NCBI RefSeq assembly: GCF_004684245.1
Contig: NZ_CP038452.1
Span: 62,001 to 126,000 of the forward strand
DNA: 64,000 nt
Direction: 5' to 3'
DNA from: Thermus caldilimi
Lineage (GTDB): Bacteria > Deinococcota > Deinococci > Deinococcales > Thermaceae
Shown here: piece after piece, positions 1-64,000 of the stretch
How the letters are laid out: each line of letters opens with the position of its first letter
Position numbering within the stretch: the first letter of the stretch is position 1
Translations under genes and position numbers: made by a program
Notes under the pieces: model-generated
The model's database searches: none
What the model saw: only the letters and a program-made list of their open reading frames with translations
What the model was told of the DNA's origin: nothing

Positions 1-33
1 CTGGGTGTTCCCAGCCCCAAAGGTAAGGCGGGG

Positions 34-1917
34 TTACTCCTCGAGGGTAGAGAGATCCCCGGGATCCTTGCCCAGCTCCTGGGCCTTGAGGAGGCGGCGC
101 AGGATCTTGCCCGAGCGGGTCTTGGGAAGCTTGTCCAGGAAGGCGATCTCGGAAGGGGTGGCGATGGGGCCAAGCTCCCGGCGCACGTGGGCGATGAGGC
201 TTTCCTTAAGCTCCTCCGAGGGAGCCTGGCCTAGCCGGAGCACCACGAAGGCCTTGATGGCCTCCCCCTTTAAGGGGTCGGGCACCCCGATCACGGCGGC
301 CTCGGCCACCGCGGGATGGGAGACCAGGGCGCTTTCCACGTCCGCGGTGCCGATGCGGTGGCCGGCCACGTTCAGGACGTCGTCCGCCCGGCCCAGGACG
401 CTAAAGTACCCATCCTCGTCCCGGCTGGCCACGTCGCCCGCCGCGTAGACGTTCCCCGGCACCTCCCGCCAGTACTGGAGGTAGCGGTCGTGGTTGCCCC
501 AGACGGTGCGCATCATGTGGGGGAAGGGGCGCTTCAGAACCAAGAGCCCCCCTTGCCCTGGGGGTACCTCCCGCCCTTCCTCGTCCACCACTGCCGCCTC
601 CACCCCCGGCAGGGCCACCCCGGCGAAGCCGGGTTTGGCGGGGAGGACGAGGGGGGTACCCAGGGTGGGGCCCCCGAGCTCCGTCTGCCACCAGTTGTCG
701 GCCACAAAGCCCCGCCTGCCCCCGTCCACCAGGTGCTGGTAAGCCCAGCGCAGGGCCTCGGGGTTTAAGGGCTCCCCGGCCACGGCCACGAGGCGCAAAG
801 AGGAAAGGTCGTATCGGGCAGGCCACTCGGGGCCGAACTTCATGAAAAGACGCACCGCGGTGGGGGCGGTGAACATCACGTTCACCCGGTAGTGCTCCAC
901 CGCCTGCCAGAAGGCCCCGGGGTCGGGGTAGTCGGGGGCTCCTTCCCGAAGGACGCTGGTAACTCCCTCCAGGAGGGGGGCGTAAACGATGTAGGAGTGG
1001 CCCACGATCCAGCCGATGTCGCTGGTGGCCCAGAAGAGGTCGTCGTCCTTTACGTCGAAGAAGGTGCGCAGGTGGTAGGTGGTGCCCACCATGTACCCCC
1101 CGTGCACGTGGACCACGCCCTTGGGCTTCCCCGTGGAGCCCGAGGTGTAGAGGATGAAGAGGGGGTGCTCCGCCTCCACCATCTCCGCCCGGGCCTCCGG
1201 GGGGCTTCCCCAGAGGAGTTCCTGGAAGTCGTAATGCCCCTCGGGAAGCTCCGCCTGGAAGGCCCGCTGGAACCAGACCACCTTTAGGGGCAGGTCCTGG
1301 ATGGCCTCTTCCGCGATGGAGCGGAGGTCCACCCCCTTGCCCCGGCGGTAGCTCACATCCCCGGCGATGAGGAGCTTGGCCCCGGCGTCCAGGATGCGTT
1401 CCCGCAGGGCGCTCACCCCAAGCCCGGCGTAGACCACGCTGTGGATGGCCCCCAGGTAGGCGGTGGCCAGCATGGCCATCACCCCCTCCAGGGTCAGGGG
1501 CATGTAGATCACCACCCGGTCCCCCCGTTCCACCCCCAGGCGCCTGAGCCCCGTGGCCAAGCGCCGCACCCGGTCCAGGAGCTCCCCGTAGGTGAGCTTC
1601 TCCTCCCGGCCGTCCTCGGAGAGGTAGAGGAGGGCCACCTTGTTCCTCAGGCCCCTTTCCACATTGCGTTCCAGGGCGTTGTAGACGGCGTTGGTGGTGC
1701 CTCCTAAGAACCAGCGGTGCTCGGGAAGGTTCCACTCCAGGACCTTTTCAAAGGGCTTCTCCCAGTGGAACCTCCGGGCCCATTCCCCCCAGAAGCCCTC
1801 GGGGTCCTCGAGGCTTCGCCGGTACTCTTCAGGAAAATTCTGGAGATTTGCCTTAAGGCGCACCTCCTCCGGGGCCCAAAGCCGCTTTTCCGCCTTAAGA
1901 AGCTTTTGCACCGCCAT
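34..1917 (-). CDS. AMP-forming acetyl-CoA synthetase paralogue (Acs-like), stand-alone
   Basis: This 627-residue cytoplasmic ANL-superfamily enzyme should convert a short fatty acid, ATP and CoA to acyl-CoA through an acyl-adenylate. The N-terminal Acs cap, the P-loop [10 protein letters not shown], the WWQTE motif, the hinge [13 protein letters not shown] and the C-terminal catalytic-lysine motif KTRSGKILRR are all present, so it looks active. Compared with canonical Acs, the pocket positions equivalent to Thr311 and Val386 (Salmonella numbering) read Val (GWIVGHS) and Ala (VAVAGEP), while the pocket Trp is kept; acetate or propionate are both possible. The ATG at 1917 is chosen because GGAGGAGG precedes it. 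It overlaps the upstream IclR-Acs gene by 23 nt, so the two are translationally coupled. Confidence 0.9.
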   Translation of the reverse strand: MAVQKLLKAEKRLWAPEEVRLKANLQNFPEEYRRSLEDPEGFWGEWARRFHWEKPFEKVLEWNLPEHRWFLGGTTNAVYNALERNVERGLRNKVALLYLSEDGREEKLTYGELLDRVRRLATGLRRLGVERGDRVVIYMPLTLEGVMAMLATAYLGAIHSVVYAGLGVSALRERILDAGAKLLIAGDVSYRRGKGVDLRSIAEEAIQDLPLKVVWFQRAFQAELPEGHYDFQELLWGSPPEARAEMVEAEHPLFILYTSGSTGKPKGVVHVHGGYMVGTTYHLRTFFDVKDDDLFWATSDIGWIVGHSYIVYAPLLEGVTSVLREGAPDYPDPGAFWQAVEHYRVNVMFTAPTAVRLFMKFGPEWPARYDLSSLRLVAVAGEPLNPEALRWAYQHLVDGGRRGFVADNWWQTELGGPTLGTPLVLPAKPGFAGVALPGVEAAVVDEEGREVPPGQGGLLVLKRPFPHMMRTVWGNHDRYLQYWREVPGNVYAAGDVASRDEDGYFSVLGRADDVLNVAGHRIGTADVESALVSHPAVAEAAVIGVPDPLKGEAIKAFVVLRLGQAPSEELKESLIAHVRRELGPIATPSEIAFLDKLPKTRSGKILRRLLKAQELGKDPGDLSTLEE

Positions 1918-4426
1918 ACTCCTCCTCCAATGCCGAAACATCCCCAGGGTCTACGCCCAGGAGTTCTGCCTTTAGGAGCCGCCTAAGGATCTTGCCGCTT
2001 CGGGTACGGGGCAGGCGTTCCACGAAGACGATCCGGGGCGGGGGGACCGGCCCCAGATGCCGCAGGAGGTGGGCCTTGATCTTCTCGGCCAGGAGGGCCT
2101 TAAGCTCCTCGGGCACCTCCTTTTTGGGAACCGTAAAGACCACGATCTCCTCACCCTCCTCCCCGGGGATCCCGATGGCGGCTGCCTCCGCCACCTGGGG
2201 GTGGGTGAGGGCGGCCGCTTCCACCTCGGCGGTGCCGAGCCGGACCTCCCCCACCTTGATGACCTCCTCGGAGCGACCCAGGATGCGGAAGTAGCCCTCC
2301 TCGTCCCAGGTGGCGAGATCCCCCGTCCAGTAGAGCCCGCCCCACCAGGGGCTTTCCCCTCCCAGGAGATCCACCATGTGGGCCGGCCCTGCCCTCAGGA
2401 GCACCAGGTGGCCCTTGGCCCCTGGAGGGAGGACCTGGCCTTCCGCGTCCACCACCCTTGCCTCCACCCCCGGCAAGGGGACGCCCACGAAGCCCGGCTT
2501 GGCGGGGAGGGTGAGGGGGGTGGCCAGGGCAGGGGCTCCCAGCTCGGTCTGCCACCAGTTGTCCAGGGGCCAGGCCAGGTGCTCCCGGGTCCAGCGCCAC
2601 ACCTCGGGGGCCAAGGCCTCCCCCACGCTCCCCACCAGGCGTAAGGAGGTGGGCCGGGCTTCCCCGTGGCGACGCAGGGTGCGGAGCACCGTGGGGGAGG
2701 TGAGGAGCACGTCCACCCCGAACCGCCTCAGTCTTTCGTAGAAGGCGGCGGGGTTGGGGTGGTCCGGCCGGTCCTCCACCAGGAGGCTGGTGCCCCCCAG
2801 GAAGAGCGGGGCGTACAGGCCGAAGGAATGTCCCACCACCCAGAAGAGGTCGGCGGTGGTGTGGAACACTTCCCCTGGCTTCAGGTCAAAGAGGTAGCGG
2901 AGGGCCCAGCTTACCCCCACCATGTACCCGCCGTGGCCGTGGACCACCCCCTTGGGCCTGCCCGTGGAGCCTGAGGTGTGGAGGATGAAGAGGGGATGCT
3001 GGGCGGGAACGGGGACGGCGTCCGCGGGCTTTCCCTCCGAGGCCCTTTCCAGAAACTCTGTGGTGCCCCGGGTGTGCCAGAGCACGGGGAGATCCAACCC
3101 CGAAAGGGCTGCCTCCACCACCGGCCTTAAGGGGACGAGCTGGCCCCGGCGGAAGTAGCCGTCGGCGGCCACCAGAAGGCGGGCCTGGCTTTGGAGAAGC
3201 CGCTCCCTTAAGGCTTCTGGGCCAAGGCCCACGGGCAGGGCCACGTGCACTGCTCCGATCCGCCCCAAGGCCAGGAGGCTCAAGGCAGCCTCCTGCCCCG
3301 TGGGCAGGTAGAGGGCCACCCGGTCCCCCCGCTTCACTCCCAAGGCCTGGAAGACCCCGGCGAGGCGGCGGGAGAGGTCTAGGAGTTCCCGGTAGGTCCA
3401 CTTTTCCAAGTGCCCATCCCCGTCCAGGGTGATGAGGGCCACCTGCTGGGCCTTTTCGGGCAGGTGGCGGTCTAAGGCGTTTAAGGCGGCGTTGGTGCGC
3501 CCTTCGCTGAACCAGGTGTGGGTGGCAGGGTCGTAGACCCTTTCCCAGGGGGTTTCCCAGTGGAATTCCCGGGCGAAGTTGCCGAAGAAGCTTTCGGGAT
3601 CCTCGAGGCTTGCCCGGTAGGCCCCGGGGTAGTCCCGCAGGTTGGCCCGTTCCTTAAGGGGGCAGGGAGGTTCCACCACCTCCACCTGGAGGCTGGGCTC
3701 CAGGGGAGGGGCCAGGCTGGGGGGCTCCGGGGGGCGCAGGTGGGCGGACACCCGGGCCACCTCGGAAAGGGCCCGGGCCAGGCGGCTGAAGGCGAAGGGA
3801 AAGCGCCTTGTGGGCACCACCACCCCCAAAGCCCCCAAAAGCTCCCCTCTCGGGCTGAAAAGGGGAGCCGCCAGGGCAGAAAGACCCAGGGCGTACTCCT
3901 CCATCTCCGCTGCCAGGCCCGATTCCCGGACCCGGGCCAGTTCCGCTTCCAGGGCCAGGGGATCGGTCAGGGTGTAGGGGGTTCTGGGGACGAGGGGAGG
4001 CAGGGGCAGGGCCCCGTAGGACAGAAGAACCTTGCCCAGGGCCAGGGCGTGGGCCTCCTCCGGTAGGGTGTCCCCCAGGGGATGGGGCTGGCCCTGCCGG
4101 CCCCGGGTTTTGAGCCGGATCCCTTCCGGGGTCAGAAGGGCCAGGTAGCACCGCTCCCGGGTGCGGAGATAGAGTTCCTCCAGGGCCTCCTCGAGGGGTG
4201 TGGTTTCCAGCCGGAGGGGCTTGGCCTGGCCCAGGCGGTACCCCCGCTCCGTCTTCACCGCGAAGCCCTCCTCCGCCAGGCTGTTCAAAAGGGCGTAGGC
4301 GGTGGAGAGGCTCTTCCCCAGGAGGCGGGCCACCTCCTTCACCTCCACCCCTTCCGGGTGCTCGGCCAGGTAGGCCAGGATGCGCAGGGCCGCCTGGACC
4401 GTGGAGAGGCTCCTCTTCCTGGCCAT
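1895..4426 (-). CDS. IclR-family regulator fused to an acetyl-CoA synthetase domain
   Basis: One uninterrupted frame of 843 residues joins two complete modules. Residues 5-65 form an IclR winged helix and 75-235 the IclR effector domain (AHALALGKVLLS at 125-136, Pro- and Gly-rich end of the domain at 186-205). Residues 255-843 are a full-length AMP-forming acetyl-CoA synthetase with P-loop TSGSTGRPKG (484-493), WWQTE (624-628) and catalytic Lys812 in RTRSGKILRR. The hinge region reads GRSEEVIKVGEVRLG (717-731) where Acs has [15 protein letters not shown]. The hinge Asp is therefore Glu, and the near-invariant Gly of the CoA-binding conformation is Glu. The gene is divergent from acs and heads a two-gene operon. 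I infer a metabolite-sensing or trigger-enzyme regulator of acetate use; whether it makes acetyl-CoA is unknown. No stop codon or remnant start separates the modules. Confidence 0.9.
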   Translation of the reverse strand: MARKRSLSTVQAALRILAYLAEHPEGVEVKEVARLLGKSLSTAYALLNSLAEEGFAVKTERGYRLGQAKPLRLETTPLEEALEELYLRTRERCYLALLTPEGIRLKTRGRQGQPHPLGDTLPEEAHALALGKVLLSYGALPLPPLVPRTPYTLTDPLALEAELARVRESGLAAEMEEYALGLSALAAPLFSPRGELLGALGVVVPTRRFPFAFSRLARALSEVARVSAHLRPPEPPSLAPPLEPSLQVEVVEPPCPLKERANLRDYPGAYRASLEDPESFFGNFAREFHWETPWERVYDPATHTWFSEGRTNAALNALDRHLPEKAQQVALITLDGDGHLEKWTYRELLDLSRRLAGVFQALGVKRGDRVALYLPTGQEAALSLLALGRIGAVHVALPVGLGPEALRERLLQSQARLLVAADGYFRRGQLVPLRPVVEAALSGLDLPVLWHTRGTTEFLERASEGKPADAVPVPAQHPLFILHTSGSTGRPKGVVHGHGGYMVGVSWALRYLFDLKPGEVFHTTADLFWVVGHSFGLYAPLFLGGTSLLVEDRPDHPNPAAFYERLRRFGVDVLLTSPTVLRTLRRHGEARPTSLRLVGSVGEALAPEVWRWTREHLAWPLDNWWQTELGAPALATPLTLPAKPGFVGVPLPGVEARVVDAEGQVLPPGAKGHLVLLRAGPAHMVDLLGGESPWWGGLYWTGDLATWDEEGYFRILGRSEEVIKVGEVRLGTAEVEAAALTHPQVAEAAAIGIPGEEGEEIVVFTVPKKEVPEELKALLAEKIKAHLLRHLGPVPPPRIVFVERLPRTRSGKILRRLLKAELLGVDPGDVSALEEEYGGAKAS

Positions 4427-4459
4427 TTGCGTTTATATTCCGTGGGCTAGGCCCCACCT

Positions 4460-4510
4460 GTCAAGAAAAGGAAGGTTTGGCAAATGGTGAAAAACCCCCT
4501 TTTTCTTGAC
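4460..4510. promoter_or_regulatory. Inverted repeat between divergent iclR-acs and acs genes (candidate operator)
   Basis: GTCAAGAAAAGG (4460-4471) and CCTTTTTCTTGAC (4498-4510) form an inverted repeat with one inserted T. Each arm contains the TTGAC of an outward-facing -35 element: the minus-strand TTGACA is at 4459-4464 and the plus-strand TTGACC at 4506-4511. A dimeric IclR-type protein bound here could block both promoters. For the minus-strand gene an AT-rich box (4432-4439) lies 19-21 bp from its -35, so that promoter is weaker than the plus-strand one. Confidence 0.55.
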
Positions 4511-4534
4511 CCCACCCGGGGGCCAGCCTATCCT
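4506..4534 (+). promoter_or_regulatory. acs promoter
   Basis: TTGACC (4506-4511) and TATCCT (4529-4534) are separated by exactly 17 bp. They are followed by AAGGGAGGG (4543-4551) just before the acs ATG at 4555. The -35 overlaps the right arm of the inverted repeat at 4460-4510. Confidence 0.7.
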
Positions 4535-4554
4535 TAGAGGCCAAGGGAGGGTAT

Positions 4555-6501
4555 ATGGACCGGATCGAAGGCGTTCTCAAGGAAGAGCGGGTGTTCTACC
4601 CCAGCGAGGAGTTCCGGAGCAAAGCCCACATCAAGAGCGAGGAAGAGTACCAGCGCCTCTACGAGGAAAGCCTGAAGGACCCCGAGGGCTTCTGGGGACG
4701 GGTGGCCTCCGAGCTCCACTGGTTCGAACCCTGGCAGAAGGTGCTGGAGGGGGACCTGCCCCATGCCAAGTGGTTCGTGGGGGGCAAGACCAATCTGTCC
4801 TACAATGCCCTGGACCGCCATGTCCAAACCTGGCGGCGCAACAAGGCGGCCCTCATCTGGGAGGGGGAGCCGGGGGAAGAGCGGGTCCTCACCTACCACG
4901 ACCTCTGGCGGGAGGTGCAGAAGTTCGCCAACGCCCTGAAGCGCCTGGGGGTGCGGAAGGGGGACCGGGTCACCCTCTACCTTCCCATGATCCCTGAGGC
5001 GGCCATCGCCATGCTGGCCTCGGCCCGCATCGGGGCGGTGCACTCGGTGGTCTTCGGGGGCTTTTCCAGCGGCGCTTTGGCCGAGCGCATCAAGGACGCA
5101 GAGGCCAAGGTGCTCATTACCGCGGACGGGGGCTACCGCCGGGGGCAGGTGGTGCCCCTGAAGCAGAACGCCGACGAGGCCCTTAAGGAGGTCTCCACCG
5201 TGGAGCACGTGGTGGTGGTGCGGCGTACCGGGGAGGAGGTCCCCTGGACCCCGGGCCGGGACCACTGGTGGCACGAGCTCATGGAAGCGGTTTCCGATCG
5301 GTGCGACCCCGAGCCCATGGAGGCGGAGGAGCCCCTCTTCATCCTCTACACCTCGGGCTCCACCGGGAAGCCCAAGGGGGTCCTGCACACCCTGGGCGGC
5401 TACATGACCTACGTCTACCTCACCACCAAGCTGGTCTTCGACCTCAAGGACGAGGACGTCTACTGGTGCACCGCGGACGTGGGCTGGATCACCGGCCACT
5501 CCTACGTGGTCTATGGCCCCCTTCTGAACGGGGCCACCACGGTGATGTACGAGGGGGCCCCCAACTGGCCCGAGCCCGACCGCTTCTGGCAGATCGTGGA
5601 CAAGTACGGGGTGAACATTCTCTACACTGCCCCCACCGCCATCCGCGCCTTCATGAAGTGGGGCGAGGGTTGGCCCTTGAAGCACCGCCTGGACACCCTG
5701 CGCCTTTTGGGCACCGTGGGCGAGCCCATTAACCCCGAGGCTTGGCTCTGGTACTACAACGTCATCGGTAAGGGGCGGTGCCCCATCGTGGACACCTGGT
5801 GGCAGACGGAGACCGGGGGCATCATGATCACCACCTTGCCCGGGGCGCACCCCATGAAGCCGGGCCACGCGGGGAAGCCCTTCTTCGGGGTGGTGCCGGA
5901 GATCCTGGACGCGGAGCACCGCCCCGTGGAGAACCCGGAAGAGGGCGGGCACCTCTGCATCGCCCGCCCCTGGCCCGGCATGCTCCGCACCGTCTGGGGG
6001 GACCCGGAGCGCTTCCTGCAACAGTACTTCAGCCAGCACCCCGGTAAGTACTTCACCGGAGACGGGGCCCGGCGGGATCAGGAGGGTTATTACCTGATCC
6101 TGGGCCGGGTGGACGACGTCTTGAACGTGGCCGGGCACCGGTTGGGCACCATGGAGATCGAGTCTGCTTTGGTGGCCCACCCCGCGGTGGCCGAGGCGGC
6201 GGTGGTGGGCCGCCCCGATCCCCTGAAGGGAGAGGCCATCGTGGCCTTCGTAACCCTGAAGGAGGGGCATGCGCCCTCGGAGGCCCTGCGGGACGAGCTC
6301 AAGGCCCACGTGGCCAAGGTGATCGGGCCCATCGCCCGCCCGGACGAGGTGCATTTCACGGATGCCCTGCCCAAGACCCGCTCCGGCAAGATCATGCGCC
6401 GCCTCCTGCGGCAGATCGCCGCCGGGGAGCAGGAGATCAAGGGGGATACCTCCACCCTCGAGGACCGCTCGGTGGTGGAGCGCCTCCGGCAGGGGGCCTA
6501 G
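4555..6501 (+). CDS. acs: Acetyl-CoA synthetase (canonical)
   Basis: This 648-residue cytoplasmic enzyme has the usual Acs length. It activates acetate to acetyl-CoA via acetyl-AMP. All core motifs are canonical: [18 protein letters not shown] in the acetate pocket, [10 protein letters not shown], hinge [15 protein letters not shown] and the catalytic-lysine motif [10 protein letters not shown]. It is the reference against which the two minus-strand paralogues look altered. The ATG at 4555 has a strong ribosome binding site and a 17-bp-spaced promoter. A GC-rich hairpin follows the stop, so it is probably monocistronic. The divergent IclR-Acs fusion is the obvious candidate regulator. Confidence 0.97.
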
Positions 6502-6517
6502 CCCTGGGAAAAGGGGA

Positions 6518-6543
6518 GGGGCCGGGGAAACCCGGCCCCTTGT
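6518..6543 (+). terminator. Terminator hairpin after acs
   Basis: A 9-bp perfect stem GGGGCCGGG/CCCGGCCCC (6518-6526 and 6531-6539) has a GAAA loop and is followed by TTGTTA. The U-tract is short but the stem is very stable. Confidence 0.65.
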
Positions 6544-6584
6544 TATGCCACCCCACCCTGGCGAGAGCCGGGCGGGGACCTAGG

Positions 6585-6971
6585 CTATCCGGCCGGGCTC
6601 TTGTGCACGTGCACCACCTTCCAGCCCTCGGGGAAGCGCACCGCCACCCGGCTTTCGTTCACCGCCCGGTGCTTTAGCCCCCCTTCCGCCTCCACGGTGA
6701 GGAGCAGGGTGTAGGTGAAGATGGCCACCTCCCCGTAGCGCTGGAGGCGCTTTTCCAGGAGGTCTAAACGGTGAGGCCTTCCCGAGGTGGCCCAGTTGTG
6801 CTCGATCATGAAGCGGTGGAAGGCCAGGCCATCCAGGCGGTGGGGGGTCACGAACCACTCGTAAAGGGAAAGGTCGGGGTGGGTGGTGGCCTCATAGGTG
6901 GCCCAGTCCCCTTGGTAGATGCTGGTCAGGTGTTTTTCCAAAAACTCCCAAAGCTGGGCCTCGGTTTCCAT
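6585..6971 (-). CDS. SnoaL/NTF2-like (CaMKII-association-type) protein
   Basis: A 128-residue soluble protein with the alpha+beta-barrel pattern of SnoaL-like/NTF2 proteins. It has an N-terminal helix, a W-x-x-Y segment (DWATYEATTHPDLSLYEW), several beta strands and an ending typical of the group (EGWKVVHVHKSP). These folds serve as small hydrolases, isomerases or dimerisation modules, so no reaction can be assigned. It starts 3 nt after the methylmalonyl-CoA mutase stop on the same strand and is presumably co-transcribed with it. A role in acyl-CoA metabolism is inference from position only. Confidence 0.7.
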   Translation of the reverse strand: METEAQLWEFLEKHLTSIYQGDWATYEATTHPDLSLYEWFVTPHRLDGLAFHRFMIEHNWATSGRPHRLDLLEKRLQRYGEVAIFTYTLLLTVEAEGGLKHRAVNESRVAVRFPEGWKVVHVHKSPAG

Positions 6972-6974
6972 GCC

Positions 6975-8519
6975 TTACCTCCCCGGCTGATACTCCCCCC
7001 ACTCCTCCCTGAGCACCCCGCAGACCTCCCCTAGGGTGGCCCGGCGGCGGAAGGCCTCCAGCACGTAGGGGAAAAGGTTCTCGCTTCCCCGGGCCGCCTG
7101 GCGGAGGTTTTCCAGGCCGAGCCGGACGCTTTCCCCGTCCCGCCCGGCTTTGAAGGCGGCCAGCTCCCGCTTGCGCCGTTCGTGGAGCTCGGGGTCGATG
7201 CGCTGCACCGGGGTGGGCTCGTTCAGGGGGCTCTGGGGATCGGTGAAGCGGTTCACCCCCACGATGACCCGCTTGCCCTCCTCCACCTCCTTCTGGAACT
7301 GCCAGGCGGACTCCTCGATGGCCCGGCTGAAGTACCCCGCCTCCACCGCGGCCACCGCGCCCCCCAGGGCGTCGATCTCGGCGATGAGCCTTTCCGCCTC
7401 CCGCTCCAGCTCATCGGTGAGGTGTTCCACGTAGAAGCTTCCCCCCAAGGGGTCCACCGCCCGGGTGACCCCGCTTTCAAAGGCCAGGATCTGCTGGGTG
7501 CGGAGGGCGAGAAGGGCGCTTTTCTCCGTGGGGAGGCCCAGGGCCTCGTCGTAGGCGTTGGTGTGGAGGCTTTGAGTGCCCCCGAGCACCGCCGCCAGGG
7601 CCTGGTAGGCGGTGCGCACCACGTTGTTCAGGGGCTCCTGGGCGGTGAGGGTGGAGCCTCCCGTTTGCGTGTGGAAGCGGAGCATCCAGCTTCTCGGGTC
7701 CTTGGCCCCGAACTCCTCCCGCATGATGCGGGCCCAAAGCCTCCTGGCGGCCCGGAACTTGGCCGCCTCCTCAAAGATGTCCCCGTGGGCGGCGAAGAAG
7801 AAGGAAAGCCTAGGGGCAAACTCGTCCACCTTGAGGTCCCGTTCCAGGGCCGCCTTCACGTAGGCCTTGCCGTCCGCCAGGGTGAAGGCGATCTCCTGGG
7901 CGGCGGTGGCCCCCGCCTCGCGGATGTGGTAGCCGGAGATGGAGATGGTGTTCCACTTGGGCACCCGCTGGGCGCAGAACTCAAAGATATCGGTTACCAG
8001 ACGCATGGAAGGGCCCGGAGGGTAGATGTAGGTGCCCCGGGCGAAGTACTCCTTGAGGATGTCGTTTTGCACGGTGCCCGAGACCTTGTCCCAAGGTACC
8101 CCCTGCTCCTCCGCCACCAGGAGGTAGAGGGCCAGGAGCATCATGGCGGGGGCGTTGATGGTCATGCTGGTGGAGACCCGGTCCAGGGGGATGCCGTCAA
8201 AGAGTTTGCGCATGTCCTCGAGGGTGGCGATGGACACCCCCACCCGGCCCACCTCCCCCACGCTCATGGGATGGTCGGGGTCCAGGCCCAGCTGGGTGGG
8301 GAGGTCGAAGGCCACGCTGAGGCCCGTCTGGCCCTGGGCGAGGAGGTATCGGTAGCGGGCGTTGGACTCCTCCGCGGTGGAGAAGCCCGCGTACTGCCGC
8401 ATGGTCCAGAGCCTGTCCAGGTACATCCGGGGGTAGATGCCCCGGGTAAAGGGGTACTCCCCGGGGCGGCCAAGCCTTTCCCGGTAGCCTTCGGGTAGGG
8501 ACTCAAAGAGACCTTCCAT
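6975..8519 (-). CDS. Methylmalonyl-CoA mutase, catalytic (substrate-binding) subunit without B12 domain
   Basis: The 514-residue protein matches the TIM-barrel half of B12-dependent acyl-CoA mutases and interconverts methylmalonyl-CoA and succinyl-CoA. Diagnostic segments are [26 protein letters not shown] with the radical-stabilising Tyr, [20 protein letters not shown] with the catalytic His, and [13 protein letters not shown]. The DxHxxG cobalamin-binding domain is absent, and no gene in the window supplies it. The B12 subunit must therefore be encoded elsewhere, as in split archaeal and Thermus-type enzymes. It lies between a 45-residue membrane ORF and the SnoaL-like gene in a tight minus-strand operon. 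Isobutyryl- or ethylmalonyl-CoA mutase activity is possible but less likely. Confidence 0.9.
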
Positions 8520-8528
8520 GCCTTAGTT

Positions 8529-8666
8529 TTACAGGAAAACGCGGACCAGGAGGAGGAAGAGGAATAGCACCCCGAGCACCAGGAAAAGGGGCGGCAACAG
8601 GAGGCTGTAGACCGCCAGCACGAGGGCTAGGAAGTCCTTCCAGTCGGGTGGGATGCTGTCCTTCAT
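8529..8666 (-). CDS. Small membrane protein, 45 residues
   Basis: This short reading frame encodes 45 residues: a charged N-terminus (MKDSIPPDWKDF) followed by about 30 almost purely hydrophobic residues ending RVFL. They form one long or two hairpin transmembrane segments around a double Pro. The sequence GGGGAGG directly abuts the ATG. It ends 9 nt before the mutase start on the same strand, so it would be the first gene of that operon. No family is recognised. The strong hydrophobic profile and operon position argue that it is real. Confidence 0.55.
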   Translation of the reverse strand: MKDSIPPDWKDFLALVLAVYSLLLPPLFLVLGVLFLFLLLVRVFL

Positions 8667-8731
8667 CCTCCCCTAGCATATTCTTTCCCGAGGCCCAAGG
8701 CTACCTTTGGCTTTGGCATCCATGGCTTTAC

Positions 8732-8763
8732 CGGTACATAGCTATACCGTTTTTTGCTAGCAT
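8732..8763 (+). promoter_or_regulatory. Promoter and near-palindrome upstream of the HxlR-like/min operon
   Basis: TAGCAT (8758-8763) lies 6 nt before the ATG at 8770, the spacing of a leaderless Thermus transcript. The near-palindrome CGGTACATAGCTATACCG (8732-8749; arms CGGTA/TACCG around TAGCTA) covers the -35 position. It is a plausible autoregulatory operator for the winged-helix protein encoded next. Confidence 0.5.
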
Positions 8764-8769
8764 TGGGCC

Positions 8770-9078
8770 ATGGCCCTGTCCAAGAACACCCGCAAGGTGC
8801 TCAAGGTGCTGGCACGGCGCGGGGCACCCGAGGTGCTCTTCGCCTTAAGCCGGGGAACCTCCCGCTTCTCCGACCTGGAGTCCTTCCTGGGCCTTTCCCC
8901 CCGCACCTTGGCGGAGCGGCTTCGGGAGCTTAACCTCTTGGGCTTCGTGCAGCGGCAGGCTTACCCCGAGGTTCCCCCCCGGGTAGAATACCTCTTGACC
9001 CCGCGGGGCAAGCGGGTTTTGGATTTCCTGAGCGAATTGGATGAGATATTGGATACGGTGCAGGAGGGGAAGCGGTGA
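8770..9078 (+). CDS. HxlR-like winged-helix transcriptional regulator
   Basis: A 102-residue DNA-binding protein with the MarR/HxlR winged-helix layout: a helical start (LKVLARRGAPEVLFALSRG), recognition region FSDLESFLGLSPRTLAERLRELN and a wing ending VEYLLTPRGKRV. HxlR proteins bind as dimers and often sense redox or aldehyde stress through a Cys. No Cys is present here, so another signal is likely. It starts at a leaderless ATG and overlaps minD by 4 nt (GTGA). Expression of the min/rodA genes is thus tied to this regulator's promoter. An ArsR-type assignment is the alternative. Confidence 0.8.
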   Translation: MALSKNTRKVLKVLARRGAPEVLFALSRGTSRFSDLESFLGLSPRTLAERLRELNLLGFVQRQAYPEVPPRVEYLLTPRGKRVLDFLSELDEILDTVQEGKR

Positions 9079-9878
9079 AAGCGAAAGCCATCGTGGTGAC
9101 GTCGGGTAAGGGCGGGGTGGGGAAGACCACCACCACCGCCAACCTGGGGGCGGCCTTGGCCAAACTAGGGGAGAAGGTGGTGGTGGTGGACGTGGACGTG
9201 GGCCTCAGGAACCTGGATGTGGTCATGGGCCTCGAGGGGCGGGTGGTCTTTGACTTGATCGACGTGCTGGAGGGGCGGGCCAAGGTGCGCCAGGCCTTGA
9301 TCCGGGATAAGCGCATAGAAAACCTCTTCCTCCTCCCTGCCTCCCAGACCAAGGACAAGGAGGCCCTGGACCCCGCAAAGTTCCGGGAGTTGGTCCACCA
9401 GCTTTTGACGGAGGAGGGGTTTGACCGGGTGCTCATCGACTCCCCTGCCGGCATCGAGAAGGGTTTCCAGACCGCTGCCACCCCGGCGGAAGGGGCCTTG
9501 GTGGTGGTGAACCCGGAGGTTTCCAGTGTGCGCGACGCCGACCGCATCATCGGCCTCCTCGAGGCACGGGAGATCCGGGAGAACTACCTGGTCATCAACC
9601 GCCTAAGGCCCAGGATGGTGGCCCGGGGGGATATGCTCTCCGTAGAGGACGTGGTGGAGATCCTGGGGCTTAAGCCCATCGGCATCATCCCGGAGGACGA
9701 GCAGGTGCTCATTTCCACCAACCAGGGCGAGCCTCTGGTGCTGAAGGGGACCAGCCCCGCCGCCATCGCCTACATGGACACCGCCCGCCGCCTTAAGGGC
9801 GAGGAGGTGCCCTTCCGCAACCTGGAGGAGGCCCAGGGGCTGTTTTCGGTGATCCGCAGGCTCTTCGGAGGTCGCTGA
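9075..9878 (+). CDS. minD: Septum site-determining ATPase MinD
   Basis: The 267-residue ParA/MinD ATPase uses ATP-dependent membrane binding to position the division site. The deviant Walker A motif GKGGVGKTT has signature Lys12 and Lys17. VDVDVGLRNLD and LIDSPAGIE (Walker B region) follow. The C-terminus ends with an amphipathic helix (LFSVIRRLF) like the MinD membrane-targeting sequence. The GTG start at 9075 overlaps the upstream stop. minE and rodA follow in the same operon. No minC is present here, so any MinC partner is encoded elsewhere. Confidence 0.95.
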   Translation: MKAKAIVVTSGKGGVGKTTTTANLGAALAKLGEKVVVVDVDVGLRNLDVVMGLEGRVVFDLIDVLEGRAKVRQALIRDKRIENLFLLPASQTKDKEALDPAKFRELVHQLLTEEGFDRVLIDSPAGIEKGFQTAATPAEGALVVVNPEVSSVRDADRIIGLLEAREIRENYLVINRLRPRMVARGDMLSVEDVVEILGLKPIGIIPEDEQVLISTNQGEPLVLKGTSPAAIAYMDTARRLKGEEVPFRNLEEAQGLFSVIRRLFGGR

Positions 9879-10096
9879 TGTGGTGGCGCAAACGGAGCAA
9901 GGAGAAGGCCAAGGAGAGGCTCAAGCTGGTCTTGGCCTACGACCGGGCCAAGCTTTCCCCGGGCCTGGTGGAGAGCCTGAAGCGGGACCTTCTGGAGGTG
10001 TTGCGCCGCTACTTCCCCGCCCAGGAGGAGGTCAATGTGGCCCTGGAGGAGCGGGGGGAGAAGATGGTGTTGATTGCCGATATCCCCTTGCGGTAG
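9878..10096 (+). CDS. minE: Cell division topological specificity factor MinE
   Basis: This 72-residue protein starts at the last base of the minD stop codon. It has the MinE layout: a basic N-terminal membrane-contacting helix, the conserved core KLVLAYDRAKLSPGLVESL that stimulates MinD ATPase, and a beta-rich dimerisation region (VNVALEERGEKMVLIADIPL). Its presence implies Min oscillation or gradient behaviour rather than the MinJ type of system, although a DivIVA is encoded at 48429. Length and order (minD-minE) are typical. Confidence 0.93.
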   Translation: MWWRKRSKEKAKERLKLVLAYDRAKLSPGLVESLKRDLLEVLRRYFPAQEEVNVALEERGEKMVLIADIPLR

Positions 10097-10102
10097 CCGC
10101 AC

Positions 10103-11182
10103 ATGGTTCTAAGGCGTCCGAACCTTCTGGCCTACGACTGGGGTTTAATCCTCCTGACCCTGGCCATAACCGTTCTGGGTTTGTTTAACCTCCGAAGCGC
10201 CGCCCCGGACCCGGGCCTCCTGAACCGCCAGCTTGTGGCCTTTCTCCTGGGCCTCCTCCTGGCGGTGGGGGTTCAGTTCTTTTCCCGCCGCACCGTCTTC
10301 GCCTTGGCCTACCCCCTTTACGCCCTTTCCCTTCTCCTTTTGGTGACCGTCTTGGCCGTCGGCCGGGAGATCAACGGGGCCAAGGCCTGGTTTGTGCTGG
10401 GCCCCGTGCAGTTCCAGCCCCTGGAGCTGGCCAAGCTGGGCTTGATCCTGGCCTTGTCCCGGCTCCTCGAGGGCCGGGAGGTGCGGCGGGTGTGGGATTA
10501 TGTTCTGCCCGGGCTCCTGACGGCCCCCGTGATCCTCCTCCTCCTCCTCCAGCCGGATTTGGGGGGGAGCCTGGTGGTGCTCTTCGGCGTCTTTGCCATC
10601 TTGTTCGTGCGGGGCCTGCCCTGGAAGCACATCTTGGTGGGCCTTCTCGCCCTGGTCATCCTGGTACCCACCGTGGTCTGGCCCAACCTCAAGCCCTACC
10701 AGCGGGAGCGGGTCCTCATCGTTTTGGATCCCTACCGGGATCCCCTGGGCCAGGGCTTCCAGGTGATCCAGTCCACCATCGCCATCGGCTCGGGAGGACT
10801 CTTCGGCAAGGGGTATGGCCAGGGTACCCAGACCCAGCTGGGCTTCGTTCCCTTCCGCCACACGGACTTCGTCTTCGCCGTCTTTGCCGAGGAGTGGGGG
10901 TTTGTGGGCTCCGTGGCCCTCCTGGGGCTTTACGCCCTCCTTCTGGTGCGCCTTCTTAGCATGGCCCTGGAGTGTCCCCGCCTCTCCGACCGCCTCTTCC
11001 TGGCCGGGGTAGGGGGGATGCTGGGCTTCCAGGTGCTGGTGAACCTGGGGGTGGCGTTGGGGGTGATGCCGGTGACCGGGTTGACCCTTCCCCTTTTTTC
11101 CTACGGGGGTTCCAGCCTTGTGGCCACCCTGCTCTCCTTGGGTCTGGTCCTTTTGGTGCACCGGGACCGGGCGGCTCCCTAA
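10103..11182 (+). CDS. rodA: SEDS peptidoglycan glycosyltransferase RodA
   Basis: A polytopic membrane protein of 359 residues with about ten transmembrane segments and SEDS-family signatures: AKAWFVLGPVQFQPLELAKL, LQPDLGGSLV, a large loop with TIAIGSGGLFGKGYGQGTQTQ and the C-terminal MPVTGLTLPLFSYGGSS. SEDS proteins polymerise lipid II with a class B PBP. Coupling to minDE and the short length favour RodA (elongation) over FtsW. It starts 6 nt after minE. No mreBCD or PBP2 gene is in the window. Confidence 0.9.
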   Translation: MVLRRPNLLAYDWGLILLTLAITVLGLFNLRSAAPDPGLLNRQLVAFLLGLLLAVGVQFFSRRTVFALAYPLYALSLLLLVTVLAVGREINGAKAWFVLGPVQFQPLELAKLGLILALSRLLEGREVRRVWDYVLPGLLTAPVILLLLLQPDLGGSLVVLFGVFAILFVRGLPWKHILVGLLALVILVPTVVWPNLKPYQRERVLIVLDPYRDPLGQGFQVIQSTIAIGSGGLFGKGYGQGTQTQLGFVPFRHTDFVFAVFAEEWGFVGSVALLGLYALLLVRLLSMALECPRLSDRLFLAGVGGMLGFQVLVNLGVALGVMPVTGLTLPLFSYGGSSLVATLLSLGLVLLVHRDRAAP

Positions 11183-11186
11183 AGGC

Positions 11187-11215
11187 TTGAGCCTGGGAGC
11201 CACTCCCCCTAAACT
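11187..11215 (+). promoter_or_regulatory. Promoter of the potABCD operon
   Basis: TTGAGC (11187-11192) and TAAACT (11210-11215) are separated by 17 bp. The -10 ends 7 nt before GTG at 11223, which makes that GTG the probable leaderless start of potA. Confidence 0.65.
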
Positions 11216-11222
11216 GGGCCCC

Positions 11223-12293
11223 GTGGCCGGGGAAGTGCTGGTTCGCCTCTTGGGGGTGCGGAAGGGTTTTGTCGGGGTGGTGGCCTTGGATGGCGTGGAC
11301 CTCGAGGTCAAGCGGGGAGAGTTCTTCAGCCTTTTGGGGCCCTCGGGCTGCGGCAAGACCACCCTCCTCAGGCTTCTCGCCGGGTTTGACACCCCGGATG
11401 CGGGGCGGATCGAGATCGCCGGGAAGGACATGACCGGGGTTCCCCCCTACGCCCGCCCCGTGAACACCGTCTTTCAGAACTACGCCCTTTTTCCCCACAT
11501 GACCGTGGAGGGAAACGTGGCCTTTGGCCTCCGCATGAAGGGGCTTCCCGCAGGGGAGGTTCGCAAAAAGGTGGCCTGGGCCCTGGAGCTGGTGGATCTC
11601 CTGGGCCTGGAGAAACGCTACCCCCGGGAGCTTTCCGGGGGGCAGAAGCAGCGGGTGGCCTTGGCCCGGGCCCTGGTGCTGGAGCCCGAGGTGCTCCTTT
11701 TGGACGAGCCCCTTTCCGCCTTGGACCTGAAGCTCCGCCAGGAGCTTAGGGTGGAGCTCATGCAGCTTCAGCGGAGGCTTGGCACCACCTTCATCTTCGT
11801 TACCCACGACCAGGAGGAGGCCTTGGTCATGTCCGACCGGATTGCGGTGATGCGCTCGGGGAGGGTTGAGCAGGTGGGCCTTCCCGACGAGGTCTACGAG
11901 CGGCCCAAAAACCGCTTCGTGGCGGATTTCCTCGGCCGTTCCAACTTCCTCTCCGCAAGGCCCCACCCAAAAGGGGCGGAAACCCCCCTTGGGATTTTGC
12001 GCCTGAAGGAGCCCCTTTCGCAGGAAGCCCACCTGGTGATCCGGCCGGAGAAGATCCGCCTTTACCCGGTGGGCAACGGGGCTCCTGCCCGGGAAAACCT
12101 GGTGCGGGCCAGGGTGGAGGAGATCGTCTACACGGGAGCGGAGAACCAGTACTACCTGCGGGCGGGGGAGGTGCGGCTTCTGGCCTATACCCTGAACCAG
12201 GACCTGCAGGAGCCTGGGGCCGAGGAGTTCACCTACGGGGAGGAGGTGTTCTGCTACCTTCCCCCGGAGAACCTGGTGGTGATCCATGAATGA
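11223..12293 (+). CDS. potA: Spermidine/putrescine ABC transporter ATP-binding protein PotA
   Basis: The 356-residue ABC ATPase powers polyamine import. Walker A GPSGCGKTT, Q-loop QNYALFPHMTV, signature LSGGQKQRVALARAL, Walker B VLLLDEPLSALD and the switch His (VTHDQEEAL) are intact, followed by a TOBE-type domain from about residue 240. The GTG at 11223 is chosen because a well-spaced promoter places transcription start there. An upstream in-frame extension overlapping rodA lacks homology. It overlaps potB by 8 nt. The polyamine assignment comes from the full potABCD order; polyamines stabilise nucleic acids in thermophiles. Confidence 0.92.
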   Translation: MAGEVLVRLLGVRKGFVGVVALDGVDLEVKRGEFFSLLGPSGCGKTTLLRLLAGFDTPDAGRIEIAGKDMTGVPPYARPVNTVFQNYALFPHMTVEGNVAFGLRMKGLPAGEVRKKVAWALELVDLLGLEKRYPRELSGGQKQRVALARALVLEPEVLLLDEPLSALDLKLRQELRVELMQLQRRLGTTFIFVTHDQEEALVMSDRIAVMRSGRVEQVGLPDEVYERPKNRFVADFLGRSNFLSARPHPKGAETPLGILRLKEPLSQEAHLVIRPEKIRLYPVGNGAPARENLVRARVEEIVYTGAENQYYLRAGEVRLLAYTLNQDLQEPGAEEFTYGEEVFCYLPPENLVVIHE

Positions 12294-13146
12294 GGCGGCT
12301 ACTCCCTGGCAACGCGCCCTCCGGGTCCTGGTTACCGTGGGCCCTGGGGGCCTTTGGCTTTTGGTCTTCGTCCTTCTTCCCACCCTTTTGGTCCTTATGG
12401 CCTCCTTCCTCACCCGGGGGCCCTATGGGGAGCTTAGCGGGCCCTGGGGCTTCCACAACTACGCCAAGCTCCTCCACCCCGTCTACCTCGAGGCCTTCGC
12501 CCAAAGCCTTCTTGTGGGGGTCCTGGCCACCTTGATCTCTGCCTTGCTGGGTTATCCCCTGGCCTTCTACATCGCCCGCCATCCCCAGCGGGACCTCCTC
12601 CTTTTCCTTCTCCTCCTTCCCTTTCTCACCAACTTCCTGATCCGGGTCTACGCCTGGCTGGTGCTGTTGCAACGGGAAGGCCTGGTGAACGCCCTTCTTG
12701 GGACCTTCGTCCTGGGGCCCCTGGTCCTGTATCCCTCCTTCTTCGCCGTGCTCTTGGCCACGGTGTACACCTTTCTGCCCTTTTTCGTCCTGCCGGTGTA
12801 CGCCAGCGTGGAGCGCCTCGACTGGCAGCTCTTGGAGGCGGCCTACGACCTGGGGGCTAGGCCTGTTAAGGCTTTCTTGCATGCGGTCTTGCCCCAAACC
12901 TACCCCGGGCTTTTTGCGGGAAGCGTCTTGGTCTTCATCCCCGCCATGGGCACCTTCGTGGTGGCGGACCTCCTGGGGGCGGGGCGGGTAGTTCTGATCG
13001 GGAACCTCATCCAACAGCAGTTCGGCATCACCCGGGACTGGGCCTTTGGGGCTGCTCTAAGCGTGTTCTTGATGGGGTTTGTGCTCCTTTCCCTCTACCT
13101 CTACGCCCGCCTGCAGGGGGAAAGGGGCCTAAAGGACCTGGTATGA
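12286..13146 (+). CDS. potB: Spermidine/putrescine ABC permease PotB
   Basis: A 286-residue inner-membrane permease with six predicted transmembrane helices. The cytoplasmic coupling EAA loop (LLEAAYDLGARPVKAFLHAVLP) sits in the second half. It should pair with PotC to form the channel energised by PotA. It overlaps both potA and potC, so all four genes are translationally coupled. The segment FIPAMGTFVVADLLG after the EAA loop is typical of PotB/PotH permeases. Confidence 0.92.
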   Translation: MNEAATPWQRALRVLVTVGPGGLWLLVFVLLPTLLVLMASFLTRGPYGELSGPWGFHNYAKLLHPVYLEAFAQSLLVGVLATLISALLGYPLAFYIARHPQRDLLLFLLLLPFLTNFLIRVYAWLVLLQREGLVNALLGTFVLGPLVLYPSFFAVLLATVYTFLPFFVLPVYASVERLDWQLLEAAYDLGARPVKAFLHAVLPQTYPGLFAGSVLVFIPAMGTFVVADLLGAGRVVLIGNLIQQQFGITRDWAFGAALSVFLMGFVLLSLYLYARLQGERGLKDLV

Positions 13147-13922
13147 GAAGGCTCCTTACCCTCCACGCCCTCCTCGTCTACCTCTTCCTCTACCTACCCA
13201 TTCTGGTCATCGTGGCCCTCTCCTTCAACGAAAGCCGCCGGGGGGTGCGCTTTACCGGCTTCACCCTGGACTGGTACCGGGCCCTTTTCCAAGACCCCAG
13301 GGTGCTGGAGTACTTCCTGAATACCCTCCTGGTGGCCTTCTTCTCCACCCTGGTGGCCACGGTTTTGGGGACGCTTTTGGCCGTGGGCCTTGTCCGCTAC
13401 CGCTTTCCCGGCAAAGGCTTCCTCTCCTACCTCCTTTACATCCCCGTGGTGGTGCCCGATGTGGTCATGGGGGTGTCCCTTCTCCTCCTCTTCGCCCTGG
13501 CCCGGGAGGTTTTGGGGTTTCCCCGCCTTTCCCTCCTCACGGTGACCCTGGGACACATCACCTTCCAGGTGGCCTTCGTGACCCTGGTGGTGCGCTCCCG
13601 CCTGCTTCTCCTGGACCCGGCCCTGGAGGAGGCCGCCCGCGACCTGGGGGCCCGGGGCTGGCAGACCTTCTGGCACGTGACCCTGCCCCTGGCCTGGCCG
13701 GGGGTGGCGGCGGGGGCGCTCCTCGCCCTCACCCTCTCCCTGGATGACTTCGTGGTCACCTTCTTCACCGCCGGTCCCGGGGCCACCACCCTTCCCCTTT
13801 ACATCTATTCCAGTGTGAAGCTAGGGGTGAGCCCCAAGGTGCACGCCCTTTCCACCCTGATCATCGGCCTTAGCGCCCTCTTCCTGGCCTTGGGGTATGC
13901 TTTAACCCGGAGGAGGGTATGA
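13143..13922 (+). CDS. potC: Spermidine/putrescine ABC permease PotC
   Basis: This 259-residue permease is the second membrane subunit. It has six hydrophobic segments, the conserved start of the family (LYLPILVIVALSFNESR) and an EAA loop (LEEAARDLGARGWQTFWHVTLP). LTLSLDDFVVTFFTAGPG is a hallmark of PotC/PotI. The ATG overlaps the potB stop by 4 nt, and the end overlaps potD by 4 nt. Confidence 0.92.
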   Translation: MRRLLTLHALLVYLFLYLPILVIVALSFNESRRGVRFTGFTLDWYRALFQDPRVLEYFLNTLLVAFFSTLVATVLGTLLAVGLVRYRFPGKGFLSYLLYIPVVVPDVVMGVSLLLLFALAREVLGFPRLSLLTVTLGHITFQVAFVTLVVRSRLLLLDPALEEAARDLGARGWQTFWHVTLPLAWPGVAAGALLALTLSLDDFVVTFFTAGPGATTLPLYIYSSVKLGVSPKVHALSTLIIGLSALFLALGYALTRRRV

Positions 13923-14977
13923 AGCGTTGGGGCATTCTGCTTTTGGTTCTGGCCCTGGTGGTCGTGGGGTTCCTCCTTTTGCGGCCGAGGCCGGCTTCCC
14001 AGGCCGGCGGGACCCTCTACTTCCTCAACTGGGCGGACTACATTCCCGAGGAGCTCCTAAAGAAGTTTGAGGCGCAAACCGGGGCTAAAGTGGTCCTGGA
14101 CACCTTCGAGTCCCCCGAGGCCATGCTGGCCAAGCTGAAGGCGGGGGCGGACCGGGAGTTCTCCCTGGTGGTAGCCCCCGACTACTACGTGCTCCAGATG
14201 GCCCGGGAGGGGCTCCTTGCTTCCCTGGAGAAGGGAAGACTTAAGAACCTGGCCAACCTGGATCCCTTCTTCCTGAACCCCCCCTATGACCCTGGCCTCC
14301 AGTACTCCGTTCCCTACCTCTGGGGCACCACGGGCCTGGCCTACCGGGGGGATTTGGTGAAGGGTCCGGTGGATTCCTTCGCCGTCTTCTTTGACCCTGC
14401 CAGGCAGGTGGGGCCCTTCCTCCTTCTGGACGAGATGCGGGAGACCATCGGGGCGGCCTTGAAGTACCTGGGCTACTCGGTGAACACCACGGATCCTAAG
14501 GCCCTGGAGAAGGCCAAGGAACTTCTCCTCGAGGCCAAGGGCCGCTCCGTGGGCTTCGCCGGGGGTGTGGAGGCCTTGAACCGCATCCTGGCGGGGGATG
14601 CCGCCCTCACCCTGGCCTACTCCGGGGATGTGCTCCAGGCCAGACGGGAGGATGAGAGGCTTCACTATGTCATTCCCAAGGAAGGCGGCACCCTTTGGAC
14701 CGACGCCATGGTGGTCTTAAAAAGGGGTCCCGGCCAGGATCTCGCCTACCGCTTCATCGACTTTTTGCTGGAACCGGAAAACGCCGCCGCCTTAGCGGAG
14801 TACACCCGCTACGCCACCCCCGTGGCCAAGGCCCTTCCCCTTCTTCCCGAGGAGATGCGCCGGGATCCCACGGTTTTTCCCCCGGAAGAGGTGCGGGCCA
14901 AGCTTGAGTACCTCAAGGACCTGGGGCCGGACATCGCCCTTTACGACCGGGTCTGGACCGAGGTAAAGGCCCGCTAA
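13919..14977 (+). CDS. potD: Polyamine-binding protein PotD
   Basis: A 352-residue extracytoplasmic solute-binding protein with an N-terminal hydrophobic segment (residues 4-21) but no lipobox Cys. It is therefore either a cleaved secreted protein or anchored by that helix. LYFLNWADYIPEELLKKFE and LVVAPDYYVLQMAREGLL are typical of the PotD/PotF family, where acidic and aromatic residues clamp the amines. It delivers ligand to PotBC. The stop is followed by a short gap and the leaderless cytochrome gene, so potD is the last gene of its operon. Confidence 0.92.
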   Translation: MKRWGILLLVLALVVVGFLLLRPRPASQAGGTLYFLNWADYIPEELLKKFEAQTGAKVVLDTFESPEAMLAKLKAGADREFSLVVAPDYYVLQMAREGLLASLEKGRLKNLANLDPFFLNPPYDPGLQYSVPYLWGTTGLAYRGDLVKGPVDSFAVFFDPARQVGPFLLLDEMRETIGAALKYLGYSVNTTDPKALEKAKELLLEAKGRSVGFAGGVEALNRILAGDAALTLAYSGDVLQARREDERLHYVIPKEGGTLWTDAMVVLKRGPGQDLAYRFIDFLLEPENAAALAEYTRYATPVAKALPLLPEEMRRDPTVFPPEEVRAKLEYLKDLGPDIALYDRVWTEVKAR

Positions 14978-15012
14978 AGGCCCTACAGGTCAGGGCCCCC
15001 TATACTGGTTTC

Positions 15013-15405
15013 ATGAAGCGGCTCTTGCCCCTCCTCTTCCTTCTGGGCTTGGGGGCGGCCCTGGCCCAGGGGACGGAAGGGCTTTGGGCCAAGACCTGCG
15101 CCGTCTGCCATGGGGAGAAGGCCCAGGGGGTGCGCCCCTACCCCGGCCTTCAGGGGCTGGGCCCCTTTTTCGCCACCCCGGAGGGCCGGCGGTACCTGGT
15201 CCTGGTGGTCCTCTACGGCAAGAAGGGGGAGGCCGGGCTCATGCCCGGCTTCGCCCAGCTCAAGGACGACGAGCTTGCCGCTTTATTGAACCACCTAAAG
15301 GCCCTTCTCCAGGCCAAGGGAGACCCCTTCACCCCGGAGGAGATACGTAAGGGGCGAGGCTTGAACCTCACCCCCGATGCGGTCAAGCGGCCGGAGAAAC
15401 CCTAG
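15013..15405 (+). CDS. Small monohaem cytochrome c, exported
   Basis: A 130-residue protein with a cleavable signal peptide (residues 1-19, ending ALAQ), one haem-binding CAVCH (29-33) and a distal Met in GLMPGF, i.e. a class I cytochrome c. It should carry electrons outside the cytoplasmic membrane; the donor and acceptor are not indicated by neighbours. TATACT (15001-15006) is 6 nt upstream of the ATG, so the mRNA is probably leaderless and separate from potABCD. Its 3' end overlaps the convergent ilvD end by 4 nt. Confidence 0.88.
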   Translation: MKRLLPLLFLLGLGAALAQGTEGLWAKTCAVCHGEKAQGVRPYPGLQGLGPFFATPEGRRYLVLVVLYGKKGEAGLMPGFAQLKDDELAALLNHLKALLQAKGDPFTPEEIRKGRGLNLTPDAVKRPEKP

Positions 15406-17072
15406 GCCTCGGGGTCCTTCAGCACTGCTCCTTGGTCCGCCTGCTCCACCAAGGCGGCGTAGCGGGCAAAGAGGCCGTGGCGGAAGGCGGGGGGCCTGGG
15501 TTGCCAGCGCTCCTGCCGCCTCCTCAGCTCCTCTTCGGGTAGGAGCACCTCCAAAAGGCGCTTCGCCACATCAATCCGCACCCGGTCCCCGTCCTCCAGA
15601 AGGGCGATGGGCCCTCCCACGAAGGCCTCGGGGGCGATGTGGCCGATCATGAGGCCGCGGGTGCCGCCGGAGAAGCGGCCGTCGGTGAGGAGGGCCACCT
15701 CGGGGCCCAGGCCCTCCCCCACGAGGGCGCTGGTGACGGAAAGCATCTCGGGCATCCCGGGAGCGCCCTTGGGGCCCACGTAGCGGATCACCACCACGTC
15801 ACCGGGGCGGATCTCCTTGGCCAGCACCTTTTCCATGGCGGCTTCCTCGGAGTCGAAGACCCGGGCCGGGCCCTCGAAGTAGGTGCGCTCGGTGCCGGCC
15901 AGCTTCAAGACTGCCCCCCTCGGGGCCAGGTTCCCCTTGAGGACCACCAGGCCCCCTTGGGGCTTCAGGGCCTGTTCCACGGGGAAGACCACCTGCTGGC
16001 CTGGGCTTTCCCGGTAGGCCCGTTCCACCTCCTCGGCCAAGGTGTTGCCGGTGAGGGTCCTCTCCTCCCCGTAAAGAAGCCCTGCCTCCAGGAGCTTTTG
16101 GAAGACCAGGGCGGTGCCCCCGGCCTCGTAAAGCTCCCAGGCGGTGTAGGTACCCCAGGGGAGGAGGTCGGCGATCACCGGGGTTTTCCGGGAAACCTGG
16201 TCAAAGTCGTCCAGGCTCAGCTCCACCCCCACCTCCCGGGCGATGGCCAGGAGGTGGAGCACGGCGTTGGTGCTCCCCCCGGTGGCGGCCACGGCGGCGA
16301 TGGCGTTGAGGAAGCTTCTGCGGGTGAGGAAATCCTGGGGTTTCCAGTTTCGCTCTATGGCCCGGGCCAGGATGTGGCCCGCCTCCCGGGTGGCCTTGGG
16401 CTTTTCCGGGTGCACGGCGGGGATGGCGTTGTAGCCGATGGGGGAGAGGCCGAGGGCCTCGAGGGCCATGGCCATGGTGTTGGCGGTGTACTGGCCGCCG
16501 CAGGCCCCGGGGCCGGGGATGGCGTGCCGCTCGATCTCCAAAAGCTCCTCGTCCGTGATCTTCCCCGCGGCCCGCTGCCCCACCGCCTCGAACACGGAGA
16601 CGATGGTGAGCTTCCTGCCCCGCCACTCCCCGGGGGCGATGGTGCCGCCGTAGAGGACCACGCCGGGAACCCCACTGCGGATCACCCCCATGGCCCCGCC
16701 GGGGATGGTCTTGTCGCAGGCGGAGAGGACCACCATCCCGTCGTAGAGGTAGCCCTGGGCCACCAGTTCCACGCTGTCGGCGATCACCTCCCGGCTTATG
16801 AGGCTCGCCCGCATCCCGGGGGTGCCCATGCTGATGCCATCGGAGATGGCAGGGGCCCCGAACTCAAAGGGGAAGGCCCCGGCCTCCCTAAGCCCCGCCT
16901 TCACGTCCAGGGCCAGCTGGCGGAGGTGGTAGTTGCAGGGCATGCCGTCGGTGAAGGTGTTCACCACCCCCACGAAGGGCCTCTGGAAGTCCTCATCCCC
17001 CACGCCCACCGCCCGGAGCATGGAGCGGGCGGGGGCCTGTTGCAGTCCCTTTTTGATGCGGTCGGATCTCAT
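15402..17072 (-). CDS. ilvD: Dihydroxy-acid dehydratase
   Basis: The 556-residue cytoplasmic Fe-S enzyme dehydrates 2,3-dihydroxy-isovalerate or -methylvalerate to the 2-keto acids of valine/leucine and isoleucine. The three cluster cysteines lie in DGMPCNYH, SACDKTIPGG and PGACGGQYTANTM; DGRFSGGT near the C-terminus is also conserved. The ATG at 17072 overlaps the SDR stop by 4 nt (ATGA). It is the last gene of the minus-strand leu-to-ilvD run, so it is probably under the leucine attenuator upstream of leuC. Confidence 0.96.
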   Translation of the reverse strand: MRSDRIKKGLQQAPARSMLRAVGVGDEDFQRPFVGVVNTFTDGMPCNYHLRQLALDVKAGLREAGAFPFEFGAPAISDGISMGTPGMRASLISREVIADSVELVAQGYLYDGMVVLSACDKTIPGGAMGVIRSGVPGVVLYGGTIAPGEWRGRKLTIVSVFEAVGQRAAGKITDEELLEIERHAIPGPGACGGQYTANTMAMALEALGLSPIGYNAIPAVHPEKPKATREAGHILARAIERNWKPQDFLTRRSFLNAIAAVAATGGSTNAVLHLLAIAREVGVELSLDDFDQVSRKTPVIADLLPWGTYTAWELYEAGGTALVFQKLLEAGLLYGEERTLTGNTLAEEVERAYRESPGQQVVFPVEQALKPQGGLVVLKGNLAPRGAVLKLAGTERTYFEGPARVFDSEEAAMEKVLAKEIRPGDVVVIRYVGPKGAPGMPEMLSVTSALVGEGLGPEVALLTDGRFSGGTRGLMIGHIAPEAFVGGPIALLEDGDRVRIDVAKRLLEVLLPEEELRRRQERWQPRPPAFRHGLFARYAALVEQADQGAVLKDPEA

Positions 17073-17803
17073 GCGTCCCTCCAGGATGCGATCTTTCCAT
17101 GGAACTGGCGCGCCTTGGGCAGAAGGCGCACCAGGGCCTGGGCCGCCTCCTTGGGGCTTAGGAGGCGGCCCTCCTCCTTGTACCCGCGGAAAACCTGGTG
17201 CAGCACGGGGGCAGCGCTCCCCTGGGCCTCCCGGGCCTGGCGCTGCATCTCCGTCTCCACCACCCCGGGGCGGTAGACGAAGCAGGCCACCTCCGGCACC
17301 TCCGCGGCCAGCTGCCGGGCCAGGTGCTCCTCCGCGGCCTTGGCCACCGCGTAGGCCCCGATCCCGGGAAGGTTGGACTCTGCGGCCCCGGAGCCCACGT
17401 AAATGGCCACCCCTTCCCCTTTTGGCCGCAGGAGGGGGTAGGCGAAGCGGGCGAGCTGGTAGCCCGCCAGGAGGTTGGCCTCCAGCACCTCCAGGAAAAG
17501 CGGCTCCGCCATCTCGTAGATCCAAGGCCCCGGGTGCAGGACCCCGGCGTTGTGGACGTAGCCGTAAAAGTCCCCAAGCCCCTCGGCCTTCCGCACCAGG
17601 GCTTCCGCCACCTGGGCCTTCCCGGCGCTCCCCGCCACCCACTCCGCCCTGGCCCCTAGGGCACGAACCTCCTCGGCTACCTCCTTTAAGGGCCCTTCCG
17701 AGCGGGCGTTCAGCACCAGGTCGTAACCCGCCTGAGCCAGCTCCAGGGCCAGGGCCCGGCCGATGCCGCGGCTTGCCCCGGTGAGGATCAGGGTTTTCCT
17801 CAT
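17069..17803 (-). CDS. Short-chain dehydrogenase/reductase
   Basis: A 244-residue classical SDR with the Rossmann motif TGASRGIG (residues 8-15), the structural NAG of VHNAGVL and the catalytic YAVAK. A Ser of the YVGSGAAES segment precedes the Tyr. It should oxidise or reduce an alcohol/ketone with NAD(P). A basic residue in LNARSEG after the second strand hints at NADP preference. It resembles sepiapterin- or YciK-type SDRs. It overlaps ilvD and the upstream Uma2 gene by 4 nt each, so it is co-expressed with branched-chain amino-acid synthesis, but its substrate cannot be read from the sequence. Confidence 0.85.
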   Translation of the reverse strand: MRKTLILTGASRGIGRALALELAQAGYDLVLNARSEGPLKEVAEEVRALGARAEWVAGSAGKAQVAEALVRKAEGLGDFYGYVHNAGVLHPGPWIYEMAEPLFLEVLEANLLAGYQLARFAYPLLRPKGEGVAIYVGSGAAESNLPGIGAYAVAKAAEEHLARQLAAEVPEVACFVYRPGVVETEMQRQAREAQGSAAPVLHQVFRGYKEEGRLLSPKEAAQALVRLLPKARQFHGKIASWRDA

Positions 17804-18333
17804 AGGAGTTCCTCCACGGGGATCTCCACCCCCATAAAGGCCAGAGTGTCCTGGGGTCCCAGGGTTCTGACCTCCTTATAGCCTCCCTCCCTGGGCTCTC
17901 TGTGCACCAGAAACCGCCCGCCTTCCAGGTCTACCACCCAGACCTCGGGCACGCCCCCTTTGACGTAAAGGGGTACCTTCACCTCAAGGTCGTAGCGGAA
18001 GGAGGTTTCCGCCACTTCCACCACCAATAATGCGTCTTCTGCCGTGGGTAGCCCCTCCTCGTAGAAGTCGGACCGGGGTTGCAGGAGGGCGAGATCGGGG
18101 TAGAGCTCCGAGCCCCCCACCACCAGGGGGTTTTGCACGAAGAGGATGGCCTTGTGGGGCACGAGGGGGCTAAAGAGGGCGGTGAGCCTGGCCACTTTGG
18201 CGGCGTGGCGTTTTCCAATGGGACTCATCTCCAGCAGCTCTCCTTCCACCAGTTCCAGCCTCAGGTCCTCGGGAAAAACCCCGGCCTCCACCATGCGGTG
18301 GAACTCTTCCAGGGAGATCCGGTGGCGGGTCAT
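17800..18333 (-). CDS. Uma2-family (DUF820) PD-(D/E)XK nuclease-like protein, copy 2
   Basis: A 177-residue Uma2 protein with the restriction-endonuclease-like fold: LVEGELLEMSPIGKRHA, the acidic strand YPDLALL, ALLVVEVAETS followed by DLEVKVPLYVKGGVPEVWVVD. The D...ExE...K pattern expected for a metal-dependent nuclease is intact, but no reaction is proven for most Uma2 proteins. It is clearly homologous to the gene immediately upstream, so the two are a tandem duplication. Four-nt overlaps on both sides lock it into the leu-ilvD operon. Confidence 0.85.
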   Translation of the reverse strand: MTRHRISLEEFHRMVEAGVFPEDLRLELVEGELLEMSPIGKRHAAKVARLTALFSPLVPHKAILFVQNPLVVGGSELYPDLALLQPRSDFYEEGLPTAEDALLVVEVAETSFRYDLEVKVPLYVKGGVPEVWVVDLEGGRFLVHREPREGGYKEVRTLGPQDTLAFMGVEIPVEELL

Positions 18334-18869
18334 GGCAGGACCTCCTTCACGGGTACCCTGAGCCCCAGGACCTCCAGCTCGCCCCCCTCGAGGGCCTCCC
18401 GCTCCCCATAGCCCTCCCCGGCGGGCTTGCGGAAGACGTGCACCCGGTCCCGGGCCAGGTCCACCACCCAGACCTCCGGCACCCCGGCCTGGGCGTAGAG
18501 GGGCACCTTGACGTTCAGGTCGTAGTCCAGGGAGGTGTCCGCCACCTCCACCACCAGGAGGGCATCCCGGGCCTCGGGAACCTTGTCCCGGTAGAAGTCT
18601 TCCCGGTGGGCGAGGAGAACGAGGTCGGGTTGGGGTTCGCTTTCCGGGGAAAGCCTCAGGGGGTCCTGAACCTGCAGAAGGGCTTTCCTCGCCTGTTGCA
18701 GGGGAAAGAGCAGGTCCATAAGCCGCTTAACCGCCGCCATGTGGCGCTTGCCTACCGGGCTCATGGTGACGATCTCTCCCTCTACCAGCTCCACCCGGGC
18801 GTCCTCGGGGAGGATGCCGGCCTCGTGCATGCGGTGGAAGTCCTCAGTGGTGAAGCGGTGGCGGAGCAT
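18330..18869 (-). CDS. Uma2-family (DUF820) PD-(D/E)XK nuclease-like protein, copy 1
   Basis: A 179-residue paralogue of the next gene with the same motif order: ELVEGEIVTMSPVGKRHM, PQPDLVLLAHREDFY, ALLVVEVADTSLDYDLNVKVPLY and GVPEVWVVD. All candidate acidic/Lys catalytic positions are present. It starts 5 nt after the leuB stop and overlaps its twin by 4 nt. Uma2 genes are multicopy in cyanobacteria, Deinococcus and Thermus and usually scattered, so a tandem pair inside a biosynthetic operon is unusual. A third, broken Uma2 lies at 24635-24799. Confidence 0.86.
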   Translation of the reverse strand: MLRHRFTTEDFHRMHEAGILPEDARVELVEGEIVTMSPVGKRHMAAVKRLMDLLFPLQQARKALLQVQDPLRLSPESEPQPDLVLLAHREDFYRDKVPEARDALLVVEVADTSLDYDLNVKVPLYAQAGVPEVWVVDLARDRVHVFRKPAGEGYGEREALEGGELEVLGLRVPVKEVLP

Positions 18870-18874
18870 TTCCC

Positions 18875-20514
<1,640 letters not shown>

Positions 20515-20517
20515 GGC

Positions 20518-21930
20518 TTACCTCCCGATCCCAAACACTTCCCGGGCGTCGGCGATCTCGCCCGCCACCGCCGCCGCCGCCACCATAAGGGGGCTCATGA
20601 GCACCGTGCGCCCCCTGGGGCTTCCCATGCGCCCCTTGTAGTTGCGGTTGGAGGAGCTGGCGGCCAGTTCGTCCCCTTCGAGGCGGTCCGGGTTCATGGC
20701 CAGGCACATGGAGCACCCGGGGTTCCGCCACTCAAACCCCGCTTCCTGGAAAATCTCGGCGATGCCCTCTTCCTCCGCCTTCTTGGCCACCCACTCCGAG
20801 CCCGGCACCACCAGGGCCCGCACCCCCTTCTTCACCTTGTGGCCCTTGAGGAAGCGGGCTACCTCGCGAAGGTCGGAAAGCCTGGCGTTGGTACAGCTTC
20901 CGATGAAGGCCACCTGGATGGGCACCCCCTTGATGGGCTGCCCCGGCCTCAGGCCCATGTAGGCCAGGGCTTCCTCGGCCACGGGGCGCTCTTCAAGGGA
21001 AAGCTCCTCCAAAAGGGGAATCCTCCCGTCTATGGGCACCGCCTGCCCCGGGTTGATGCCCCAGGTGACCGTGGGGGGGATGTCCTCCGCCCGGAAGGTG
21101 ACCACGTCGTCATAGTGGGCGTCCGGATCCGAAGCAAAGCTCCGCCAGCGCCGCTTGGCCTCCTCCCACTCGGCTCCCTTGGGGCTATAGTGGCGGCCTT
21201 CCAGGTAGGCGAAGGTGGTTTCGTCGGGGTTCACATACCCGATGCGGGCCCCGCCCTCGATGGACATGTTGCAAAGGGTCATGCGGCTTTCCATGTCCAT
21301 GGCCTCCACCGCGCTTCCCCCGTACTCGTAGGCGTAGCCCAACCCTCCCTTCACCCCCAGGTGGCGGATGATGTGGAGGATCACGTCCTTGGCGTAGACC
21401 CCGGGAGAAAGCTTCCCTTCGATGTTGATGCGCCGCACCTTCAGCTTCTGGGCCGCCAGGGTCTGGGTGGCGAGGACGTCCCGCACCTGGCTGGTGCCGA
21501 TGCCGAAGGCCACGGCCCCGAAGGCCCCGTGGGTGGAGGTGTGGGAATCCCCGCAGGCGATGGTCATGCCGGGTTGGGTTAAGCCCAGCTGGGGGCCGAT
21601 CACGTGCACGATGCCCTGGTTCCCGCTTCCCAGGTCAAAGAAGGTTATCCCATGCTCCCTTGTGTTTTGCCTAAGGGCCTCCAGCATGCTCTGGGCCAGA
21701 GGATCCTGGAAGGGCTCGGTGCGGTCGTGGGTGGGGACGATGTGGTCCACGGTGGCGAAGGTGCGGTGGGGGTAGCGTACCTTAAGGCCGAGGTCCCTCA
21801 GCATCCCGAAGGCTTGGGGACTGGTGACCTCGTGCAGGAGGTGGAGGTCTATGAAAAGCTGGCTTTGCCCGCTTCGGAGCTTCCTGACCTCGTGCGCCTC
21901 CCAGACTTTCTCGTAAAGCGTTTTTCCCAT
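20518..21930 (-). CDS. leuC: 3-isopropylmalate dehydratase large subunit
   Basis: The 470-residue aconitase-family protein isomerises 2- to 3-isopropylmalate using a [4Fe-4S] cluster. Cluster cysteines are in IGSCTNAR and [21 protein letters not shown] and [12 protein letters not shown] are active-site signatures. The gene starts just after an intrinsic-terminator-like attenuator and a Leu-rich leader peptide, with GGGAGGG (21933-21939) as ribosome binding site. It heads leuC-leuD-leuB-uma2-uma2-SDR-ilvD. Confidence 0.97.
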
Positions 21931-21941
21931 GCTCCCTCCCT

Positions 21942-21973
21942 TACAAAAATCCCCCGGGTTTTGGGCCCGGGGG
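21942..21973 (-). terminator. Attenuator (intrinsic terminator) in the leuC leader
   Basis: Read on the minus strand, CCCCCGGG (21973-21966) pairs perfectly with CCCGGGGG (21958-21951) and is followed by ATTTTTGT, a bona fide terminator located before leuC. An alternative pairing is available: CTTCCCCCGGG (21976-21966) can instead pair with CCCGG...GGGAAG (22004-21986), which lies in the 3' arm of the leader-peptide hairpin (21990-22015). That gives the mutually exclusive 1:2, 2:3, 3:4 stems of transcription attenuation. Confidence 0.8.
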
Positions 21974-21990
21974 AAGGCAACGGGGCTTCC

Positions 21991-22038
21991 CTAAGCCGGG
22001 CCCGCCCGGCCTAGGTCTAGCAGGATGCCCCGCCGCAT
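21991..22038 (-). CDS. leu operon leader peptide (15 residues)
   Basis: ATG at 22038 opens a 15-codon frame MRRGILLDLGRAGPA. It has Ile-Leu-Leu-Asp-Leu in the middle, written ATC CTG CTA GAC CTA with two CTA codons that are rare in this genome. The following codons form the hairpin CCTAGGCCGGG/CCCGGCTTAGG (22015-21990). A ribosome starved for leucyl-tRNA at codons 6-9 would keep stem 1:2 open and favour the antiterminator. The ATG sits about 8 nt after the -10, so the message is leaderless or nearly so. Function is inferred from this architecture. Confidence 0.75.
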   Translation of the reverse strand: MRRGILLDLGRAGPA

Positions 22039-22046
22039 TGCCCTAT

Positions 22047-22075
22047 AGCCTACGCTGCCTTTGCCTTAGGGTCAA
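22047..22075 (-). promoter_or_regulatory. Promoter of the leu operon leader
   Basis: On the minus strand TTGACC (22075-22070) and TAGGCT (22052-22047) are separated by 17 bp, placing the start of transcription at or just before the leader-peptide ATG at 22038. It overlaps the upstream region of the divergent coiled-coil gene. Confidence 0.7.
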
Positions 22076-22098
22076 GGGCTATGCTAGCCTGAAGGCAG

Positions 22099-22569
22099 AT
22101 GACCACCGAGGAGCGGCTTTACAAGCTGGAGGGAATCGTGGAAGGGGTGATGGCCACCCTTCCGGAGCGGATTACCTCCCTGGAAAACCGCATGGACCTC
22201 CTGCGCCAGGAGATCAAGGGCGACATAGTGGGCTTGCGCCAAGAGCTTAAGGGCGAGGTGGTGGCCTTGCGCCAGGAATTCAAGGCGGAGATGGCCGCCT
22301 TACGCCAGGAGTTCAAGGCGGACATGGCCGCCTTACGCCAGGAGCTCAAGGGAGACATGGCCACCCTTCGCCAGGAGCTCAAGGGAGACATGGCCGCCTT
22401 ACGTCAGGAGCTCGAGGGCAATATGGCCTCTTTACGCCAAGAGCTCAAGGAGGACATGGTTTCCTTGCGCCAGGAGCTCAAGGGGGACATCAATACCGCC
22501 TTAAACCGCCTTATGCTCTACTTCAGCGCCCTGGCGGTGATCCTGGCCCTCCTCACCCTTTGGCGCTAG
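22099..22569 (+). CDS. Hendecad-repeat coiled-coil protein with C-terminal membrane anchor
   Basis: A 156-residue protein whose residues about 33-133 consist of nine 11-residue repeats of the form LRQELKGDMAA. The 11-residue period predicts a long right-handed or straight coiled coil. The N-terminal part (ERLYKLEGIVEGVMATLPERI) is also helical. Residues about 137-155 (LMLYFSALAVILALLTLW) form one transmembrane helix, so the coil would project from the membrane. It resembles DUF1640-like proteins, whose job is unclear. At the DNA level the repeat is 33 bp (about 22197-22490), so copy number could vary by recombination. Confidence 0.75.
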   Translation: MTTEERLYKLEGIVEGVMATLPERITSLENRMDLLRQEIKGDIVGLRQELKGEVVALRQEFKAEMAALRQEFKADMAALRQELKGDMATLRQELKGDMAALRQELEGNMASLRQELKEDMVSLRQELKGDINTALNRLMLYFSALAVILALLTLWR

Positions 22570-22572
22570 GGC

Positions 22573-22601
22573 TTGACGGGAAAAGGGCCCTTCCGTACAA
22601 T
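22573..22601 (+). promoter_or_regulatory. tRNA-Leu promoter
   Basis: TTGACG (22573-22578) and TACAAT (22596-22601) with a 17-bp spacer, ending 13 nt before the mature 5' end of the tRNA. This is among the best sigma-A-type promoters in the window. Confidence 0.8.
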
Positions 22602-22614
22602 GACCCTTGCGTCT

Positions 22615-22701
22615 GCCGGGGTGGCGGAATTGGTAGACGCGCACGATTCAGGGTCGTGTGTCCTTGCGGACGTGCGGGTTCAAGTCCCGCCCCCGGCACC
22701 A
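22615..22701 (+). tRNA. tRNA-Leu (anticodon CAG)
   Basis: An 87-nt class II tRNA. Acceptor arms GCCGGGG (22615-22621) and CCCCGGC (22691-22697) pair fully and the CCA is encoded (22699-22701). The D-loop has GGTAGAC and the T-arm GGGTTCAAGTCCC. The anticodon CAG (22649-22651) sits in the 7-nt loop TTCAGGG, and there is a long variable arm around TGTCCTTGCGGACG. It decodes CTG, the dominant Leu codon here. It has its own promoter and a terminator. Confidence 0.97.
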
Positions 22702-22706
22702 GGAGG

Positions 22707-22727
22707 CCCCGCTTATGCGGGGTTTTT
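22707..22727 (+). terminator. Terminator after tRNA-Leu
   Basis: Stem CCCCGC/GCGGGG (22707-22712 and 22717-22722) with a TTAT loop, followed directly by TTTTT: a standard intrinsic terminator. Confidence 0.85.
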
Positions 22728-22742
22728 GCTATTCTTAAGGGC

Positions 22743-23756
22743 ATGACGCGGGTTCTTTCCGGCATCCAGCCCTCGGGGGAGATCCACATCGGCAACTACC
22801 TGGGGGCCATCAAGCAGTGGGTGGAACTAGGGGAGAGGTTGGGCCGGGAGGCCTTCTTCTGCATCGTGGACTACCACGCCCTCACCAACCCCCTGGCCTA
22901 CGACCCTAGCACCTTGGCCCAGCGTACCTTTGAGGCCGCCCTGGTGAACATGGCGGCGGGCCTTAACCCGGAAAAGGTCACCCTCTTCGTCCAGTCCCAC
23001 GTGCCCGAGCACACGGAGCTTTCCTGGGTCTTCACCACCATCACCCCCCTGGGAGACCTCACCCGCATGACCCAGTTCAAGGACAAGGCCGCCAAGCAGG
23101 AGGCGGTCTGGAGCGGTCTCCTCATGTACCCAGTGCTGCAAGCGGCGGACATCCTCATCTACAAGGCGGACACCGTCCCCGTGGGGGAAGACCAGGTGCA
23201 GCACATCGAGCTCACCCGGGAGATCGCAAGGCGCTTCAACGCCCTTTTCGGGGAAACCTTCCCCGAGCCCGAAGCCCTTCTTAACCCCGAGGCCCCCAGG
23301 GTGCCGGGCATCGACGGCAAGGCCAAGATGAGCAAGTCCCTGGGGAACACCATCGGGCTTCTGGAGGACGAAAGGAGCATCTGGGAGAAGATCCGCCACC
23401 TCCCCGACGACCCCCAGAGGATCCGCCTTGCAGACCCCGGGGACCCGGAGCGCACCATCGTCTTCACCTACCTCTCCTACTTCGCCCCCAAGGAGCTGGT
23501 GGAGGCCCTGAAGGAGGAGTACCGCAGGGCGGGCATCGGCACCCTGGTGGTGAAGCGGATCCTCTTCGAGGAGATGATGAAGGTCCTCCGCCCCATCCGC
23601 GAGCGGGCTGAGGAGCTCAAAAAGCACCCCGACTACGTGATGGATGCCCTCTTGGAAGGGGCCAAGCGGGCCCGGGCGGTGGCCCAGGCCACCATGGAAG
23701 AGGTGCGGGAGAAGGTGGGGCTCCTTCTCCCCACGAAGCGCCCGGTGTACCGGTGA
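22743..23756 (+). CDS. trpS: Tryptophanyl-tRNA synthetase
   Basis: This 337-residue class I synthetase charges tRNA-Trp. The HIGH motif appears as IHIGNYLGA and the KMSKS loop is exact (GKAKMSKSLGNT). MYPVLQAADILIY and VGEDQVQHIELTREIA line the Trp and ATP sites. The ATG at 22743 lies 7 nt after TATTCT (22730-22735), a leaderless start. An upstream in-frame extension would run through the tRNA gene and is rejected. The end overlaps scpA by 4 nt (GTGA). Confidence 0.96.
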   Translation: MTRVLSGIQPSGEIHIGNYLGAIKQWVELGERLGREAFFCIVDYHALTNPLAYDPSTLAQRTFEAALVNMAAGLNPEKVTLFVQSHVPEHTELSWVFTTITPLGDLTRMTQFKDKAAKQEAVWSGLLMYPVLQAADILIYKADTVPVGEDQVQHIELTREIARRFNALFGETFPEPEALLNPEAPRVPGIDGKAKMSKSLGNTIGLLEDERSIWEKIRHLPDDPQRIRLADPGDPERTIVFTYLSYFAPKELVEALKEEYRRAGIGTLVVKRILFEEMMKVLRPIRERAEELKKHPDYVMDALLEGAKRARAVAQATMEEVREKVGLLLPTKRPVYR

Positions 23757-24481
23757 TTCGGCTGGAGTTCCCCGGGTTTTCCGGTACACCACAGGAGCTG
23801 AGGGAAGCCCTGAGGCGGGGGCGGGTTTCCCCCAGGGCCTTGCCCGTGCTTTCCATCGTGGAGCAGGCTCTTTCCCAGGTTCCCGAGGACCTGAGGGCAA
23901 GGAGCGAACTCCTCCCCATCCTGGCGGAGTTGCTGGTCCTTAAGCTTTCCCCGGAAAAGGCCCTTACCCCAAGGGAGGAAGGGGAGGAGGCTCCTTTGGT
24001 GCGGGTGCTTTTGGATTTTTCGGATACCGTGGCCTTTCTGGAGGAGCGGCTTAGAAAGCGCTCTCGGCTGATTCCTGTTCCCCCTCCTCCCTTACCCAGG
24101 CCCGCCCTGCGGCTTCCCCCCAGGGTCCTGGCCGAAGCGGCAAGGCCTTTCAGGAGGGCGATCCTGGCCTTAACCCCGGAGAGCTTTGGCCTCGTGGAGG
24201 CCTGGGCTCGGCTTCAGGGCTTCTTGAAAGGGCGCCTTCCCTTCCACCTTCTTCCCTTAAGAACCTGGCAGGAGAAGGCCATGGGCTTCGCCGCTCTCCT
24301 GGAGGCCTATCGGCTCGGGCGGGTAGGGCTGGAGCAGGAGGAGAACTTTGGCCCCCTTTGGGTGGAGGCGGCACAGGGTGGGTCCGGGGGGTTATCCGAG
24401 CAGGGAAGCGGTGATCCAGCCGCAGAGGCGATAGACAATTTTCCTGAAGCGTTCAGGGGAAATCTCTCCAAGCTTGTATAA
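23753..24481 (+). CDS. scpA: Segregation and condensation protein A
   Basis: A 242-residue kleisin-like subunit that bridges SMC heads together with ScpB during chromosome segregation. The N-terminal part (LSIVEQALSQVPEDL...SELLPILAELLVLKL) and the C-terminal winged helix (FAALLEAYRLGRVGLEQEENFGPL) fit ScpA; the family normally stops right after this. Here another 30 or so residues follow (GGSGGLSEQGSGDPAAEAIDN and on), encoded antisense to the mazF remnant. The tail is therefore probably read-through into foreign DNA rather than conserved protein. No scpB is adjacent. GTG start overlapping trpS. Confidence 0.82.
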   Translation: MIRLEFPGFSGTPQELREALRRGRVSPRALPVLSIVEQALSQVPEDLRARSELLPILAELLVLKLSPEKALTPREEGEEAPLVRVLLDFSDTVAFLEERLRKRSRLIPVPPPPLPRPALRLPPRVLAEAARPFRRAILALTPESFGLVEAWARLQGFLKGRLPFHLLPLRTWQEKAMGFAALLEAYRLGRVGLEQEENFGPLWVEAAQGGSGGLSEQGSGDPAAEAIDNFPEAFRGNLSKLV

Positions 24482-24645
24482 GAGCTTTTCTTCCACTACA
24501 GCAAGGCGGCTTAAGCGCACCACACTGAACCGTTTGAGCCCTGTGGGGGGAAAGTCTGGGTCTCGTTCGTGGATGACCTCGACCAGTCCGTGCACGGCCT
24601 GGTGCATTTGGCTGGAGATCATGTAGCCCCTTAAGTTTTTCACCG
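24392..24645 (-). pseudogene. MazF/PemK-type toxin remnant (C-terminal part)
   Basis: On the minus strand the frame carries GYMISSQMHQAVHGLVEVI, DPDFPPTGLKRFSVVRLSRL and VEEKLLYKLGEISPERFRK, matching the C-terminal two thirds of MazF/PemK mRNA-interferase toxins. The N-terminal strand with the usual GDVVLVPFPFSD motif is missing. What lies upstream in the same frame is out-of-frame Uma2 sequence. No antitoxin is adjacent. Its 3' end overlaps the 3' end of scpA by 90 nt. I call it a dead toxin gene left by recombination. Confidence 0.65.
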
Positions 24646-24799
24646 CCGTGGATACCTGGCCTGGGAAGAGGCCCAGCCCGAGTGGCACGAGCTGGTGGAG
24701 GGGGTGCCCTACGCTATGACTAGGGCCACCTTCTTCTATCCCGACCTCATGCTGGTCTGTTTCGGTGCTCCTCCCCACACCCGGAGGAACGGGTTTTAG
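24635..24799 (+). pseudogene. Uma2-family gene remnant with internal deletion
   Basis: The plus-strand frame from 24635 reads RRGYLAWEEAQPEWHELVEG then VPYAMT, the start of a Uma2 protein. It then jumps straight to FFYPDLMLVC, which in the family lies about 40 residues later, and falls out of homology before TAG at 24797. Both the centre and the C-terminal nuclease half are lost. It begins where the mazF homology ends, so the two remnants were joined by deletion. Confidence 0.6.
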
Positions 24800-24810
24800 G
24801 GTGTATAGCC

Positions 24811-25340
24811 CTAGACCGGGGGCTTGTGGCTTGCTTGGAGGAGGCGGTAGAGGTCAAAGGTGCGCTCCACCATTCCCTCTAGGCCCCACTTCCCCGTCCA
24901 GGCGTACCCCCTCTCCGCCAGCCTCCCGGCCAGGGAAGGCTCCCGCAACACCGCTTTCAAGGCCTCGGCTAAGGCCTCGGGGCTCCCGTCCTCGGCCACC
25001 AGGGCCAGCCCTTCCGCCCTAAGCCAGGGGCCAAGGCCGGGCGTGGGGGCGCTCACCACGGGCACCCCCAGGGCGAGGGCCTCGAGGACCACATACGGTA
25101 TCCCCTCGTAGGCGCTGGTGAGGAGGAGGGCATCTAAGGCAGGCAAGAAGGTTCTAGCCTCCCGCCCCCCAGGAAATGCACCCGCTCCCCCAGGCCCAAG
25201 GCTTCCACTTGGGCCTCCACCTTCTCCCGCAAGGGGCCATCCCCCACCACCGCCAGGCGGGTTTGGGGAAGCTCCTTGGCAAGAAGGGCGAAACGGGTGG
25301 AAAGGTTCTTCCTGCCGGGCCTATCTCTGCACCTCGTCCC
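24811..25340 (-). pseudogene. GT4-family glycosyltransferase remnant, 5'-truncated and frameshifted
   Basis: The C-terminal half of a GT-B glycosyltransferase is visible in two frames. The first, 25340-25165, has NLSTRFALLAKELPQTRLAV, VVGDGPLREKV and GERVHFLGG. The second, 25164-24811, has LPALDALLLTSAYEGIPYV and the donor-binding EALALGVPVVSAP. Adding one base to the six-base run at 25165-25170 joins them smoothly (HFLGGREARTFLPALDALLL). The N-terminal acceptor domain (about 150-180 residues) is absent, because the next gene's promoter begins there. This copy is therefore nonfunctional even if the frameshift is an error. Confidence 0.8.
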
Positions 25341-25408
25341 GTCAGGCCCAAGGCGGAATCCAAGATGTGGCACCTACCTCATTCCCCCAATGCAGAAGCC
25401 TTGCCCCC

Positions 25409-25426
25409 TATAATCGCCTCAGGAGG
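25409..25426 (+). promoter_or_regulatory. -10 box and ribosome binding site of the first polysaccharide-island gene
   Basis: A perfect TATAAT (25409-25414) lies upstream of AGGAGG (25421-25426), which precedes the ATG at 25429. No convincing -35 is seen. This promoter sits exactly at the truncated edge of the GT4 remnant. Confidence 0.55.
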
Positions 25427-25428
25427 TC

Positions 25429-26448
25429 ATGGATACCCTCACCCGCCCTCGATTTGGCGAAGAAAGGCCCAAAGTCATTGCGATTTCCGTCACGTATGGC
25501 AATCGCTTTTCCTTAGCGCAACGTATGGTTGCAGCGGCTCTTCGGGCGGGAGTGAGCGCTGTCGTTCTTGTGGACAACGCATCTGAAGATCCCAGCGCTC
25601 GAGCCCTTAAAGAGCTCGAACGAAACCTGGATGGAGCTCTTATCGTTCTCCGCCAGGAGGAGAACCGGGGTTCGGCAGGTGGGTACGCCACAGGTATCCT
25701 GCACGCCGTCAAAGAGGGGGCGGAGTTCCTGTGGCTCCTGGACGACGACAACGCTTCCCTACCCGATGCCCTAGAGCGCCTTTGGTCGGCTTACCTTTAC
25801 CTAGGAGCGGATCCCCGCAATGTGCTTTTCAGCCACCGCCTGGCTCCGGCTTTTGGCAAAGACCAACCCGCAAAAGCCCCTATCTCCCTACGCCCCAACG
25901 CCTTTCTCAACTTCCATTTCCTCAATGTTCTACCGTACCTTCTACGGCGGGTTTCCTGGATTGGCCAGAAGGGAAACGTAGGAAGCTCCTTTCCCATTCA
26001 GGCCGTGGACCACGCCCTCTACGGGGGCCTTTTCTTCCACCGCTTTTGGGTAGAGAAGATCGGGCTCCCCAGGGAGGACTTCTTCGTGTACGTGGACGAT
26101 CTGGAATACACCCTGCGCTTTGCCCAGGCAGGGGGGCGGCTGTACCTCTGTGCCCTCTCCCGCATCGAGGATCTCCAGCCCAGCTGGAACCACAAGGGGA
26201 ATCCCTGGCTGGCCCCCGATGCGGACGAAAAACGGCTTTTCTACATTGTGCGCAACGGCATTTGGCTGAGTAAACGGCGGGCCACCTTTCTCCCCTTTTT
26301 CCTGGCGAACCTGGGGCTCTTCCTGGGTTTTCTCACTTTGAGCGCCATGAGGCATCGGGTTAGACCAGCCCTTTTCGCAAGGAGATTGGGCCTTTTTTGG
26401 CGGGCTTTTCAGGAGGGATGGCATGGGCGCTTGGGAAAGATCCGCTGA
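25429..26448 (+). CDS. GT2-family glycosyltransferase (GlfT/rhamnosyl-type), copy A
   Basis: A 339-residue GT-A enzyme. It has ISVTYGNRFSLAQRMVAAA, LVDNASEDPS, EENRGSAGGYATGI, the metal-binding WLLDDDNAS and a C-terminal acceptor motif region (DFFVYVDDLEYTLR), as in galactofuranosyl/rhamnosyl GT2 enzymes. It should add a sugar from a nucleotide donor to a lipid-linked glycan at the inner membrane face. It is the first gene of a three-gene plus-strand operon and overlaps the next by 26 nt. A close paralogue on the other strand (32112-33173) shares the motif order. Early codons use more A/T than neighbouring housekeeping genes. Confidence 0.85.
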   Translation: MDTLTRPRFGEERPKVIAISVTYGNRFSLAQRMVAAALRAGVSAVVLVDNASEDPSARALKELERNLDGALIVLRQEENRGSAGGYATGILHAVKEGAEFLWLLDDDNASLPDALERLWSAYLYLGADPRNVLFSHRLAPAFGKDQPAKAPISLRPNAFLNFHFLNVLPYLLRRVSWIGQKGNVGSSFPIQAVDHALYGGLFFHRFWVEKIGLPREDFFVYVDDLEYTLRFAQAGGRLYLCALSRIEDLQPSWNHKGNPWLAPDADEKRLFYIVRNGIWLSKRRATFLPFFLANLGLFLGFLTLSAMRHRVRPALFARRLGLFWRAFQEGWHGRLGKIR

Positions 26449-27379
26449 AGGGGAAGCCAAAGGGGTAGCCCTTGTGGTCCCTACCCGCAATGCCGGTCCT
26501 CGATGGGACAGGTGGCTGGAAGCTTTTCGCCAGCAGACCCTTAGGCCGGAGCGCCTGGTACTTCTCGACTCGGGTTCCACCGATGGAACCCCAGAAAAAG
26601 CCCAGAAGTACGGCTTTGAGGTCTGGAATGTCCCCCCTGGGGCTTTCGATCACGGGGGAACCCGTCAAATGGCCCTTGAAGCCTTGACGGATGCCCGGAT
26701 CCTGGTCTACATGACCCAGGATGCGGTGCTGGCTTCCCCCGAGGCCCTTGAGAAACTCCTTCAAGCCTTCGCTGATCCCAAGGTGGGGGCGGCCTACGGG
26801 CGGCAACTTCCCCGTCCTGGAGCCCGCCCCTCGGAGGCCCACCTGCGGCATTTCAACTACCCCCCCACCCCCTCGGTGAGCGACTTGGAGGTTGCCAAGA
26901 CCAGGGGCCTGAAGGCCGCTTTTCTCTCCAACAGCTTTGCCGCCTACCGCCGCACAGCCCTAGAGGGCGTGGGAGGCTTTCCCCGAAGGATCGTCATGGG
27001 GGAGGATGCCGTGGCCGGGGCAAAGCTCCTCCTGGGGGGATGGAGGATCGCCTACCAAGCTGAGGCCATGGTCTACCATTCCCACGGGTACACCCCTTGG
27101 CAGGAGTTCCGCCGCTACTTTGACATCGGAGCCTTCCACGCCCAGGAGTCCTGGATGCTGGAACGTCTGGGCAAGCCGGAGGGTGAGGGTCTGCGCTACG
27201 TGCGCTCGGAGCTTGCCTTCCTCTGGCGGAACGCTCCCTTGGCTATACCCGAGGCCCTTCTCCGTCTGCCCCTCAAGTACCTGGGCTACCGCCTGGGGCG
27301 GAAGCAGGCCCGCCTGCCCCTTTGGCTCAAGCGGCGGCTTAGCGCCAACCCCGCCTTCTGGAACGGGAAGGGAGGCTAG
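26423..27379 (+). CDS. GT2-family rhamnosyltransferase-like protein
   Basis: A 318-residue GT-A glycosyltransferase with LVVPTRNAGPRWDRWLEAF, LLDSGSTDGTPEKA, the rhamnosyltransferase-type FDHGGTRQMALEA, VYMTQDAVLAS in the metal-binding position and IVMGEDAVAGAKLLLGGW near the end. The DHGGTR and TQDA motifs are typical of dTDP-rhamnosyl transferases, which fits the rmlABCD genes nearby. AGGAGGG lies just upstream. It acts in the cytoplasm on the growing repeat unit. Confidence 0.82.
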   Translation: MGAWERSAEGEAKGVALVVPTRNAGPRWDRWLEAFRQQTLRPERLVLLDSGSTDGTPEKAQKYGFEVWNVPPGAFDHGGTRQMALEALTDARILVYMTQDAVLASPEALEKLLQAFADPKVGAAYGRQLPRPGARPSEAHLRHFNYPPTPSVSDLEVAKTRGLKAAFLSNSFAAYRRTALEGVGGFPRRIVMGEDAVAGAKLLLGGWRIAYQAEAMVYHSHGYTPWQEFRRYFDIGAFHAQESWMLERLGKPEGEGLRYVRSELAFLWRNAPLAIPEALLRLPLKYLGYRLGRKQARLPLWLKRRLSANPAFWNGKGG

Positions 27380-27386
27380 GGGGGCC

Positions 27387-28763
27387 TTGCGGGAAGAGGT
27401 TTCCAGGGGAGGGGCTTTCCTGGCCCTGAGGCAAGGCGTTGGGGCCCTTCTGGGGGCCTTGAGCTTGCTCCTGGTGGCTAGGGTCATTGGCCCTGAAGCC
27501 TACGGCACCTTTGCCTTGGGGCTCGCTACGGGGCAGTTTGTCCACACCGCCCTGGGGCTTGGCCTGGGGGCCTACCTCGTCCGTGCCCCTACCGCAGGGG
27601 AACGCCACCGGGATACCGCTTTTGTCTACCTGCTCCTGGGGGCCGCACTCTCCTTGACCTTAGCCCCCCTTCTGGCCCTGATCACGGTACAGGTGGCCCG
27701 CCTGGACCCTGGGGCTTTTTGGTCCCTGACCCTGCTTTACGCCGCCCTTCCCCTGCAACTCCTAGGGGGGTTGCCCCTGAGCTTCCTGGAGAGACGGCTG
27801 GACTACCGCTTCGTGGCCTTGGGGGAGAACCTCTCCCAGTTTCTTGGCCTCCTGGTGGCCGCCCCGCTGGCCCATGCGGGCTTGGGTGCCCTGGCCCCCA
27901 CCTTGGGCTTCCTGACCCAGCAGGGGGTTTTGGCCGCTCTCGCCTGGTGGCGGTTAGGGGAGCAGCCCCGAGCCGCTTGGGATAGAGAGGTCTTCCGGGA
28001 GATGGCCTGGCTGGGGGTAGCCTATTCCCTGAACGCCTGGCTGGCCCAAGCCCGCCTGCCCGTAGCTCTGGCCCTGGTGGGAAGGGCTCTGGGAGCTGAG
28101 GCCGTGGGCTCCTTAGCCCTTGCCCTGCGGCTGGTGGAGTACGCTACCCTCTTCAAGGTCGCAGTCCAGCGGGTTTCCCTAGCGGTTCTGGGGCGCCTTC
28201 AAGCAGAACCTTCCCGCTTTCTCCGAGCCCTGGAGGAGGCCACCCTTTTGCAGACCCTAGCCATCTGGCCTCCCCTCCTGCTTCTGGTGGCCCTTTTCCC
28301 CTGGTTAGGCCCCCTCCTCTTTCCCGAGTGGAGGGCGCTAGAGGAGCTCCTCCCCCTCCTTGGGGTTGCCCAGCTCCTCGGCACCCCCTCGGCTTTCCTG
28401 AGCCTCGCCCTGGCGGCTTTAGGGCGTGGATGGGATCTGGTGCTAGGCACCGCCTTTTCCGTGGGCTTTTCTCTCCTGGGTTACATCTTCTTCCTGCCCC
28501 GGATGGGGTGGGGGGCTGTGGGGGTGGCGGAAGCGGCTACGGCCCTGGGCTTTCCCTTCCTCTATCGGGCGGTAGCTGGGGCGGTCGGGCACCCCTGCTA
28601 CCGCCTGGTCCTAGGCTGGACCCTTGTGGGGGCTTTGAGCGTGGCCTATCCCCTTTTGGGCCCCCTGGCCCTGGTGCCCTTGGGGATCTGGCTTTTTCTC
28701 CCGGCCTCGAGGCCCACCTGGGGGATGCTCCTCCGCCTTATCGCCCCCCTGTGGCGGCGGTAA
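27387..28763 (+). CDS. Wzx-like polysaccharide flippase (MOP superfamily)
   Basis: A 458-residue integral membrane protein with about 12-14 hydrophobic helices and RARVIGPEAYG-like features near the start (LLVARVIGPEAYGTFALGLA), typical of O-antigen/exopolysaccharide flippases. It would move the lipid-linked repeat unit across the membrane. No ATG exists near the conserved start. TTG at 27387, 8 nt after the previous stop and behind a G-rich Shine-Dalgarno-like stretch, is the best choice. Its 3' end is 5 nt from the convergent rfbB end. Confidence 0.85.
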   Translation: MREEVSRGGAFLALRQGVGALLGALSLLLVARVIGPEAYGTFALGLATGQFVHTALGLGLGAYLVRAPTAGERHRDTAFVYLLLGAALSLTLAPLLALITVQVARLDPGAFWSLTLLYAALPLQLLGGLPLSFLERRLDYRFVALGENLSQFLGLLVAAPLAHAGLGALAPTLGFLTQQGVLAALAWWRLGEQPRAAWDREVFREMAWLGVAYSLNAWLAQARLPVALALVGRALGAEAVGSLALALRLVEYATLFKVAVQRVSLAVLGRLQAEPSRFLRALEEATLLQTLAIWPPLLLLVALFPWLGPLLFPEWRALEELLPLLGVAQLLGTPSAFLSLALAALGRGWDLVLGTAFSVGFSLLGYIFFLPRMGWGAVGVAEAATALGFPFLYRAVAGAVGHPCYRLVLGWTLVGALSVAYPLLGPLALVPLGIWLFLPASRPTWGMLLRLIAPLWRR

Positions 28764-28767
28764 CCCC

Positions 28768-29793
28768 TTAGGGGGAGGGGGCAAAGCGGGGGGTGTAAAG
28801 GGCCCGCTCCAGATGGCGGAAGCCCGACCGCCGCTTGAGGGGACGCCACCATTCGGGATGGGCGGTGTACCACTCTGCGGTTTGCCGCAGGCCCTCCTCA
28901 AAGGACCAGAGCCGGGTCCATCCTAGGGCCTCCGCTCTCGTGGGGTCCACGCTATAGCGGTAATCGTGGCCGGGGCGGTCCTCCACGAACCGGATGAGGT
29001 TCCTGGGCTTGCCCAAGAGGTCCAGGATCATCTCCGCCACCTGGAGGGCGGAAACCTGTAGGCGGGCTCCCAGGTTGTACACCCCGCCCCGTTCCCCCTG
29101 GTGCAGAACCAGGTCGATCCCCCGGCAATGGTCTTCCACGTGGAGGTAGTCCCGCACGGCGCTCCCATCCCCATAGACGGGCAAGGGTTTGCCCTCCAGG
29201 GCGTTGGTGAGGAAGAGGGGGATGATCTTCTCTGGGTACTGGTAAGGGCCGTAGGTGTTGCTCCCCCGGGTGATCACCACATCCAGGTTGTGGGAGTGCC
29301 CATAGGCCAGAACCAGATGGTCGGCGGCCGCTTTGGAGGCGGCGTAGGGGGAGCGGGGCTGAAGAGGATCCTCCTCCTTGGCGCTTTTGGAGGTGTGCCG
29401 CCAGTCCCCGTACACCTCGTCCGTGGATATCTGAAGGAAGCGCTGGACTCCTGCCCGCAGGGCTTCCGAGAGAAGAACCAGGGTGCCCTCCACGTTGGTG
29501 CGCACGAAAGGCCTGGGATCCATGAGGGAGCGGTCCACATGGCTTTCAGCCGCAAAGTTGACCACGGCTTCCGCTCCCTGTAGGGCTTCCCGTACCGCAC
29601 GGGGGTCGGCGATGTCCCCCCGGAGGAAGCGGATCCGCCCCTCCAGCCCCCGCAGGTTCTCCAGGTTCCCCGCATAGGTGAGCTTGTCCAGAACCACGAT
29701 CTCCCACTCAGGGTGAGTTTGGAGGGCATAGCGCACAAAGTTGGAGCCGATGAAGCCCGCCCCTCCGGTCACCAGCACGCGGCGGAAGCTCAT
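28768..29793 (-). CDS. rfbB: dTDP-glucose 4,6-dehydratase
   Basis: The 341-residue extended SDR converts dTDP-glucose to dTDP-4-keto-6-deoxyglucose. It has TGGAGFIGSNFVRYAL for NAD, FAAESHVDRSL, the catalytic STDEVYGD and YAASKAAADHL, and RGSNTYGPYQYPEKIIPLF. The ATG at 29793 overlaps the rfbC stop by 4 nt. It is the last gene of the minus-strand run that begins with the sugar-phosphate transferase at 35261. Confidence 0.96.
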   Translation of the reverse strand: MSFRRVLVTGGAGFIGSNFVRYALQTHPEWEIVVLDKLTYAGNLENLRGLEGRIRFLRGDIADPRAVREALQGAEAVVNFAAESHVDRSLMDPRPFVRTNVEGTLVLLSEALRAGVQRFLQISTDEVYGDWRHTSKSAKEEDPLQPRSPYAASKAAADHLVLAYGHSHNLDVVITRGSNTYGPYQYPEKIIPLFLTNALEGKPLPVYGDGSAVRDYLHVEDHCRGIDLVLHQGERGGVYNLGARLQVSALQVAEMILDLLGKPRNLIRFVEDRPGHDYRYSVDPTRAEALGWTRLWSFEEGLRQTAEWYTAHPEWWRPLKRRSGFRHLERALYTPRFAPSP

Positions 29794-30329
29794 CCCCGAT
29801 CCTCCTCCCAAAGCTCCTTGCCAAAGTAGTCCCAGGGCAGGCGGCCCTCGTTGGGATCTTCCCGGTTAAAGGTTTCGCTCATGGCGTAGAGGAGCAAGGC
29901 CCCCTCCAAAGAGGCTTTGTACCCATGGGCTACCCCAGCAGGGATGAAAAGCCAGCCGGGCTCCTCGCCCGAGAGGACAAACCGTTGCCGTACCCCCTGG
30001 GTGGGGGAGCCTTCCCGCACATCCACAAGCCACACCAGCAAGGTGCCTTCCAGAACGCACCAAAGCTCGTGCTGGGGTTCCTTGGGGTGGATGTGGAAGG
30101 CGTTGATGCGCCCCGGAAAGGCCCGGGAGAGGGAAACCTGCTTCGCCTCGAAGGGGAAGGAAAGACCCTGGACCCGCCCTTCCCGGAGGCGGAAAGCCTC
30201 CATGAACCACCCCTCGAGGGCCCGGTGCTTCTTGAGGGGCAGGTAGAAGACATCGGCTATGGTCGGGCCCTCCCCATAGGTCTGAAAGGTGAGGTCGGCC
30301 CGCACGTTGGGGTCCAAGGGTACCTTCAC
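29790..30329 (-). CDS. rfbC: dTDP-4-dehydrorhamnose 3,5-epimerase-like cupin
   Basis: A 179-residue cupin that should epimerise C3 and C5 of dTDP-4-keto-6-deoxyglucose. Cupin strands NAFHIHPKEPQHELWCVLEG and GWLFIPAGVAHGYKA are clear, with the usual MSETFN near the C-terminus. It is divergent: the common R-G-x-H motif reads N-A-F-H. The GTG at 30329 is chosen because AGGAGG lies 9-14 nt upstream and it overlaps the rfbD stop (GTGA); a start 30 nt earlier is possible. Its place between rfbD and rfbB supports the assignment. Confidence 0.88.
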   Translation of the reverse strand: MKVPLDPNVRADLTFQTYGEGPTIADVFYLPLKKHRALEGWFMEAFRLREGRVQGLSFPFEAKQVSLSRAFPGRINAFHIHPKEPQHELWCVLEGTLLVWLVDVREGSPTQGVRQRFVLSGEEPGWLFIPAGVAHGYKASLEGALLLYAMSETFNREDPNEGRLPWDYFGKELWEEDRG

Positions 30330-31048
30330 TTCAGCCACCTCCTCTTGAGTTCCTGCCACCTTCTGGTGTCCAAAGACACATCTTCAGGTAGGGCAATAGG
30401 GGCTTCCCGCCTGCTGGCGGGGCGCACGTCCGGCCTGCTTTGCCTTGCCAGCTCGTAAACGCTCTTGCGTTCCGTGGCGATGTGCAGGGTGTCGTAGGGG
30501 ATGTCCCGGTACCGTTGCACCGCCAGGGCGATCTCGGGGGCGATGAGGTCGAGGTAGTCCTGGCTGGTGTACATGTCGGTGAAGGCCACCGGGTAGGGCC
30601 AGGGCCGTGTGCGGAAGCTGGTGCGGATGACCAAGTGAGCGGGCAGGGCTCGAACCGCCTCCTCCGCCACCAGTTTGGTAAGGGCGTAGTAGTTGCGGAC
30701 TGGACCAGGGGTGTCCTCCTCGGCGTACATGCCCTGGGTGCCCTCGAACACGTAATCGGTGGAGATGTGGATGAAAAAGGCACCCCACCTCTGGGATGCC
30801 CGCACCAGGTGGCGGGTGCCCACCACGTTGACCCGCCAGCAAAGCTCCCGCTCCACCTCGGCCCTGTCCACCTTGGTGTAGGCCGCTGCGTGGACCACCA
30901 CCTCCGGCCTGTAACGCCGGAAGGCCGCATCCACGGCCTCGGGCTGGGTGATGTCCATCTCCTCCCGTGTGGGGGCGATGAGGCCGGGAAGGAGCCTCTG
31001 AAGCTCCTGGCCCAGGCGCCCGGTGCCGCCCGTAAGCAACATCCTCAT
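30326..31048 (-). CDS. rfbD: dTDP-4-dehydrorhamnose reductase
   Basis: A 240-residue SDR that reduces dTDP-4-keto-rhamnose to dTDP-L-rhamnose. The coenzyme motif GGTGRLGQELQRLL, VVHAAAYTKVDRAE, ISTDYVFEG and the catalytic YYALTK are present. It is about 40-50 residues shorter than typical RmlD at the C-terminal substrate domain but ends cleanly at the rfbC overlap. The ATG overlaps the rfbA stop by 4 nt. Confidence 0.9.
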   Translation of the reverse strand: MRMLLTGGTGRLGQELQRLLPGLIAPTREEMDITQPEAVDAAFRRYRPEVVVHAAAYTKVDRAEVERELCWRVNVVGTRHLVRASQRWGAFFIHISTDYVFEGTQGMYAEEDTPGPVRNYYALTKLVAEEAVRALPAHLVIRTSFRTRPWPYPVAFTDMYTSQDYLDLIAPEIALAVQRYRDIPYDTLHIATERKSVYELARQSRPDVRPASRREAPIALPEDVSLDTRRWQELKRRWLK

Positions 31049-32115
31049 ACCCGCACCTGGCTCCGATCTCCCAGGACCATGCCAGCGGTGAAGCGGCGGG
31101 GCCCTTCCCCTTTGCCCACCACCACCGCTTCCCGTCCGAGAATGGAAGCGTCGAGGAGATGGGGTAGATCCTCCACTTTGGCCCGGTCCAGGAGGATGGA
31201 GTACTCCACTTCGCTCCGGCGCACCACCGCTTCCCGCCCTATGGAGGTGTAGGGGCCCACGTAGCTGTCCTCCACCACCGCCCCGGCAGCGATGTGAACC
31301 GGGCCTCGGATACGGGACCGGACCACCTTGGCCCCTTTTTCCACCACCACCTCGCCCGCCAACTGGCTCTCCCGCACCTCACCTTCTATTTTCCCGGTCA
31401 GACGGGAGAGGACCAGGCGGTTGGCCTCGAGGAGATCCTCGGGCTTGCCCGTGTCCTTCCACCAGCCCCGCACCTGGAGGGCCTCGATCCTCAGGCCGCT
31501 GTCGATGAGGCCCTGGATGGCCTCTGTGATCTCGTACTCCCCCCTGGGCGAAGGGTGGAGGCCTTCGATGACCCCGTGGATTTCAGGAGGAAGGATGTAT
31601 ACCCCCACCAGGGCCAGGGAGGAGGGAGGGTGGCTGGGCTTTTCCACCAAGCGCCTCACCCGTCCCGCCCCGTCCAGTACCGCCACCCCGAAGGCTTGGG
31701 GGTTTTCCACCGAGGCCAGGAGGATAAGGCCATCGGGTGCCTGGCGGCGGTAAGCTTCCATGGCCTCTCCCAATCCCCCAGAGAGCAGGTTGTCCCCCAG
31801 GTACATGACGAAGGGGTCTTCCCCCAGGAAGGGGCGGGCCACCTTTACCGCATGGGCCAGCCCCAGGGGTTTCTCCTGGAGGATGAAGGTGAACCGGACC
31901 CCAGGAAACCCGTGCCCCCTAAGGGCTTCCTGCACCTCCCCTCCCGTTTCCGGACTGATCACCACCCCGATGTCCTCGATTCCCACGGCCAAGAGGTCTT
32001 CCACCGCATAGAAGAGAACGGGCTTGTTGGCCACGGGGATGAGTTGCTTGGCCTGGGTGAAGGTGAGAGGGCGAAGCCGGGTGCCCTTGCCACCGGAAAG
32101 GATCAGCCCCTTCAT
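31045..32115 (-). CDS. rfbA: Glucose-1-phosphate thymidylyltransferase (long form)
   Basis: A 356-residue nucleotidyltransferase that makes dTDP-glucose, the first step of dTDP-rhamnose synthesis. LILSGGKGTRLRPLTFTQAK is the nucleotide-binding signature; YLGDNLLSGG and VEKPSHPPS follow. The last 110 residues form a left-handed beta-helix (GPVHIAAGAVVEDSYVGPY), so this is the long RmlA type common in actinobacteria and thermophiles. The ATG at 32115 overlaps the GT2 stop by 4 nt. Feedback inhibition by dTDP-rhamnose is usual in the family. Confidence 0.94.
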   Translation of the reverse strand: MKGLILSGGKGTRLRPLTFTQAKQLIPVANKPVLFYAVEDLLAVGIEDIGVVISPETGGEVQEALRGHGFPGVRFTFILQEKPLGLAHAVKVARPFLGEDPFVMYLGDNLLSGGLGEAMEAYRRQAPDGLILLASVENPQAFGVAVLDGAGRVRRLVEKPSHPPSSLALVGVYILPPEIHGVIEGLHPSPRGEYEITEAIQGLIDSGLRIEALQVRGWWKDTGKPEDLLEANRLVLSRLTGKIEGEVRESQLAGEVVVEKGAKVVRSRIRGPVHIAAGAVVEDSYVGPYTSIGREAVVRRSEVEYSILLDRAKVEDLPHLLDASILGREAVVVGKGEGPRRFTAGMVLGDRSQVRV

Positions 32116-33173
32116 GCCGTTTCCTCCTTTGCCTGCGCATTCCCTGCCTCTTCTCCCGGAAGGGGGTACTTCTTCCCCAAACGTCCTGCCCGGCCATCCC
32201 GAACCGCCTCGAGGAGGAAAGCCAACCTCCGGAGAACCCGACGGGGATCCCGCCACAGGCGGAGCCCCTTGAGGAAGAGCCAGGCCAGGTGAGCCCCCTG
32301 GTTGAGGAGGACCCAGGCGGTGTGGGAGCGGGTGCGCCACTCCAGATAGGCCAGGTTGCGGGTGCGGTAGTAGAGCATGGGTTCCTGGGACTCGGGGGCG
32401 AACCAGCCCCCGTTTTGCCAGTGCCAGGAGGGTAAGAGATCCCGCACCTCGGCCTGGCTGGCCAGGTAAATCCGCCCCCCCTGCTCGGCGATACGCAAGG
32501 TGAACTCCGTATCGTCCTCGTAGAGGACCAAGCGGGGATCCGGCAAGCCCACCTTTTCCACCCAGGAGCGGTGGAGGAGAAGACCTCCATAGGGCGCTGC
32601 GCCCAACTGGGCCAGGGGGAACCTTGGTGTGCCCTTTGTTTGATCCCGCTCCAGGACAAAGAGGCGGATTAGGGCTTTCTCGGCTTTGAGGGCCAGGTGA
32701 AACCCCAAGAACCCATCCCGCACGAAATCCAGGGGACGGCCCTGGTGGGCGAGTTTGGCGAAGGCCTTGCCCAAACCCCCTTCCCGCATGGGTACCAGCA
32801 CCACCTGGGGATCGCACCCTAAGTGGACATAGGCCCAAAGGAGGCGCTCCAAGGCCTGGGGGGTGGGCTCGTTGTCGTCATCCAGAAGCCAGAGGAGTTC
32901 CGCCCCCTGGTCGTAGGCTTCCTGGATGCCCCTGGCGAAGCCTCCCGCTGAACCCAGGTTTTCCTCGAGGCGCACCCGTAGGCAACCCCTTTGTTGCCCA
33001 CAAAAATCCCTGAGGCGTGCGGCATTTTCCTGGGGCGAGCCGTTGTCCACCAGCACCACACCCCCCACGCCGTTTTGGAGGGAGGCTTCCACCACCCGGC
33101 GCACCACCTGGTGGCGGTTGCCGTAGGTGACCGTTACCACCCAGACCGCCTTGGGTTCCAAACAGAGCCCCAC
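32112..33173 (-). CDS. GT2-family glycosyltransferase, copy B
   Basis: A 353-residue GT-A enzyme paralogous to the gene at 25429. Both share VTYGNR, VLVDN, ENLGSAGGFARGI (GSAGGYATGI in copy A), LWLLDDDNEPTPQALERLLW and a VEKVGLP...YEDDTEFTLR region. A longer C-terminal tail is rich in basic residues. The two copies bracket the rml genes on opposite strands. It begins with GTG at 33173, 11 nt after the methyltransferase stop. Donor and acceptor sugars are unknown; rhamnose or galactofuranose are plausible. Confidence 0.85.
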   Translation of the reverse strand: MGLCLEPKAVWVVTVTYGNRHQVVRRVVEASLQNGVGGVVLVDNGSPQENAARLRDFCGQQRGCLRVRLEENLGSAGGFARGIQEAYDQGAELLWLLDDDNEPTPQALERLLWAYVHLGCDPQVVLVPMREGGLGKAFAKLAHQGRPLDFVRDGFLGFHLALKAEKALIRLFVLERDQTKGTPRFPLAQLGAAPYGGLLLHRSWVEKVGLPDPRLVLYEDDTEFTLRIAEQGGRIYLASQAEVRDLLPSWHWQNGGWFAPESQEPMLYYRTRNLAYLEWRTRSHTAWVLLNQGAHLAWLFLKGLRLWRDPRRVLRRLAFLLEAVRDGRAGRLGKKYPLPGEEAGNAQAKEETA

Positions 33174-33184
33174 GGTTTACCCCC

Positions 33185-33937
33185 TTACCGCTTCAAGGCC
33201 ACCCCATAACGCTGGGCAAAGACCGCTGGCCTTAGCCCTTGCTCCTGGATGAAATCCACAAAAGCTAGGGTCCAGTCTTCGTTCACGTCGTCCGCCATCA
33301 GCAGACCCCCCCGCCTCAGGCGGGGGAACACTACTTCTAGTTCCATGCGTACTTGCTCCGAGGTGTGCAGGCTGTCGTGCAGGAAAAGGTCCACTTCCCC
33401 AATACTTTCCAGAAGTTCGGGAAGGAGGAGCCGGGCATCTCCCATATACAACTTCCAGCGGCCTTTGAGCCATTCAGGCACCAACCATCCTGTCGAGTAC
33501 CCAGGGGGCAGGTAGGTGCCAATTCTGCTATTTACTATGTCTTTGGGATACAGCTTCATGTCCCCTTCGGGTAGGTCTATGGAAAAGAGCCTCCCCTTCT
33601 CGTTCTTTTGCATGACGTAAAGGATAATGCGGCTACTGCCTCCGGCGGCAACCCCCGTTTCCACGGCCACGGAAGGCTTGAAAAGCCTGACCAAGGCATA
33701 CAAAAGCGCTTGCCCAAAGGGGGTGAACCAGCCGCCAATGGGGCTGCCTTTTGCGGCTTGCTTTGCCTCTTCGATGCGAGCGTGAAAATCCCTCAGAAAA
33801 GTTTTATCCGAGAAATATTCCGCCATGTACCTGACAAGTTTTGCGATTTCTTTGGGTGTTAGCCCCGCCTTTTGTGCATTGGATAGCAAGTTGTATCCCT
33901 GACCGATCCTTTTGGCAACGCCCCTTAGCGGTTTCAT
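33185..33937 (-). CDS. Class I SAM-dependent methyltransferase (Methyltransf_24 / cephalosporin hydroxylase-like)
   Basis: A 250-residue protein with a helical N-terminus and a Rossmann methyltransferase fold: AVETGVAAGGSSRIILYVM (motif I), LFSIDLPEGD, the acidic DLFLHDSLHTSEQ and LRRGGLLMADDVNED. It probably O-methylates a sugar of the surface glycan. Its GC is visibly lower than that of its neighbours (T-rich codons around 33790-33900), suggesting recent acquisition. The ATG at 33937 overlaps the upstream stop (TGATG). Confidence 0.78.
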   Translation of the reverse strand: MKPLRGVAKRIGQGYNLLSNAQKAGLTPKEIAKLVRYMAEYFSDKTFLRDFHARIEEAKQAAKGSPIGGWFTPFGQALLYALVRLFKPSVAVETGVAAGGSSRIILYVMQKNEKGRLFSIDLPEGDMKLYPKDIVNSRIGTYLPPGYSTGWLVPEWLKGRWKLYMGDARLLLPELLESIGEVDLFLHDSLHTSEQVRMELEVVFPRLRRGGLLMADDVNEDWTLAFVDFIQEQGLRPAVFAQRYGVALKR

Positions 33938-35261
33938 CACCACGCTCCCTCCTTGCGGCACACCGCCCAGGCGGTCCTCGCCAGCAGGTACAGGTCCAGC
34001 CACACCGACCAGTTCTGCACGTAGTAGCGGTCCAGGGCCACCCGCCTCTCGTAGGGCACCCCGTTCCTGCCGGAAACCTGCCAGAGGCCCGTGAGGCCGG
34101 GCCTCACCCTCAGGTAAAGCTCCAAGGCTTCTCCGTAGCGCTCAAGCTCCTCCTCCGTCACCGGCCTCGGCCCCACCAGGCTCATCTCCCCCCTGAGGAC
34201 GTTCAGGGCTTGGGGAAGCTCGTCCAGGGAGAGGCGCCTGAGCCACCTGCCCACCCGCAACACCCTGGGGTCTTCCCGGAGCTTCCTCTCCCGCATCCAC
34301 TCCGCCTGGGCCTCCGGGTTGGCCTCCAGGTGGCGCCGCAACACCTCCTCCCCGTCTTGGCGCATGGTGCGGAACTTGAGGGCAAAAAACCGCCTTCCCC
34401 CCTGGCCCACCCGCAGGTGGCGGTAGAGGACGGGCCCAGGGTCTTCCAGCCGTAGGAGGAGGGCCACCACGGGGTAGAGGAGGAGGAAGGGTACGAGGAG
34501 GACCACCCCGCCCACCAGGTCTAAGGCCCGCTTCAGGAGGAGGTTCCCAGGCAGGAGGAGGTTCTGGCGCACCTCGAGGGCCCCCACCCCTCCCAGATCC
34601 CGCACCTCCGCCCAGAGGAGGCCGTGCGGCCCTGAGGGCACCACCAGCACCCTGGGGAAGCGGTGGAGGAGGGCCAGGGCCTCCTCCCCGGAGAGGCTTC
34701 CCGCCACCAGGAGGGCGTAGGCCCCTTCCGGGCGCGAAACGGGCTTCAGGCCCAGGAGGGGGGCCTCCTGAAGGAGCCTCGCCAGGGCCTCCTTGCCCTC
34801 CCCGGCCACCACCACCCCGCCCCCCACCAGGCCTTCCGGGCGAAGAGGTGGCGGAGGAGGGCCCGCCCCAGGGGGAGGAAAAGGAGGGCCAGGGCGAAGG
34901 CCAGGAGGAAGGAGAGCCGGGAGTAAAGGGGCCCCGACTTGGAGAGGAAGGCCCCGGTGGCCAGGAGGAGGAAGCCCAAGGCGGTGGCGGTGGCCAGGCG
35001 CCGGAGTTCCTGCGCCGGGTGCAGGCCCAAGGCGGGGTAGAGCCCGAAGGCCCCGAAGAGGAGGGGGAAGACCAGGAGGGCGGGGAGGAGGCGGAGGTAG
35101 AGGAGGGGATCGATGCTTCCCCCCGTGGCCGCCCGGAAGAGGAGGGCCAGGCCCCAGGCCAGGAGGAGGGCCAGGAGGTCGGCGAGGAGGAGGGCGAGGG
35201 CGGTGAGGCTTGGCAGGGGGCGGGCTTTTGCAAGGGCGCCGCGTTTCCAAAGGGTACCCAT
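33937..35261 (-). pseudogene. Initiating sugar-phosphate transferase (WbaP/WcaJ type), one frameshift
   Basis: The gene is split over two frames. Codons from 35261 encode the N-terminal membrane domain with four to five helices (LLADLLALLLAWGLALLFRA, PLLYLRLLPALLVFPLLFGA). After about 34825 the other frame continues GGGVVVAGEGKEALARLLQE and the catalytic bacterial sugar-transferase domain (LLLKRALDLVGG, DPGPVLYRHLRVG, FALKFRTM, LDELPQALNVLRGEMSLVGPRP, VRPGLTGLWQVSGRN). Adding one base to the six-base run at 34820-34825 gives a normal 441-residue enzyme. As read, no full-length transferase is made, which would stop repeat-unit synthesis unless slippage or another enzyme compensates. It heads the minus-strand run that includes rfbA-D. 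Confidence 0.85.
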
Positions 35262-35278
35262 ATTATGGTTCCATGATA
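35261..35278. promoter_or_regulatory. Divergent promoters between the sugar transferase and O-antigen-ligase-like genes
   Basis: TATTAT (35261-35266) lies 6 nt before the plus-strand ATG at 35273, a leaderless arrangement. On the minus strand TATCAT (35278-35273) lies about 11 nt before the sugar-transferase ATG at 35261. The two -10 regions overlap face to face, so the two transcripts probably compete. Confidence 0.5.
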
Positions 35279-36613
35279 CTCAAGCACCTCTGGCCCCTCT
35301 TCGCCTTCCTCTACCCCTTCGCCGTCTTCCCCGGGCTTCCCACCCACCCGGGGGTGGTCCTGGTCAAGCACGCTTTCGTCCTGGCTTTCCTCCTCGTGGG
35401 AGCCTTCCTGGAAATGCTGGCTCATCCTCAGGCCCGTTTGCGGGATCTTCTCCTCTTGTCCCGGCGCCTCCGGGCCCAGCCTGCCCTGGCCTTGCTCCTA
35501 GCCCTAGCCCTGGTCATGGTCCTAGCGGCCTTGCTCTCTCCGGAACGGGCCGTGGCCCTCACGGGTTCCCTCGCCGACTACACGGACGGGTTGGGCTGGG
35601 GCCTGATGATGCTGGGGGTGGCCCTCCTGGTTTACCTGCGTGCCCGGGAGGAACCGGAAGCCCCTCGGAGGGTGGCCCAGGGCCTGGTCCTTGGGGGTAG
35701 CCTCCTAAGCCTTCTAGCCCTTTGGGAGGTCCTGACCGGACGGCCCATCTTCTACCCTCTGGCTAGCCCCGCCGACCTGCCCACGGTCACCTTCCCCCAG
35801 AAGGGGCATCTTTCCGGTTACTTTGTCCTCGCCGCCGGGGCGGCCTTGGGATTGCGGAGCCCCTGGGGGCTTTTCCTCGGGGCCTTGGGGGTGGGCCTGG
35901 CCTTCAACCGGGCTGGGCTTCTGGCCTTGGGCCTTTTGGCCTTTCTCGCCCTCCTGCGGGCTCCCCGGTACGGCCTGGTGGCAGCCTTGAGCCTGGCCCT
36001 AGGGGTGGGGGCCGGTATGGCCGTGGTGCGCCTTTCCGCCCAGGGGCCGGTGCAGGGGGGCGGGGCGGTGCGGCAGGTGGCCGATGCCAGCACCTTCCTC
36101 AACCGGCTTTTCTACTGGAAGGCCGCCTTGGGGGGTATAGCCGCAAGGCCCTTCCTGGGCTGGGGCGGGGGGGTGTTTGAGCACCGCTGGCCTGCCCATC
36201 TAAGCCCGGAGGACCTGGAGGCCTTCCTGCGGGCGGAGTTCGGGTACCGGGACGCCCGCTTGGTGGAGGTGGCCAACGCTCCGGAAAGCGACCCCGTCTT
36301 TCTCCTGCGCCAGCCCAACGGGGACCTGGTCGTGCTCCGGGTCTACAGCTTCCGGGCCCACAACCAGTTCCTGGAGGTGGCCCTGAAGTGGGGCTTGTTG
36401 GGCCTGGGGCTCTACCTGGCCCTCCTCTTCCTGGCCCTGCGGGGCCTTCCCCAGCTCCACCCCGCCGCCACTGGCCTCTTCGCCCTGCATGTCTTCTTCC
36501 TCTTCTGGTTCGCCATACCCGAGGGGGAGGGGGCCCTGTGGGCCCTCTGGGGGGCGGCCCTGGGGCAGGGGGCCTTGGCGTGGGGCAGGGTTGGGCTAGG
36601 GCGGGGCGGGTAG
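35273..36613 (+). CDS. O-antigen polymerase/ligase-like (Wzy_C) membrane protein
   Basis: A 446-residue polytopic protein with about 11 helices, a large periplasmic loop (GWGGGVFEHRWPAHLSPEDL) and the Wzy/WaaL-family end RAHNQFLEVALKWGLLGLGL. Such proteins polymerise repeat units or transfer finished glycans to an acceptor outside the membrane. The large loop of about 85 residues before the last helices fits either role. It has its own leaderless start, transcribed away from the sugar transferase. It is convergent with the second family member and overlaps its 3' end by 18 nt. Confidence 0.8.
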   Translation: MILKHLWPLFAFLYPFAVFPGLPTHPGVVLVKHAFVLAFLLVGAFLEMLAHPQARLRDLLLLSRRLRAQPALALLLALALVMVLAALLSPERAVALTGSLADYTDGLGWGLMMLGVALLVYLRAREEPEAPRRVAQGLVLGGSLLSLLALWEVLTGRPIFYPLASPADLPTVTFPQKGHLSGYFVLAAGAALGLRSPWGLFLGALGVGLAFNRAGLLALGLLAFLALLRAPRYGLVAALSLALGVGAGMAVVRLSAQGPVQGGGAVRQVADASTFLNRLFYWKAALGGIAARPFLGWGGGVFEHRWPAHLSPEDLEAFLRAEFGYRDARLVEVANAPESDPVFLLRQPNGDLVVLRVYSFRAHNQFLEVALKWGLLGLGLYLALLFLALRGLPQLHPAATGLFALHVFFLFWFAIPEGEGALWALWGAALGQGALAWGRVGLGRGG

Positions 36614-38181
36614 CCCTTCCAGCTGGCGCAGGGCCGACGAGCCGGGAAAGCGCTTCAGGCCCAGGGCCAGGGCCTCCTTGGCCTCTTCTTCCCGGCCCGC
36701 TTCTAGGGCGCTTTGGACCCAGAGCACATAGAAGCTCTCCCGGGCGTAGGGGAAGCGCCGGGCCAGCTCCCGGGCGAGGCCCAGGCGCGCCTCCGGGGTC
36801 TCGGCGTAGCGCAGGGCCAGGGTGAGGGGCCAGGGGGAGAGGGGGTAGCGCTCCTTTGCCTCCTCCAGGAGGTGCATCCGCTCCTCTGGGGCCGCTTCCG
36901 CCACCGCCTGGGCGGTGTACGGGGGGAAGTAGAGGTGCCGGGGGGCGCAGGCCGTTCCCTGGCAGGGCCAGTACCAGAGGAGGGCCAGGAGGGCGGCCAC
37001 CAGGGTTCCCAGCAGGGAGAGGGTGCGGGGCGCGGGTTGGGGGCCAGGGCCCCCAGGGGCAGAAAGGCCAGGGCCAGGTAGCCCGGGTAGTACCCGGAGA
37101 CGTCAAAGAGCATGGGCCCCCAGAGGCCCAAGACGCTCAGGGCCCAGGGCCAGTCCCGCCCGAAGAGGGCCCGCGCCGCCGGCCAGAGGAGGAGGAGGAG
37201 AAGACCCAGGCGCACCCAGCCCCCGGTGGCCAGGGTTTCCAGGAGGTAGTTGTGGGGGCTTCGGGACCAGACCCCCTGGAGGCCTGGGTAGTCCATGTAG
37301 GCCTCAAACACCTGGCTGTAGCTCCCGTTCCCGGTGCCCAGGGGGTGGTCCAGGGCCAGGCGCAGGCTCAAGCGCCACATGAGGAGCCGGGCCTCCACGT
37401 TGCCGATCTGCGGGGCCTCCACCCCACCCCCGCCCTGGCCCACGCCTGGGCTTTGCACCTCCTGCTGGGTGATGGCCGCCTTGAAGCTCAGGGCGTTCAG
37501 GACGGCGTTCCCGGGCACCAGGGCCTCCAGGAAGGCCACCCCTCCTCCAAGGCCCAGGAAGAGGACGAGTGCCCGCCAGGGGCCTAGGCCCTCCCGGGAG
37601 AGCCTGAGGAAGGCCAGGGGCAGGAGGAGAAGGAGGGGTAGGTACACCGCCCGGGCCCCGGAGATGAGGGCGGCGTAAAGGGCCAGGACCGCCAGGAGGA
37701 AGGCGGCCAGGGGATAGGGCCCCCCGCGCCCCGCCTGGGCCAGGAAGAGGGGCAGGGCCCCCAGGGCCAAAGCCCCCAGGAGGTAGTGGTGGGAGCCGGA
37801 AACGTAGCTCACCAGGCCAGCTTGCCACAGGGCCAAGGCGGTGTAGAGCCCGTCCAGGAGGAGGAAGCCCAAGAGGACCAAGACCCCCGCCCGCCACCTC
37901 CCCGCCGCCAGGGCCACCAGCACCCACACCTCCCACAGGGAGGCCACCAGGGCGTGCCCGGGGGCCAGGCTCCAGAGGACACTCAGGAGCCCCCAGCCCC
38001 ACCAGGCCCAGGCCAGGGGGTGCAGTCCCTGGCCCATTAGGAGTAAGGATGCTAGACCCCAGGTTGTGGTCCAGAGAGGAGGGCTGTGAAAGACGTGGAA
38101 AGGCTCCCTCCAAAGCAGGAATACCCCGAGGAAGGCGCTTCCAACGATAGGCCACTGTATGCCAGAGGGGTGCTTGGTCAA
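36596..38181 (-). pseudogene. O-antigen ligase-like (PilO/PglL-type) protein with TPR tail, one frameshift
   Basis: From TTG at 38181 the frame encodes about 11 transmembrane helices with the ligase-type loop (ISGARAVYL, PLGTGNGSYSQVFEAY, SRSPHNYLLETLATGGWVR) up to LPLGALAP near 37040. The other frame then carries the last helix (TLSLLGTLVAALLALLWYW) and a helical repeat tail (AVAEAAPEERMHLLEEAKER, RLGLARELARRFPYARES, EEEAKEALALGLKRFPGSSA) ending at 36596. One extra base in the five-base run 37039-37043 restores 528 residues. It lies directly downstream of pilA4 on the same strand, the position of the pilin oligosaccharyl transferase pilO/tfpO in Pseudomonas. That suggests, but does not prove, a pilin glycosylation role. 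Confidence 0.8.
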
Positions 38182-38206
38182 AGTTTAACCCCTGTCCTTG
38201 CAAACG

Positions 38207-38233
38207 GGTGGCGGGAGGTTGCCTCCCGCCACC
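38207..38233 (-). terminator. Hairpin downstream of pilA4
   Basis: A perfect 12-bp stem GGTGGCGGGAGG/CCTCCCGCCACC with a 3-nt loop lies between the pilA4 stop and the ligase-like gene. No T-run follows on either strand, so it may pause, process or protect the abundant pilin mRNA rather than terminate fully. Confidence 0.55.
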
Positions 38234-38257
38234 TAGCAAAGGGCAGCCAACCGCAGG

Positions 38258-38620
38258 CTATTGTCCAACAGTCTGGCTGTTACCAGCGGCGCCGGTCCAA
38301 GTTACTGTGACCGATTGGGTGGTCGAGTTAAAAGAGACAGAGCAGTCGCTAATCGTGCCAGGTTTGCTTCCCGTGGAGTAAGAACCCGCGGAGTACCCGG
38401 CCGGTTGGTTGCAATCGGTTGGGATTGAAGCTACATTGGGATTCTCAGCGATATAGGCGTTAGCCACCTTGTACACGTTCTGAGCATACGCCTGCTCCGC
38501 CCGGACTTGGGCCGTCCTGCGGGCCTGGAGCAGGTTGGGAACCAGCACAGCCGCCAGGATGCCGATGATGGCGATGACGATCAGAAGCTCAATCAGGGTA
38601 AAGCCTTTCGCGTTCCGCAT
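38258..38620 (-). CDS. pilA4: Major type IV pilin PilA4
   Basis: A 120-residue prepilin with the short leader MRNAKG and cleavage before FTLIELLIVIAIIGILAAVL. Glu5 of the mature protein is present. The N-terminal helix (ARRTAQVRAEQAYAQNVYKV) leads into a Ser/Thr/Gly-rich globular domain with two Cys about 24 residues apart (PTDC, ISDC) that likely form a disulphide. PilA4 polymerises into the pili used for twitching, adhesion and DNA uptake in Thermus. GGAGAAAAAGG precedes the ATG. It follows comZ after 228 bp with its own promoter. Confidence 0.93.
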   Translation of the reverse strand: MRNAKGFTLIELLIVIAIIGILAAVLVPNLLQARRTAQVRAEQAYAQNVYKVANAYIAENPNVASIPTDCNQPAGYSAGSYSTGSKPGTISDCSVSFNSTTQSVTVTWTGAAGNSQTVGQ

Positions 38621-38848
38621 ACCTTTTTCTCCTTCAGATTTCCCGCGCCTTTATCTATTGCGCGGCCATGAGTGCCTGAAGCCTGTCGCCGACCTGCCTC
38701 CTTCGCCTTCCCGGCTTCCTACCTTCCTCTAACCCCGCTCTCACCTCCCCTTGGGTTGTATTCTCAGCGCTCCCCTTTGCCCCTGTCAACCCCCCTTTTT
38801 GGGGGGGCAGCCTCAGGATGGCAGGGGGGTGTGAAAGGGGCGTGAAAG
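38621..38848 (-). promoter_or_regulatory. pilA4 promoter and long structured leader
   Basis: This 228-bp gap holds a minus-strand TTGACA (38789-38784) and GAGAAT (38765-38760) with 18-bp spacing, giving a leader of about 130 nt, unusual in a genome of leaderless genes. A CCCCCC/GGGGGG hairpin (about 38790-38807) sits on the -35 after comZ. CCGCGC and GCGCGG flank AATAGATAAAG (about 38649-38667) in a second hairpin just upstream of the ribosome binding site. Control of pilin output by RNA structure is possible. Confidence 0.6.
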
Positions 38849-40579
38849 CTAGCGGCGCTCATAGGTTAGTTGCCCGAAGAAGGCGCTGGTGGTGTTGGGG
38901 GCCAAGTTGAACCCTGGGGGAAGGTTGAACTCCAGCCCGGGTACTTGAACGATGCTGGTATTCCCCGAGCCTGCGTTGCAGTTGTTGGAGGTGCAGACCT
39001 CCCTGGCTACCACGGTGCCGAAGACCGTGGAGTTCTGCTGGATGATGGCTCGCTGTCCCGCGTAAAAAAGCCCCATAACGACCTGTTGTCGGGGTGAGCT
39101 GCCGGGAAGATTTTGGGTGTCGCCCGTGATCGTCAGGGTGTTTTCCGCAATGAGGCCCAACACATCCCGGTCGGGAAAGCTTTGTCCGGGAAGGAGATTG
39201 CCATCCAGGGTGATGTTGCCCCCCTGGTTTTGTTTGGCTTCCACGAAGAGGGTGGCCTTGTTGGTGTAGCGGACCACCACGTCCTCTTTGAACTCCAGAT
39301 TGTATCCGCGGAGGTTGACCGTACCGTACACAGTAAGCGTTCCCTGCCTTGCGGTGGGATCATAGGTGTAGACAAAGCCCCTAGCGTTGGGAGGCGTACC
39401 ATCCAGGCAGGTGATGGGGGTCTGGCCGAAGGTCAGCGTACTCCCCGAGAGGATGGTGTTGAGGTTGCAAACCAAACTTGAGGGTATGGAAGATGCCCCG
39501 CTTTCCAGCACCACGCCCTGGGTGGCTGCGAGGTTGCGCAGGCACTCGCGCCAGGTTTGCCCTGCATTGGTGCAGGGCCCCGACAGGCTGGGAATCGCCG
39601 GGGGATTGGCGTAGGGGAAGGCCCCTATGCCCCCCGAAGTGTAGAGGTTGGCCCCTCCGCCCACGCACACATCCGGCGCCTCGCTCACATTGTTGCATTG
39701 CGTTCCCTGGGTGCCGCTTCCCACATAAACCCCGTCCACCTTGGGGTTCCAACCTTCCGTGGGGTTGAGACCGCTAGGCAAGGAGGAATCGCCAATCTGG
39801 GAGTTGCCCCAGATTTTCACCTTGCCGCCTGTGACGCTTAGGGTGGCGCACATGTCTCTCTGCTCCATGGCCTGGAGCTTGAGAAAGTTGCGGATCTGGT
39901 CTACAGTGAAGTTGTTGCCAAAGAGCTGGGCCAGCTGGGTGGCGGTGTAGTAGTTGTGCATCTTAAAAGCGCCGGAACTCCCGATGACGAAATCGCTCGG
40001 GTTGGTGGCTTGTGCATACACCGAACCCCAAATTTCCAGGTTGCCGTTTAAGGTGCCTACTCCGAGGCCAGTGGCGATGGCGTTAGAAAAGATGCCTTTG
40101 GAACTGACCCGCGCCACGGCGGTCACCGTGGCCTGAGCCCCGCCGTACTGGCCGACGGAGCGCAGGGTCAGATAGGAGCCGGAAACGGAGAGGCTTACGG
40201 TGTAGGTGCCCTGGCTTCCGTCGGGGAAGCTAACGCTTTCGGTGAGGGTGCCCCCATTGGGCAGGTCGGTGCCTGGCGCGATGATCCCGTCCCTGTTGAG
40301 ATCGAGGCCGATGGTGAGGAGGTTGCCGCACTGGGCGTAACGGGCAAGCTCGCTTCCGTAAGCGTTGATGTTGTTCAGGTAGTAGCGAAAGGCCTGAAAG
40401 GCCAGGGTCTTATACTTCTGGATGCCCGCTTGCGCCACGGCGTAAGCTTGATTAGCGGTCACGTCGTTTCGGGTGGTCCAGATTTCCAGCTGTGTGGTGA
40501 AGAAGGTTCCAAAGACGAGGATGGCTATCACCACCACCACGGCCAGGGTGGCTACCAGGGCAATTCCTTCTCGGCGCAC
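38849..40579 (-). CDS. comZ: Pilus-associated competence protein ComZ
   Basis: A 576-residue protein with an N-terminal pilin-like hydrophobic helix (GIALVATLAVVVVIAILVFGTFF) preceded by MRRE, in the PilX/GspK position of a minor-pilin operon. The rest is a large, polar, beta-rich region with NLEIWGSVYAQA, NITLDGNLLPGQ and STVFGTVVAREV, consistent with the beta-solenoid described for Thermus ComZ, a DNA-binding minor pilin needed for transformation. Eight or more Cys suggest disulphides. It lies between the minor pilins and pilA4 exactly as in Thermus thermophilus. Confidence 0.9.
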   Translation of the reverse strand: MRREGIALVATLAVVVVIAILVFGTFFTTQLEIWTTRNDVTANQAYAVAQAGIQKYKTLAFQAFRYYLNNINAYGSELARYAQCGNLLTIGLDLNRDGIIAPGTDLPNGGTLTESVSFPDGSQGTYTVSLSVSGSYLTLRSVGQYGGAQATVTAVARVSSKGIFSNAIATGLGVGTLNGNLEIWGSVYAQATNPSDFVIGSSGAFKMHNYYTATQLAQLFGNNFTVDQIRNFLKLQAMEQRDMCATLSVTGGKVKIWGNSQIGDSSLPSGLNPTEGWNPKVDGVYVGSGTQGTQCNNVSEAPDVCVGGGANLYTSGGIGAFPYANPPAIPSLSGPCTNAGQTWRECLRNLAATQGVVLESGASSIPSSLVCNLNTILSGSTLTFGQTPITCLDGTPPNARGFVYTYDPTARQGTLTVYGTVNLRGYNLEFKEDVVVRYTNKATLFVEAKQNQGGNITLDGNLLPGQSFPDRDVLGLIAENTLTITGDTQNLPGSSPRQQVVMGLFYAGQRAIIQQNSTVFGTVVAREVCTSNNCNAGSGNTSIVQVPGLEFNLPPGFNLAPNTTSAFFGQLTYERR

Positions 40580-40589
40580 GGAGTACCTC

Positions 40590-41339
40590 CTACTGGTCCT
40601 TCAGGCTGGGCAGTTCAACCCTCTCGCTGGTGCCAAAGCATATCCGCCCCGACGGGCAGTTTTCGGTCAGAGTGGAGTTGCCCGACTGGACGCTGAAAGC
40701 CATGGCCTCAGGGGGGTTTCCTGGCGCTTGCGCTAGGGAAAATCCCACCACCGTGATGTGCGCTGCACGCGCGTAGCGGTTGTTTGTGCAAGGTGGACTG
40801 CCGGCATCGGCAGAGCTCCCGTCCGAACACTCAAAACGCACGTTGAGAACAAGGATGTTATCCGCCAGAGGCTGAGGGCTGTCTGCGGTTGCGGAGCAGC
40901 TTACGTCGCTTCGCTGGAGAGTGTATGAGTTGAAGCTGTACACTACCCTTCGGCAGGCATCCGATGTTGCCCTGAGGCTGGTGATGTAGCGAACGGAGAA
41001 GCTATCCCGAAGGCTGGTGGAGTTGCCAGCGTCGGCCGAAAGGCAGGGGTTGGTGCTGGAACAGGCGGTCCAGCCCGCAATGCTTTCGGTGACGCCGGCA
41101 AGAAACGAGTTCGCAGAACTGGCGGAGAAGCTTACGTACCGGCTGCTTCCAGCCATCATGAGGTCCTGCTTTACCAGCTCCATAACCATGCGTACGCGAT
41201 CCTGGACCTCGCTTCGGGCTTGCGTGCGCCGGGTCAAATCGGCCTGGTCCACCAGGGCACGGGTCACCAAAGCGCCAAGGACGACCAAAATGGCCGAGGC
41301 CAGCAGGAGCTCCAGTAGGGAGAACCCTTGGCGTTTCAT
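40590..41339 (-). CDS. pilA3: Minor pilin, PilW/GspJ type (PilA3-like)
   Basis: A 249-residue prepilin: MKRQG|FSLLELLLASAILVVLGALV has a canonical leader with Glu5. The globular domain contains seven or more Cys (WTACSSTNPCLSA, SDACRRVVYS, FECSDG, ENCPSG) and ends FGTSERVELPSLKDQ. It resembles PilW/GspJ minor pseudopilins that prime pilus assembly. It overlaps the upstream minor pilin by 4 nt and ends 10 nt before comZ. The symbol is given by order relative to the Thermus pilA1-pilA2-pilA3-comZ-pilA4 cluster. Confidence 0.82.
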   Translation of the reverse strand: MKRQGFSLLELLLASAILVVLGALVTRALVDQADLTRRTQARSEVQDRVRMVMELVKQDLMMAGSSRYVSFSASSANSFLAGVTESIAGWTACSSTNPCLSADAGNSTSLRDSFSVRYITSLRATSDACRRVVYSFNSYTLQRSDVSCSATADSPQPLADNILVLNVRFECSDGSSADAGSPPCTNNRYARAAHITVVGFSLAQAPGNPPEAMAFSVQSGNSTLTENCPSGRICFGTSERVELPSLKDQ

Positions 41340-41863
41340 GGGCGGCCTCCTCCAGAGGCGGAAGGGTTAGGGCATGGAGCGGGGGCATCCCGGGTGGGGG
41401 AAGGGTAGACATCGTAGCAGGAAACCCGGCGGACCAACACCACCCGGGGGGATGTGGCCAGGTTGGCTATGGAACCCGCGGCGGTCAACAGGATAAGCCC
41501 TTCTCCTGTAATGCCGCTTTCTCCCCTCACGCTCCAGGCCACGGTGACCCGCCCCACCGTGCTGTTGCCAGAGCAGGCCACGGAGTTGAGGGGCCTGCCG
41601 ATGATGCTGGCCGCGTTGGCAACAGCGGTAGGGCACCCCCAGTAATAGTCGTCAAAGGCGTAGATGGAGCCGCTTTTTGCCAAAACCTCGGCGTTTTTGG
41701 CTTCGAGGACCTGCGTGAGCGCCGACTTAATTTCGGTGACCAGTCGCATGCGTGCGGAAGTGCGCAGGTTGGATAGCTGGTTGAAAAGCAAGGCTCCAAA
41801 CGCGATTCCCAAGATGGCCAGGGCGATAAGAACCTCGATGATGGTAAGGCCCTTTCCTTTCAT
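41336..41863 (-). CDS. pilA2: Minor pilin, PilV/GspI type (PilA2-like)
   Basis: A 175-residue prepilin with MKGKG|LTIIEVLIALAILGIAFGALL. Leu replaces Phe at +1 but Gly-1 and Glu5 are kept. The pattern IEVLIALAILGIA is typical of PilV/GspI. The globular part has four Cys (WGCPTA, SVACSG, VSCYD, APCPN). ATGA overlaps on both sides couple it to the GspH-type gene upstream and the PilW-type gene downstream. Confidence 0.82.
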   Translation of the reverse strand: MKGKGLTIIEVLIALAILGIAFGALLFNQLSNLRTSARMRLVTEIKSALTQVLEAKNAEVLAKSGSIYAFDDYYWGCPTAVANAASIIGRPLNSVACSGNSTVGRVTVAWSVRGESGITGEGLILLTAAGSIANLATSPRVVLVRRVSCYDVYPSPTRDAPAPCPNPSASGGGRP

Positions 41864-42333
41864 TGCACGCTCGCCCTCCCTTGACCGGAGATCTGCACGG
41901 TCTTGCTGTACGTTCCCGCCCGGTTGCCCAGGGTGACGGTGGATGGGGTGAAGGAGGTGGGGATGCCGCGTGGATCAAAGACCAGGGTTGAGGCTCCCGA
42001 AACGGCGGTAAGCCGCACCCGGGCCCAGTCCCCTTGGCCGAAGGTGACGCTTTGGACCACGGTTTCCCCGGGGTTGAAGGTTCCATCCCTGTTGGCATCC
42101 ACGAAGACCACGTACCCCCCAAAGCCCTGGGTGCCGAATTGGATGCCCACAAAGCTGTTCCGCCGGATGGCTTCCAACCTGGCCCTCGTCACCTGGGCCG
42201 CCAGGCTTTGCGCAGCCTGGTTCACGGCGAGGCGGTCCGAGCCCAGGTAGCCTATGCCCAGGGCCAGGAGGACCCCCAGGATGGCGATGATGATGACCAG
42301 CTCAATAAGGGTCAGGCCACGGGGCTTCCTCAT
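41860..42333 (-). CDS. Minor pilin, GspH/FimT type, copy 2
   Basis: A 157-residue prepilin with MRKPRG|LTLIELVIIIAILGVLLALG and the GspH/FimT body: AAQSLAAQVTRARLEAIRRN, GGYVVFVDANRDGTFNPGE, GDWARVRLT and TLVFDPRGIPTSF. It is clearly a paralogue of the next upstream gene (shared RSLAAQVTRARLEAIRRN-like helix and FDPRG strand). The Thermus thermophilus cluster, as I know it, has one pilA1 here, so this is probably a duplication. It would help form the pilus tip complex. Confidence 0.83.
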   Translation of the reverse strand: MRKPRGLTLIELVIIIAILGVLLALGIGYLGSDRLAVNQAAQSLAAQVTRARLEAIRRNSFVGIQFGTQGFGGYVVFVDANRDGTFNPGETVVQSVTFGQGDWARVRLTAVSGASTLVFDPRGIPTSFTPSTVTLGNRAGTYSKTVQISGQGRASVQ

Positions 42334-42387
42334 TCCCTTCTAAGGGTAGGCGAAAGGGGTGGGGTTCGCATCCCCCAAACGGGGGGG

Positions 42388-42858
42388 CTACTCTAGGCGG
42401 GCCCGGCCCTGCTGGCTTACGATCACCTTGCGGGTTGCGCTTCCGGAAGCGAGAGCTATGGTGGCGGTGATGGGCTTGGTGGGTACTCCGCGGGGGTCGA
42501 AAAGGAGGGGCAGATTCCCCAGGCGGCTTTGCCCCTGGTCCAGGCGCACCCGGGCCCAGTCCCCCTCCCCGAAGCGCACCACCTGGACCTCCTCCCCTGG
42601 GGCATAGCGGCGGTCGCCATCATGGTCCACGAAGATCAGGTAGCCCCCTGCCCCCTCGGTGAAGACGTGGAGCCCGGCGAAGGCGTTACGCCGAATGGCT
42701 TCCAGCCGGGCCCTCGTCACCTGGGCCGCCAGGGAGCGGGCGGCAGCGTCCAGGGCCAGGCGGTTGGGGGAAAGGAGGGGAAGCCCCAGGCCCAGAAGCA
42801 CGCCCAGGATTGCCAGGATAACCAGAAGCTCTAGAAGGGTAAAAGCTTCCCTGCGCAT
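42388..42858 (-). CDS. pilA1: Minor pilin, GspH/FimT type (PilA1-like), copy 1
   Basis: A 156-residue prepilin-like protein, first gene of the cluster. The leader reads MRREA|FTLLELLVILAILGVLLGL: Ala, not the almost invariant Gly, precedes the cleavage site, so processing by prepilin peptidase may be slow or altered. The body has ARSLAAQVTRARLEAIRRNA, GGYLIFVDHDGDRRYAPGE and LLFDPRGVPTKP as in GspH/FimT. A TAGACT box (42876-42871) lies 12 nt before the ATG. A 54-nt gap with a C6/G5 hairpin separates it from copy 2. Confidence 0.83.
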   Translation of the reverse strand: MRREAFTLLELLVILAILGVLLGLGLPLLSPNRLALDAAARSLAAQVTRARLEAIRRNAFAGLHVFTEGAGGYLIFVDHDGDRRYAPGEEVQVVRFGEGDWARVRLDQGQSRLGNLPLLFDPRGVPTKPITATIALASGSATRKVIVSQQGRARLE

Positions 42859-42928
42859 GGACCTGTAACCAGTCTAGCGGTGTCGTGTTCTTCCCTGGGT
42901 GCGTTTGGCCAAGGAGTATGATGACCCC

Positions 42929-44119
42929 ATGAACGAGGTCTATATCGTTTCGACGATGCGTACCCCCATCGGTAGGTTCGGGGGGGCCCTGAAGGACGTG
43001 AGCCCGGTGGAGCTTGGGGCCCACGCCATGCGGGCCGCGTTGGCGCGGGCGGGGGTGGAGGGGAAGGCCCTGGACCTCTACGTGTTCGGGAACGTGCTCC
43101 GGGCTGGGCACGGGCAGCTCCTTCCCCGGCAGGCGGCCTTCAAGGCGGGCATCCCCAAGGAGGTGGACGGGTACCAGGTGGACATGGTCTGCGCCTCGGG
43201 GATGATGGCCGTTATGAACGCCGTGCAGTTCCTGCGCACGGGGGAGGCCCACCTGGTGCTGGCCGGGGGGATGGAGTCCATGAGCCAGGCGGGGTTCTAC
43301 CTCTCCCACCGGGCGAGGTGGGGGTACAAGTTCCTCATGGGGGCGCCGGAGAGCCTGCAGGACATCCTCCTCCAGGATGGCCTCTCCGACCCCTTCACCG
43401 GCGAGGCCATGGGGGAGCAGGCGGAAAGGCTGGCCCAGGACTACGGAATCACGCGCCAGGAGGTGGACGAGGCCGCCTACCACTCCCACCGGCGGGCGGC
43501 GGAGGCCACGGAAAAGGGCTTCTTTGCGGAGGAGATCGCCCCCATGGAGCTTCCCGGGAGGAAGGGGCCGGTGGGGGTGGATAAGGACGAGGGGATCCGT
43601 CCTGAGACCACCCCGGAGTCCCTGGCCGCCCTCAAGCCCGCCTTCCGCAAGGACGGCATCCTCACCGCGGGGAACGCCAGCCAGATCTCCGACGGGGCGG
43701 CGGCGCTTCTCCTGGCCTCGGAGGAGGCGGTCAAGGCCCACGGCTTGAAGCCCCTGGCCCGGGTGCTGGGCGGGGCCTGGGCGGCGGGGGAGCCCTGGCG
43801 CTTCCCCGAGGCCCCCATCCCCGCGGTGAAGCGTCTGCTGGACCGGCTTGGCATGCGGATGGAAGACTTCGGCCTCTTTGAGAACAACGAGGCCTTCGCC
43901 CTCAACAACGTGCTCTTCCACCGCCTCCTGGGGGTGCCTTACGAGCGCCTGAACGTCTTCGGGGGAGCCGTGGCCCTGGGCCACCCCATCGGGGCCAGCG
44001 GGGCCAGGATCCTGGTCACCCTCCTGAACGCCCTGAGGCAGAAGGGGGAGGAAAGGGGCCTTGCCGCCATCTGCCACGGCACCGGGGGGTCCACCGCCTT
44101 CGCGGTGGAGCGGGTCTAG
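42929..44119 (+). CDS. Acetyl-CoA acetyltransferase (thiolase)
   Basis: The 396-residue thiolase condenses or cleaves acyl-CoA/acetyl-CoA. The nucleophilic Cys is in DMVCASGMMAVMNA, ENNEAFALNN and GHPIGASGARILV carry the His, and the second Cys is in ICHGTGGSTAF. It fits the degradative or biosynthetic type II thiolases equally well. The ATG at 42929 lies 6 nt after TATGAT (42917-42922), a leaderless start; AAGGAG is too far upstream to be its ribosome binding site. Its 3' end overlaps the convergent DUF503 gene by 4 nt. Confidence 0.93.
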   Translation: MNEVYIVSTMRTPIGRFGGALKDVSPVELGAHAMRAALARAGVEGKALDLYVFGNVLRAGHGQLLPRQAAFKAGIPKEVDGYQVDMVCASGMMAVMNAVQFLRTGEAHLVLAGGMESMSQAGFYLSHRARWGYKFLMGAPESLQDILLQDGLSDPFTGEAMGEQAERLAQDYGITRQEVDEAAYHSHRRAAEATEKGFFAEEIAPMELPGRKGPVGVDKDEGIRPETTPESLAALKPAFRKDGILTAGNASQISDGAAALLLASEEAVKAHGLKPLARVLGGAWAAGEPWRFPEAPIPAVKRLLDRLGMRMEDFGLFENNEAFALNNVLFHRLLGVPYERLNVFGGAVALGHPIGASGARILVTLLNALRQKGEERGLAAICHGTGGSTAFAVERV

Positions 44120-44424
44120 ACCAACCCGTCCAGCTCGAAGGCCTCGAGGTGAAAGGCCTCGAGGGCTATCCTAAAATCCCCCTCGCGGGCCAGGAAGCGG
44201 GCGGCCTCGCGAAGGGTTTCTTCCACCCATGCGGGGTCGTTGCCCAGGACGCTCAGGCCCACCACCTCAAAGCCCCAGGCGTCCAGGCCGTAAAGCCTGG
44301 CCGCGCTGACGGGGAAGCGGGCCTTCACCCGTTCTAGGGCCGGCTTGATGAGGGCCCGTTTCTCCTTGAGGCTCCGGGCCGGGGTCTCCAGCCGGGCGGT
44401 GTAGAGGCCGAGGTAGGCTTTCAT
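44116..44424 (-). CDS. DUF503 family protein
   Basis: A 102-residue protein beginning MKAYLGLYTARLETPARSLK, with LIKPALERVKARFPVSAARLYGLD and GLSVLGNDPAWVEETLREAA: the ferredoxin-like YlxP/DUF503 pattern. YlxP genes often sit in the nusA-infB-rbfA translation operon; here it is alone between thiolase and bamA. A ribosome-related role is possible only by analogy. It starts 20 nt downstream of the bamA stop on the same strand. Confidence 0.8.
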   Translation of the reverse strand: MKAYLGLYTARLETPARSLKEKRALIKPALERVKARFPVSAARLYGLDAWGFEVVGLSVLGNDPAWVEETLREAARFLAREGDFRIALEAFHLEAFELDGLV

Positions 44425-44443
44425 GGCGGGCCCTAGGCCCAGT

Positions 44444-46909
44444 TTAGAACATGGGCCCGATGCGGAAGTGAAGCCTTCCCGTGGGGCTTTCCGGGCTGAA
44501 GGCGTAGTCCAGGCGCAAGGAGGGGAGAAGGGCCCCAAAGAGGTCCAGATCCAGCTGGAAGCCCAAGCCCGCCCCCCACTTCACCCCGCCGGTGTTGTCG
44601 GCGATCCCCAAGTCGGTGAAGAGGATGCCGTAGAGGTTGGTGCCCCCCTGGGGGGAGAGGTTGAAGTTGTAGCGGTACTCCACGCTGGCCGTGGCGAAGG
44701 AAAGCCCCCCGTACTTGCGGTCCTCGTAGCCCCTGAGGAGGAAGGCCTCGGAGCCGCCCCCGGAGAGGAAGAAGCGCTCGCTTTCCGGGGGGAAGCCCAA
44801 GAGGGTGCCGGCGGAGAGGCGGAAGGCCAGGGCCTGCCGTTTCTCCTGGTCCAGGCCGTAATAGGTCTTGCCCGTGGCCACCAGGGGCACGAAGAAGCTG
44901 CGGCCCCCCGTGTCGGGGAAGGAAAGACCAAGGCCGGTGCTGAGGCCCGCCTCGTACCCCTGGGTGCGGAAGCGAAGGTTGTCCACCTCCGTGTAGGTGA
45001 CGCCGGTGTCCAGCCTCAGGGTCCAGCCCGGGGTGGGGAGGAGGCTTTGGGCCAGGCTGGGGTTTTTGTACCCGGTGCCGTCGCAGTACTTGGGGTCGTT
45101 GGGGTCGGTGACGGCGGGGTTGCAGGGGGCGTTCGGGTCGTAGATCTCCAGGGCGTAGGTGGAGCGGCGGGCGGAAAGCCCCAGGGAGAAGCGCAGGTTT
45201 TCCAGCTCCTGGGAGAAGGGACGGGAGAGGGAGAACCCAGCGCCGGTGCGCCTTTCCGTGTACTCCCAGCCGGTGTCCGTGCTGCCGTCCAGGAGCTTGT
45301 TGTTGCCGATGGGGGTGGAGAAGAGGCTGAAGGAAAGGCTGGTGCGCACTTCCTTAAGGTCCCAGTAGTCCAGGTAGAGCCAGGGAATGGCGTAGCTGAC
45401 CGAGAGGGAAAGGTTGTCTTTGGCGTCGTTTTGCACAAAGGCCAGGTCCACCCCCGCCTGGTGGGCCAGGCCGAAGAGGTTGGTTTCCTTGAAGGACACG
45501 CTTCCCGACCACCCCTCCAGGGAGCTCCAGCCCAGGGCGGGCTGGAAGAGCCCGGTGCGGGCCTCCTTCAGGGAGAGGACCACCACCACCTGGTCCTCCT
45601 TCTCCCCGGGCAGGAGGCGCACCCCGGGAGGTTCGGAGAGAAGACCTGTGGCCATGAGGCGGGCGATGCCCTGGCGCAGGGCGGGAACGCTGAAGAGGCT
45701 TCCCGGCTTAGGGAGTTCCCGTAGGATCACCTCCTCCTGGGTGCGGTGCTCGCCCTGCCACTCCAGGCGGTAGCCCCCGATCTTGAGCTCCACCACGTGC
45801 AGGCGGAAGACCCCTTCCTGGAAGCCAAAGCGCACGTCGGCCACCTCGTAGCCGTTTTCCTGGTAGTAGCTGGCGAGGCGCCGGGCGTCCTCCTGGGCCA
45901 GGGCCGGGGTGTAGACCTCCCCCGGCTTCAAGCGGAGGAGGGCTAGGAGGGTTTCCGTGGGGAAGGCGGTGTTGCCGCTGATCTCCACCCGCTCGATCAC
46001 CCCGCCTTCCGGGCCCAGCTGAAGCTCCACCGCCACCCCCTCCCCCTCGGGGGTGAGGTTGAAGTTCACCACCCGGGAGAGCTTTTTGGAAAGCGCCTGC
46101 ACCCCTTCCAGAAGGAGGTCGTAGCGCAGGTAGTCCCCCGGCTTGAGGGGAAAGCCCGTAAGGTCCAGGCCTTCTCCTTGGATGCGCACCACCTTAAGCT
46201 CCCGCACCCGCACGGTGAGGACCCCGCCCTCTAGCACGCTCCCCGCGGGGTCGGGGCCGCTAAAGCGGTAGCCCGCCCGCTCGTAACGGGAGGCGATGGC
46301 CTTTAGGGCCTCCTGGTACTTGGCGAAGTCAAAGGGGCCCTTGAGGGGTTCCAAGGTCTTTAGGAGTTCGGCCTCGGGTAGAAGGCTCACCCCTGTGAGG
46401 CGGACCTCCTTCACCTCCGGGCTTTCCTCCACCCGGAAGGTGAGGGCCATCTTGCCCGCCTGCTCCTTGGCCTCCACCTCCACCTTGGGGGAGAAGGGGA
46501 AACCGTTTTGCCGGTAGGCCTCGGCCAGGGCCTTGGCGGCTTCCCCGGCCCGGATGGGGTTATAGGTGGCCTCCGGGCCGATGGCGAAGTTCTGCTCCAG
46601 AAAGCGCAGGAGGCCTTCCTGGGGGAAGGCCTTTCCCTCCACCTTCACCTGGCCGATGGGGGGGTAGGGGGTGAGGCGGACCCGCAGGACATCCCCTTCC
46701 AGCTGGACCTCCACCTGCTGGAAGTAGCCGGTGGCCAGGATGGCCTTCCTGGCCTCCTCGAGGTCCCCTGGCTCATCCCCTGTCCCAAAGGGCAAGGCCG
46801 CCCGGGCCAGGGCCTGGAGGACGGGATCGCCTCCCTCCACCACCACCTCGCGGATGGGGGCCGCCAGGGCCAGAAGGCCCATGAACACCAGGGCAAAAAG
46901 CCGCTTCAT
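44444..46909 (-). CDS. bamA: Outer-membrane assembly protein BamA / Omp85
   Basis: An 821-residue protein with a signal peptide (MKRLFALVFMGLLALAAP), several POTRA repeats (residues about 19-420; for example VRLTGVSLLPEAELLKTLE and VEISGNTAFPTETLLALLRL) and a C-terminal 16-strand barrel with the L6-type VRGY-like motif (FLLRGYEDRKYGG). It ends in Phe (RIGPMF), the outer-membrane beta signal. It inserts barrel proteins into the outer membrane. ATG at 46909 follows TAAGCT by 7 nt, a leaderless start. PNP is divergent, so both start within a 54-bp region. Confidence 0.95.
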   Translation of the reverse strand: MKRLFALVFMGLLALAAPIREVVVEGGDPVLQALARAALPFGTGDEPGDLEEARKAILATGYFQQVEVQLEGDVLRVRLTPYPPIGQVKVEGKAFPQEGLLRFLEQNFAIGPEATYNPIRAGEAAKALAEAYRQNGFPFSPKVEVEAKEQAGKMALTFRVEESPEVKEVRLTGVSLLPEAELLKTLEPLKGPFDFAKYQEALKAIASRYERAGYRFSGPDPAGSVLEGGVLTVRVRELKVVRIQGEGLDLTGFPLKPGDYLRYDLLLEGVQALSKKLSRVVNFNLTPEGEGVAVELQLGPEGGVIERVEISGNTAFPTETLLALLRLKPGEVYTPALAQEDARRLASYYQENGYEVADVRFGFQEGVFRLHVVELKIGGYRLEWQGEHRTQEEVILRELPKPGSLFSVPALRQGIARLMATGLLSEPPGVRLLPGEKEDQVVVVLSLKEARTGLFQPALGWSSLEGWSGSVSFKETNLFGLAHQAGVDLAFVQNDAKDNLSLSVSYAIPWLYLDYWDLKEVRTSLSFSLFSTPIGNNKLLDGSTDTGWEYTERRTGAGFSLSRPFSQELENLRFSLGLSARRSTYALEIYDPNAPCNPAVTDPNDPKYCDGTGYKNPSLAQSLLPTPGWTLRLDTGVTYTEVDNLRFRTQGYEAGLSTGLGLSFPDTGGRSFFVPLVATGKTYYGLDQEKRQALAFRLSAGTLLGFPPESERFFLSGGGSEAFLLRGYEDRKYGGLSFATASVEYRYNFNLSPQGGTNLYGILFTDLGIADNTGGVKWGAGLGFQLDLDLFGALLPSLRLDYAFSPESPTGRLHFRIGPMF

Positions 46910-46963
46910 GGCCGAAAGCTTACCAGAGGCGGGTGAAGGGGGCGTGAGAGTAGAATGTTCGCC

Positions 46964-47782
46964 ATGGAAGTCTACGACAAGATCCAGGAGGCCGTGGGCT
47001 ACATCCGCTCCAAAACCGGGTTTGTGCCGGAGGTGGGGATCGTCCTTGGCTCGGGGCTTGGCCCCTTGGCGGAGGAGGTGGCCAAGGAGGCGGAGATCCC
47101 CTACGGGGAGATCCCCCACTTTCCCCTTTCCACCGCCCCCGGGCATGCGGGGAGGCTGATCCTGGGGGAGCTGGAAGGCAAGCGGGTTCTGGTCTACCAG
47201 GGCCGGGTCCACTACTACGAGGGCTACAGCGCCGAGGAGGTGGTCTTCCCCGTGCGGGTGGGGTATTTCCTGGGGGCCAGGACCTTCCTCCTCACCTCGG
47301 CGGCCGGAGGGCTTAACCCCAGGTTCCAGGCCGGAGGGATCATGCTCCACCTGGACTACATCAACTTCGCCGGGGCCAACCCCCTTAGGGGGAAAAACGA
47401 CGAGCGCCTGGGCCCCCGGTTCCCCGTGATGTTCGGGGCCTATGACCCGGGTCTCATCGAGCTGGCCCGCAAGGTGGCCAGGCGGCAGGACCTGCACCTC
47501 TTTGAGGGGGTCTACGCCTGGTTCATGGGGCCCAGCTTCGCCAGCCGGGCCGAGCTGAAGGCGCTCAGGGATCTCGGGGCCGATGCCATCGGGATGTCCA
47601 CGGTGCCCGAGGTCATCGCCTTAAGGCACCTGGGGGCCCGGGTGCTGGGGCTTTCCACCATCACGGACATGGCGGTGCCGGAAAGGGAGCACCACGCCAC
47701 CGAGGAGGAGGTGCTGGCGGTGGCGGCCAAGACCGGGCCCATCTTCCGCCGCCTGGTGCGGGGCATTCTGGCCGAGCTTTAG
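46964..47782 (+). CDS. Purine nucleoside phosphorylase (trimeric, class I)
   Basis: A 272-residue enzyme phosphorolysing purine nucleosides to base and ribose-1-phosphate. VGIVLGSGLGPLAEE binds phosphate, IPHFPLSTAPGHAGR and VYQGRVHYYEGY bind sugar and phosphate, and MGPSFASRAELKALRDLGAD and AIGMSTVPEVIALRHLG belong to the base site. ATG at 46964 lies 7 nt after TAGAAT (46951-46956), a leaderless start; the ATG inside that box is rejected. YggS follows after 3 nt. Confidence 0.93.
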   Translation: MEVYDKIQEAVGYIRSKTGFVPEVGIVLGSGLGPLAEEVAKEAEIPYGEIPHFPLSTAPGHAGRLILGELEGKRVLVYQGRVHYYEGYSAEEVVFPVRVGYFLGARTFLLTSAAGGLNPRFQAGGIMLHLDYINFAGANPLRGKNDERLGPRFPVMFGAYDPGLIELARKVARRQDLHLFEGVYAWFMGPSFASRAELKALRDLGADAIGMSTVPEVIALRHLGARVLGLSTITDMAVPEREHHATEEEVLAVAAKTGPIFRRLVRGILAEL

Positions 47783-47785
47783 CCC

Positions 47786-48421
47786 ATGGGTCTGCACCAG
47801 GTCTTGGAGGCCATGGCCGCCGCCTGCCGCCGCGCGGGGCGGGATCCCAAGGGGGTGCGCCTGGTGGCGGTGACCAAGGGGAGGAGCGTGGAGGAGATCC
47901 GGGAGAAGGTCCTCCGCTACGGTTCCTTCCCCCTGGGGGAAAGCCGGGTGCAGGAGGCCTTGAAGAAGATGGAGCTTCTGGAGGCTGAGTGGCACCTCAT
48001 CGGTCCCCTGCAGCGCAACAAGGCCAAGTTCGCCCCCCGGTTCGCCCTTATCCACTCCCTGGACTCCCTACGCCTGGCGGAGGCCCTGAACCGGGTGGGG
48101 GAGAAGGAGGGGGTGAGGCTTAAGGTCCTGGTGGAGGTGAACCTGGGCCGGGAGCCCCAGAAGCATGGGTTTTGGGAGGAGGAACTGCCCGAGGCCCTGG
48201 CCCGGGTTCGGGAGATGGCGCACCTCGAGGTCCTGGGCCTCATGACCGTGCCCCCGATGGGCCCTGAGGCCGTGGTCCGCCCCATCTTCCGGAGGCTTTC
48301 CGAGCTCGCCGACCGCTATGGCCTTCCCGAGCGCTCCATGGGTATGTCCGACGATTTCCCCATCGCCATTGAGGAAGGGGCCACCCTGGTGCGGGTGGGC
48401 CGGGCGCTTTTTGTAGACTGA
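47786..48421 (+). CDS. yggS: YggS-family pyridoxal-phosphate homeostasis protein
   Basis: A 211-residue alanine-racemase-fold protein without a second domain. The PLP Lys is in LVAVTKGRSVEE, FPLGESRVQEALKK and EWHLIGPLQRNKAKF are the YggS signatures, and GLMTVPPMGPE and MGMSDDFPIAIEEGATLVRVG bind the phosphate. It buffers PLP rather than catalysing a known reaction. It often neighbours divIVA and division genes in Gram-positive bacteria; here divIVA follows immediately. Confidence 0.93.
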   Translation: MGLHQVLEAMAAACRRAGRDPKGVRLVAVTKGRSVEEIREKVLRYGSFPLGESRVQEALKKMELLEAEWHLIGPLQRNKAKFAPRFALIHSLDSLRLAEALNRVGEKEGVRLKVLVEVNLGREPQKHGFWEEELPEALARVREMAHLEVLGLMTVPPMGPEAVVRPIFRRLSELADRYGLPERSMGMSDDFPIAIEEGATLVRVGRALFVD

Positions 48422-48428
48422 GGTGCAC

Positions 48429-48881
48429 ATGGACCTAACCCCCTTGGACGTGCGCTACCAGGAGTTTCCCACGGGGCTTCGCGGCTACCAGAAGGAGGCG
48501 GTGAGGAGCTATTTGGCCCGGGTGGCCGAGGTCATGGAGGGCCTCATCCAGGAGAACGAGGGGCTCAAGGAAAGGCTTAGGGCGCTGGAGGAGGAGGTGG
48601 CCCGCCTGAAGGAGGCGGAAGGGGAGCTGAAGCGGGCGGTGGTGGCGGCGGAGAAGATCGCCCGCGAGCTCAAGGCCCAGGCGGAGCGGGAGGCGGAGCT
48701 GATCCGGAGGGAGGCCCTGGCGGCCAAGGACCAGGTGCTGAGGGAGGCGGCGGAGGAGCTTAAGCGTTTGAAGGGGGAGGTGGAACGGGTTAAGCAGGAG
48801 AAAACCCTTTTCGTGGCGCAACTCAAGGCCCTTTTGCAGGGGTACCTGGACTCCTTGAAGCCTCTGGAGGAGGGTTCCTGA
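48429..48881 (+). CDS. divIVA: DivIVA-like polarity/division protein
   Basis: A 150-residue, mostly coiled-coil protein. Its N-terminus MDLTPLDVRYQEFPTGLRGY matches the membrane-binding DivIVA domain, followed by an almost continuous coil (residues about 35-145). It should bind curved membrane at poles or septa and recruit partners. GAGGTG lies upstream of the ATG at 48429; a GTG 6 nt earlier is possible. It occurs in the same genome as MinDE. The last 59 nt overlap the convergent YdcF gene. Confidence 0.85.
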   Translation: MDLTPLDVRYQEFPTGLRGYQKEAVRSYLARVAEVMEGLIQENEGLKERLRALEEEVARLKEAEGELKRAVVAAEKIARELKAQAEREAELIRREALAAKDQVLREAAEELKRLKGEVERVKQEKTLFVAQLKALLQGYLDSLKPLEEGS

Positions 48882-49407
48882 GGCCGTGCCCTCTGGGGAG
48901 GGGTTTCAGGCCCAGGTAGAGCCAGAGGCGGTAAAGGGTTTCCTTCAGCCAGTACCCCAGGGGGTAGGGTCCCTCCACGGGGTGGCCCTCCGCCTTTAAA
49001 CCCAGAAGCCGGGCCAGGAAGAGGGCCCGGGGCAGGTGGGGGGCATCGGTCACCAGGAGGATGCGCCCGGAAAGATGGGGCTTGAGGAAGAGGAGGTTTT
49101 CGTAGGTGGTTTGGCTTTGGGTTTCGCAAAGGAGGGCTTCCCGGGGTATACCTTTGCTCCTAAGGTAGCGGCAGCCCACCTCCCCTTCGCTGTACCGGTC
49201 CCCGGGGAGCCTGCCCCCCGCCACCGCCACCTTTGGGGCCGCGCCCCTTTGGTAGAGGGCCAAGGCCGCCTCCAGGCGCCTTTCCAAGGCGGGGGAGGGT
49301 TTGCCCCCGTACTGGGCCGCCCCCAGGACCACGATCCAGCTGTAGCCCGGCTGGGCCATGGCCGGGGCCAGGAGGAGGGCCAGAGCAAGCCAGCGCACCC
49401 TTTTCAA
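48823..49407 (-). CDS. YdcF/DUF218 (ElyC-like) envelope protein
   Basis: A 194-residue protein with a signal or anchor segment (VRWLALALLLAPAMA) and the DUF218 fold: SWIVVLGAAQYGGKPSPALE, VAVAGGRLPGD, the conserved YSEGEVGCRYL acidic helix, SQTTYENLLFLKP and ILLVTDAPHLPRALFL. DUF218 proteins such as ElyC and SanA affect envelope and peptidoglycan precursor metabolism. The only usable start codons are TTG at 49407 or GTG at 49398. Its C-terminus runs antisense into divIVA. Confidence 0.8.
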   Translation of the reverse strand: MKRVRWLALALLLAPAMAQPGYSWIVVLGAAQYGGKPSPALERRLEAALALYQRGAAPKVAVAGGRLPGDRYSEGEVGCRYLRSKGIPREALLCETQSQTTYENLLFLKPHLSGRILLVTDAPHLPRALFLARLLGLKAEGHPVEGPYPLGYWLKETLYRLWLYLGLKPLPRGHGLRNPPPEASRSPGTPAKGP

Positions 49408-49447
49408 TCTAGAGCCAGGGGCGGTTTTTGGGTATACTTAAGGAGCA

Positions 49448-51130
49448 TTGGAGAAGATCTTCGGCAAGACCGAGGGGCTCAAGAAGAGCGAGCGAAAGAG
49501 GCTTTCCAACCTGTACCGCAGGCGGATTCCCCCGGAGAGGGTCCTGACCCCCGAGCTGGCCCAGGCCCTGGCCGGGCTCTCCCAGGAGATCGGGAGGCCT
49601 GTGAGCCTTCTCTTGGACCGGGAGGGCCGGGTGGTGCGGGTGGGGGTGGGGGATGCCAAGGACCTGCCCATCCCCGAAGGGGCCAGGGGGGAGAGGAGGC
49701 TATCGGGCTTCCGGCTCCTCCACACCCACCTGGCCAAGGGAGGGCTTTCCCGCCCCGACCTCTCGGTGCTTTTCCTGAACCGGCTGGACAGTTTGGCGGC
49801 CTTGGAGGTAGAGGACGGGAGGCCTACCACCCTGCACCTGGCCTTTCTCTCCCCGCCCAAGGCCGTGGCTGCTTCCCGATGGGAACACGTTACGGAGGAC
49901 TGGCGCATCCTTCCTCCCAAGCTCTACTTCCAGTACCTGGATTTTGACCACAAGGCGGAGGTGGAGGCCTTGGAGGAGGAGCTGGCCCGCCAGGCCCGGG
50001 TGCGGGAGCTTTTGGACGGGAGCGGGGAGCGGGCCATCCTGGTGGGGGTGGACCTGGGGGAAGGCCCGGAGGCGGAGGCGGGCCTTTCCGAGCTCGCCGA
50101 GCTCACCCGCACCGCGGGAGGGGTGCCGGTGAAGAAGGTCCTGGTCTTCCGCCCCCACCTGGACCCCCGGTACCTGGTGGGGCTGGGCAAGTTGGAGGAG
50201 CTCAAGAGCCTGGCCTACCACGAGAACGCCTCCACCCTGATCTTCGGCCTGGAGCTCACCCCCGCCCAGGCGCGGGAGATCGAGCGGGCCACGGGCCTCA
50301 AGGTCCTGGACCGGACCCAGCTCATCCTGGACATCTTCGCCCTGCATGCCAAAACCCCCGAGGCCCAGACCCAGGTGGAGCTGGCCCAGCTAAGGTACCT
50401 TCTCCCCCGCCTGGTGGGGAAGGGGAAGGAGCTGAGCCGCCTGGGAGGTGGGATCGGCACCCGGGGTCCTGGGGAGACCAAGCTGGAGGTGGACAGGAGA
50501 AGGCTTCAGGAAAGGATCGCCCACCTAAGCCATAAGCTCCAGGAGTTCACCCGGCGCCGGGAGGAGGCAAGGCGGCAGAGGAAGCGCCGGGGTGTGCCCC
50601 TCATCGCCGTGGTGGGGTACACCAACGCCGGCAAGACCACCCTCCTCTCCGCCCTTGCCCGGGGCGGGGAGCCGGGGGAGGACAAGCTCTTCGCCACCTT
50701 AAGGCCCCTCACCCGCCGGGGTTTCCTGCCGGGGGTGGGGGAGGTGCTCTTCACCGACACTGTGGGCTTCATCCGCCAGATGCCCGCGGAGCTCCTCACC
50801 GCCTTCCGGGCCACCCTCGAGGAGGTGCGGGAGGCCGACCTCCTCATCCACGTCCTGGATGCCTCGGAGGAAGGGGCCCTGGGGCGGTACCGGGTGGTGG
50901 AGGAGCTTCTGGCGGAGCTGGGGGTGGAGGCCCCCCGGGTCCTGGCCCTCTCCAAGGCGGACCGGGCGGCTCCCTACGACCTCTTCTACCTCCAGGAGAA
51001 GCTGGGTGGGGTGCCGGTTTCCGCCCTGAAGGGTACGGGGGTTTCGGAGCTCAGGGAGGCCCTGGCGGAGGCCCTCCTTAAGGTGGGGGTTCGGCCCCAG
51101 CCCTGGGCCCAGGCTCCTCAGTACACGTAA
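49448..51130 (+). CDS. hflX: Ribosome-splitting GTPase HflX
   Basis: A 560-residue GTPase, longer than usual through an N-terminal extension (residues about 1-190). The HflX domain has [19 protein letters not shown] and [19 protein letters not shown] with the [15 protein letters not shown] signature. The G domain has [11 protein letters not shown] (G1), [13 protein letters not shown] (G3) and SKAD (G4). HflX splits stalled ribosomes under heat stress. It starts with TTG behind AGGAG (49441-49445). TATACT at 49433 provides a -10. It overlaps the convergent acylphosphatase by 13 nt. Confidence 0.93.
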
Positions 51131-51384
51131 AACCCCTTTAGGCCGGTTTCCTCGGCCCACTGAACCTCCACCTCCTCCACCCGGCTTAGACGCGGGCCCT
51201 GCTTGAGATGGTGGAGGAGGGTGAGGAGGTCTTCCTTGGGGCCTTCCGCCACCACCTCCACCCGGCCGTCGGGGAGGTTCTCCGCATAGCCGGAAAGCCC
51301 TAGCTCCAGGGCCTTTTTCTGGGCGAAGGCCCGGTACCCCACTCCCTGTACCCTTCCCTTGATCAAGGCCACCAGGCGCGGCAT
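51118..51384 (-). CDS. acyP: Acylphosphatase
   Basis: An 88-residue alpha/beta-sandwich enzyme hydrolysing carboxyl-phosphate bonds. [20 protein letters not shown] contains the catalytic Arg; [18 protein letters not shown] contains the Asn of the second motif. TAAAAT (51396-51391) lies 6 nt before the ATG, so it is leaderless. The length is normal for the family. Confidence 0.95.
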
Positions 51385-51443
51385 GGTGGCATTTTAGCCT
51401 CCTTGCCACGCGGTTTTCATCTCCGGTGCCTATGCTAATAGGG

Positions 51444-54400
51444 ATGCGGCGGGGGCTTCTCCTCCTCCTGGGATTCGCCCTGGCCCTCCTCCTTCTGGCC
51501 TGGCCTCCCCTTTTGCGGCTTGCCGTGGAGCGGGGGCTTGCCCTTTCGGGCTTCCAGGGGCAGGTGGGGGAGGTGCAGGGCCACCTCCTCTTCGGCCTCC
51601 GCCTGAGGGGGGTGGCCTTGAGGGGGGAAGGGCTTGCCCTCGAGGCCCAGGAGGTGCGCCTGGGCTACGACCTTCTGGGGCTTCTTCGCAGGGAGCTCCC
51701 CGTGTCCTTGGTCCTTAGGGGTGCGAGGCTTAAGCCCACCTGGGAAGCCTTGATCCCGGAACGGCCTGGGCCGCCCCCCGCCATCCGGGTGGTCTTCCGG
51801 CAGCTCCGCCTGGAGGATACCCAGGTGGAGCTTCCCAAAGGGCAGAGGCTTTTCCTGCCCCCCATGCGCCTCACCTTGGCTGGGGAGAACCCCTACGCCT
51901 TTCTGGCCCGGCTTCCTGGGGGGAGCTTCCGGGGGGAAGCGCGGGCCTTGGCCCGGGATCTTTCCGCCTGGGAGGTTCGCTATCGGGGCGAGGTGGGAGG
52001 GCTTTCCTTCTTCTACCCGGGGCTTAAGGGGGGAAGGCTTTCCGGGGTCTTCCGCCTCTTGCCCTCCGGCGTGGAAGGGGAAGCCCAAGTGGAAGGAGGG
52101 GTGGTGGAACTGGTGGGCTTCACCCTCACCCGGGTGGCGGGGCCCATCCGCCTAAAGGAGGATCGGGTGGAGGCGGAGCTCAAGGGTATGGGCCTCGAGG
52201 GGCCCCTTTCCGCAAGGGCCGAGGTGGACCTGAAGGCGAAGCGCTACCGCTTCTTTCTCACGGGCCGGCCCCGGCTTCCTGCCCTGGCCCGGCACTACCG
52301 CCTTGCCCTGCCGGTGGAGGGGGATGGGGAGCTTCGGCTGGAGGGGGAGGGCTGGGACCGGATCCGGGTGAAGGGGAGGTTTTTGGGGGAGGGGCGGTTT
52401 CTCTCCGAGCCCTTCCGCCACCAGGGAACCCTTTCCTTTGACCGGGTCTTCTCCCTGAAGGCGGAGGCGGAGGGAAGGCTTTTTGACCGCACCTACCGGC
52501 TGGGCTTTGGCGTGGTGGGCCAGGACTACCAGGCCAGCCTGGAGGACTCCTTGGGAAGCCGGGTTGCCCTCAAGGGCCAGGGGAACCGCACGGAAGCCCA
52601 GGGCCAGGTGGCCTGGCCCAGGCCCCTGGAGGGATGGGCCCAGGTGAACGTTGAAAGCGAGGGAAGCCAGTGGCAGGCCCGGGTGCAAAGCCCGGGGGTG
52701 CACCTTTCCTTCTTCCGACCCCTGGATCTTTCGGGGGAGGTGGCGGGGAAGGGGGAGCAAGTGGCGGGCCAGCTTGGACCCTTGGCCCTCCGGGGAACCT
52801 GGAGCCACCTTTTTCTGGCCCTCAGCCCCACGCCCCTGGCGGTGGGGAGCCTGGAGGGGGAGGGAAGGCTGATCTCGGGGAGGCTCGAGGCTTCCTTGCG
52901 CTACACCTCCCCCTATGCGGCTTTCCCCGTGCAAGTGGCGCAGGAAAAGGGGGCCTTCCGCTTCCGAAGCCCCTATGGGGAGGGGGAATACCGGGGTGGG
53001 ATCCTGGCCTTACGCCTGCGGAACCTGCCCATCCATGCCCTGGACGAGTTCCGCCTTTCCGGGCAGGCCCTTTACCGGGACGGGGGGCTTTCGGGAAGCC
53101 TCACCTTAAAGGGCCGTTACCTGGAGGCGGAAGGGCATTTGCGCCGTTTGGGCGCGGGGATATGGGGCAGGATCCAGACCCCTTTGGGCAGCCTTCCCTT
53201 TGCCGGGGCTTACGACCCGGAGCTGGGCCTCACCTTGAGGGCCCAGGACTTCCTCCTGCGCTACCAAAGGGGCTTAAGCCTGAAGGGGAGGGCGGAGCTG
53301 GGACCCGTGGTCCTTGGGGCAGACCTCTTTTTGGATGGGGGCTTCCAGGGCTGGGCCCGGGTGGAAACCCCCTGGCTGGCAGGGGTGCTCCGGGGGGAGG
53401 GCGGGAGGTTGCTCTTGGCGGGGCTCAAGGGGTACGCCCAAGGGGAAGGGGAGGTCTACCCGGAGCTACGGATTGCCGGCAGGTTCCTCCCTCCCTTGCC
53501 GGAGGGCCTCGAGGTGCCTTCTTTGGCCTTCCGTCTGGACCGGAAGGGTTTGGAGGTGCTGGGGGTGGGAAGGCTGGAGTTCACCGGGCGGTATCCCTTC
53601 CACCTGGTCCTTCCTTGGAGGTACCGAGGGCTTTCCGGCCGTTTCCAGGCGGAGGGTACCCTGGAAAGAGGCCATCTTAGCCTTTCCTCTCCCTATGGTC
53701 GCCTGGAGGCTCAGGGAGGCTGGCGGGACCTAAGGGTAGGGGGGCAGGGGGAGGTTCCCTATGCGGGTCCGGTGGGGATGACGGGAAGGCTGGACCTCCT
53801 GGGACTTTCCTACCAGGCCCAGGCCCACCTGGAGAGGCTGGACCTAAGCCTCAGCCTGGTGGGGCGGGGGGCGGGCTTCCGCTTCCAGGGCCAGGCTCCG
53901 GGCCTGCGTCTCCTGGGGGGGTACGAGGGGGGTCTAAGCCTTCTGCTCCAGGCGGAGGGGTTTGACCTCTCCCCTTGGGGGCTTCCCGCACGGGCCAGCG
54001 GCACCTGGGGCACCCGGGGTGGAAGGCTTAGCCTGGAAAGCCCCTACGGGGAGGCCCTTTTCACCGGGGAGGAGCTGCTTTCCGCCCGGGCAAGGTTTTC
54101 TGGGCCCTACTTTCAGGGAGAGGGCCAGGTTTCCCCGGAAGGGCTTTCCTTGGCGGTGCGGGGAGAGTATGAGAAGAACGGGCTAGGAGTGCGCCTAAAG
54201 GCGGAAGGGGAAGGGCCCTGGCGGGCCTTCCGCCTGGGGCTTTCCGGGGAGGCTTGGCTTCCCTACGTTGGCACCCTGCCCCTTTCGGGCCAGGTGTGGA
54301 CCGAGGAGGGGAGCCTCCGCTACCGGTTGCAAGGTCCCTTGTCCCTCGAGGGGGAGGGACTTAGCTATAGGGGTAGCTTGGCCTTACCCTTTGCTGCCCT

Positions 54401-57400
54401 GGGAAAGGAGGGAAGGATTGCGGGGAGTTTCCAGGGCCAGGGGCTTCAGGTGGTGGGGAAGGGGGAGGGGAGCTTTGCCGGCCTGCCCTTCACCTTCCAA
54501 GGGGGGTACCAGGGTAAGCCCTATCTGGCCCTGAGGTGGGAGGGCGGTGAGGCGGCGCTAACGGGAGAGGAGGTGGGGTTTTCCCTGGAGGAGGTGGCCC
54601 CTTTGGCCGGGGTTTTGGGCCTTCCCCTTGTGGGAAGGGCGGAGGGCAGGCTGACCCTTTCCGGCGAGGGGGAGGCCTGGGCGCGGGTGCGCTACGGAGC
54701 GGAGCCCTTGGCCCTGGACTACCGGGAAGGGATCCTCCGCCTGCTCCTGCCCCAGAGGGATGCGGGCCTGGCCTGGAATCCCCGGGAAGGGAGGCTCTGG
54801 GGCCTAGGGGGGCTTGCCGGGGAGGGCAGGTTCCGCCTGGGGCCCGGGCTTCAGGGGGAGGTGGAGGGGAGTTTCCGCTACGGTCCCTTGAGGCTTGGGC
54901 TTAGGGGTCCCTTGGAGGGCCTAGCCCTGGAAGCCCGCTACCAGCAGGATGGGCTTGGGTGGACGGAGCTTGCGGGCCGGGTAAACCTTTTGGCCTTGAG
55001 GGGGCAGGGTACCCTGCGCCATGCCTCCCCTTATGGGGAAGGGGAGGTGGCGTGGACCTTTGAGGGAAGCCGCTACCAGGGGGAGGGAAGCTTTAGGAGC
55101 CTCCGCTACCTGGAGCAGGAAGGGCCCTTGCGCCTGAAGGGGGAGGGAACCCGGGCGGAGCTTTCCTGGGAGGCGCCCTTGGCCTTGTTGGCCCGGTACG
55201 ACGGGGCTTGGCACCTTTCGGCGCAAGGGGAGGGCAAGGCGGAGGGAATGGCCCTTCGGATGGATCTTTCCTGGGGCCCGGAGGGGTATCGGGGAAGGCT
55301 TTGGGCGGAGGGGCATGGGCTTCTTCTAAGGGGGGAGGGGGAAGGGCCTTTGCACCTTACCCTGGAGGGCAAGGACCTTCCGGGGGAGGTGGTGGTGGAA
55401 GCGACCCTGGAGGACCTTTTCCTTTCCGGGAGAGCCCAATACCGCCTGGAGCTGGGCCAGGCCCAGCTGGAAGCCCAGGGCAGTTTTCAAGCGGGGTGGT
55501 CTGGGCTTCCCCGGGGTCAGCCCTTGGGCCAGTTGGAGGGCCAGGGAAGCCTCTTGGGGAAGGGGGAGGCCTTGCCCTTCCGCTTCGCCTACCGCTACCG
55601 GGGAGGGGCCCTGGGGGTGGAGGCTCTTTCCCTGGTGGGGGAGGCGGAGGGCTTCGCGGTGCGTCTGGAGGGAGGGCACCTCGCCCTGGACCTTGACCGG
55701 GACCTCACGCCCTTCGGCCTTCCCCTGCGCCTCAAGGCCCAGGCGGACGGGCCCTGGCAGGAGGCCCTTGAGGTAAGCCTGGAGCGTCCGGAAGGACGGC
55801 TATCCGGGAAGGCGTGGCTCTGGCCCCTGCGGGCGGAGCTTGCGGGGGAGGTGCTGGGGGAAAGGGTGGCCCTGCGGTACGGGGATGGGGAGGCGGTGGG
55901 GAGCTTCCAGGGGCCGGAGCTTCTGGGGGAAGCCCGCTACCGGGAGGGGCTTTCCGGCCTCCTCACCCTCCGCTACCCCCTGCCCCAGGGGGGGCTTGCC
56001 GGGTGGGTGGATCTCGGGGCGGGCTTGTTCCAGCTCCAGGGGGAGGGGGATTGGCAGGGGCGTTTGCAGGGAGGGTTCTGCCTGCCGGGACCCTTGGGAA
56101 GGTGCCCGGGCCTCGAGGCCTGGGCTTCAGGGAGCCTGGCCTACCAGGGGGTGGCCTTCCAGGCCCAGTACCGCTACCTGGCGGAAAAGGGGTACCGGGG
56201 AAGGGTTACGGGGGAGGGCAGGCTTTCCACTCCCTATGGGGTGGTCCTGGCCCGGGGGGAGGGGCTGGGCCTGGATCTCTTGGGAGAGGGGCTTCCCCTC
56301 TCGGGGCGGCTGGATCTTTTTCCCTTTCGCCTGGCCTACCGCTACGCCGGGGCCCTGCCCCGGGGCCTGGGGGAGCTTTGGGCCGAAGGGATTTATCCCG
56401 GGGAGTGGCTTAAGGGCCAGTACCGCTACGGGGAGGTGGCGCTTTCCCTGATGGGGCTTCAGGGCTTCCAGGTGGGGGTTTCCGGGGCGGGGGTGTCCGG
56501 CGAGGTGGGGCCTAAGGGGGTGGCCTTTCGGTTTGAGGGGTTCCGCTATGGTCCCCTAACCCTTTCTGGCCGGGTGGAGGGTCCCTGGCGGGAGGTGGGC
56601 CTGAACCTGGCCCTCCTGGCTTGGGGCCGGAGGGCTAGCCTGGAAGGGCGGTACGGAGGGGAAGGGCTCGTCCTGGAGTTCCACGGGGACCTCGAGGGGC
56701 AGGTGGCCTGGCAGGAGGCCTGGAAGGGAAAGGTGGCCTTTAAGGAGGGAAGCCTGGAGCTTTCCGGCAAACAGGTCCCCGAACTCCAGGGGGAGGTTTG
56801 GGGGGAAAGGGTGCGCCTGGCCTGGCCTCGTCTAGAGGTGGGGGGAGTGCGCCTGGACCTGGTGGCCCGCCAGGGGGAAGGGGAGGGCAGGCTCCTTAAG
56901 GCCCTGTTGCCCGGGGGCCTGGGGGTTTTGGGGCAGGGGGAAAGACTCCTTCTGGACTACCGGGTGCCCGCCCTGGGCCTGCCCCTGGAGGGAAGCTTGA
57001 ACCTGAAGGACTTTTCCCTAACCCTGACCAGCCCCCAAGGGGAAGGGGCCTTGGCCTATGCCGGGGGCCAGGTGGAGGGGGCCTTGGCCTTGGACCTTTC
57101 CGGATTCCGCCTGCGCCTGGAAGGGGAGAAGGACCGGGTGCACCTCTTGGGGGAGCATCCTGCCTTTTCCTGGTGGGCGGCGGGGGCGGGGAGGCTTCAG
57201 GGAGAGGTGGACCTTGGAGGGGCATACCGGATGGTCTACCGGGCGGGGGAACAGGCCCTGGAGGTGGAGGGGAGGCTTTTGGAGGCCAGGCTCCGGGCGG
57301 AGGGTCCCTACCTTGCCGGCGAGCTTGCCTACCCCCCTGCGGGCGAGGTTCGGGTGGACCTTCCCCTTCCCCCCTGGAAAGCCGCTTCCGAGGCCGGGTT

Positions 57401-59527
57401 TTTGGAGAGGGATACCAGGTGGAGGGGGCGTTGGAGGGAGCGGTGGGCCGGATCGCCGCCGAAGGAAGACTTCTTCCCCTTAGCGGCAGGCTTCGCCTGG
57501 AGGGAGCGGCCTTGGAGGATCTTTTGGGCCGCTACGCCCCTTATCTGAAGGGGGTGGTTTCCGGGGAGCTCTCCTCGGAGGGTACCCGAGTCCAGGGGCA
57601 GCTTACGGGGGAGGCGGAGGTGGCGGGGAGCCGCCTGCCCTTCTTCTTCGCGGGAGCTTTGGGGCCTGGGTTGGTGCAGGGGGAGGGGCAGCTTGGGCAA
57701 AGCCCCTTCCAGGTGGCCCTCGAGGGGGATCGGCTGGACCTCTCCGCTTCCCTCCGGGGTTTTCCCCTGCACCTCCTCCTCATGGCGGTGGCGGGGCCCT
57801 TGGAGGGGGAGGCCTACTGGACGGGGGCGGTGCGGCTCCGCCTTCCCCTTTCCCACCCCTTGCGGGGCGAGGGGGTCCTGGTGGGGGAGGCCTTGCGCTT
57901 CGTGGGGGGCGGGGATGAGCTTAAGGGCCAGGCGGTCTTTCGCCTGGAGGGAGGCCGGATCATGGTGGACCAGCTCCGCCTTCTGGGCCGGGGAAGCTGG
58001 GAGGGTGGGGGGTACTGGAGCCCGGAGGGGAGCGACCTTTACCTAAGCCTCAGGGACACGGTCTTCACCCCCGTGCTCCAGGTGGTGCCTCCCTTAAAGC
58101 CCTACCGGCCCGAGGGTTCGGGAAGCCTCTTCCTGAGGCTTAGGGGGGAGGGCTTCCAGGTGGAGTTCAAGGACTTCCGCTTCCGCTTGGGGCCGGTGGC
58201 GGGGTACCTTCCCCAGGGACTTCTCTCCTTGAACGGGGGAGCGCGGGCGGAGGGGGAGCTTACCCTTTTGGCCCCCTTCCCCGGGAAGGCCAGGCTGGGC
58301 CTCGAGGGCGGATTGGAGAAATTCCAGGTGAGTGCCAAGGGCGTGGTTACCCTGCCCGGGCTGAAGGAGGAAACCCCGGCGGAGGTGGCCTTCCGATACC
58401 CGGGCTACGGGGTGGAGATCCACCTGGGGGAGGCCCAGGCCCAGGGCACCCTCTTTCCCTTGCGCCTTGCCGGCTACGGCCGGCTTCCCCTCTACTACCC
58501 CCAGTACTACCTGCAGGAGGGCCTCCTAGACGTGAAGAGCTTCTTCCTCTATGAGGAGAAGGGCACCTACCACCTCACGGGGAACGCCGAGGTCCTGAGG
58601 GCCAGGCTGGCCCTGCCGGAGGCAAGGGCCAAGGAGCTGGCCCAGGGGGGGGTGGAGCTGGGGGGAAGCGGGGCGGGAAAGCCCACCCCCCTGCCCCTGG
58701 TCTTCGAGGGGGTGCGGGTGTATGCGGAAAGGGGGGTCCTGGTGCAGGAAAGCCTGGCCCAGGGGGAGCTCAAGGGGGAGGTGTTTCTGGGGGGAAGCTA
58801 CGCCGACCCCTACCTGTCCGGACAGGTGGAGGCCCTGTGGGGTAACTTCCGCCTTTGGGATTCCCTCTTTACCCTGGATCCCACGGCAAGCTTCCTGCGC
58901 TTTTTCCCGGACCGGGGCATCCTCCCCGAGTTCCAACTCAAAGCCCAGGCGGAAACCCGGGGCCACAAGGTTTTCCTCACGGCCACGGGGGAGTTTTTGC
59001 GGGAAAACGGCCGGGTGAAGGTGCGCCTCGAGCCCCACTTCGCCTCGGATCCCCCCCTCAGCGAGCCCGAGATCTACGCCCTTCTCACCCTGGGTACCCC
59101 CGACGTCACCCGGCTGGCGGAAACCCTCCCCCAGGTGGCCCTGGGGGCCGCTTTGGAGAACCTGGTGCTGGGCCAGCTGGAGCGGGAGCTGGCCCGTTCC
59201 TTGGGCTTGGACCGCTTCCAGGTGCAGCTTCCCCTTCTCCAGGGGGGAGATCTGGAGGAAACCCGTTTTTCCGTGGGCAAGTACCTGAGCCCCGAGCTCT
59301 TCTTGGGTTATGAGCTGGACCTCAGAGGGGAGCAGACCCTGAGCGCCCAGTACCGCCGGGATGGCCTTACCTTTTCCCTGGGCTCTACCTTCCTGCCAGG
59401 GGATGGCAGGCTTGCCCGCTTCACCTTCACCCTGGGCTACGACCTCACCCCGGCTTTGGGCCTGAGCTTGAGCCTCGAGGCGGCGGACACCACCCGCTTC
59501 GGCGTGGGTGCCCTCTACCGGTGGTAG
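51444..59527 (+). pseudogene. tamB: Giant TamB-like (DUF490) envelope protein, one frameshift
   Basis: An N-terminal membrane anchor (LLLLLGFALALLLLAWPPLL) is followed by more than 2,600 residues of repeated beta strands rich in GEG, SPYGE and FRLEG motifs. These fit the hydrophobic-groove architecture of TamB/AsmA-like lipid-transfer bridges. The C-terminus has the DUF490 signature LSEPEIYALLTLGTPD and finishes YRW. The frame breaks at the C-run 57369-57374: up to there it reads EVRVDLPLPP, and after it the next frame reads LESRFRGRVFGEGYQVEG. One added C gives 2,694 residues. The break leaves a 1,975-residue fragment of anchor plus groove and a headless DUF490 end. ATG at 51444 lies 7 nt after TATGCT, a leaderless start. 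Confidence 0.85.
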
Positions 59528-59539
59528 CATGGCCCCGGT

Positions 59540-60571
59540 ATGCGCGCTTTGGCCAAGCTGGCCCCGGAAGAGGGCCTAACCCTGGTGGAACGCCCCGTGC
59601 CCGAGCCGGGCCCGGGGGAGATCCTGGTGCGGGTGGAGGCTGCCAGCATCTGCGGCACCGACCTCCACATCTGGCGGTGGGACCATTGGGCGAGGGGCCG
59701 GATCAAGCCTCCCCTCATCACCGGGCACGAGTTCAGCGGGGTGGTGGAGGCCGTGGGCCCGGGGGTGAAGCGCCCCCAGGTGGGGGACCACGTGAGCCTG
59801 GAAAGCCACATCGTCTGCCATGCCTGCCCCGCCTGCCGCACGGGCAACTACCACGTTTGCCTCAACACCCAGATCCTGGGGGTCGACCGGGACGGCGGGT
59901 TTGCCGAGTACGTGGTGGTGCCGGCGGAAAACGCCTGGGTGAACCCGGTGGACCTGCCCTTCGAGGCGGGGGCCATCCTGGAGCCCTTCGGCAATGCGGT
60001 GCACACGGTGTATGCGGGGAGTGGGGTTTCCGGAAAAAGCGTTCTCATCACCGGGGCGGGGCCCATCGGCCTGATGGCGGCCATGGTGGCCCGGGCCAGC
60101 GGGGCCGGGCCTATCCTGGTATCCGACCCCAACCCCTACCGCCTGGCCTTCGCCAAACCCTACGCCGACCGGCTTGTGAACCCCCTGGAAGAGGATCTCC
60201 TTTCCGTGGTGGAGGAGGTGACGGGAAGCGGGGTGGAGGTCCTCCTGGAGTTTTCCGGGAATGAGGTGGCCATCCACCAAGGGCTTAAGGCCTTGATCCC
60301 GGGGGGAGAGGCCAGGATCCTGGGCATTCCCTCGGATCCCATTCGCTTTGACCTGGCCGGGGAGCTGGTCATGCGGGGGATCACCGCCTACGGCATCGCC
60401 GGTAGGCGCCTTTGGCAGACCTGGATGCAGGGCACCGCCTTGGTCTACTCGGGCCGGGTGGACCTACAGCCCCTCATCACCCACCGCCTGCCCATGAGCC
60501 GATACCGGGAGGCCTTCGCCCTCCTGGCCTCGGGCCAGGCGGTGAAGGTGATCCTGGACCCCAAGGCGTGA
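59540..60571 (+). CDS. tdh: L-threonine 3-dehydrogenase
   Basis: A 343-residue zinc alcohol dehydrogenase that oxidises threonine to 2-amino-3-ketobutyrate. Catalytic Zn ligands are Cys in [10 protein letters not shown] and His in ITGHEFSG. The structural Zn Cys are in [30 protein letters not shown] binds NAD, and [16 protein letters not shown] is diagnostic for Tdh. It starts 12 nt after the tamB stop. The sugar dehydrogenase gene follows after 74 nt. No kbl gene is in the window. Confidence 0.93.
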
Positions 60572-60645
60572 GCCTGCCCGAAGGTGTCCTAGCTCCCCTG
60601 GAGGAGGAGGAAGCCGGGGTAGCCTGGGGCCAAAGGAGGTGGCAG

Positions 60646-61707
60646 GTGTTCACGCGGAGGGGGGTGTTGGCGGGGCTCTTGGGCTTGGGGCTCGCCCGGT
60701 CCCAGGGGCTACGGGCGGAGGAGGTGGTGGGGGGCCTCGAGGTGCCCTGGGCCCTGGCCTTTTTACCCGACGGGAGCTTTCTCATTTCCGAGCGGCCTGG
60801 GCGGATCCGCCTGGTGCGGGAGGGAAAGGCCTCCCTCTATGCGGAGCTTCCCGTTTACCACCGGGGGGAGTCGGGGCTCCTTGGCCTCGCCCTCCATCCC
60901 CAGTTTCCCCGGGAGCCCTACCTCTACGCCTACCGCACGATGGAGGAAGGGGGATTGAGGAACCAGGTGGTGCGGCTAAGGCACCAGGGGGAAAGGGGCG
61001 TGCTGGACCGGGTGGTCCTGGACGGGATCCCCGCCCGCGCCCACGGCCTCCACTCGGGGGGGCGCATCGCCTTCGGTCCCGATGGGATGCTCTACGTGAC
61101 CACGGGGGAGGTGTACGAGCGGGAGCTGGCCCAGGACCTGTCCTCCCTGGGAGGAAAAATCCTCAGGATCACCCCGGAAGGCAAGCCGGCACCGGGGAAC
61201 CCCTTCCTGAACCGTCCCGGAGCCCGGCCCGAGATCTATAGCTACGGCCACCGCAACCCCCAGGGCCTGGCCTGGCACCCGGAAACGGGGGAGCTTTTTT
61301 CCAGCGAGCACGGGCCAAGCGGGGAACAGGGCTTTGGCCACGACGAGGTAAACCTCATCGTTCCCGGGGGCAACTACGGCTGGCCGAGGGTGGTGGGCCG
61401 GGCCGGGGACCCTAGGTATGTGGACCCCCTCTACGTCTGGCCCCAGGGCTTCCCCCCGGGGAACCTGGCCTTTTGGAAGGGGGCGCTTTACGTGGCGGGC
61501 CTCAGGGGGCAGGCCCTTTTGCGGCTGGTCCTCGAGGGAGGCCGAGGCGCGTGGCGGGTGGTACGCGTGGAGACCGCCCTTTCCGGCTATGGCCGCCTGC
61601 GGGAGGTGCGGGTAGGCCCGGACGGGGCCCTTTGGGTCACCACCTCCAACCGGGATGGCCGTGGCCAGGTGCGCCCGGGGGACGACAGGGTCCTCCGCCT
61701 CCGGTAA
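60646..61707 (+). CDS. PQQ-dependent aldose sugar dehydrogenase-like protein, exported
   Basis: A 353-residue six-bladed propeller of the soluble glucose dehydrogenase (GDH-B/Ylii) family. The N-terminus FTRRGVLAGLLGLGLARSQG is a short twin-arginine-type signal. VPWALAFLPDGSFLISERPG, HGLHSGGRIAFGPDGMLYV, SYGHRNPQGLAWHPETG and SSEHGPSGEQGFGHDEVNLI are family signatures with the PQQ and Ca sites. The GTG at 60646 is chosen because AAAGGAGGT (60632-60640) precedes it ideally. A GTG at 60568 overlapping tdh would add 26 non-conserved residues. It oxidises sugars outside the cytoplasm; the electron acceptor is unknown. Confidence 0.88.
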   Translation: MFTRRGVLAGLLGLGLARSQGLRAEEVVGGLEVPWALAFLPDGSFLISERPGRIRLVREGKASLYAELPVYHRGESGLLGLALHPQFPREPYLYAYRTMEEGGLRNQVVRLRHQGERGVLDRVVLDGIPARAHGLHSGGRIAFGPDGMLYVTTGEVYERELAQDLSSLGGKILRITPEGKPAPGNPFLNRPGARPEIYSYGHRNPQGLAWHPETGELFSSEHGPSGEQGFGHDEVNLIVPGGNYGWPRVVGRAGDPRYVDPLYVWPQGFPPGNLAFWKGALYVAGLRGQALLRLVLEGGRGAWRVVRVETALSGYGRLREVRVGPDGALWVTTSNRDGRGQVRPGDDRVLRLR

Positions 61708-61716
61708 GCTTTTGCC

Positions 61717-62709
61717 GTGGAGCGCGTCCTGCCCTTTCGCTTTGAGGAAAAGGAGGGGGTCTTCTGGCTTCTGGACCAGAGGAAGCTTCCCCTGGAGGAG
61801 GTCTGGGTTCCCATCCGCACCGCCAAGGAGATGGCGGAGGCCATCCGGACCATGGTGGTGCGGGGGGCTCCGGCCATCGGGGTCTCCGCCGCTTACGGCA
61901 TGGTCCTGGCCCACCTCTCTGGGGAAAGCCCGGAGGAAGCGGACCAGCTCCTGCGGGGAAGCCGCCCCACGGCGGTGAACCTCTTCTATGCTTTGGATCG
62001 CATGCGCCCCCACTGGGGGAACCTGGCGGGAAGTCTTAAGGAGGCCCAGGCCATCCGGCGGGAGGTGGAGGAAACGGAAAGGGCCATAAGCCTGCATGGG
62101 GCCAAGGTGCTAAGGGGCCAGGTCCTCACCCACTGCAACACCGGCCCCCTGGCCACAGGGGGGTACGGCACCGCCCTGGGGGCCATTGTGGAGGCCTACC
62201 GCCAGGGGCGGGTTTCCCATGTCTGGGTGGATGAAACCCGGCCCTACCTGCAGGGGGCCAGGCTCACCGCCTACGAGCTCAAGAAGGCCGGGGTTCCCGC
62301 TACCCTCATCACGGACAACATGGCGGGCTTCCTCATGGGAAAGGGCCTGGTGGACGCGGTGATCGTGGGGGTGGACCGCATGGCCTTAAACGGGGACTTC
62401 GCCAACAAGATCGGCACCTATACCCTGGCGGTTCTCGCCCACCACCACGGGATTCCCTTCTATGCCGCCCTGCCCCTTTCCTCCGTGGACCCAAGCCTGG
62501 AAAGTGGGCAGGGGATCCCTATAGAGGAACGCTCCCCCGAGGAGGTCTTGGAGCTAAGGGGGGTGCGCCTTGCCCCCTTGGGGGTAACTGCCTACCATCC
62601 CGCCTTTGACATCACTCCTCATCGCTACCTTACAGGCATCATCACGGAGAAAGGGATCCTCTACCCACCCTTTGACGAAGCCTTACGGGATGCTTTGGGG
62701 ATTTCTTGA
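61717..62709 (+). CDS. mtnA: Methylthioribose-1-phosphate isomerase
   Basis: A 330-residue eIF2B-like isomerase of methionine salvage. VRGAPAIGVSAAYGM, RPTAVNLFYALDRM, LTHCNTGPLATGGYGTALG with the catalytic Cys, and VDRMALNGDFANKIGTY with the catalytic Asp are present. It opens with GTG at 61717, 6 nt after TAAGCT, a leaderless start. comF begins inside its last 20 nt. Confidence 0.94.
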   Translation: MERVLPFRFEEKEGVFWLLDQRKLPLEEVWVPIRTAKEMAEAIRTMVVRGAPAIGVSAAYGMVLAHLSGESPEEADQLLRGSRPTAVNLFYALDRMRPHWGNLAGSLKEAQAIRREVEETERAISLHGAKVLRGQVLTHCNTGPLATGGYGTALGAIVEAYRQGRVSHVWVDETRPYLQGARLTAYELKKAGVPATLITDNMAGFLMGKGLVDAVIVGVDRMALNGDFANKIGTYTLAVLAHHHGIPFYAALPLSSVDPSLESGQGIPIEERSPEEVLELRGVRLAPLGVTAYHPAFDITPHRYLTGIITEKGILYPPFDEALRDALGIS

Positions 62710-63304
62710 GAGCCTATCGGGCCATGCCTGCCCGGGATGCGGTGGGAAGTTGGATGCGCCCCTTCTTTGCTCCGCCTGCCGCCAGGGCCTGAGGGCCTTT
62801 GCTGCGGGGGAGATGGTTTACCTGGGCCTTTACGGGCGGGTGGGAGGGATGGTGCGGGCCTTGAAGTACGGCAGACGGTTCGGCCTTGCCCCCCTCCTGG
62901 CCGAGCCCTTGGCGGAGGCCGTCTTGGCCCAGGGCTGGAAGCTTTCCGGGGTTACCGCCGTCCCCACCCTGCTTCCCCGGTTGGTTGTTAGGGGCTACAA
63001 TCCCCCAGAGCTCCTGGGGCGGATCCTGGCAGCCCGCCTTGGGCTTCCCTATCTCCGGGTTTTGCGGCGGGTGCGCTACACCCCAGGCCAGCCCACCCGG
63101 GGCCGGGCCCGGCGTCGCCTGCCCGAGGATCTTTTTGTTCCCGCGCTGCGGGTGGAGGGAAGCTGGCTTCTCGTGGACGATGTTCTCACCAGCGGGGCCA
63201 CCTTCTTAAGGGCCAAGGAAGCCCTTCTTAAGGCAGGGGCGAGCCGGGTGTACGGGGCTTTTTTAGCGGTGCGGGACCCTTCCGCCCTGGGCCCTTACCG
63301 CTAA
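62690..63304 (+). CDS. comF: ComF-family competence phosphoribosyltransferase-like protein
   Basis: A 204-residue protein with a zinc ribbon (HACPGCGGKL and LLCSACRQ) and a PRTase domain ending in LLVDDVLTSGATFLRAKEAL. ComF acts on incoming single-stranded DNA during natural transformation; Thermus is highly competent. KYGRRFGLAPLLAEPLAEA and RGYNPPELLGRILA are typical of the family. The ATG at 62690 lies within the mtnA end, so the genes are coupled. Confidence 0.88.
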   Translation: MLWGFLESLSGHACPGCGGKLDAPLLCSACRQGLRAFAAGEMVYLGLYGRVGGMVRALKYGRRFGLAPLLAEPLAEAVLAQGWKLSGVTAVPTLLPRLVVRGYNPPELLGRILAARLGLPYLRVLRRVRYTPGQPTRGRARRRLPEDLFVPALRVEGSWLLVDDVLTSGATFLRAKEALLKAGASRVYGAFLAVRDPSALGPYR

Positions 63305-63361
63305 AGGGCACACTTTTCTCCGCTCCTAGCCCTAAACTGGGGCCAAAGGGGGTGGGTTTGC

Positions 63362-63760
63362 GTGCGCAAGCTCCGTAGGCTAGAAGACCTTCTTCCCCAC
63401 CTCCGGGAAGGCCGCTACCGCCTGGGGCCCCATGTGGCCAAGCACATGCTTCAGGAGGGCTTTACCGAGCTGGACGTGCTAAGGGCCTTGGAATGGGGCA
63501 GGGAGCTGGCCATCTATCCCGAGGAGCAAAGGATGCTGGTCCTGGGCTACATGGTCTTTCCTCCCCGCTTGAAGCTTCCCCTGCACGTGGTACTGGAGTA
63601 CGCCACCCCTCGGCACGTGGACATCGTGACCGCCTTCATCCCCAAGGAGCCCTACCGGGTTTACTCCCGGGCCCGGCTGGCGGCCATCCTGCGCTTTGAT
63701 GGGGCCCTCGAGGAGGTTCGCTGGAGCGCACCCTGGGCCCTCTACCCAGCCTGGGAGTAG
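63362..63760 (+). CDS. DUF4258 family protein
   Basis: A 132-residue protein with VAKHMLQEGFTELDVLRALEW and RPLH-like LPLHVVLEYATPRHVDIVTAFIP, the pattern of DUF4258 (toxin-like RelE/BrnT-related fold). The family's function is unresolved; some members sit in toxin-antitoxin-like contexts, but no antitoxin is adjacent. GTG at 63362 follows an AAAGGGGGTGG ribosome binding site. TAAACT at 63333 is a candidate -10. Confidence 0.7.
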   Translation: MRKLRRLEDLLPHLREGRYRLGPHVAKHMLQEGFTELDVLRALEWGRELAIYPEEQRMLVLGYMVFPPRLKLPLHVVLEYATPRHVDIVTAFIPKEPYRVYSRARLAAILRFDGALEEVRWSAPWALYPAWE

Positions 63761-63762
63761 GC

Positions 63763-63818
63763 GTTCACCGGGGGTTCACGGTTTGGGGCTCCCGGGTTCA
63801 CCGCCTTCCCCGCATGCT
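63763..63818 (+). promoter_or_regulatory. PHO-box-like direct repeats and -10 upstream of the DUF2202 gene
   Basis: GTTCACC (63763), GTTCACG (63774) and GTTCACC (63796) are spaced 11 and 22 bp apart, i.e. on one helical face. GTTCAC units repeated every 11 bp are the PhoP/PhoB binding pattern best known from Streptomyces. CATGCT (63813-63818) sits about 10 bp after the last repeat, where an activated promoter's -10 would be. Confidence 0.5.
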
Positions 63819-63852
63819 GGGGTTCGGCCTTAGGGCCGGGAGGTGAGTGAAG

Positions 63853-64000
63853 ATGCGAGGCATGCTTTGGACGTTAACTTCAGCGGCGGTGGCGGTGCTT
63901 TTGGGAATGGGTGCGGCGCAGGTGGGTGTTTCGCCCGCCTCTACCCTGACGCCCCAAGAACGCGAGGGGCTTTTGTGGATGCGGGAGGAGGAGAAGCTGG
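63853..64000 (+). CDS. DUF2202 family exported protein (start only)
   Basis: The window ends after 49 codons. The visible part is a signal peptide (MRGMLWTLTSAAVAVLLGMG, then AAQ) followed by STLTPQEREGLLWMREEEKL. That is the beginning of the ferritin-like DUF2202 domain, whose E-E-K helix usually supplies metal ligands. GGGAGGTG lies upstream of the ATG at 63853. Regulation by the upstream GTTCAC repeats is possible. The function is not established. Confidence 0.72.
   Translation, partial: MRGMLWTLTSAAVAVLLGMGAAQVGVSPASTLTPQEREGLLWMREEEKL

Follow-up and report, generated by a model that had tools for sequence, protein, structure and literature searches.

The leader region upstream of the leuCDB operon very probably acts as a ribosome-mediated, leucine-responsive transcription attenuator. 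It lies in the window analysed here, a 64,000-nucleotide stretch covering positions 62001-126000 of a Thermus chromosome of 2.45 Mb. A first-pass annotation of this DNA had already read the region as a leucine attenuator, and the comparison with relatives supports it: the promoter, a leucine-containing peptide, a putative antiterminator and a terminator are conserved as a unit before leuC throughout the Thermaceae. The reading draws on promoter spacing, the short open reading frame (ORF), its codon bias, the predicted competing helices and their conservation, all of which were established from the sequence itself and by comparison.

Promoter and short reading frame upstream of leuCDB

The elements of the locus in the window are as follows:
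22070..22075, minus strand, -35 element TTGACC; TTGAC lies at the same place in nearly all relatives
22047..22052, minus strand, -10 element TAGGCT (TANNNT type), 17 bp from the -35; TANNNT lies 7-10 nt 5' of an ATG in nearly all relatives
21991..22038, minus strand, leader peptide ORF MRRGILLDLGRAGPA, predicted leaderless, stop TAG (21993-21991); ORF conserved in Thermaceae
22027..22036, minus strand, segment A, codons 2-4, pairing with 21986-21977
22018..22020, minus strand, codon 7 CTA (Leu), the foremost candidate for the control codon, left unpaired in the predicted fold; conserved in Thermus leaders, CTA being enriched
22012..22014, minus strand, codon 9 CTA (Leu), pairing with the UAG stop in the leader hairpin; invariant in 26 Thermus leaders
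21990..22015, minus strand, leader hairpin P1 (22015-22005 with 22000-21990), 11 bp; compensatory GC to AU change at one pair
21986..22003, minus strand, predicted antiterminator 5' strand (22003-21996 and 21991-21986)
21977..21986, minus strand, segment D, partner of codons 2-4 in the codons 2-4 helix
21963..21976, minus strand, predicted antiterminator 3' strand, a competing fold overlapping the terminator 5' arm
21945..21974, minus strand, intrinsic terminator, hairpin 21974-21950 followed by UUUUU (21949-21945), from scan and fold
21932..21940, minus strand, Shine-Dalgarno region of leuC, GGGAGGGAG
20518..21930, minus strand, leuC, 3-isopropylmalate dehydratase large subunit, first gene of leuC-leuD-leuB; NCBIfam TIGR00170 over cut-off
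19909..20514, minus strand, leuD; NCBIfam TIGR00171
18875..19912, minus strand, leuB; NCBIfam TIGR00169

The layout on the minus strand reads TTGACC-17-TAGGCT-8-ATG with the ATG at 22038, in agreement with the 17-bp-spaced promoter proposed previously (TTGACC at 22075-22070, TAGGCT at 22052-22047). The 15-codon peptide described in the first-pass annotation, with three leucines, one isoleucine and rare CTA codons, is likewise present at 22038-21991 (M R R G I L L D L G R A G P A stop), its Leu codons being CTG, CTA and CTA and its single Ile codon ATC. No sequence resembling a ribosome-binding site fits into the gap between the -10 element and the ATG, and this spacing is kept across the order. 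If leaderless is taken to mean a 5' UTR of 0-5 nt, with the start judged from the spacing, an ATG conserved 7-10 nt after the -10 element in nearly all regions supports a leader peptide that would begin at or within ~2 nt of the predicted transcript start, i.e. a leaderless one.

Scans of the window by themselves are not significant: the leu promoter scores below the cutoff of the promoter scan, and the terminator scan found 3 terminators against 3.7 expected. At the Rfam gathering threshold the only match in the window is a tRNA, with none to a curated leader family and, upstream of leuC, none to a curated RNA family such as a T-box or riboswitch. The decisive evidence for the putative leu leader unit is comparative.

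The leu promoter has a close neighbour on the opposite strand. A divergent ORF at 22099-22569 (plus strand, 156 aa), with LRQELKGDMAALRQE-like repeats that probably form a coiled coil and with no NCBIfam match, is served by a leaderless-type promoter of its own (TTGCCT, TAGCCT, ATG; window 22061-22101), and the two promoters interlock, the leu -35 element lying between the -35 and -10 of the divergent one. A tRNA-Leu gene (anticodon CAG) lies ~600 bp from the leu leader at 22615-22701 (plus strand), just 5' of a tryptophanyl-tRNA synthetase-like ORF.

Conservation of the leader and its CTA codons

Comparison of leuC upstream regions from 50 Thermaceae genomes and from named Thermus, Meiothermus and Calidithermus contigs gave 53 distinct regions, 49 from Thermaceae and four from a neighbouring family. 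A leader ORF of 12-17 codons is present in 52 of the 53 (48 of 49 among Thermaceae); where two starts were candidates we chose the one with the higher Leu fraction, a small bias, since most regions had one candidate. The leuC upstream region of L129 (Meiothermus group) has no leader ORF. Wherever the leader occurs its ATG lies 7-10 nt after TANNNT, with TTGAC or TTGTC as the -35 element, the exception being the Thermus-like L107, in which the ORF is present and TANNNT is missing at the expected place. Other families of the order carry the leader in 33 of the 40 regions fetched, and of the seven without it two are truncated at the end of a contig, and in three leuC is distant. The leuC leader is a short ORF that contains codons for leucine and stands before the operon for the biosynthesis of this amino acid.

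Each of the 75 distinct leuC leader ORFs has at least one CTA, and CTA makes up 126 of their 206 Leu codons, compared with 78 of 2126 (3.7%) in 37 window genes and 3 of 63 in control leaders of the same genus that are not expected to sense leucine (hcs, aspS2); in ilvB leaders it accounts for 75 of 123. The corresponding binomial value, <1e-100, is not a true probability, the leaders being related. Leaders of different families share little sequence, yet all have CTA. General richness in A/T at the third base was considered and rejected as a cause: only 20.5% of the other leader codons end in A/T, and NNA codons for Gly, Ala, Pro and Val stay rare.

We also weighed whether CTA is a by-product of RNA structure, namely the complement of the UAG stop that closes the leader hairpin, as the pairing of codon 9 CUA with this stop in 26 of 26 Thermus leaders might suggest. 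This explanation is already contradicted and is most unlikely, because all 18 leaders that end in TGA or TAA instead retain CTA, and codon 7 is conserved although it is unpaired; pairing with UAG does not explain the codon. These comparisons lend strong support to a role of CTA in control, and CUA is the control codon of the leu attenuator of Salmonella (PMC1183508).

Several leaders are poor in Leu codons, some having a single CTA, and in nine distinct leaders CTA is the sole Leu codon. Such leaders lend themselves to a different reading, in which the ORF is translated but serves mainly as a sensor of one CUA-reading tRNA-Leu, or as a slow-codon timer, rather than as a general leucine sensor, a single CUA being the whole sensor in many relatives. 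The presence of CTA in every leader fits this, as does family f5, many of whose leaders place one CTA at a similar position behind an RRRL motif. Thermus and many others, however, have two or three Leu codons with a neighbouring Ile or Val, and selective charging theory accommodates CUA within ordinary leucine sensing (PMC1183508), so that we regard the narrower reading as possible but rather doubtful and prefer a general response to leucine. Many leuC leaders of f5 (L158-L172, L188, L189, L024) have in common an RRRL[RA]x[IV]Q-like stretch, which precedes the CTA by ~ten codons.

In Meiothermus and Calidithermus (L011, L013, L109-L131) a palindrome, TTTGGTATACCAAA, sits between the -35 and -10 elements of the leuC promoter and is a possible operator. 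It could be taken to mean that leu control is exerted by a DNA-binding regulator at the promoter, the terminator being constitutive or only trimming read-through. The palindrome is not seen in the window promoter, and such a regulator would leave the conserved leader ORF, the CTA bias and the competing helices unexplained; we consider it improbable next to attenuation.

Competing RNA folds and the proposed switch

The leader hairpin (11 bp, 21990-22015), the terminator with its U-tract and the pairing of the 3' arm of the first with the 5' arm of the second, all put forward in the first-pass annotation, are recovered in the predicted folds. The terminator hairpin has 9 bp, of which 8 are GC, and a loop of 7, followed by U5. 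The antiterminator core would pair GGGCCCGG (22003-21996) with CCGGGCCC (21970-21963), and pairing of GGGAAG (21991-21986) with CTTCCC (21976-21971) would lengthen it. In addition we find a helix absent from the earlier annotation, formed between codons 2-4 (22036-22027) and 21986-21977, with the leader hairpin inside it.

The 97-nt leader is predicted to fold with -61.4 kcal/mol, compared with -47.1 +/- 3.8 for shuffled sequences (z -3.75, 0 of 200). Across 26 distinct Thermus leaders standard pairs fill 98.6% of cells in the leader hairpin, 86.0% in the codons 2-4 helix and 89.8% in the antiterminator, with changes on both sides at one, three and three pairs, respectively. The covariation scores were equalled by 7, 2 and 4 of 500 shuffles in the same order, a modest support for these predicted helices, as the sequences are similar and the shuffles ignore relatedness.

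An intrinsic terminator between the leader ORF and the first gene is present in the window and in most relatives; the terminator scan of relatives gave a poor U-tract or no terminator in L012, L106, L110, L164 and L169. The position of this terminator also bears on the suggestion that the leader is a translational device, acting by reinitiation or by coupling to leuC, and not a transcriptional one. Leader genes near a main gene have been proposed to boost reinitiation, also in Deinococcus-Thermus, but the distances reported there peak at 10-11 nt (PMC4833913), whereas the leader stop lies ~60 nt before the leuC ATG with the U5 terminator between them, making a translational role very improbable.

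In support of a transcriptional switch, the predicted folds have a competing antiterminator that a ribosome stalled at the control codons exposes. Masking a ribosome footprint at codons 7-9 yields the antiterminator in a transcript without the terminator 3' arm, and masking through the stop region yields the terminator. For the complete RNA at 37 C the terminator is predicted to be more stable than the antiterminator even when a stalled ribosome is masked, and we therefore assume a kinetic, cotranscriptional switch. At 70 C the antiterminator is the best fold of the complete RNA with a ribosome at codon 7 or 8, and the terminator wins with a ribosome at codon 9. The gain in antiterminator stability for the window sequence alone was not above that of shuffled upstream sequence (z -0.68, 23 of 100). 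Mean z values were -1.7 for Thermus, -1.9 for other Thermaceae, -1.3 for family f4 and -1.0 for f5 plus one f2; support for this gain would thus come from the family of leaders, and it is weaker outside Thermaceae.

From these features we infer the transcription start point, termination, stalling and leucine response of the following model. RNA polymerase would start at or within ~2 nt of the leader ATG, and a ribosome would initiate the 15-codon peptide in leaderless fashion. When Leu-tRNA is plentiful, above all the CUA-reading isoacceptor, the ribosome would reach the UAG stop and cover the 3' arm of the leader hairpin, so that no antiterminator forms and the terminator folds, giving a transcript that ends ~15 nt before leuC. 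If charged tRNA-Leu runs short, stalling at codons 7-9 would leave the ribosome covering codons 2-4 together with the 5' arm of the leader hairpin; the 3' arm, now free, could capture the terminator 5' arm and allow polymerase to enter leuC. If no ribosome has loaded, codons 2-4 would pair with 21986-21977 over the leader hairpin, protecting the terminator and also closing the leaderless start region, which would make the default state off.

The mechanism is of a known kind. The leu attenuator of Salmonella and E. coli (leuL) likewise has a competing antiterminator and an intrinsic terminator before the leu structural genes; its peptide is longer than that of the Thermus leader and is preceded by a 5' leader with a ribosome binding site. 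In contrast to leuL, the Thermus peptide is predicted to be leaderless, the operon, leuCDB, does not include leuA, and a match to an Rfam curated leader is lacking. Common to both is a Leu leader peptide with CUA control codons (PMC1183508).

The first-pass annotation had considered a leaderless leader peptide in an attenuator notable. Our analysis also predicts a leaderless peptide, but its novelty is reduced by the ~39% of genes predicted to be leaderless in Deinococcus-Thermus genomes (PMC3160421) and by precedents for leaderless leader peptides in Corynebacterium and mycobacteria. In C. glutamicum ilvBNC and C. diphtheriae ilvB the first codon of the leader peptide lies at the transcript start or one nucleotide away, and, as in Thermus, a first hairpin covers the start region as an anti-antiterminator (PMC11857589, PMC5784534). 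These attenuators belong to another phylum and another gene and have no evident sequence in common with the Thermus leuC leader, in which, unlike Corynebacterium ilvB, a second hairpin lies inside the codons 2-4 helix. Mycobacterial cysteine-responsive attenuators also place a leaderless short ORF before an amino acid operon, to judge from the title of Canestrari et al. 2020 as cited in PMC13236596, but these ORFs are poly-Cys and are without conserved terminator hairpins (PMC1262725). The LEU element of Actinobacteria, an RNA element upstream of leuA, likewise contains leucine codons, but it has a conserved pseudoknot and is thought not to act by classical attenuation (PMC1262725). Leaderless genes of D. 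radiodurans have the -10 element directly before the start codon (~6-7 bp), as found here; reports on leaderless transcripts in Deinococcus-Thermus concern ordinary genes, and PMC12340547, which describes this spacing, is without leader peptides or attenuation.

Predicted leaderless leaders elsewhere in the genome

A search of the genome for the pattern TTGAC, 18-19 nt, TANNNT, 6-10 nt, ATG found 19 places, against none in the reversed control, and relaxing the -35 to TTGTC or TTGCC added almost only ordinary genes. The resulting list of leaders is incomplete and a lower bound, and six of the 19 places are leader-plus-gene units of amino acid metabolism, belonging to leuC and to the following genes:
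G000:C1:164506-164670 (L141), ilvB (Leu/Val/Ile), leader MRFGLVLSLGLVLIVGPAGGRV, LxLVLIV, with three CTA and one GTA, plus terminator
G000:C1:42807-42680 (L139), minus strand, DAHP synthase, leader MRTYGRYFGFYYPAGGALRSA, YFGFYY, with Phe/Tyr codons, plus terminator
G000:C1:1161421-1161560 (L149), aspartate-tRNA(Asn) ligase (non-discriminating), leader MRLPQGNDA, plus hairpin
G000:C1:1988429-1988567 (L152), homocitrate synthase (lysine pathway), leader MLALEKKLGRRGVG, KK, invariant AAA AAA
G000:C1:2141311-2141230 (L153), minus strand, lysJ, leader MAARGKT, very short, plus terminator

For the first four of these the leader codons match the pathway as judged from the sequences, and almost all of 27 Thermus genomes retain them. 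The ilvB leader of L220 is apparently broken by a frame change, and the homocitrate synthase leader of L308 was overlooked by the script. The YFGFYYPAGGALR core of the DAHP synthase leader is widespread in Thermus, and in the homocitrate synthase leader AAA accounts for 36 of 36 Lys codons, compared with 14% in window genes. The ligase leaders end in Asn-Asn or Asn-Asp in most Thermus (NDA in this genome, Asn-Asn in most others), which suggests Asn-dependent attenuation; for a ligase that charges tRNA(Asn) with Asp, this would amount to direct feedback from the supply of Asn-tRNA. The ligase frame of this genome is apparently lost after ~residue 225 (L149:1641-2450), whether by sequencing error or in reality. 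A second genomic DNA match of the leu leader, at C1:2141227, is not a copy of it and corresponds to the terminator region of the separate lysJ leader.

We regard it as an even question whether leaderless leader-peptide attenuation is a general mode of amino acid sensing in Thermus and the rest of its order. In that case a single compact layout (promoter, ATG immediately after the -10 element, a peptide of 7-36 codons, terminator) would serve leuC, ilvB, DAHP synthase, homocitrate synthase, lysJ and, via Asn codons, aspartate-tRNA(Asn) ligase; the leu version would respond chiefly to the CUA-reading tRNA, in some lineages through a single CUA. The literature searched contained no paper on leader-peptide attenuation in Thermus or on its suite of leaderless leaders, an earlier mention being possible; a 1998 paper in Gene on T. 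thermophilus leuC, leuD and leuB reportedly may have commented on the leuC upstream region. We found no description of the order-wide CTA conservation, the one-codon leaders or the leaderless leader suite, which should be of interest to specialists.

If these readings hold, classical attenuation, with leaderless initiation, would extend to a phylum from which we have found no description of it. The natural series of leaders, extending down to one CUA, would then allow tests of the minimum number of control codons in an attenuator and of the reasons why leu leaders favour CUA in unrelated bacteria. As the ribosomes and the polymerase of Thermus are standard models in structural work, coupled transcription and translation on a leaderless switch would be directly open to study.

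Two further ORFs of similar type were seen in this genome. At G000:C1:724119 (L144) the magnesium transporter gene mgtE is preceded by a hairpin and by MLGALPSSPRP, a predicted leaderless ORF containing three Pro codons, and at G000:C1:1078661-1078624 (minus strand, L324) a leaderless-type ORF, MRVRTPFAYKWRHGRYRPS, lies upstream of a trpB-like gene.
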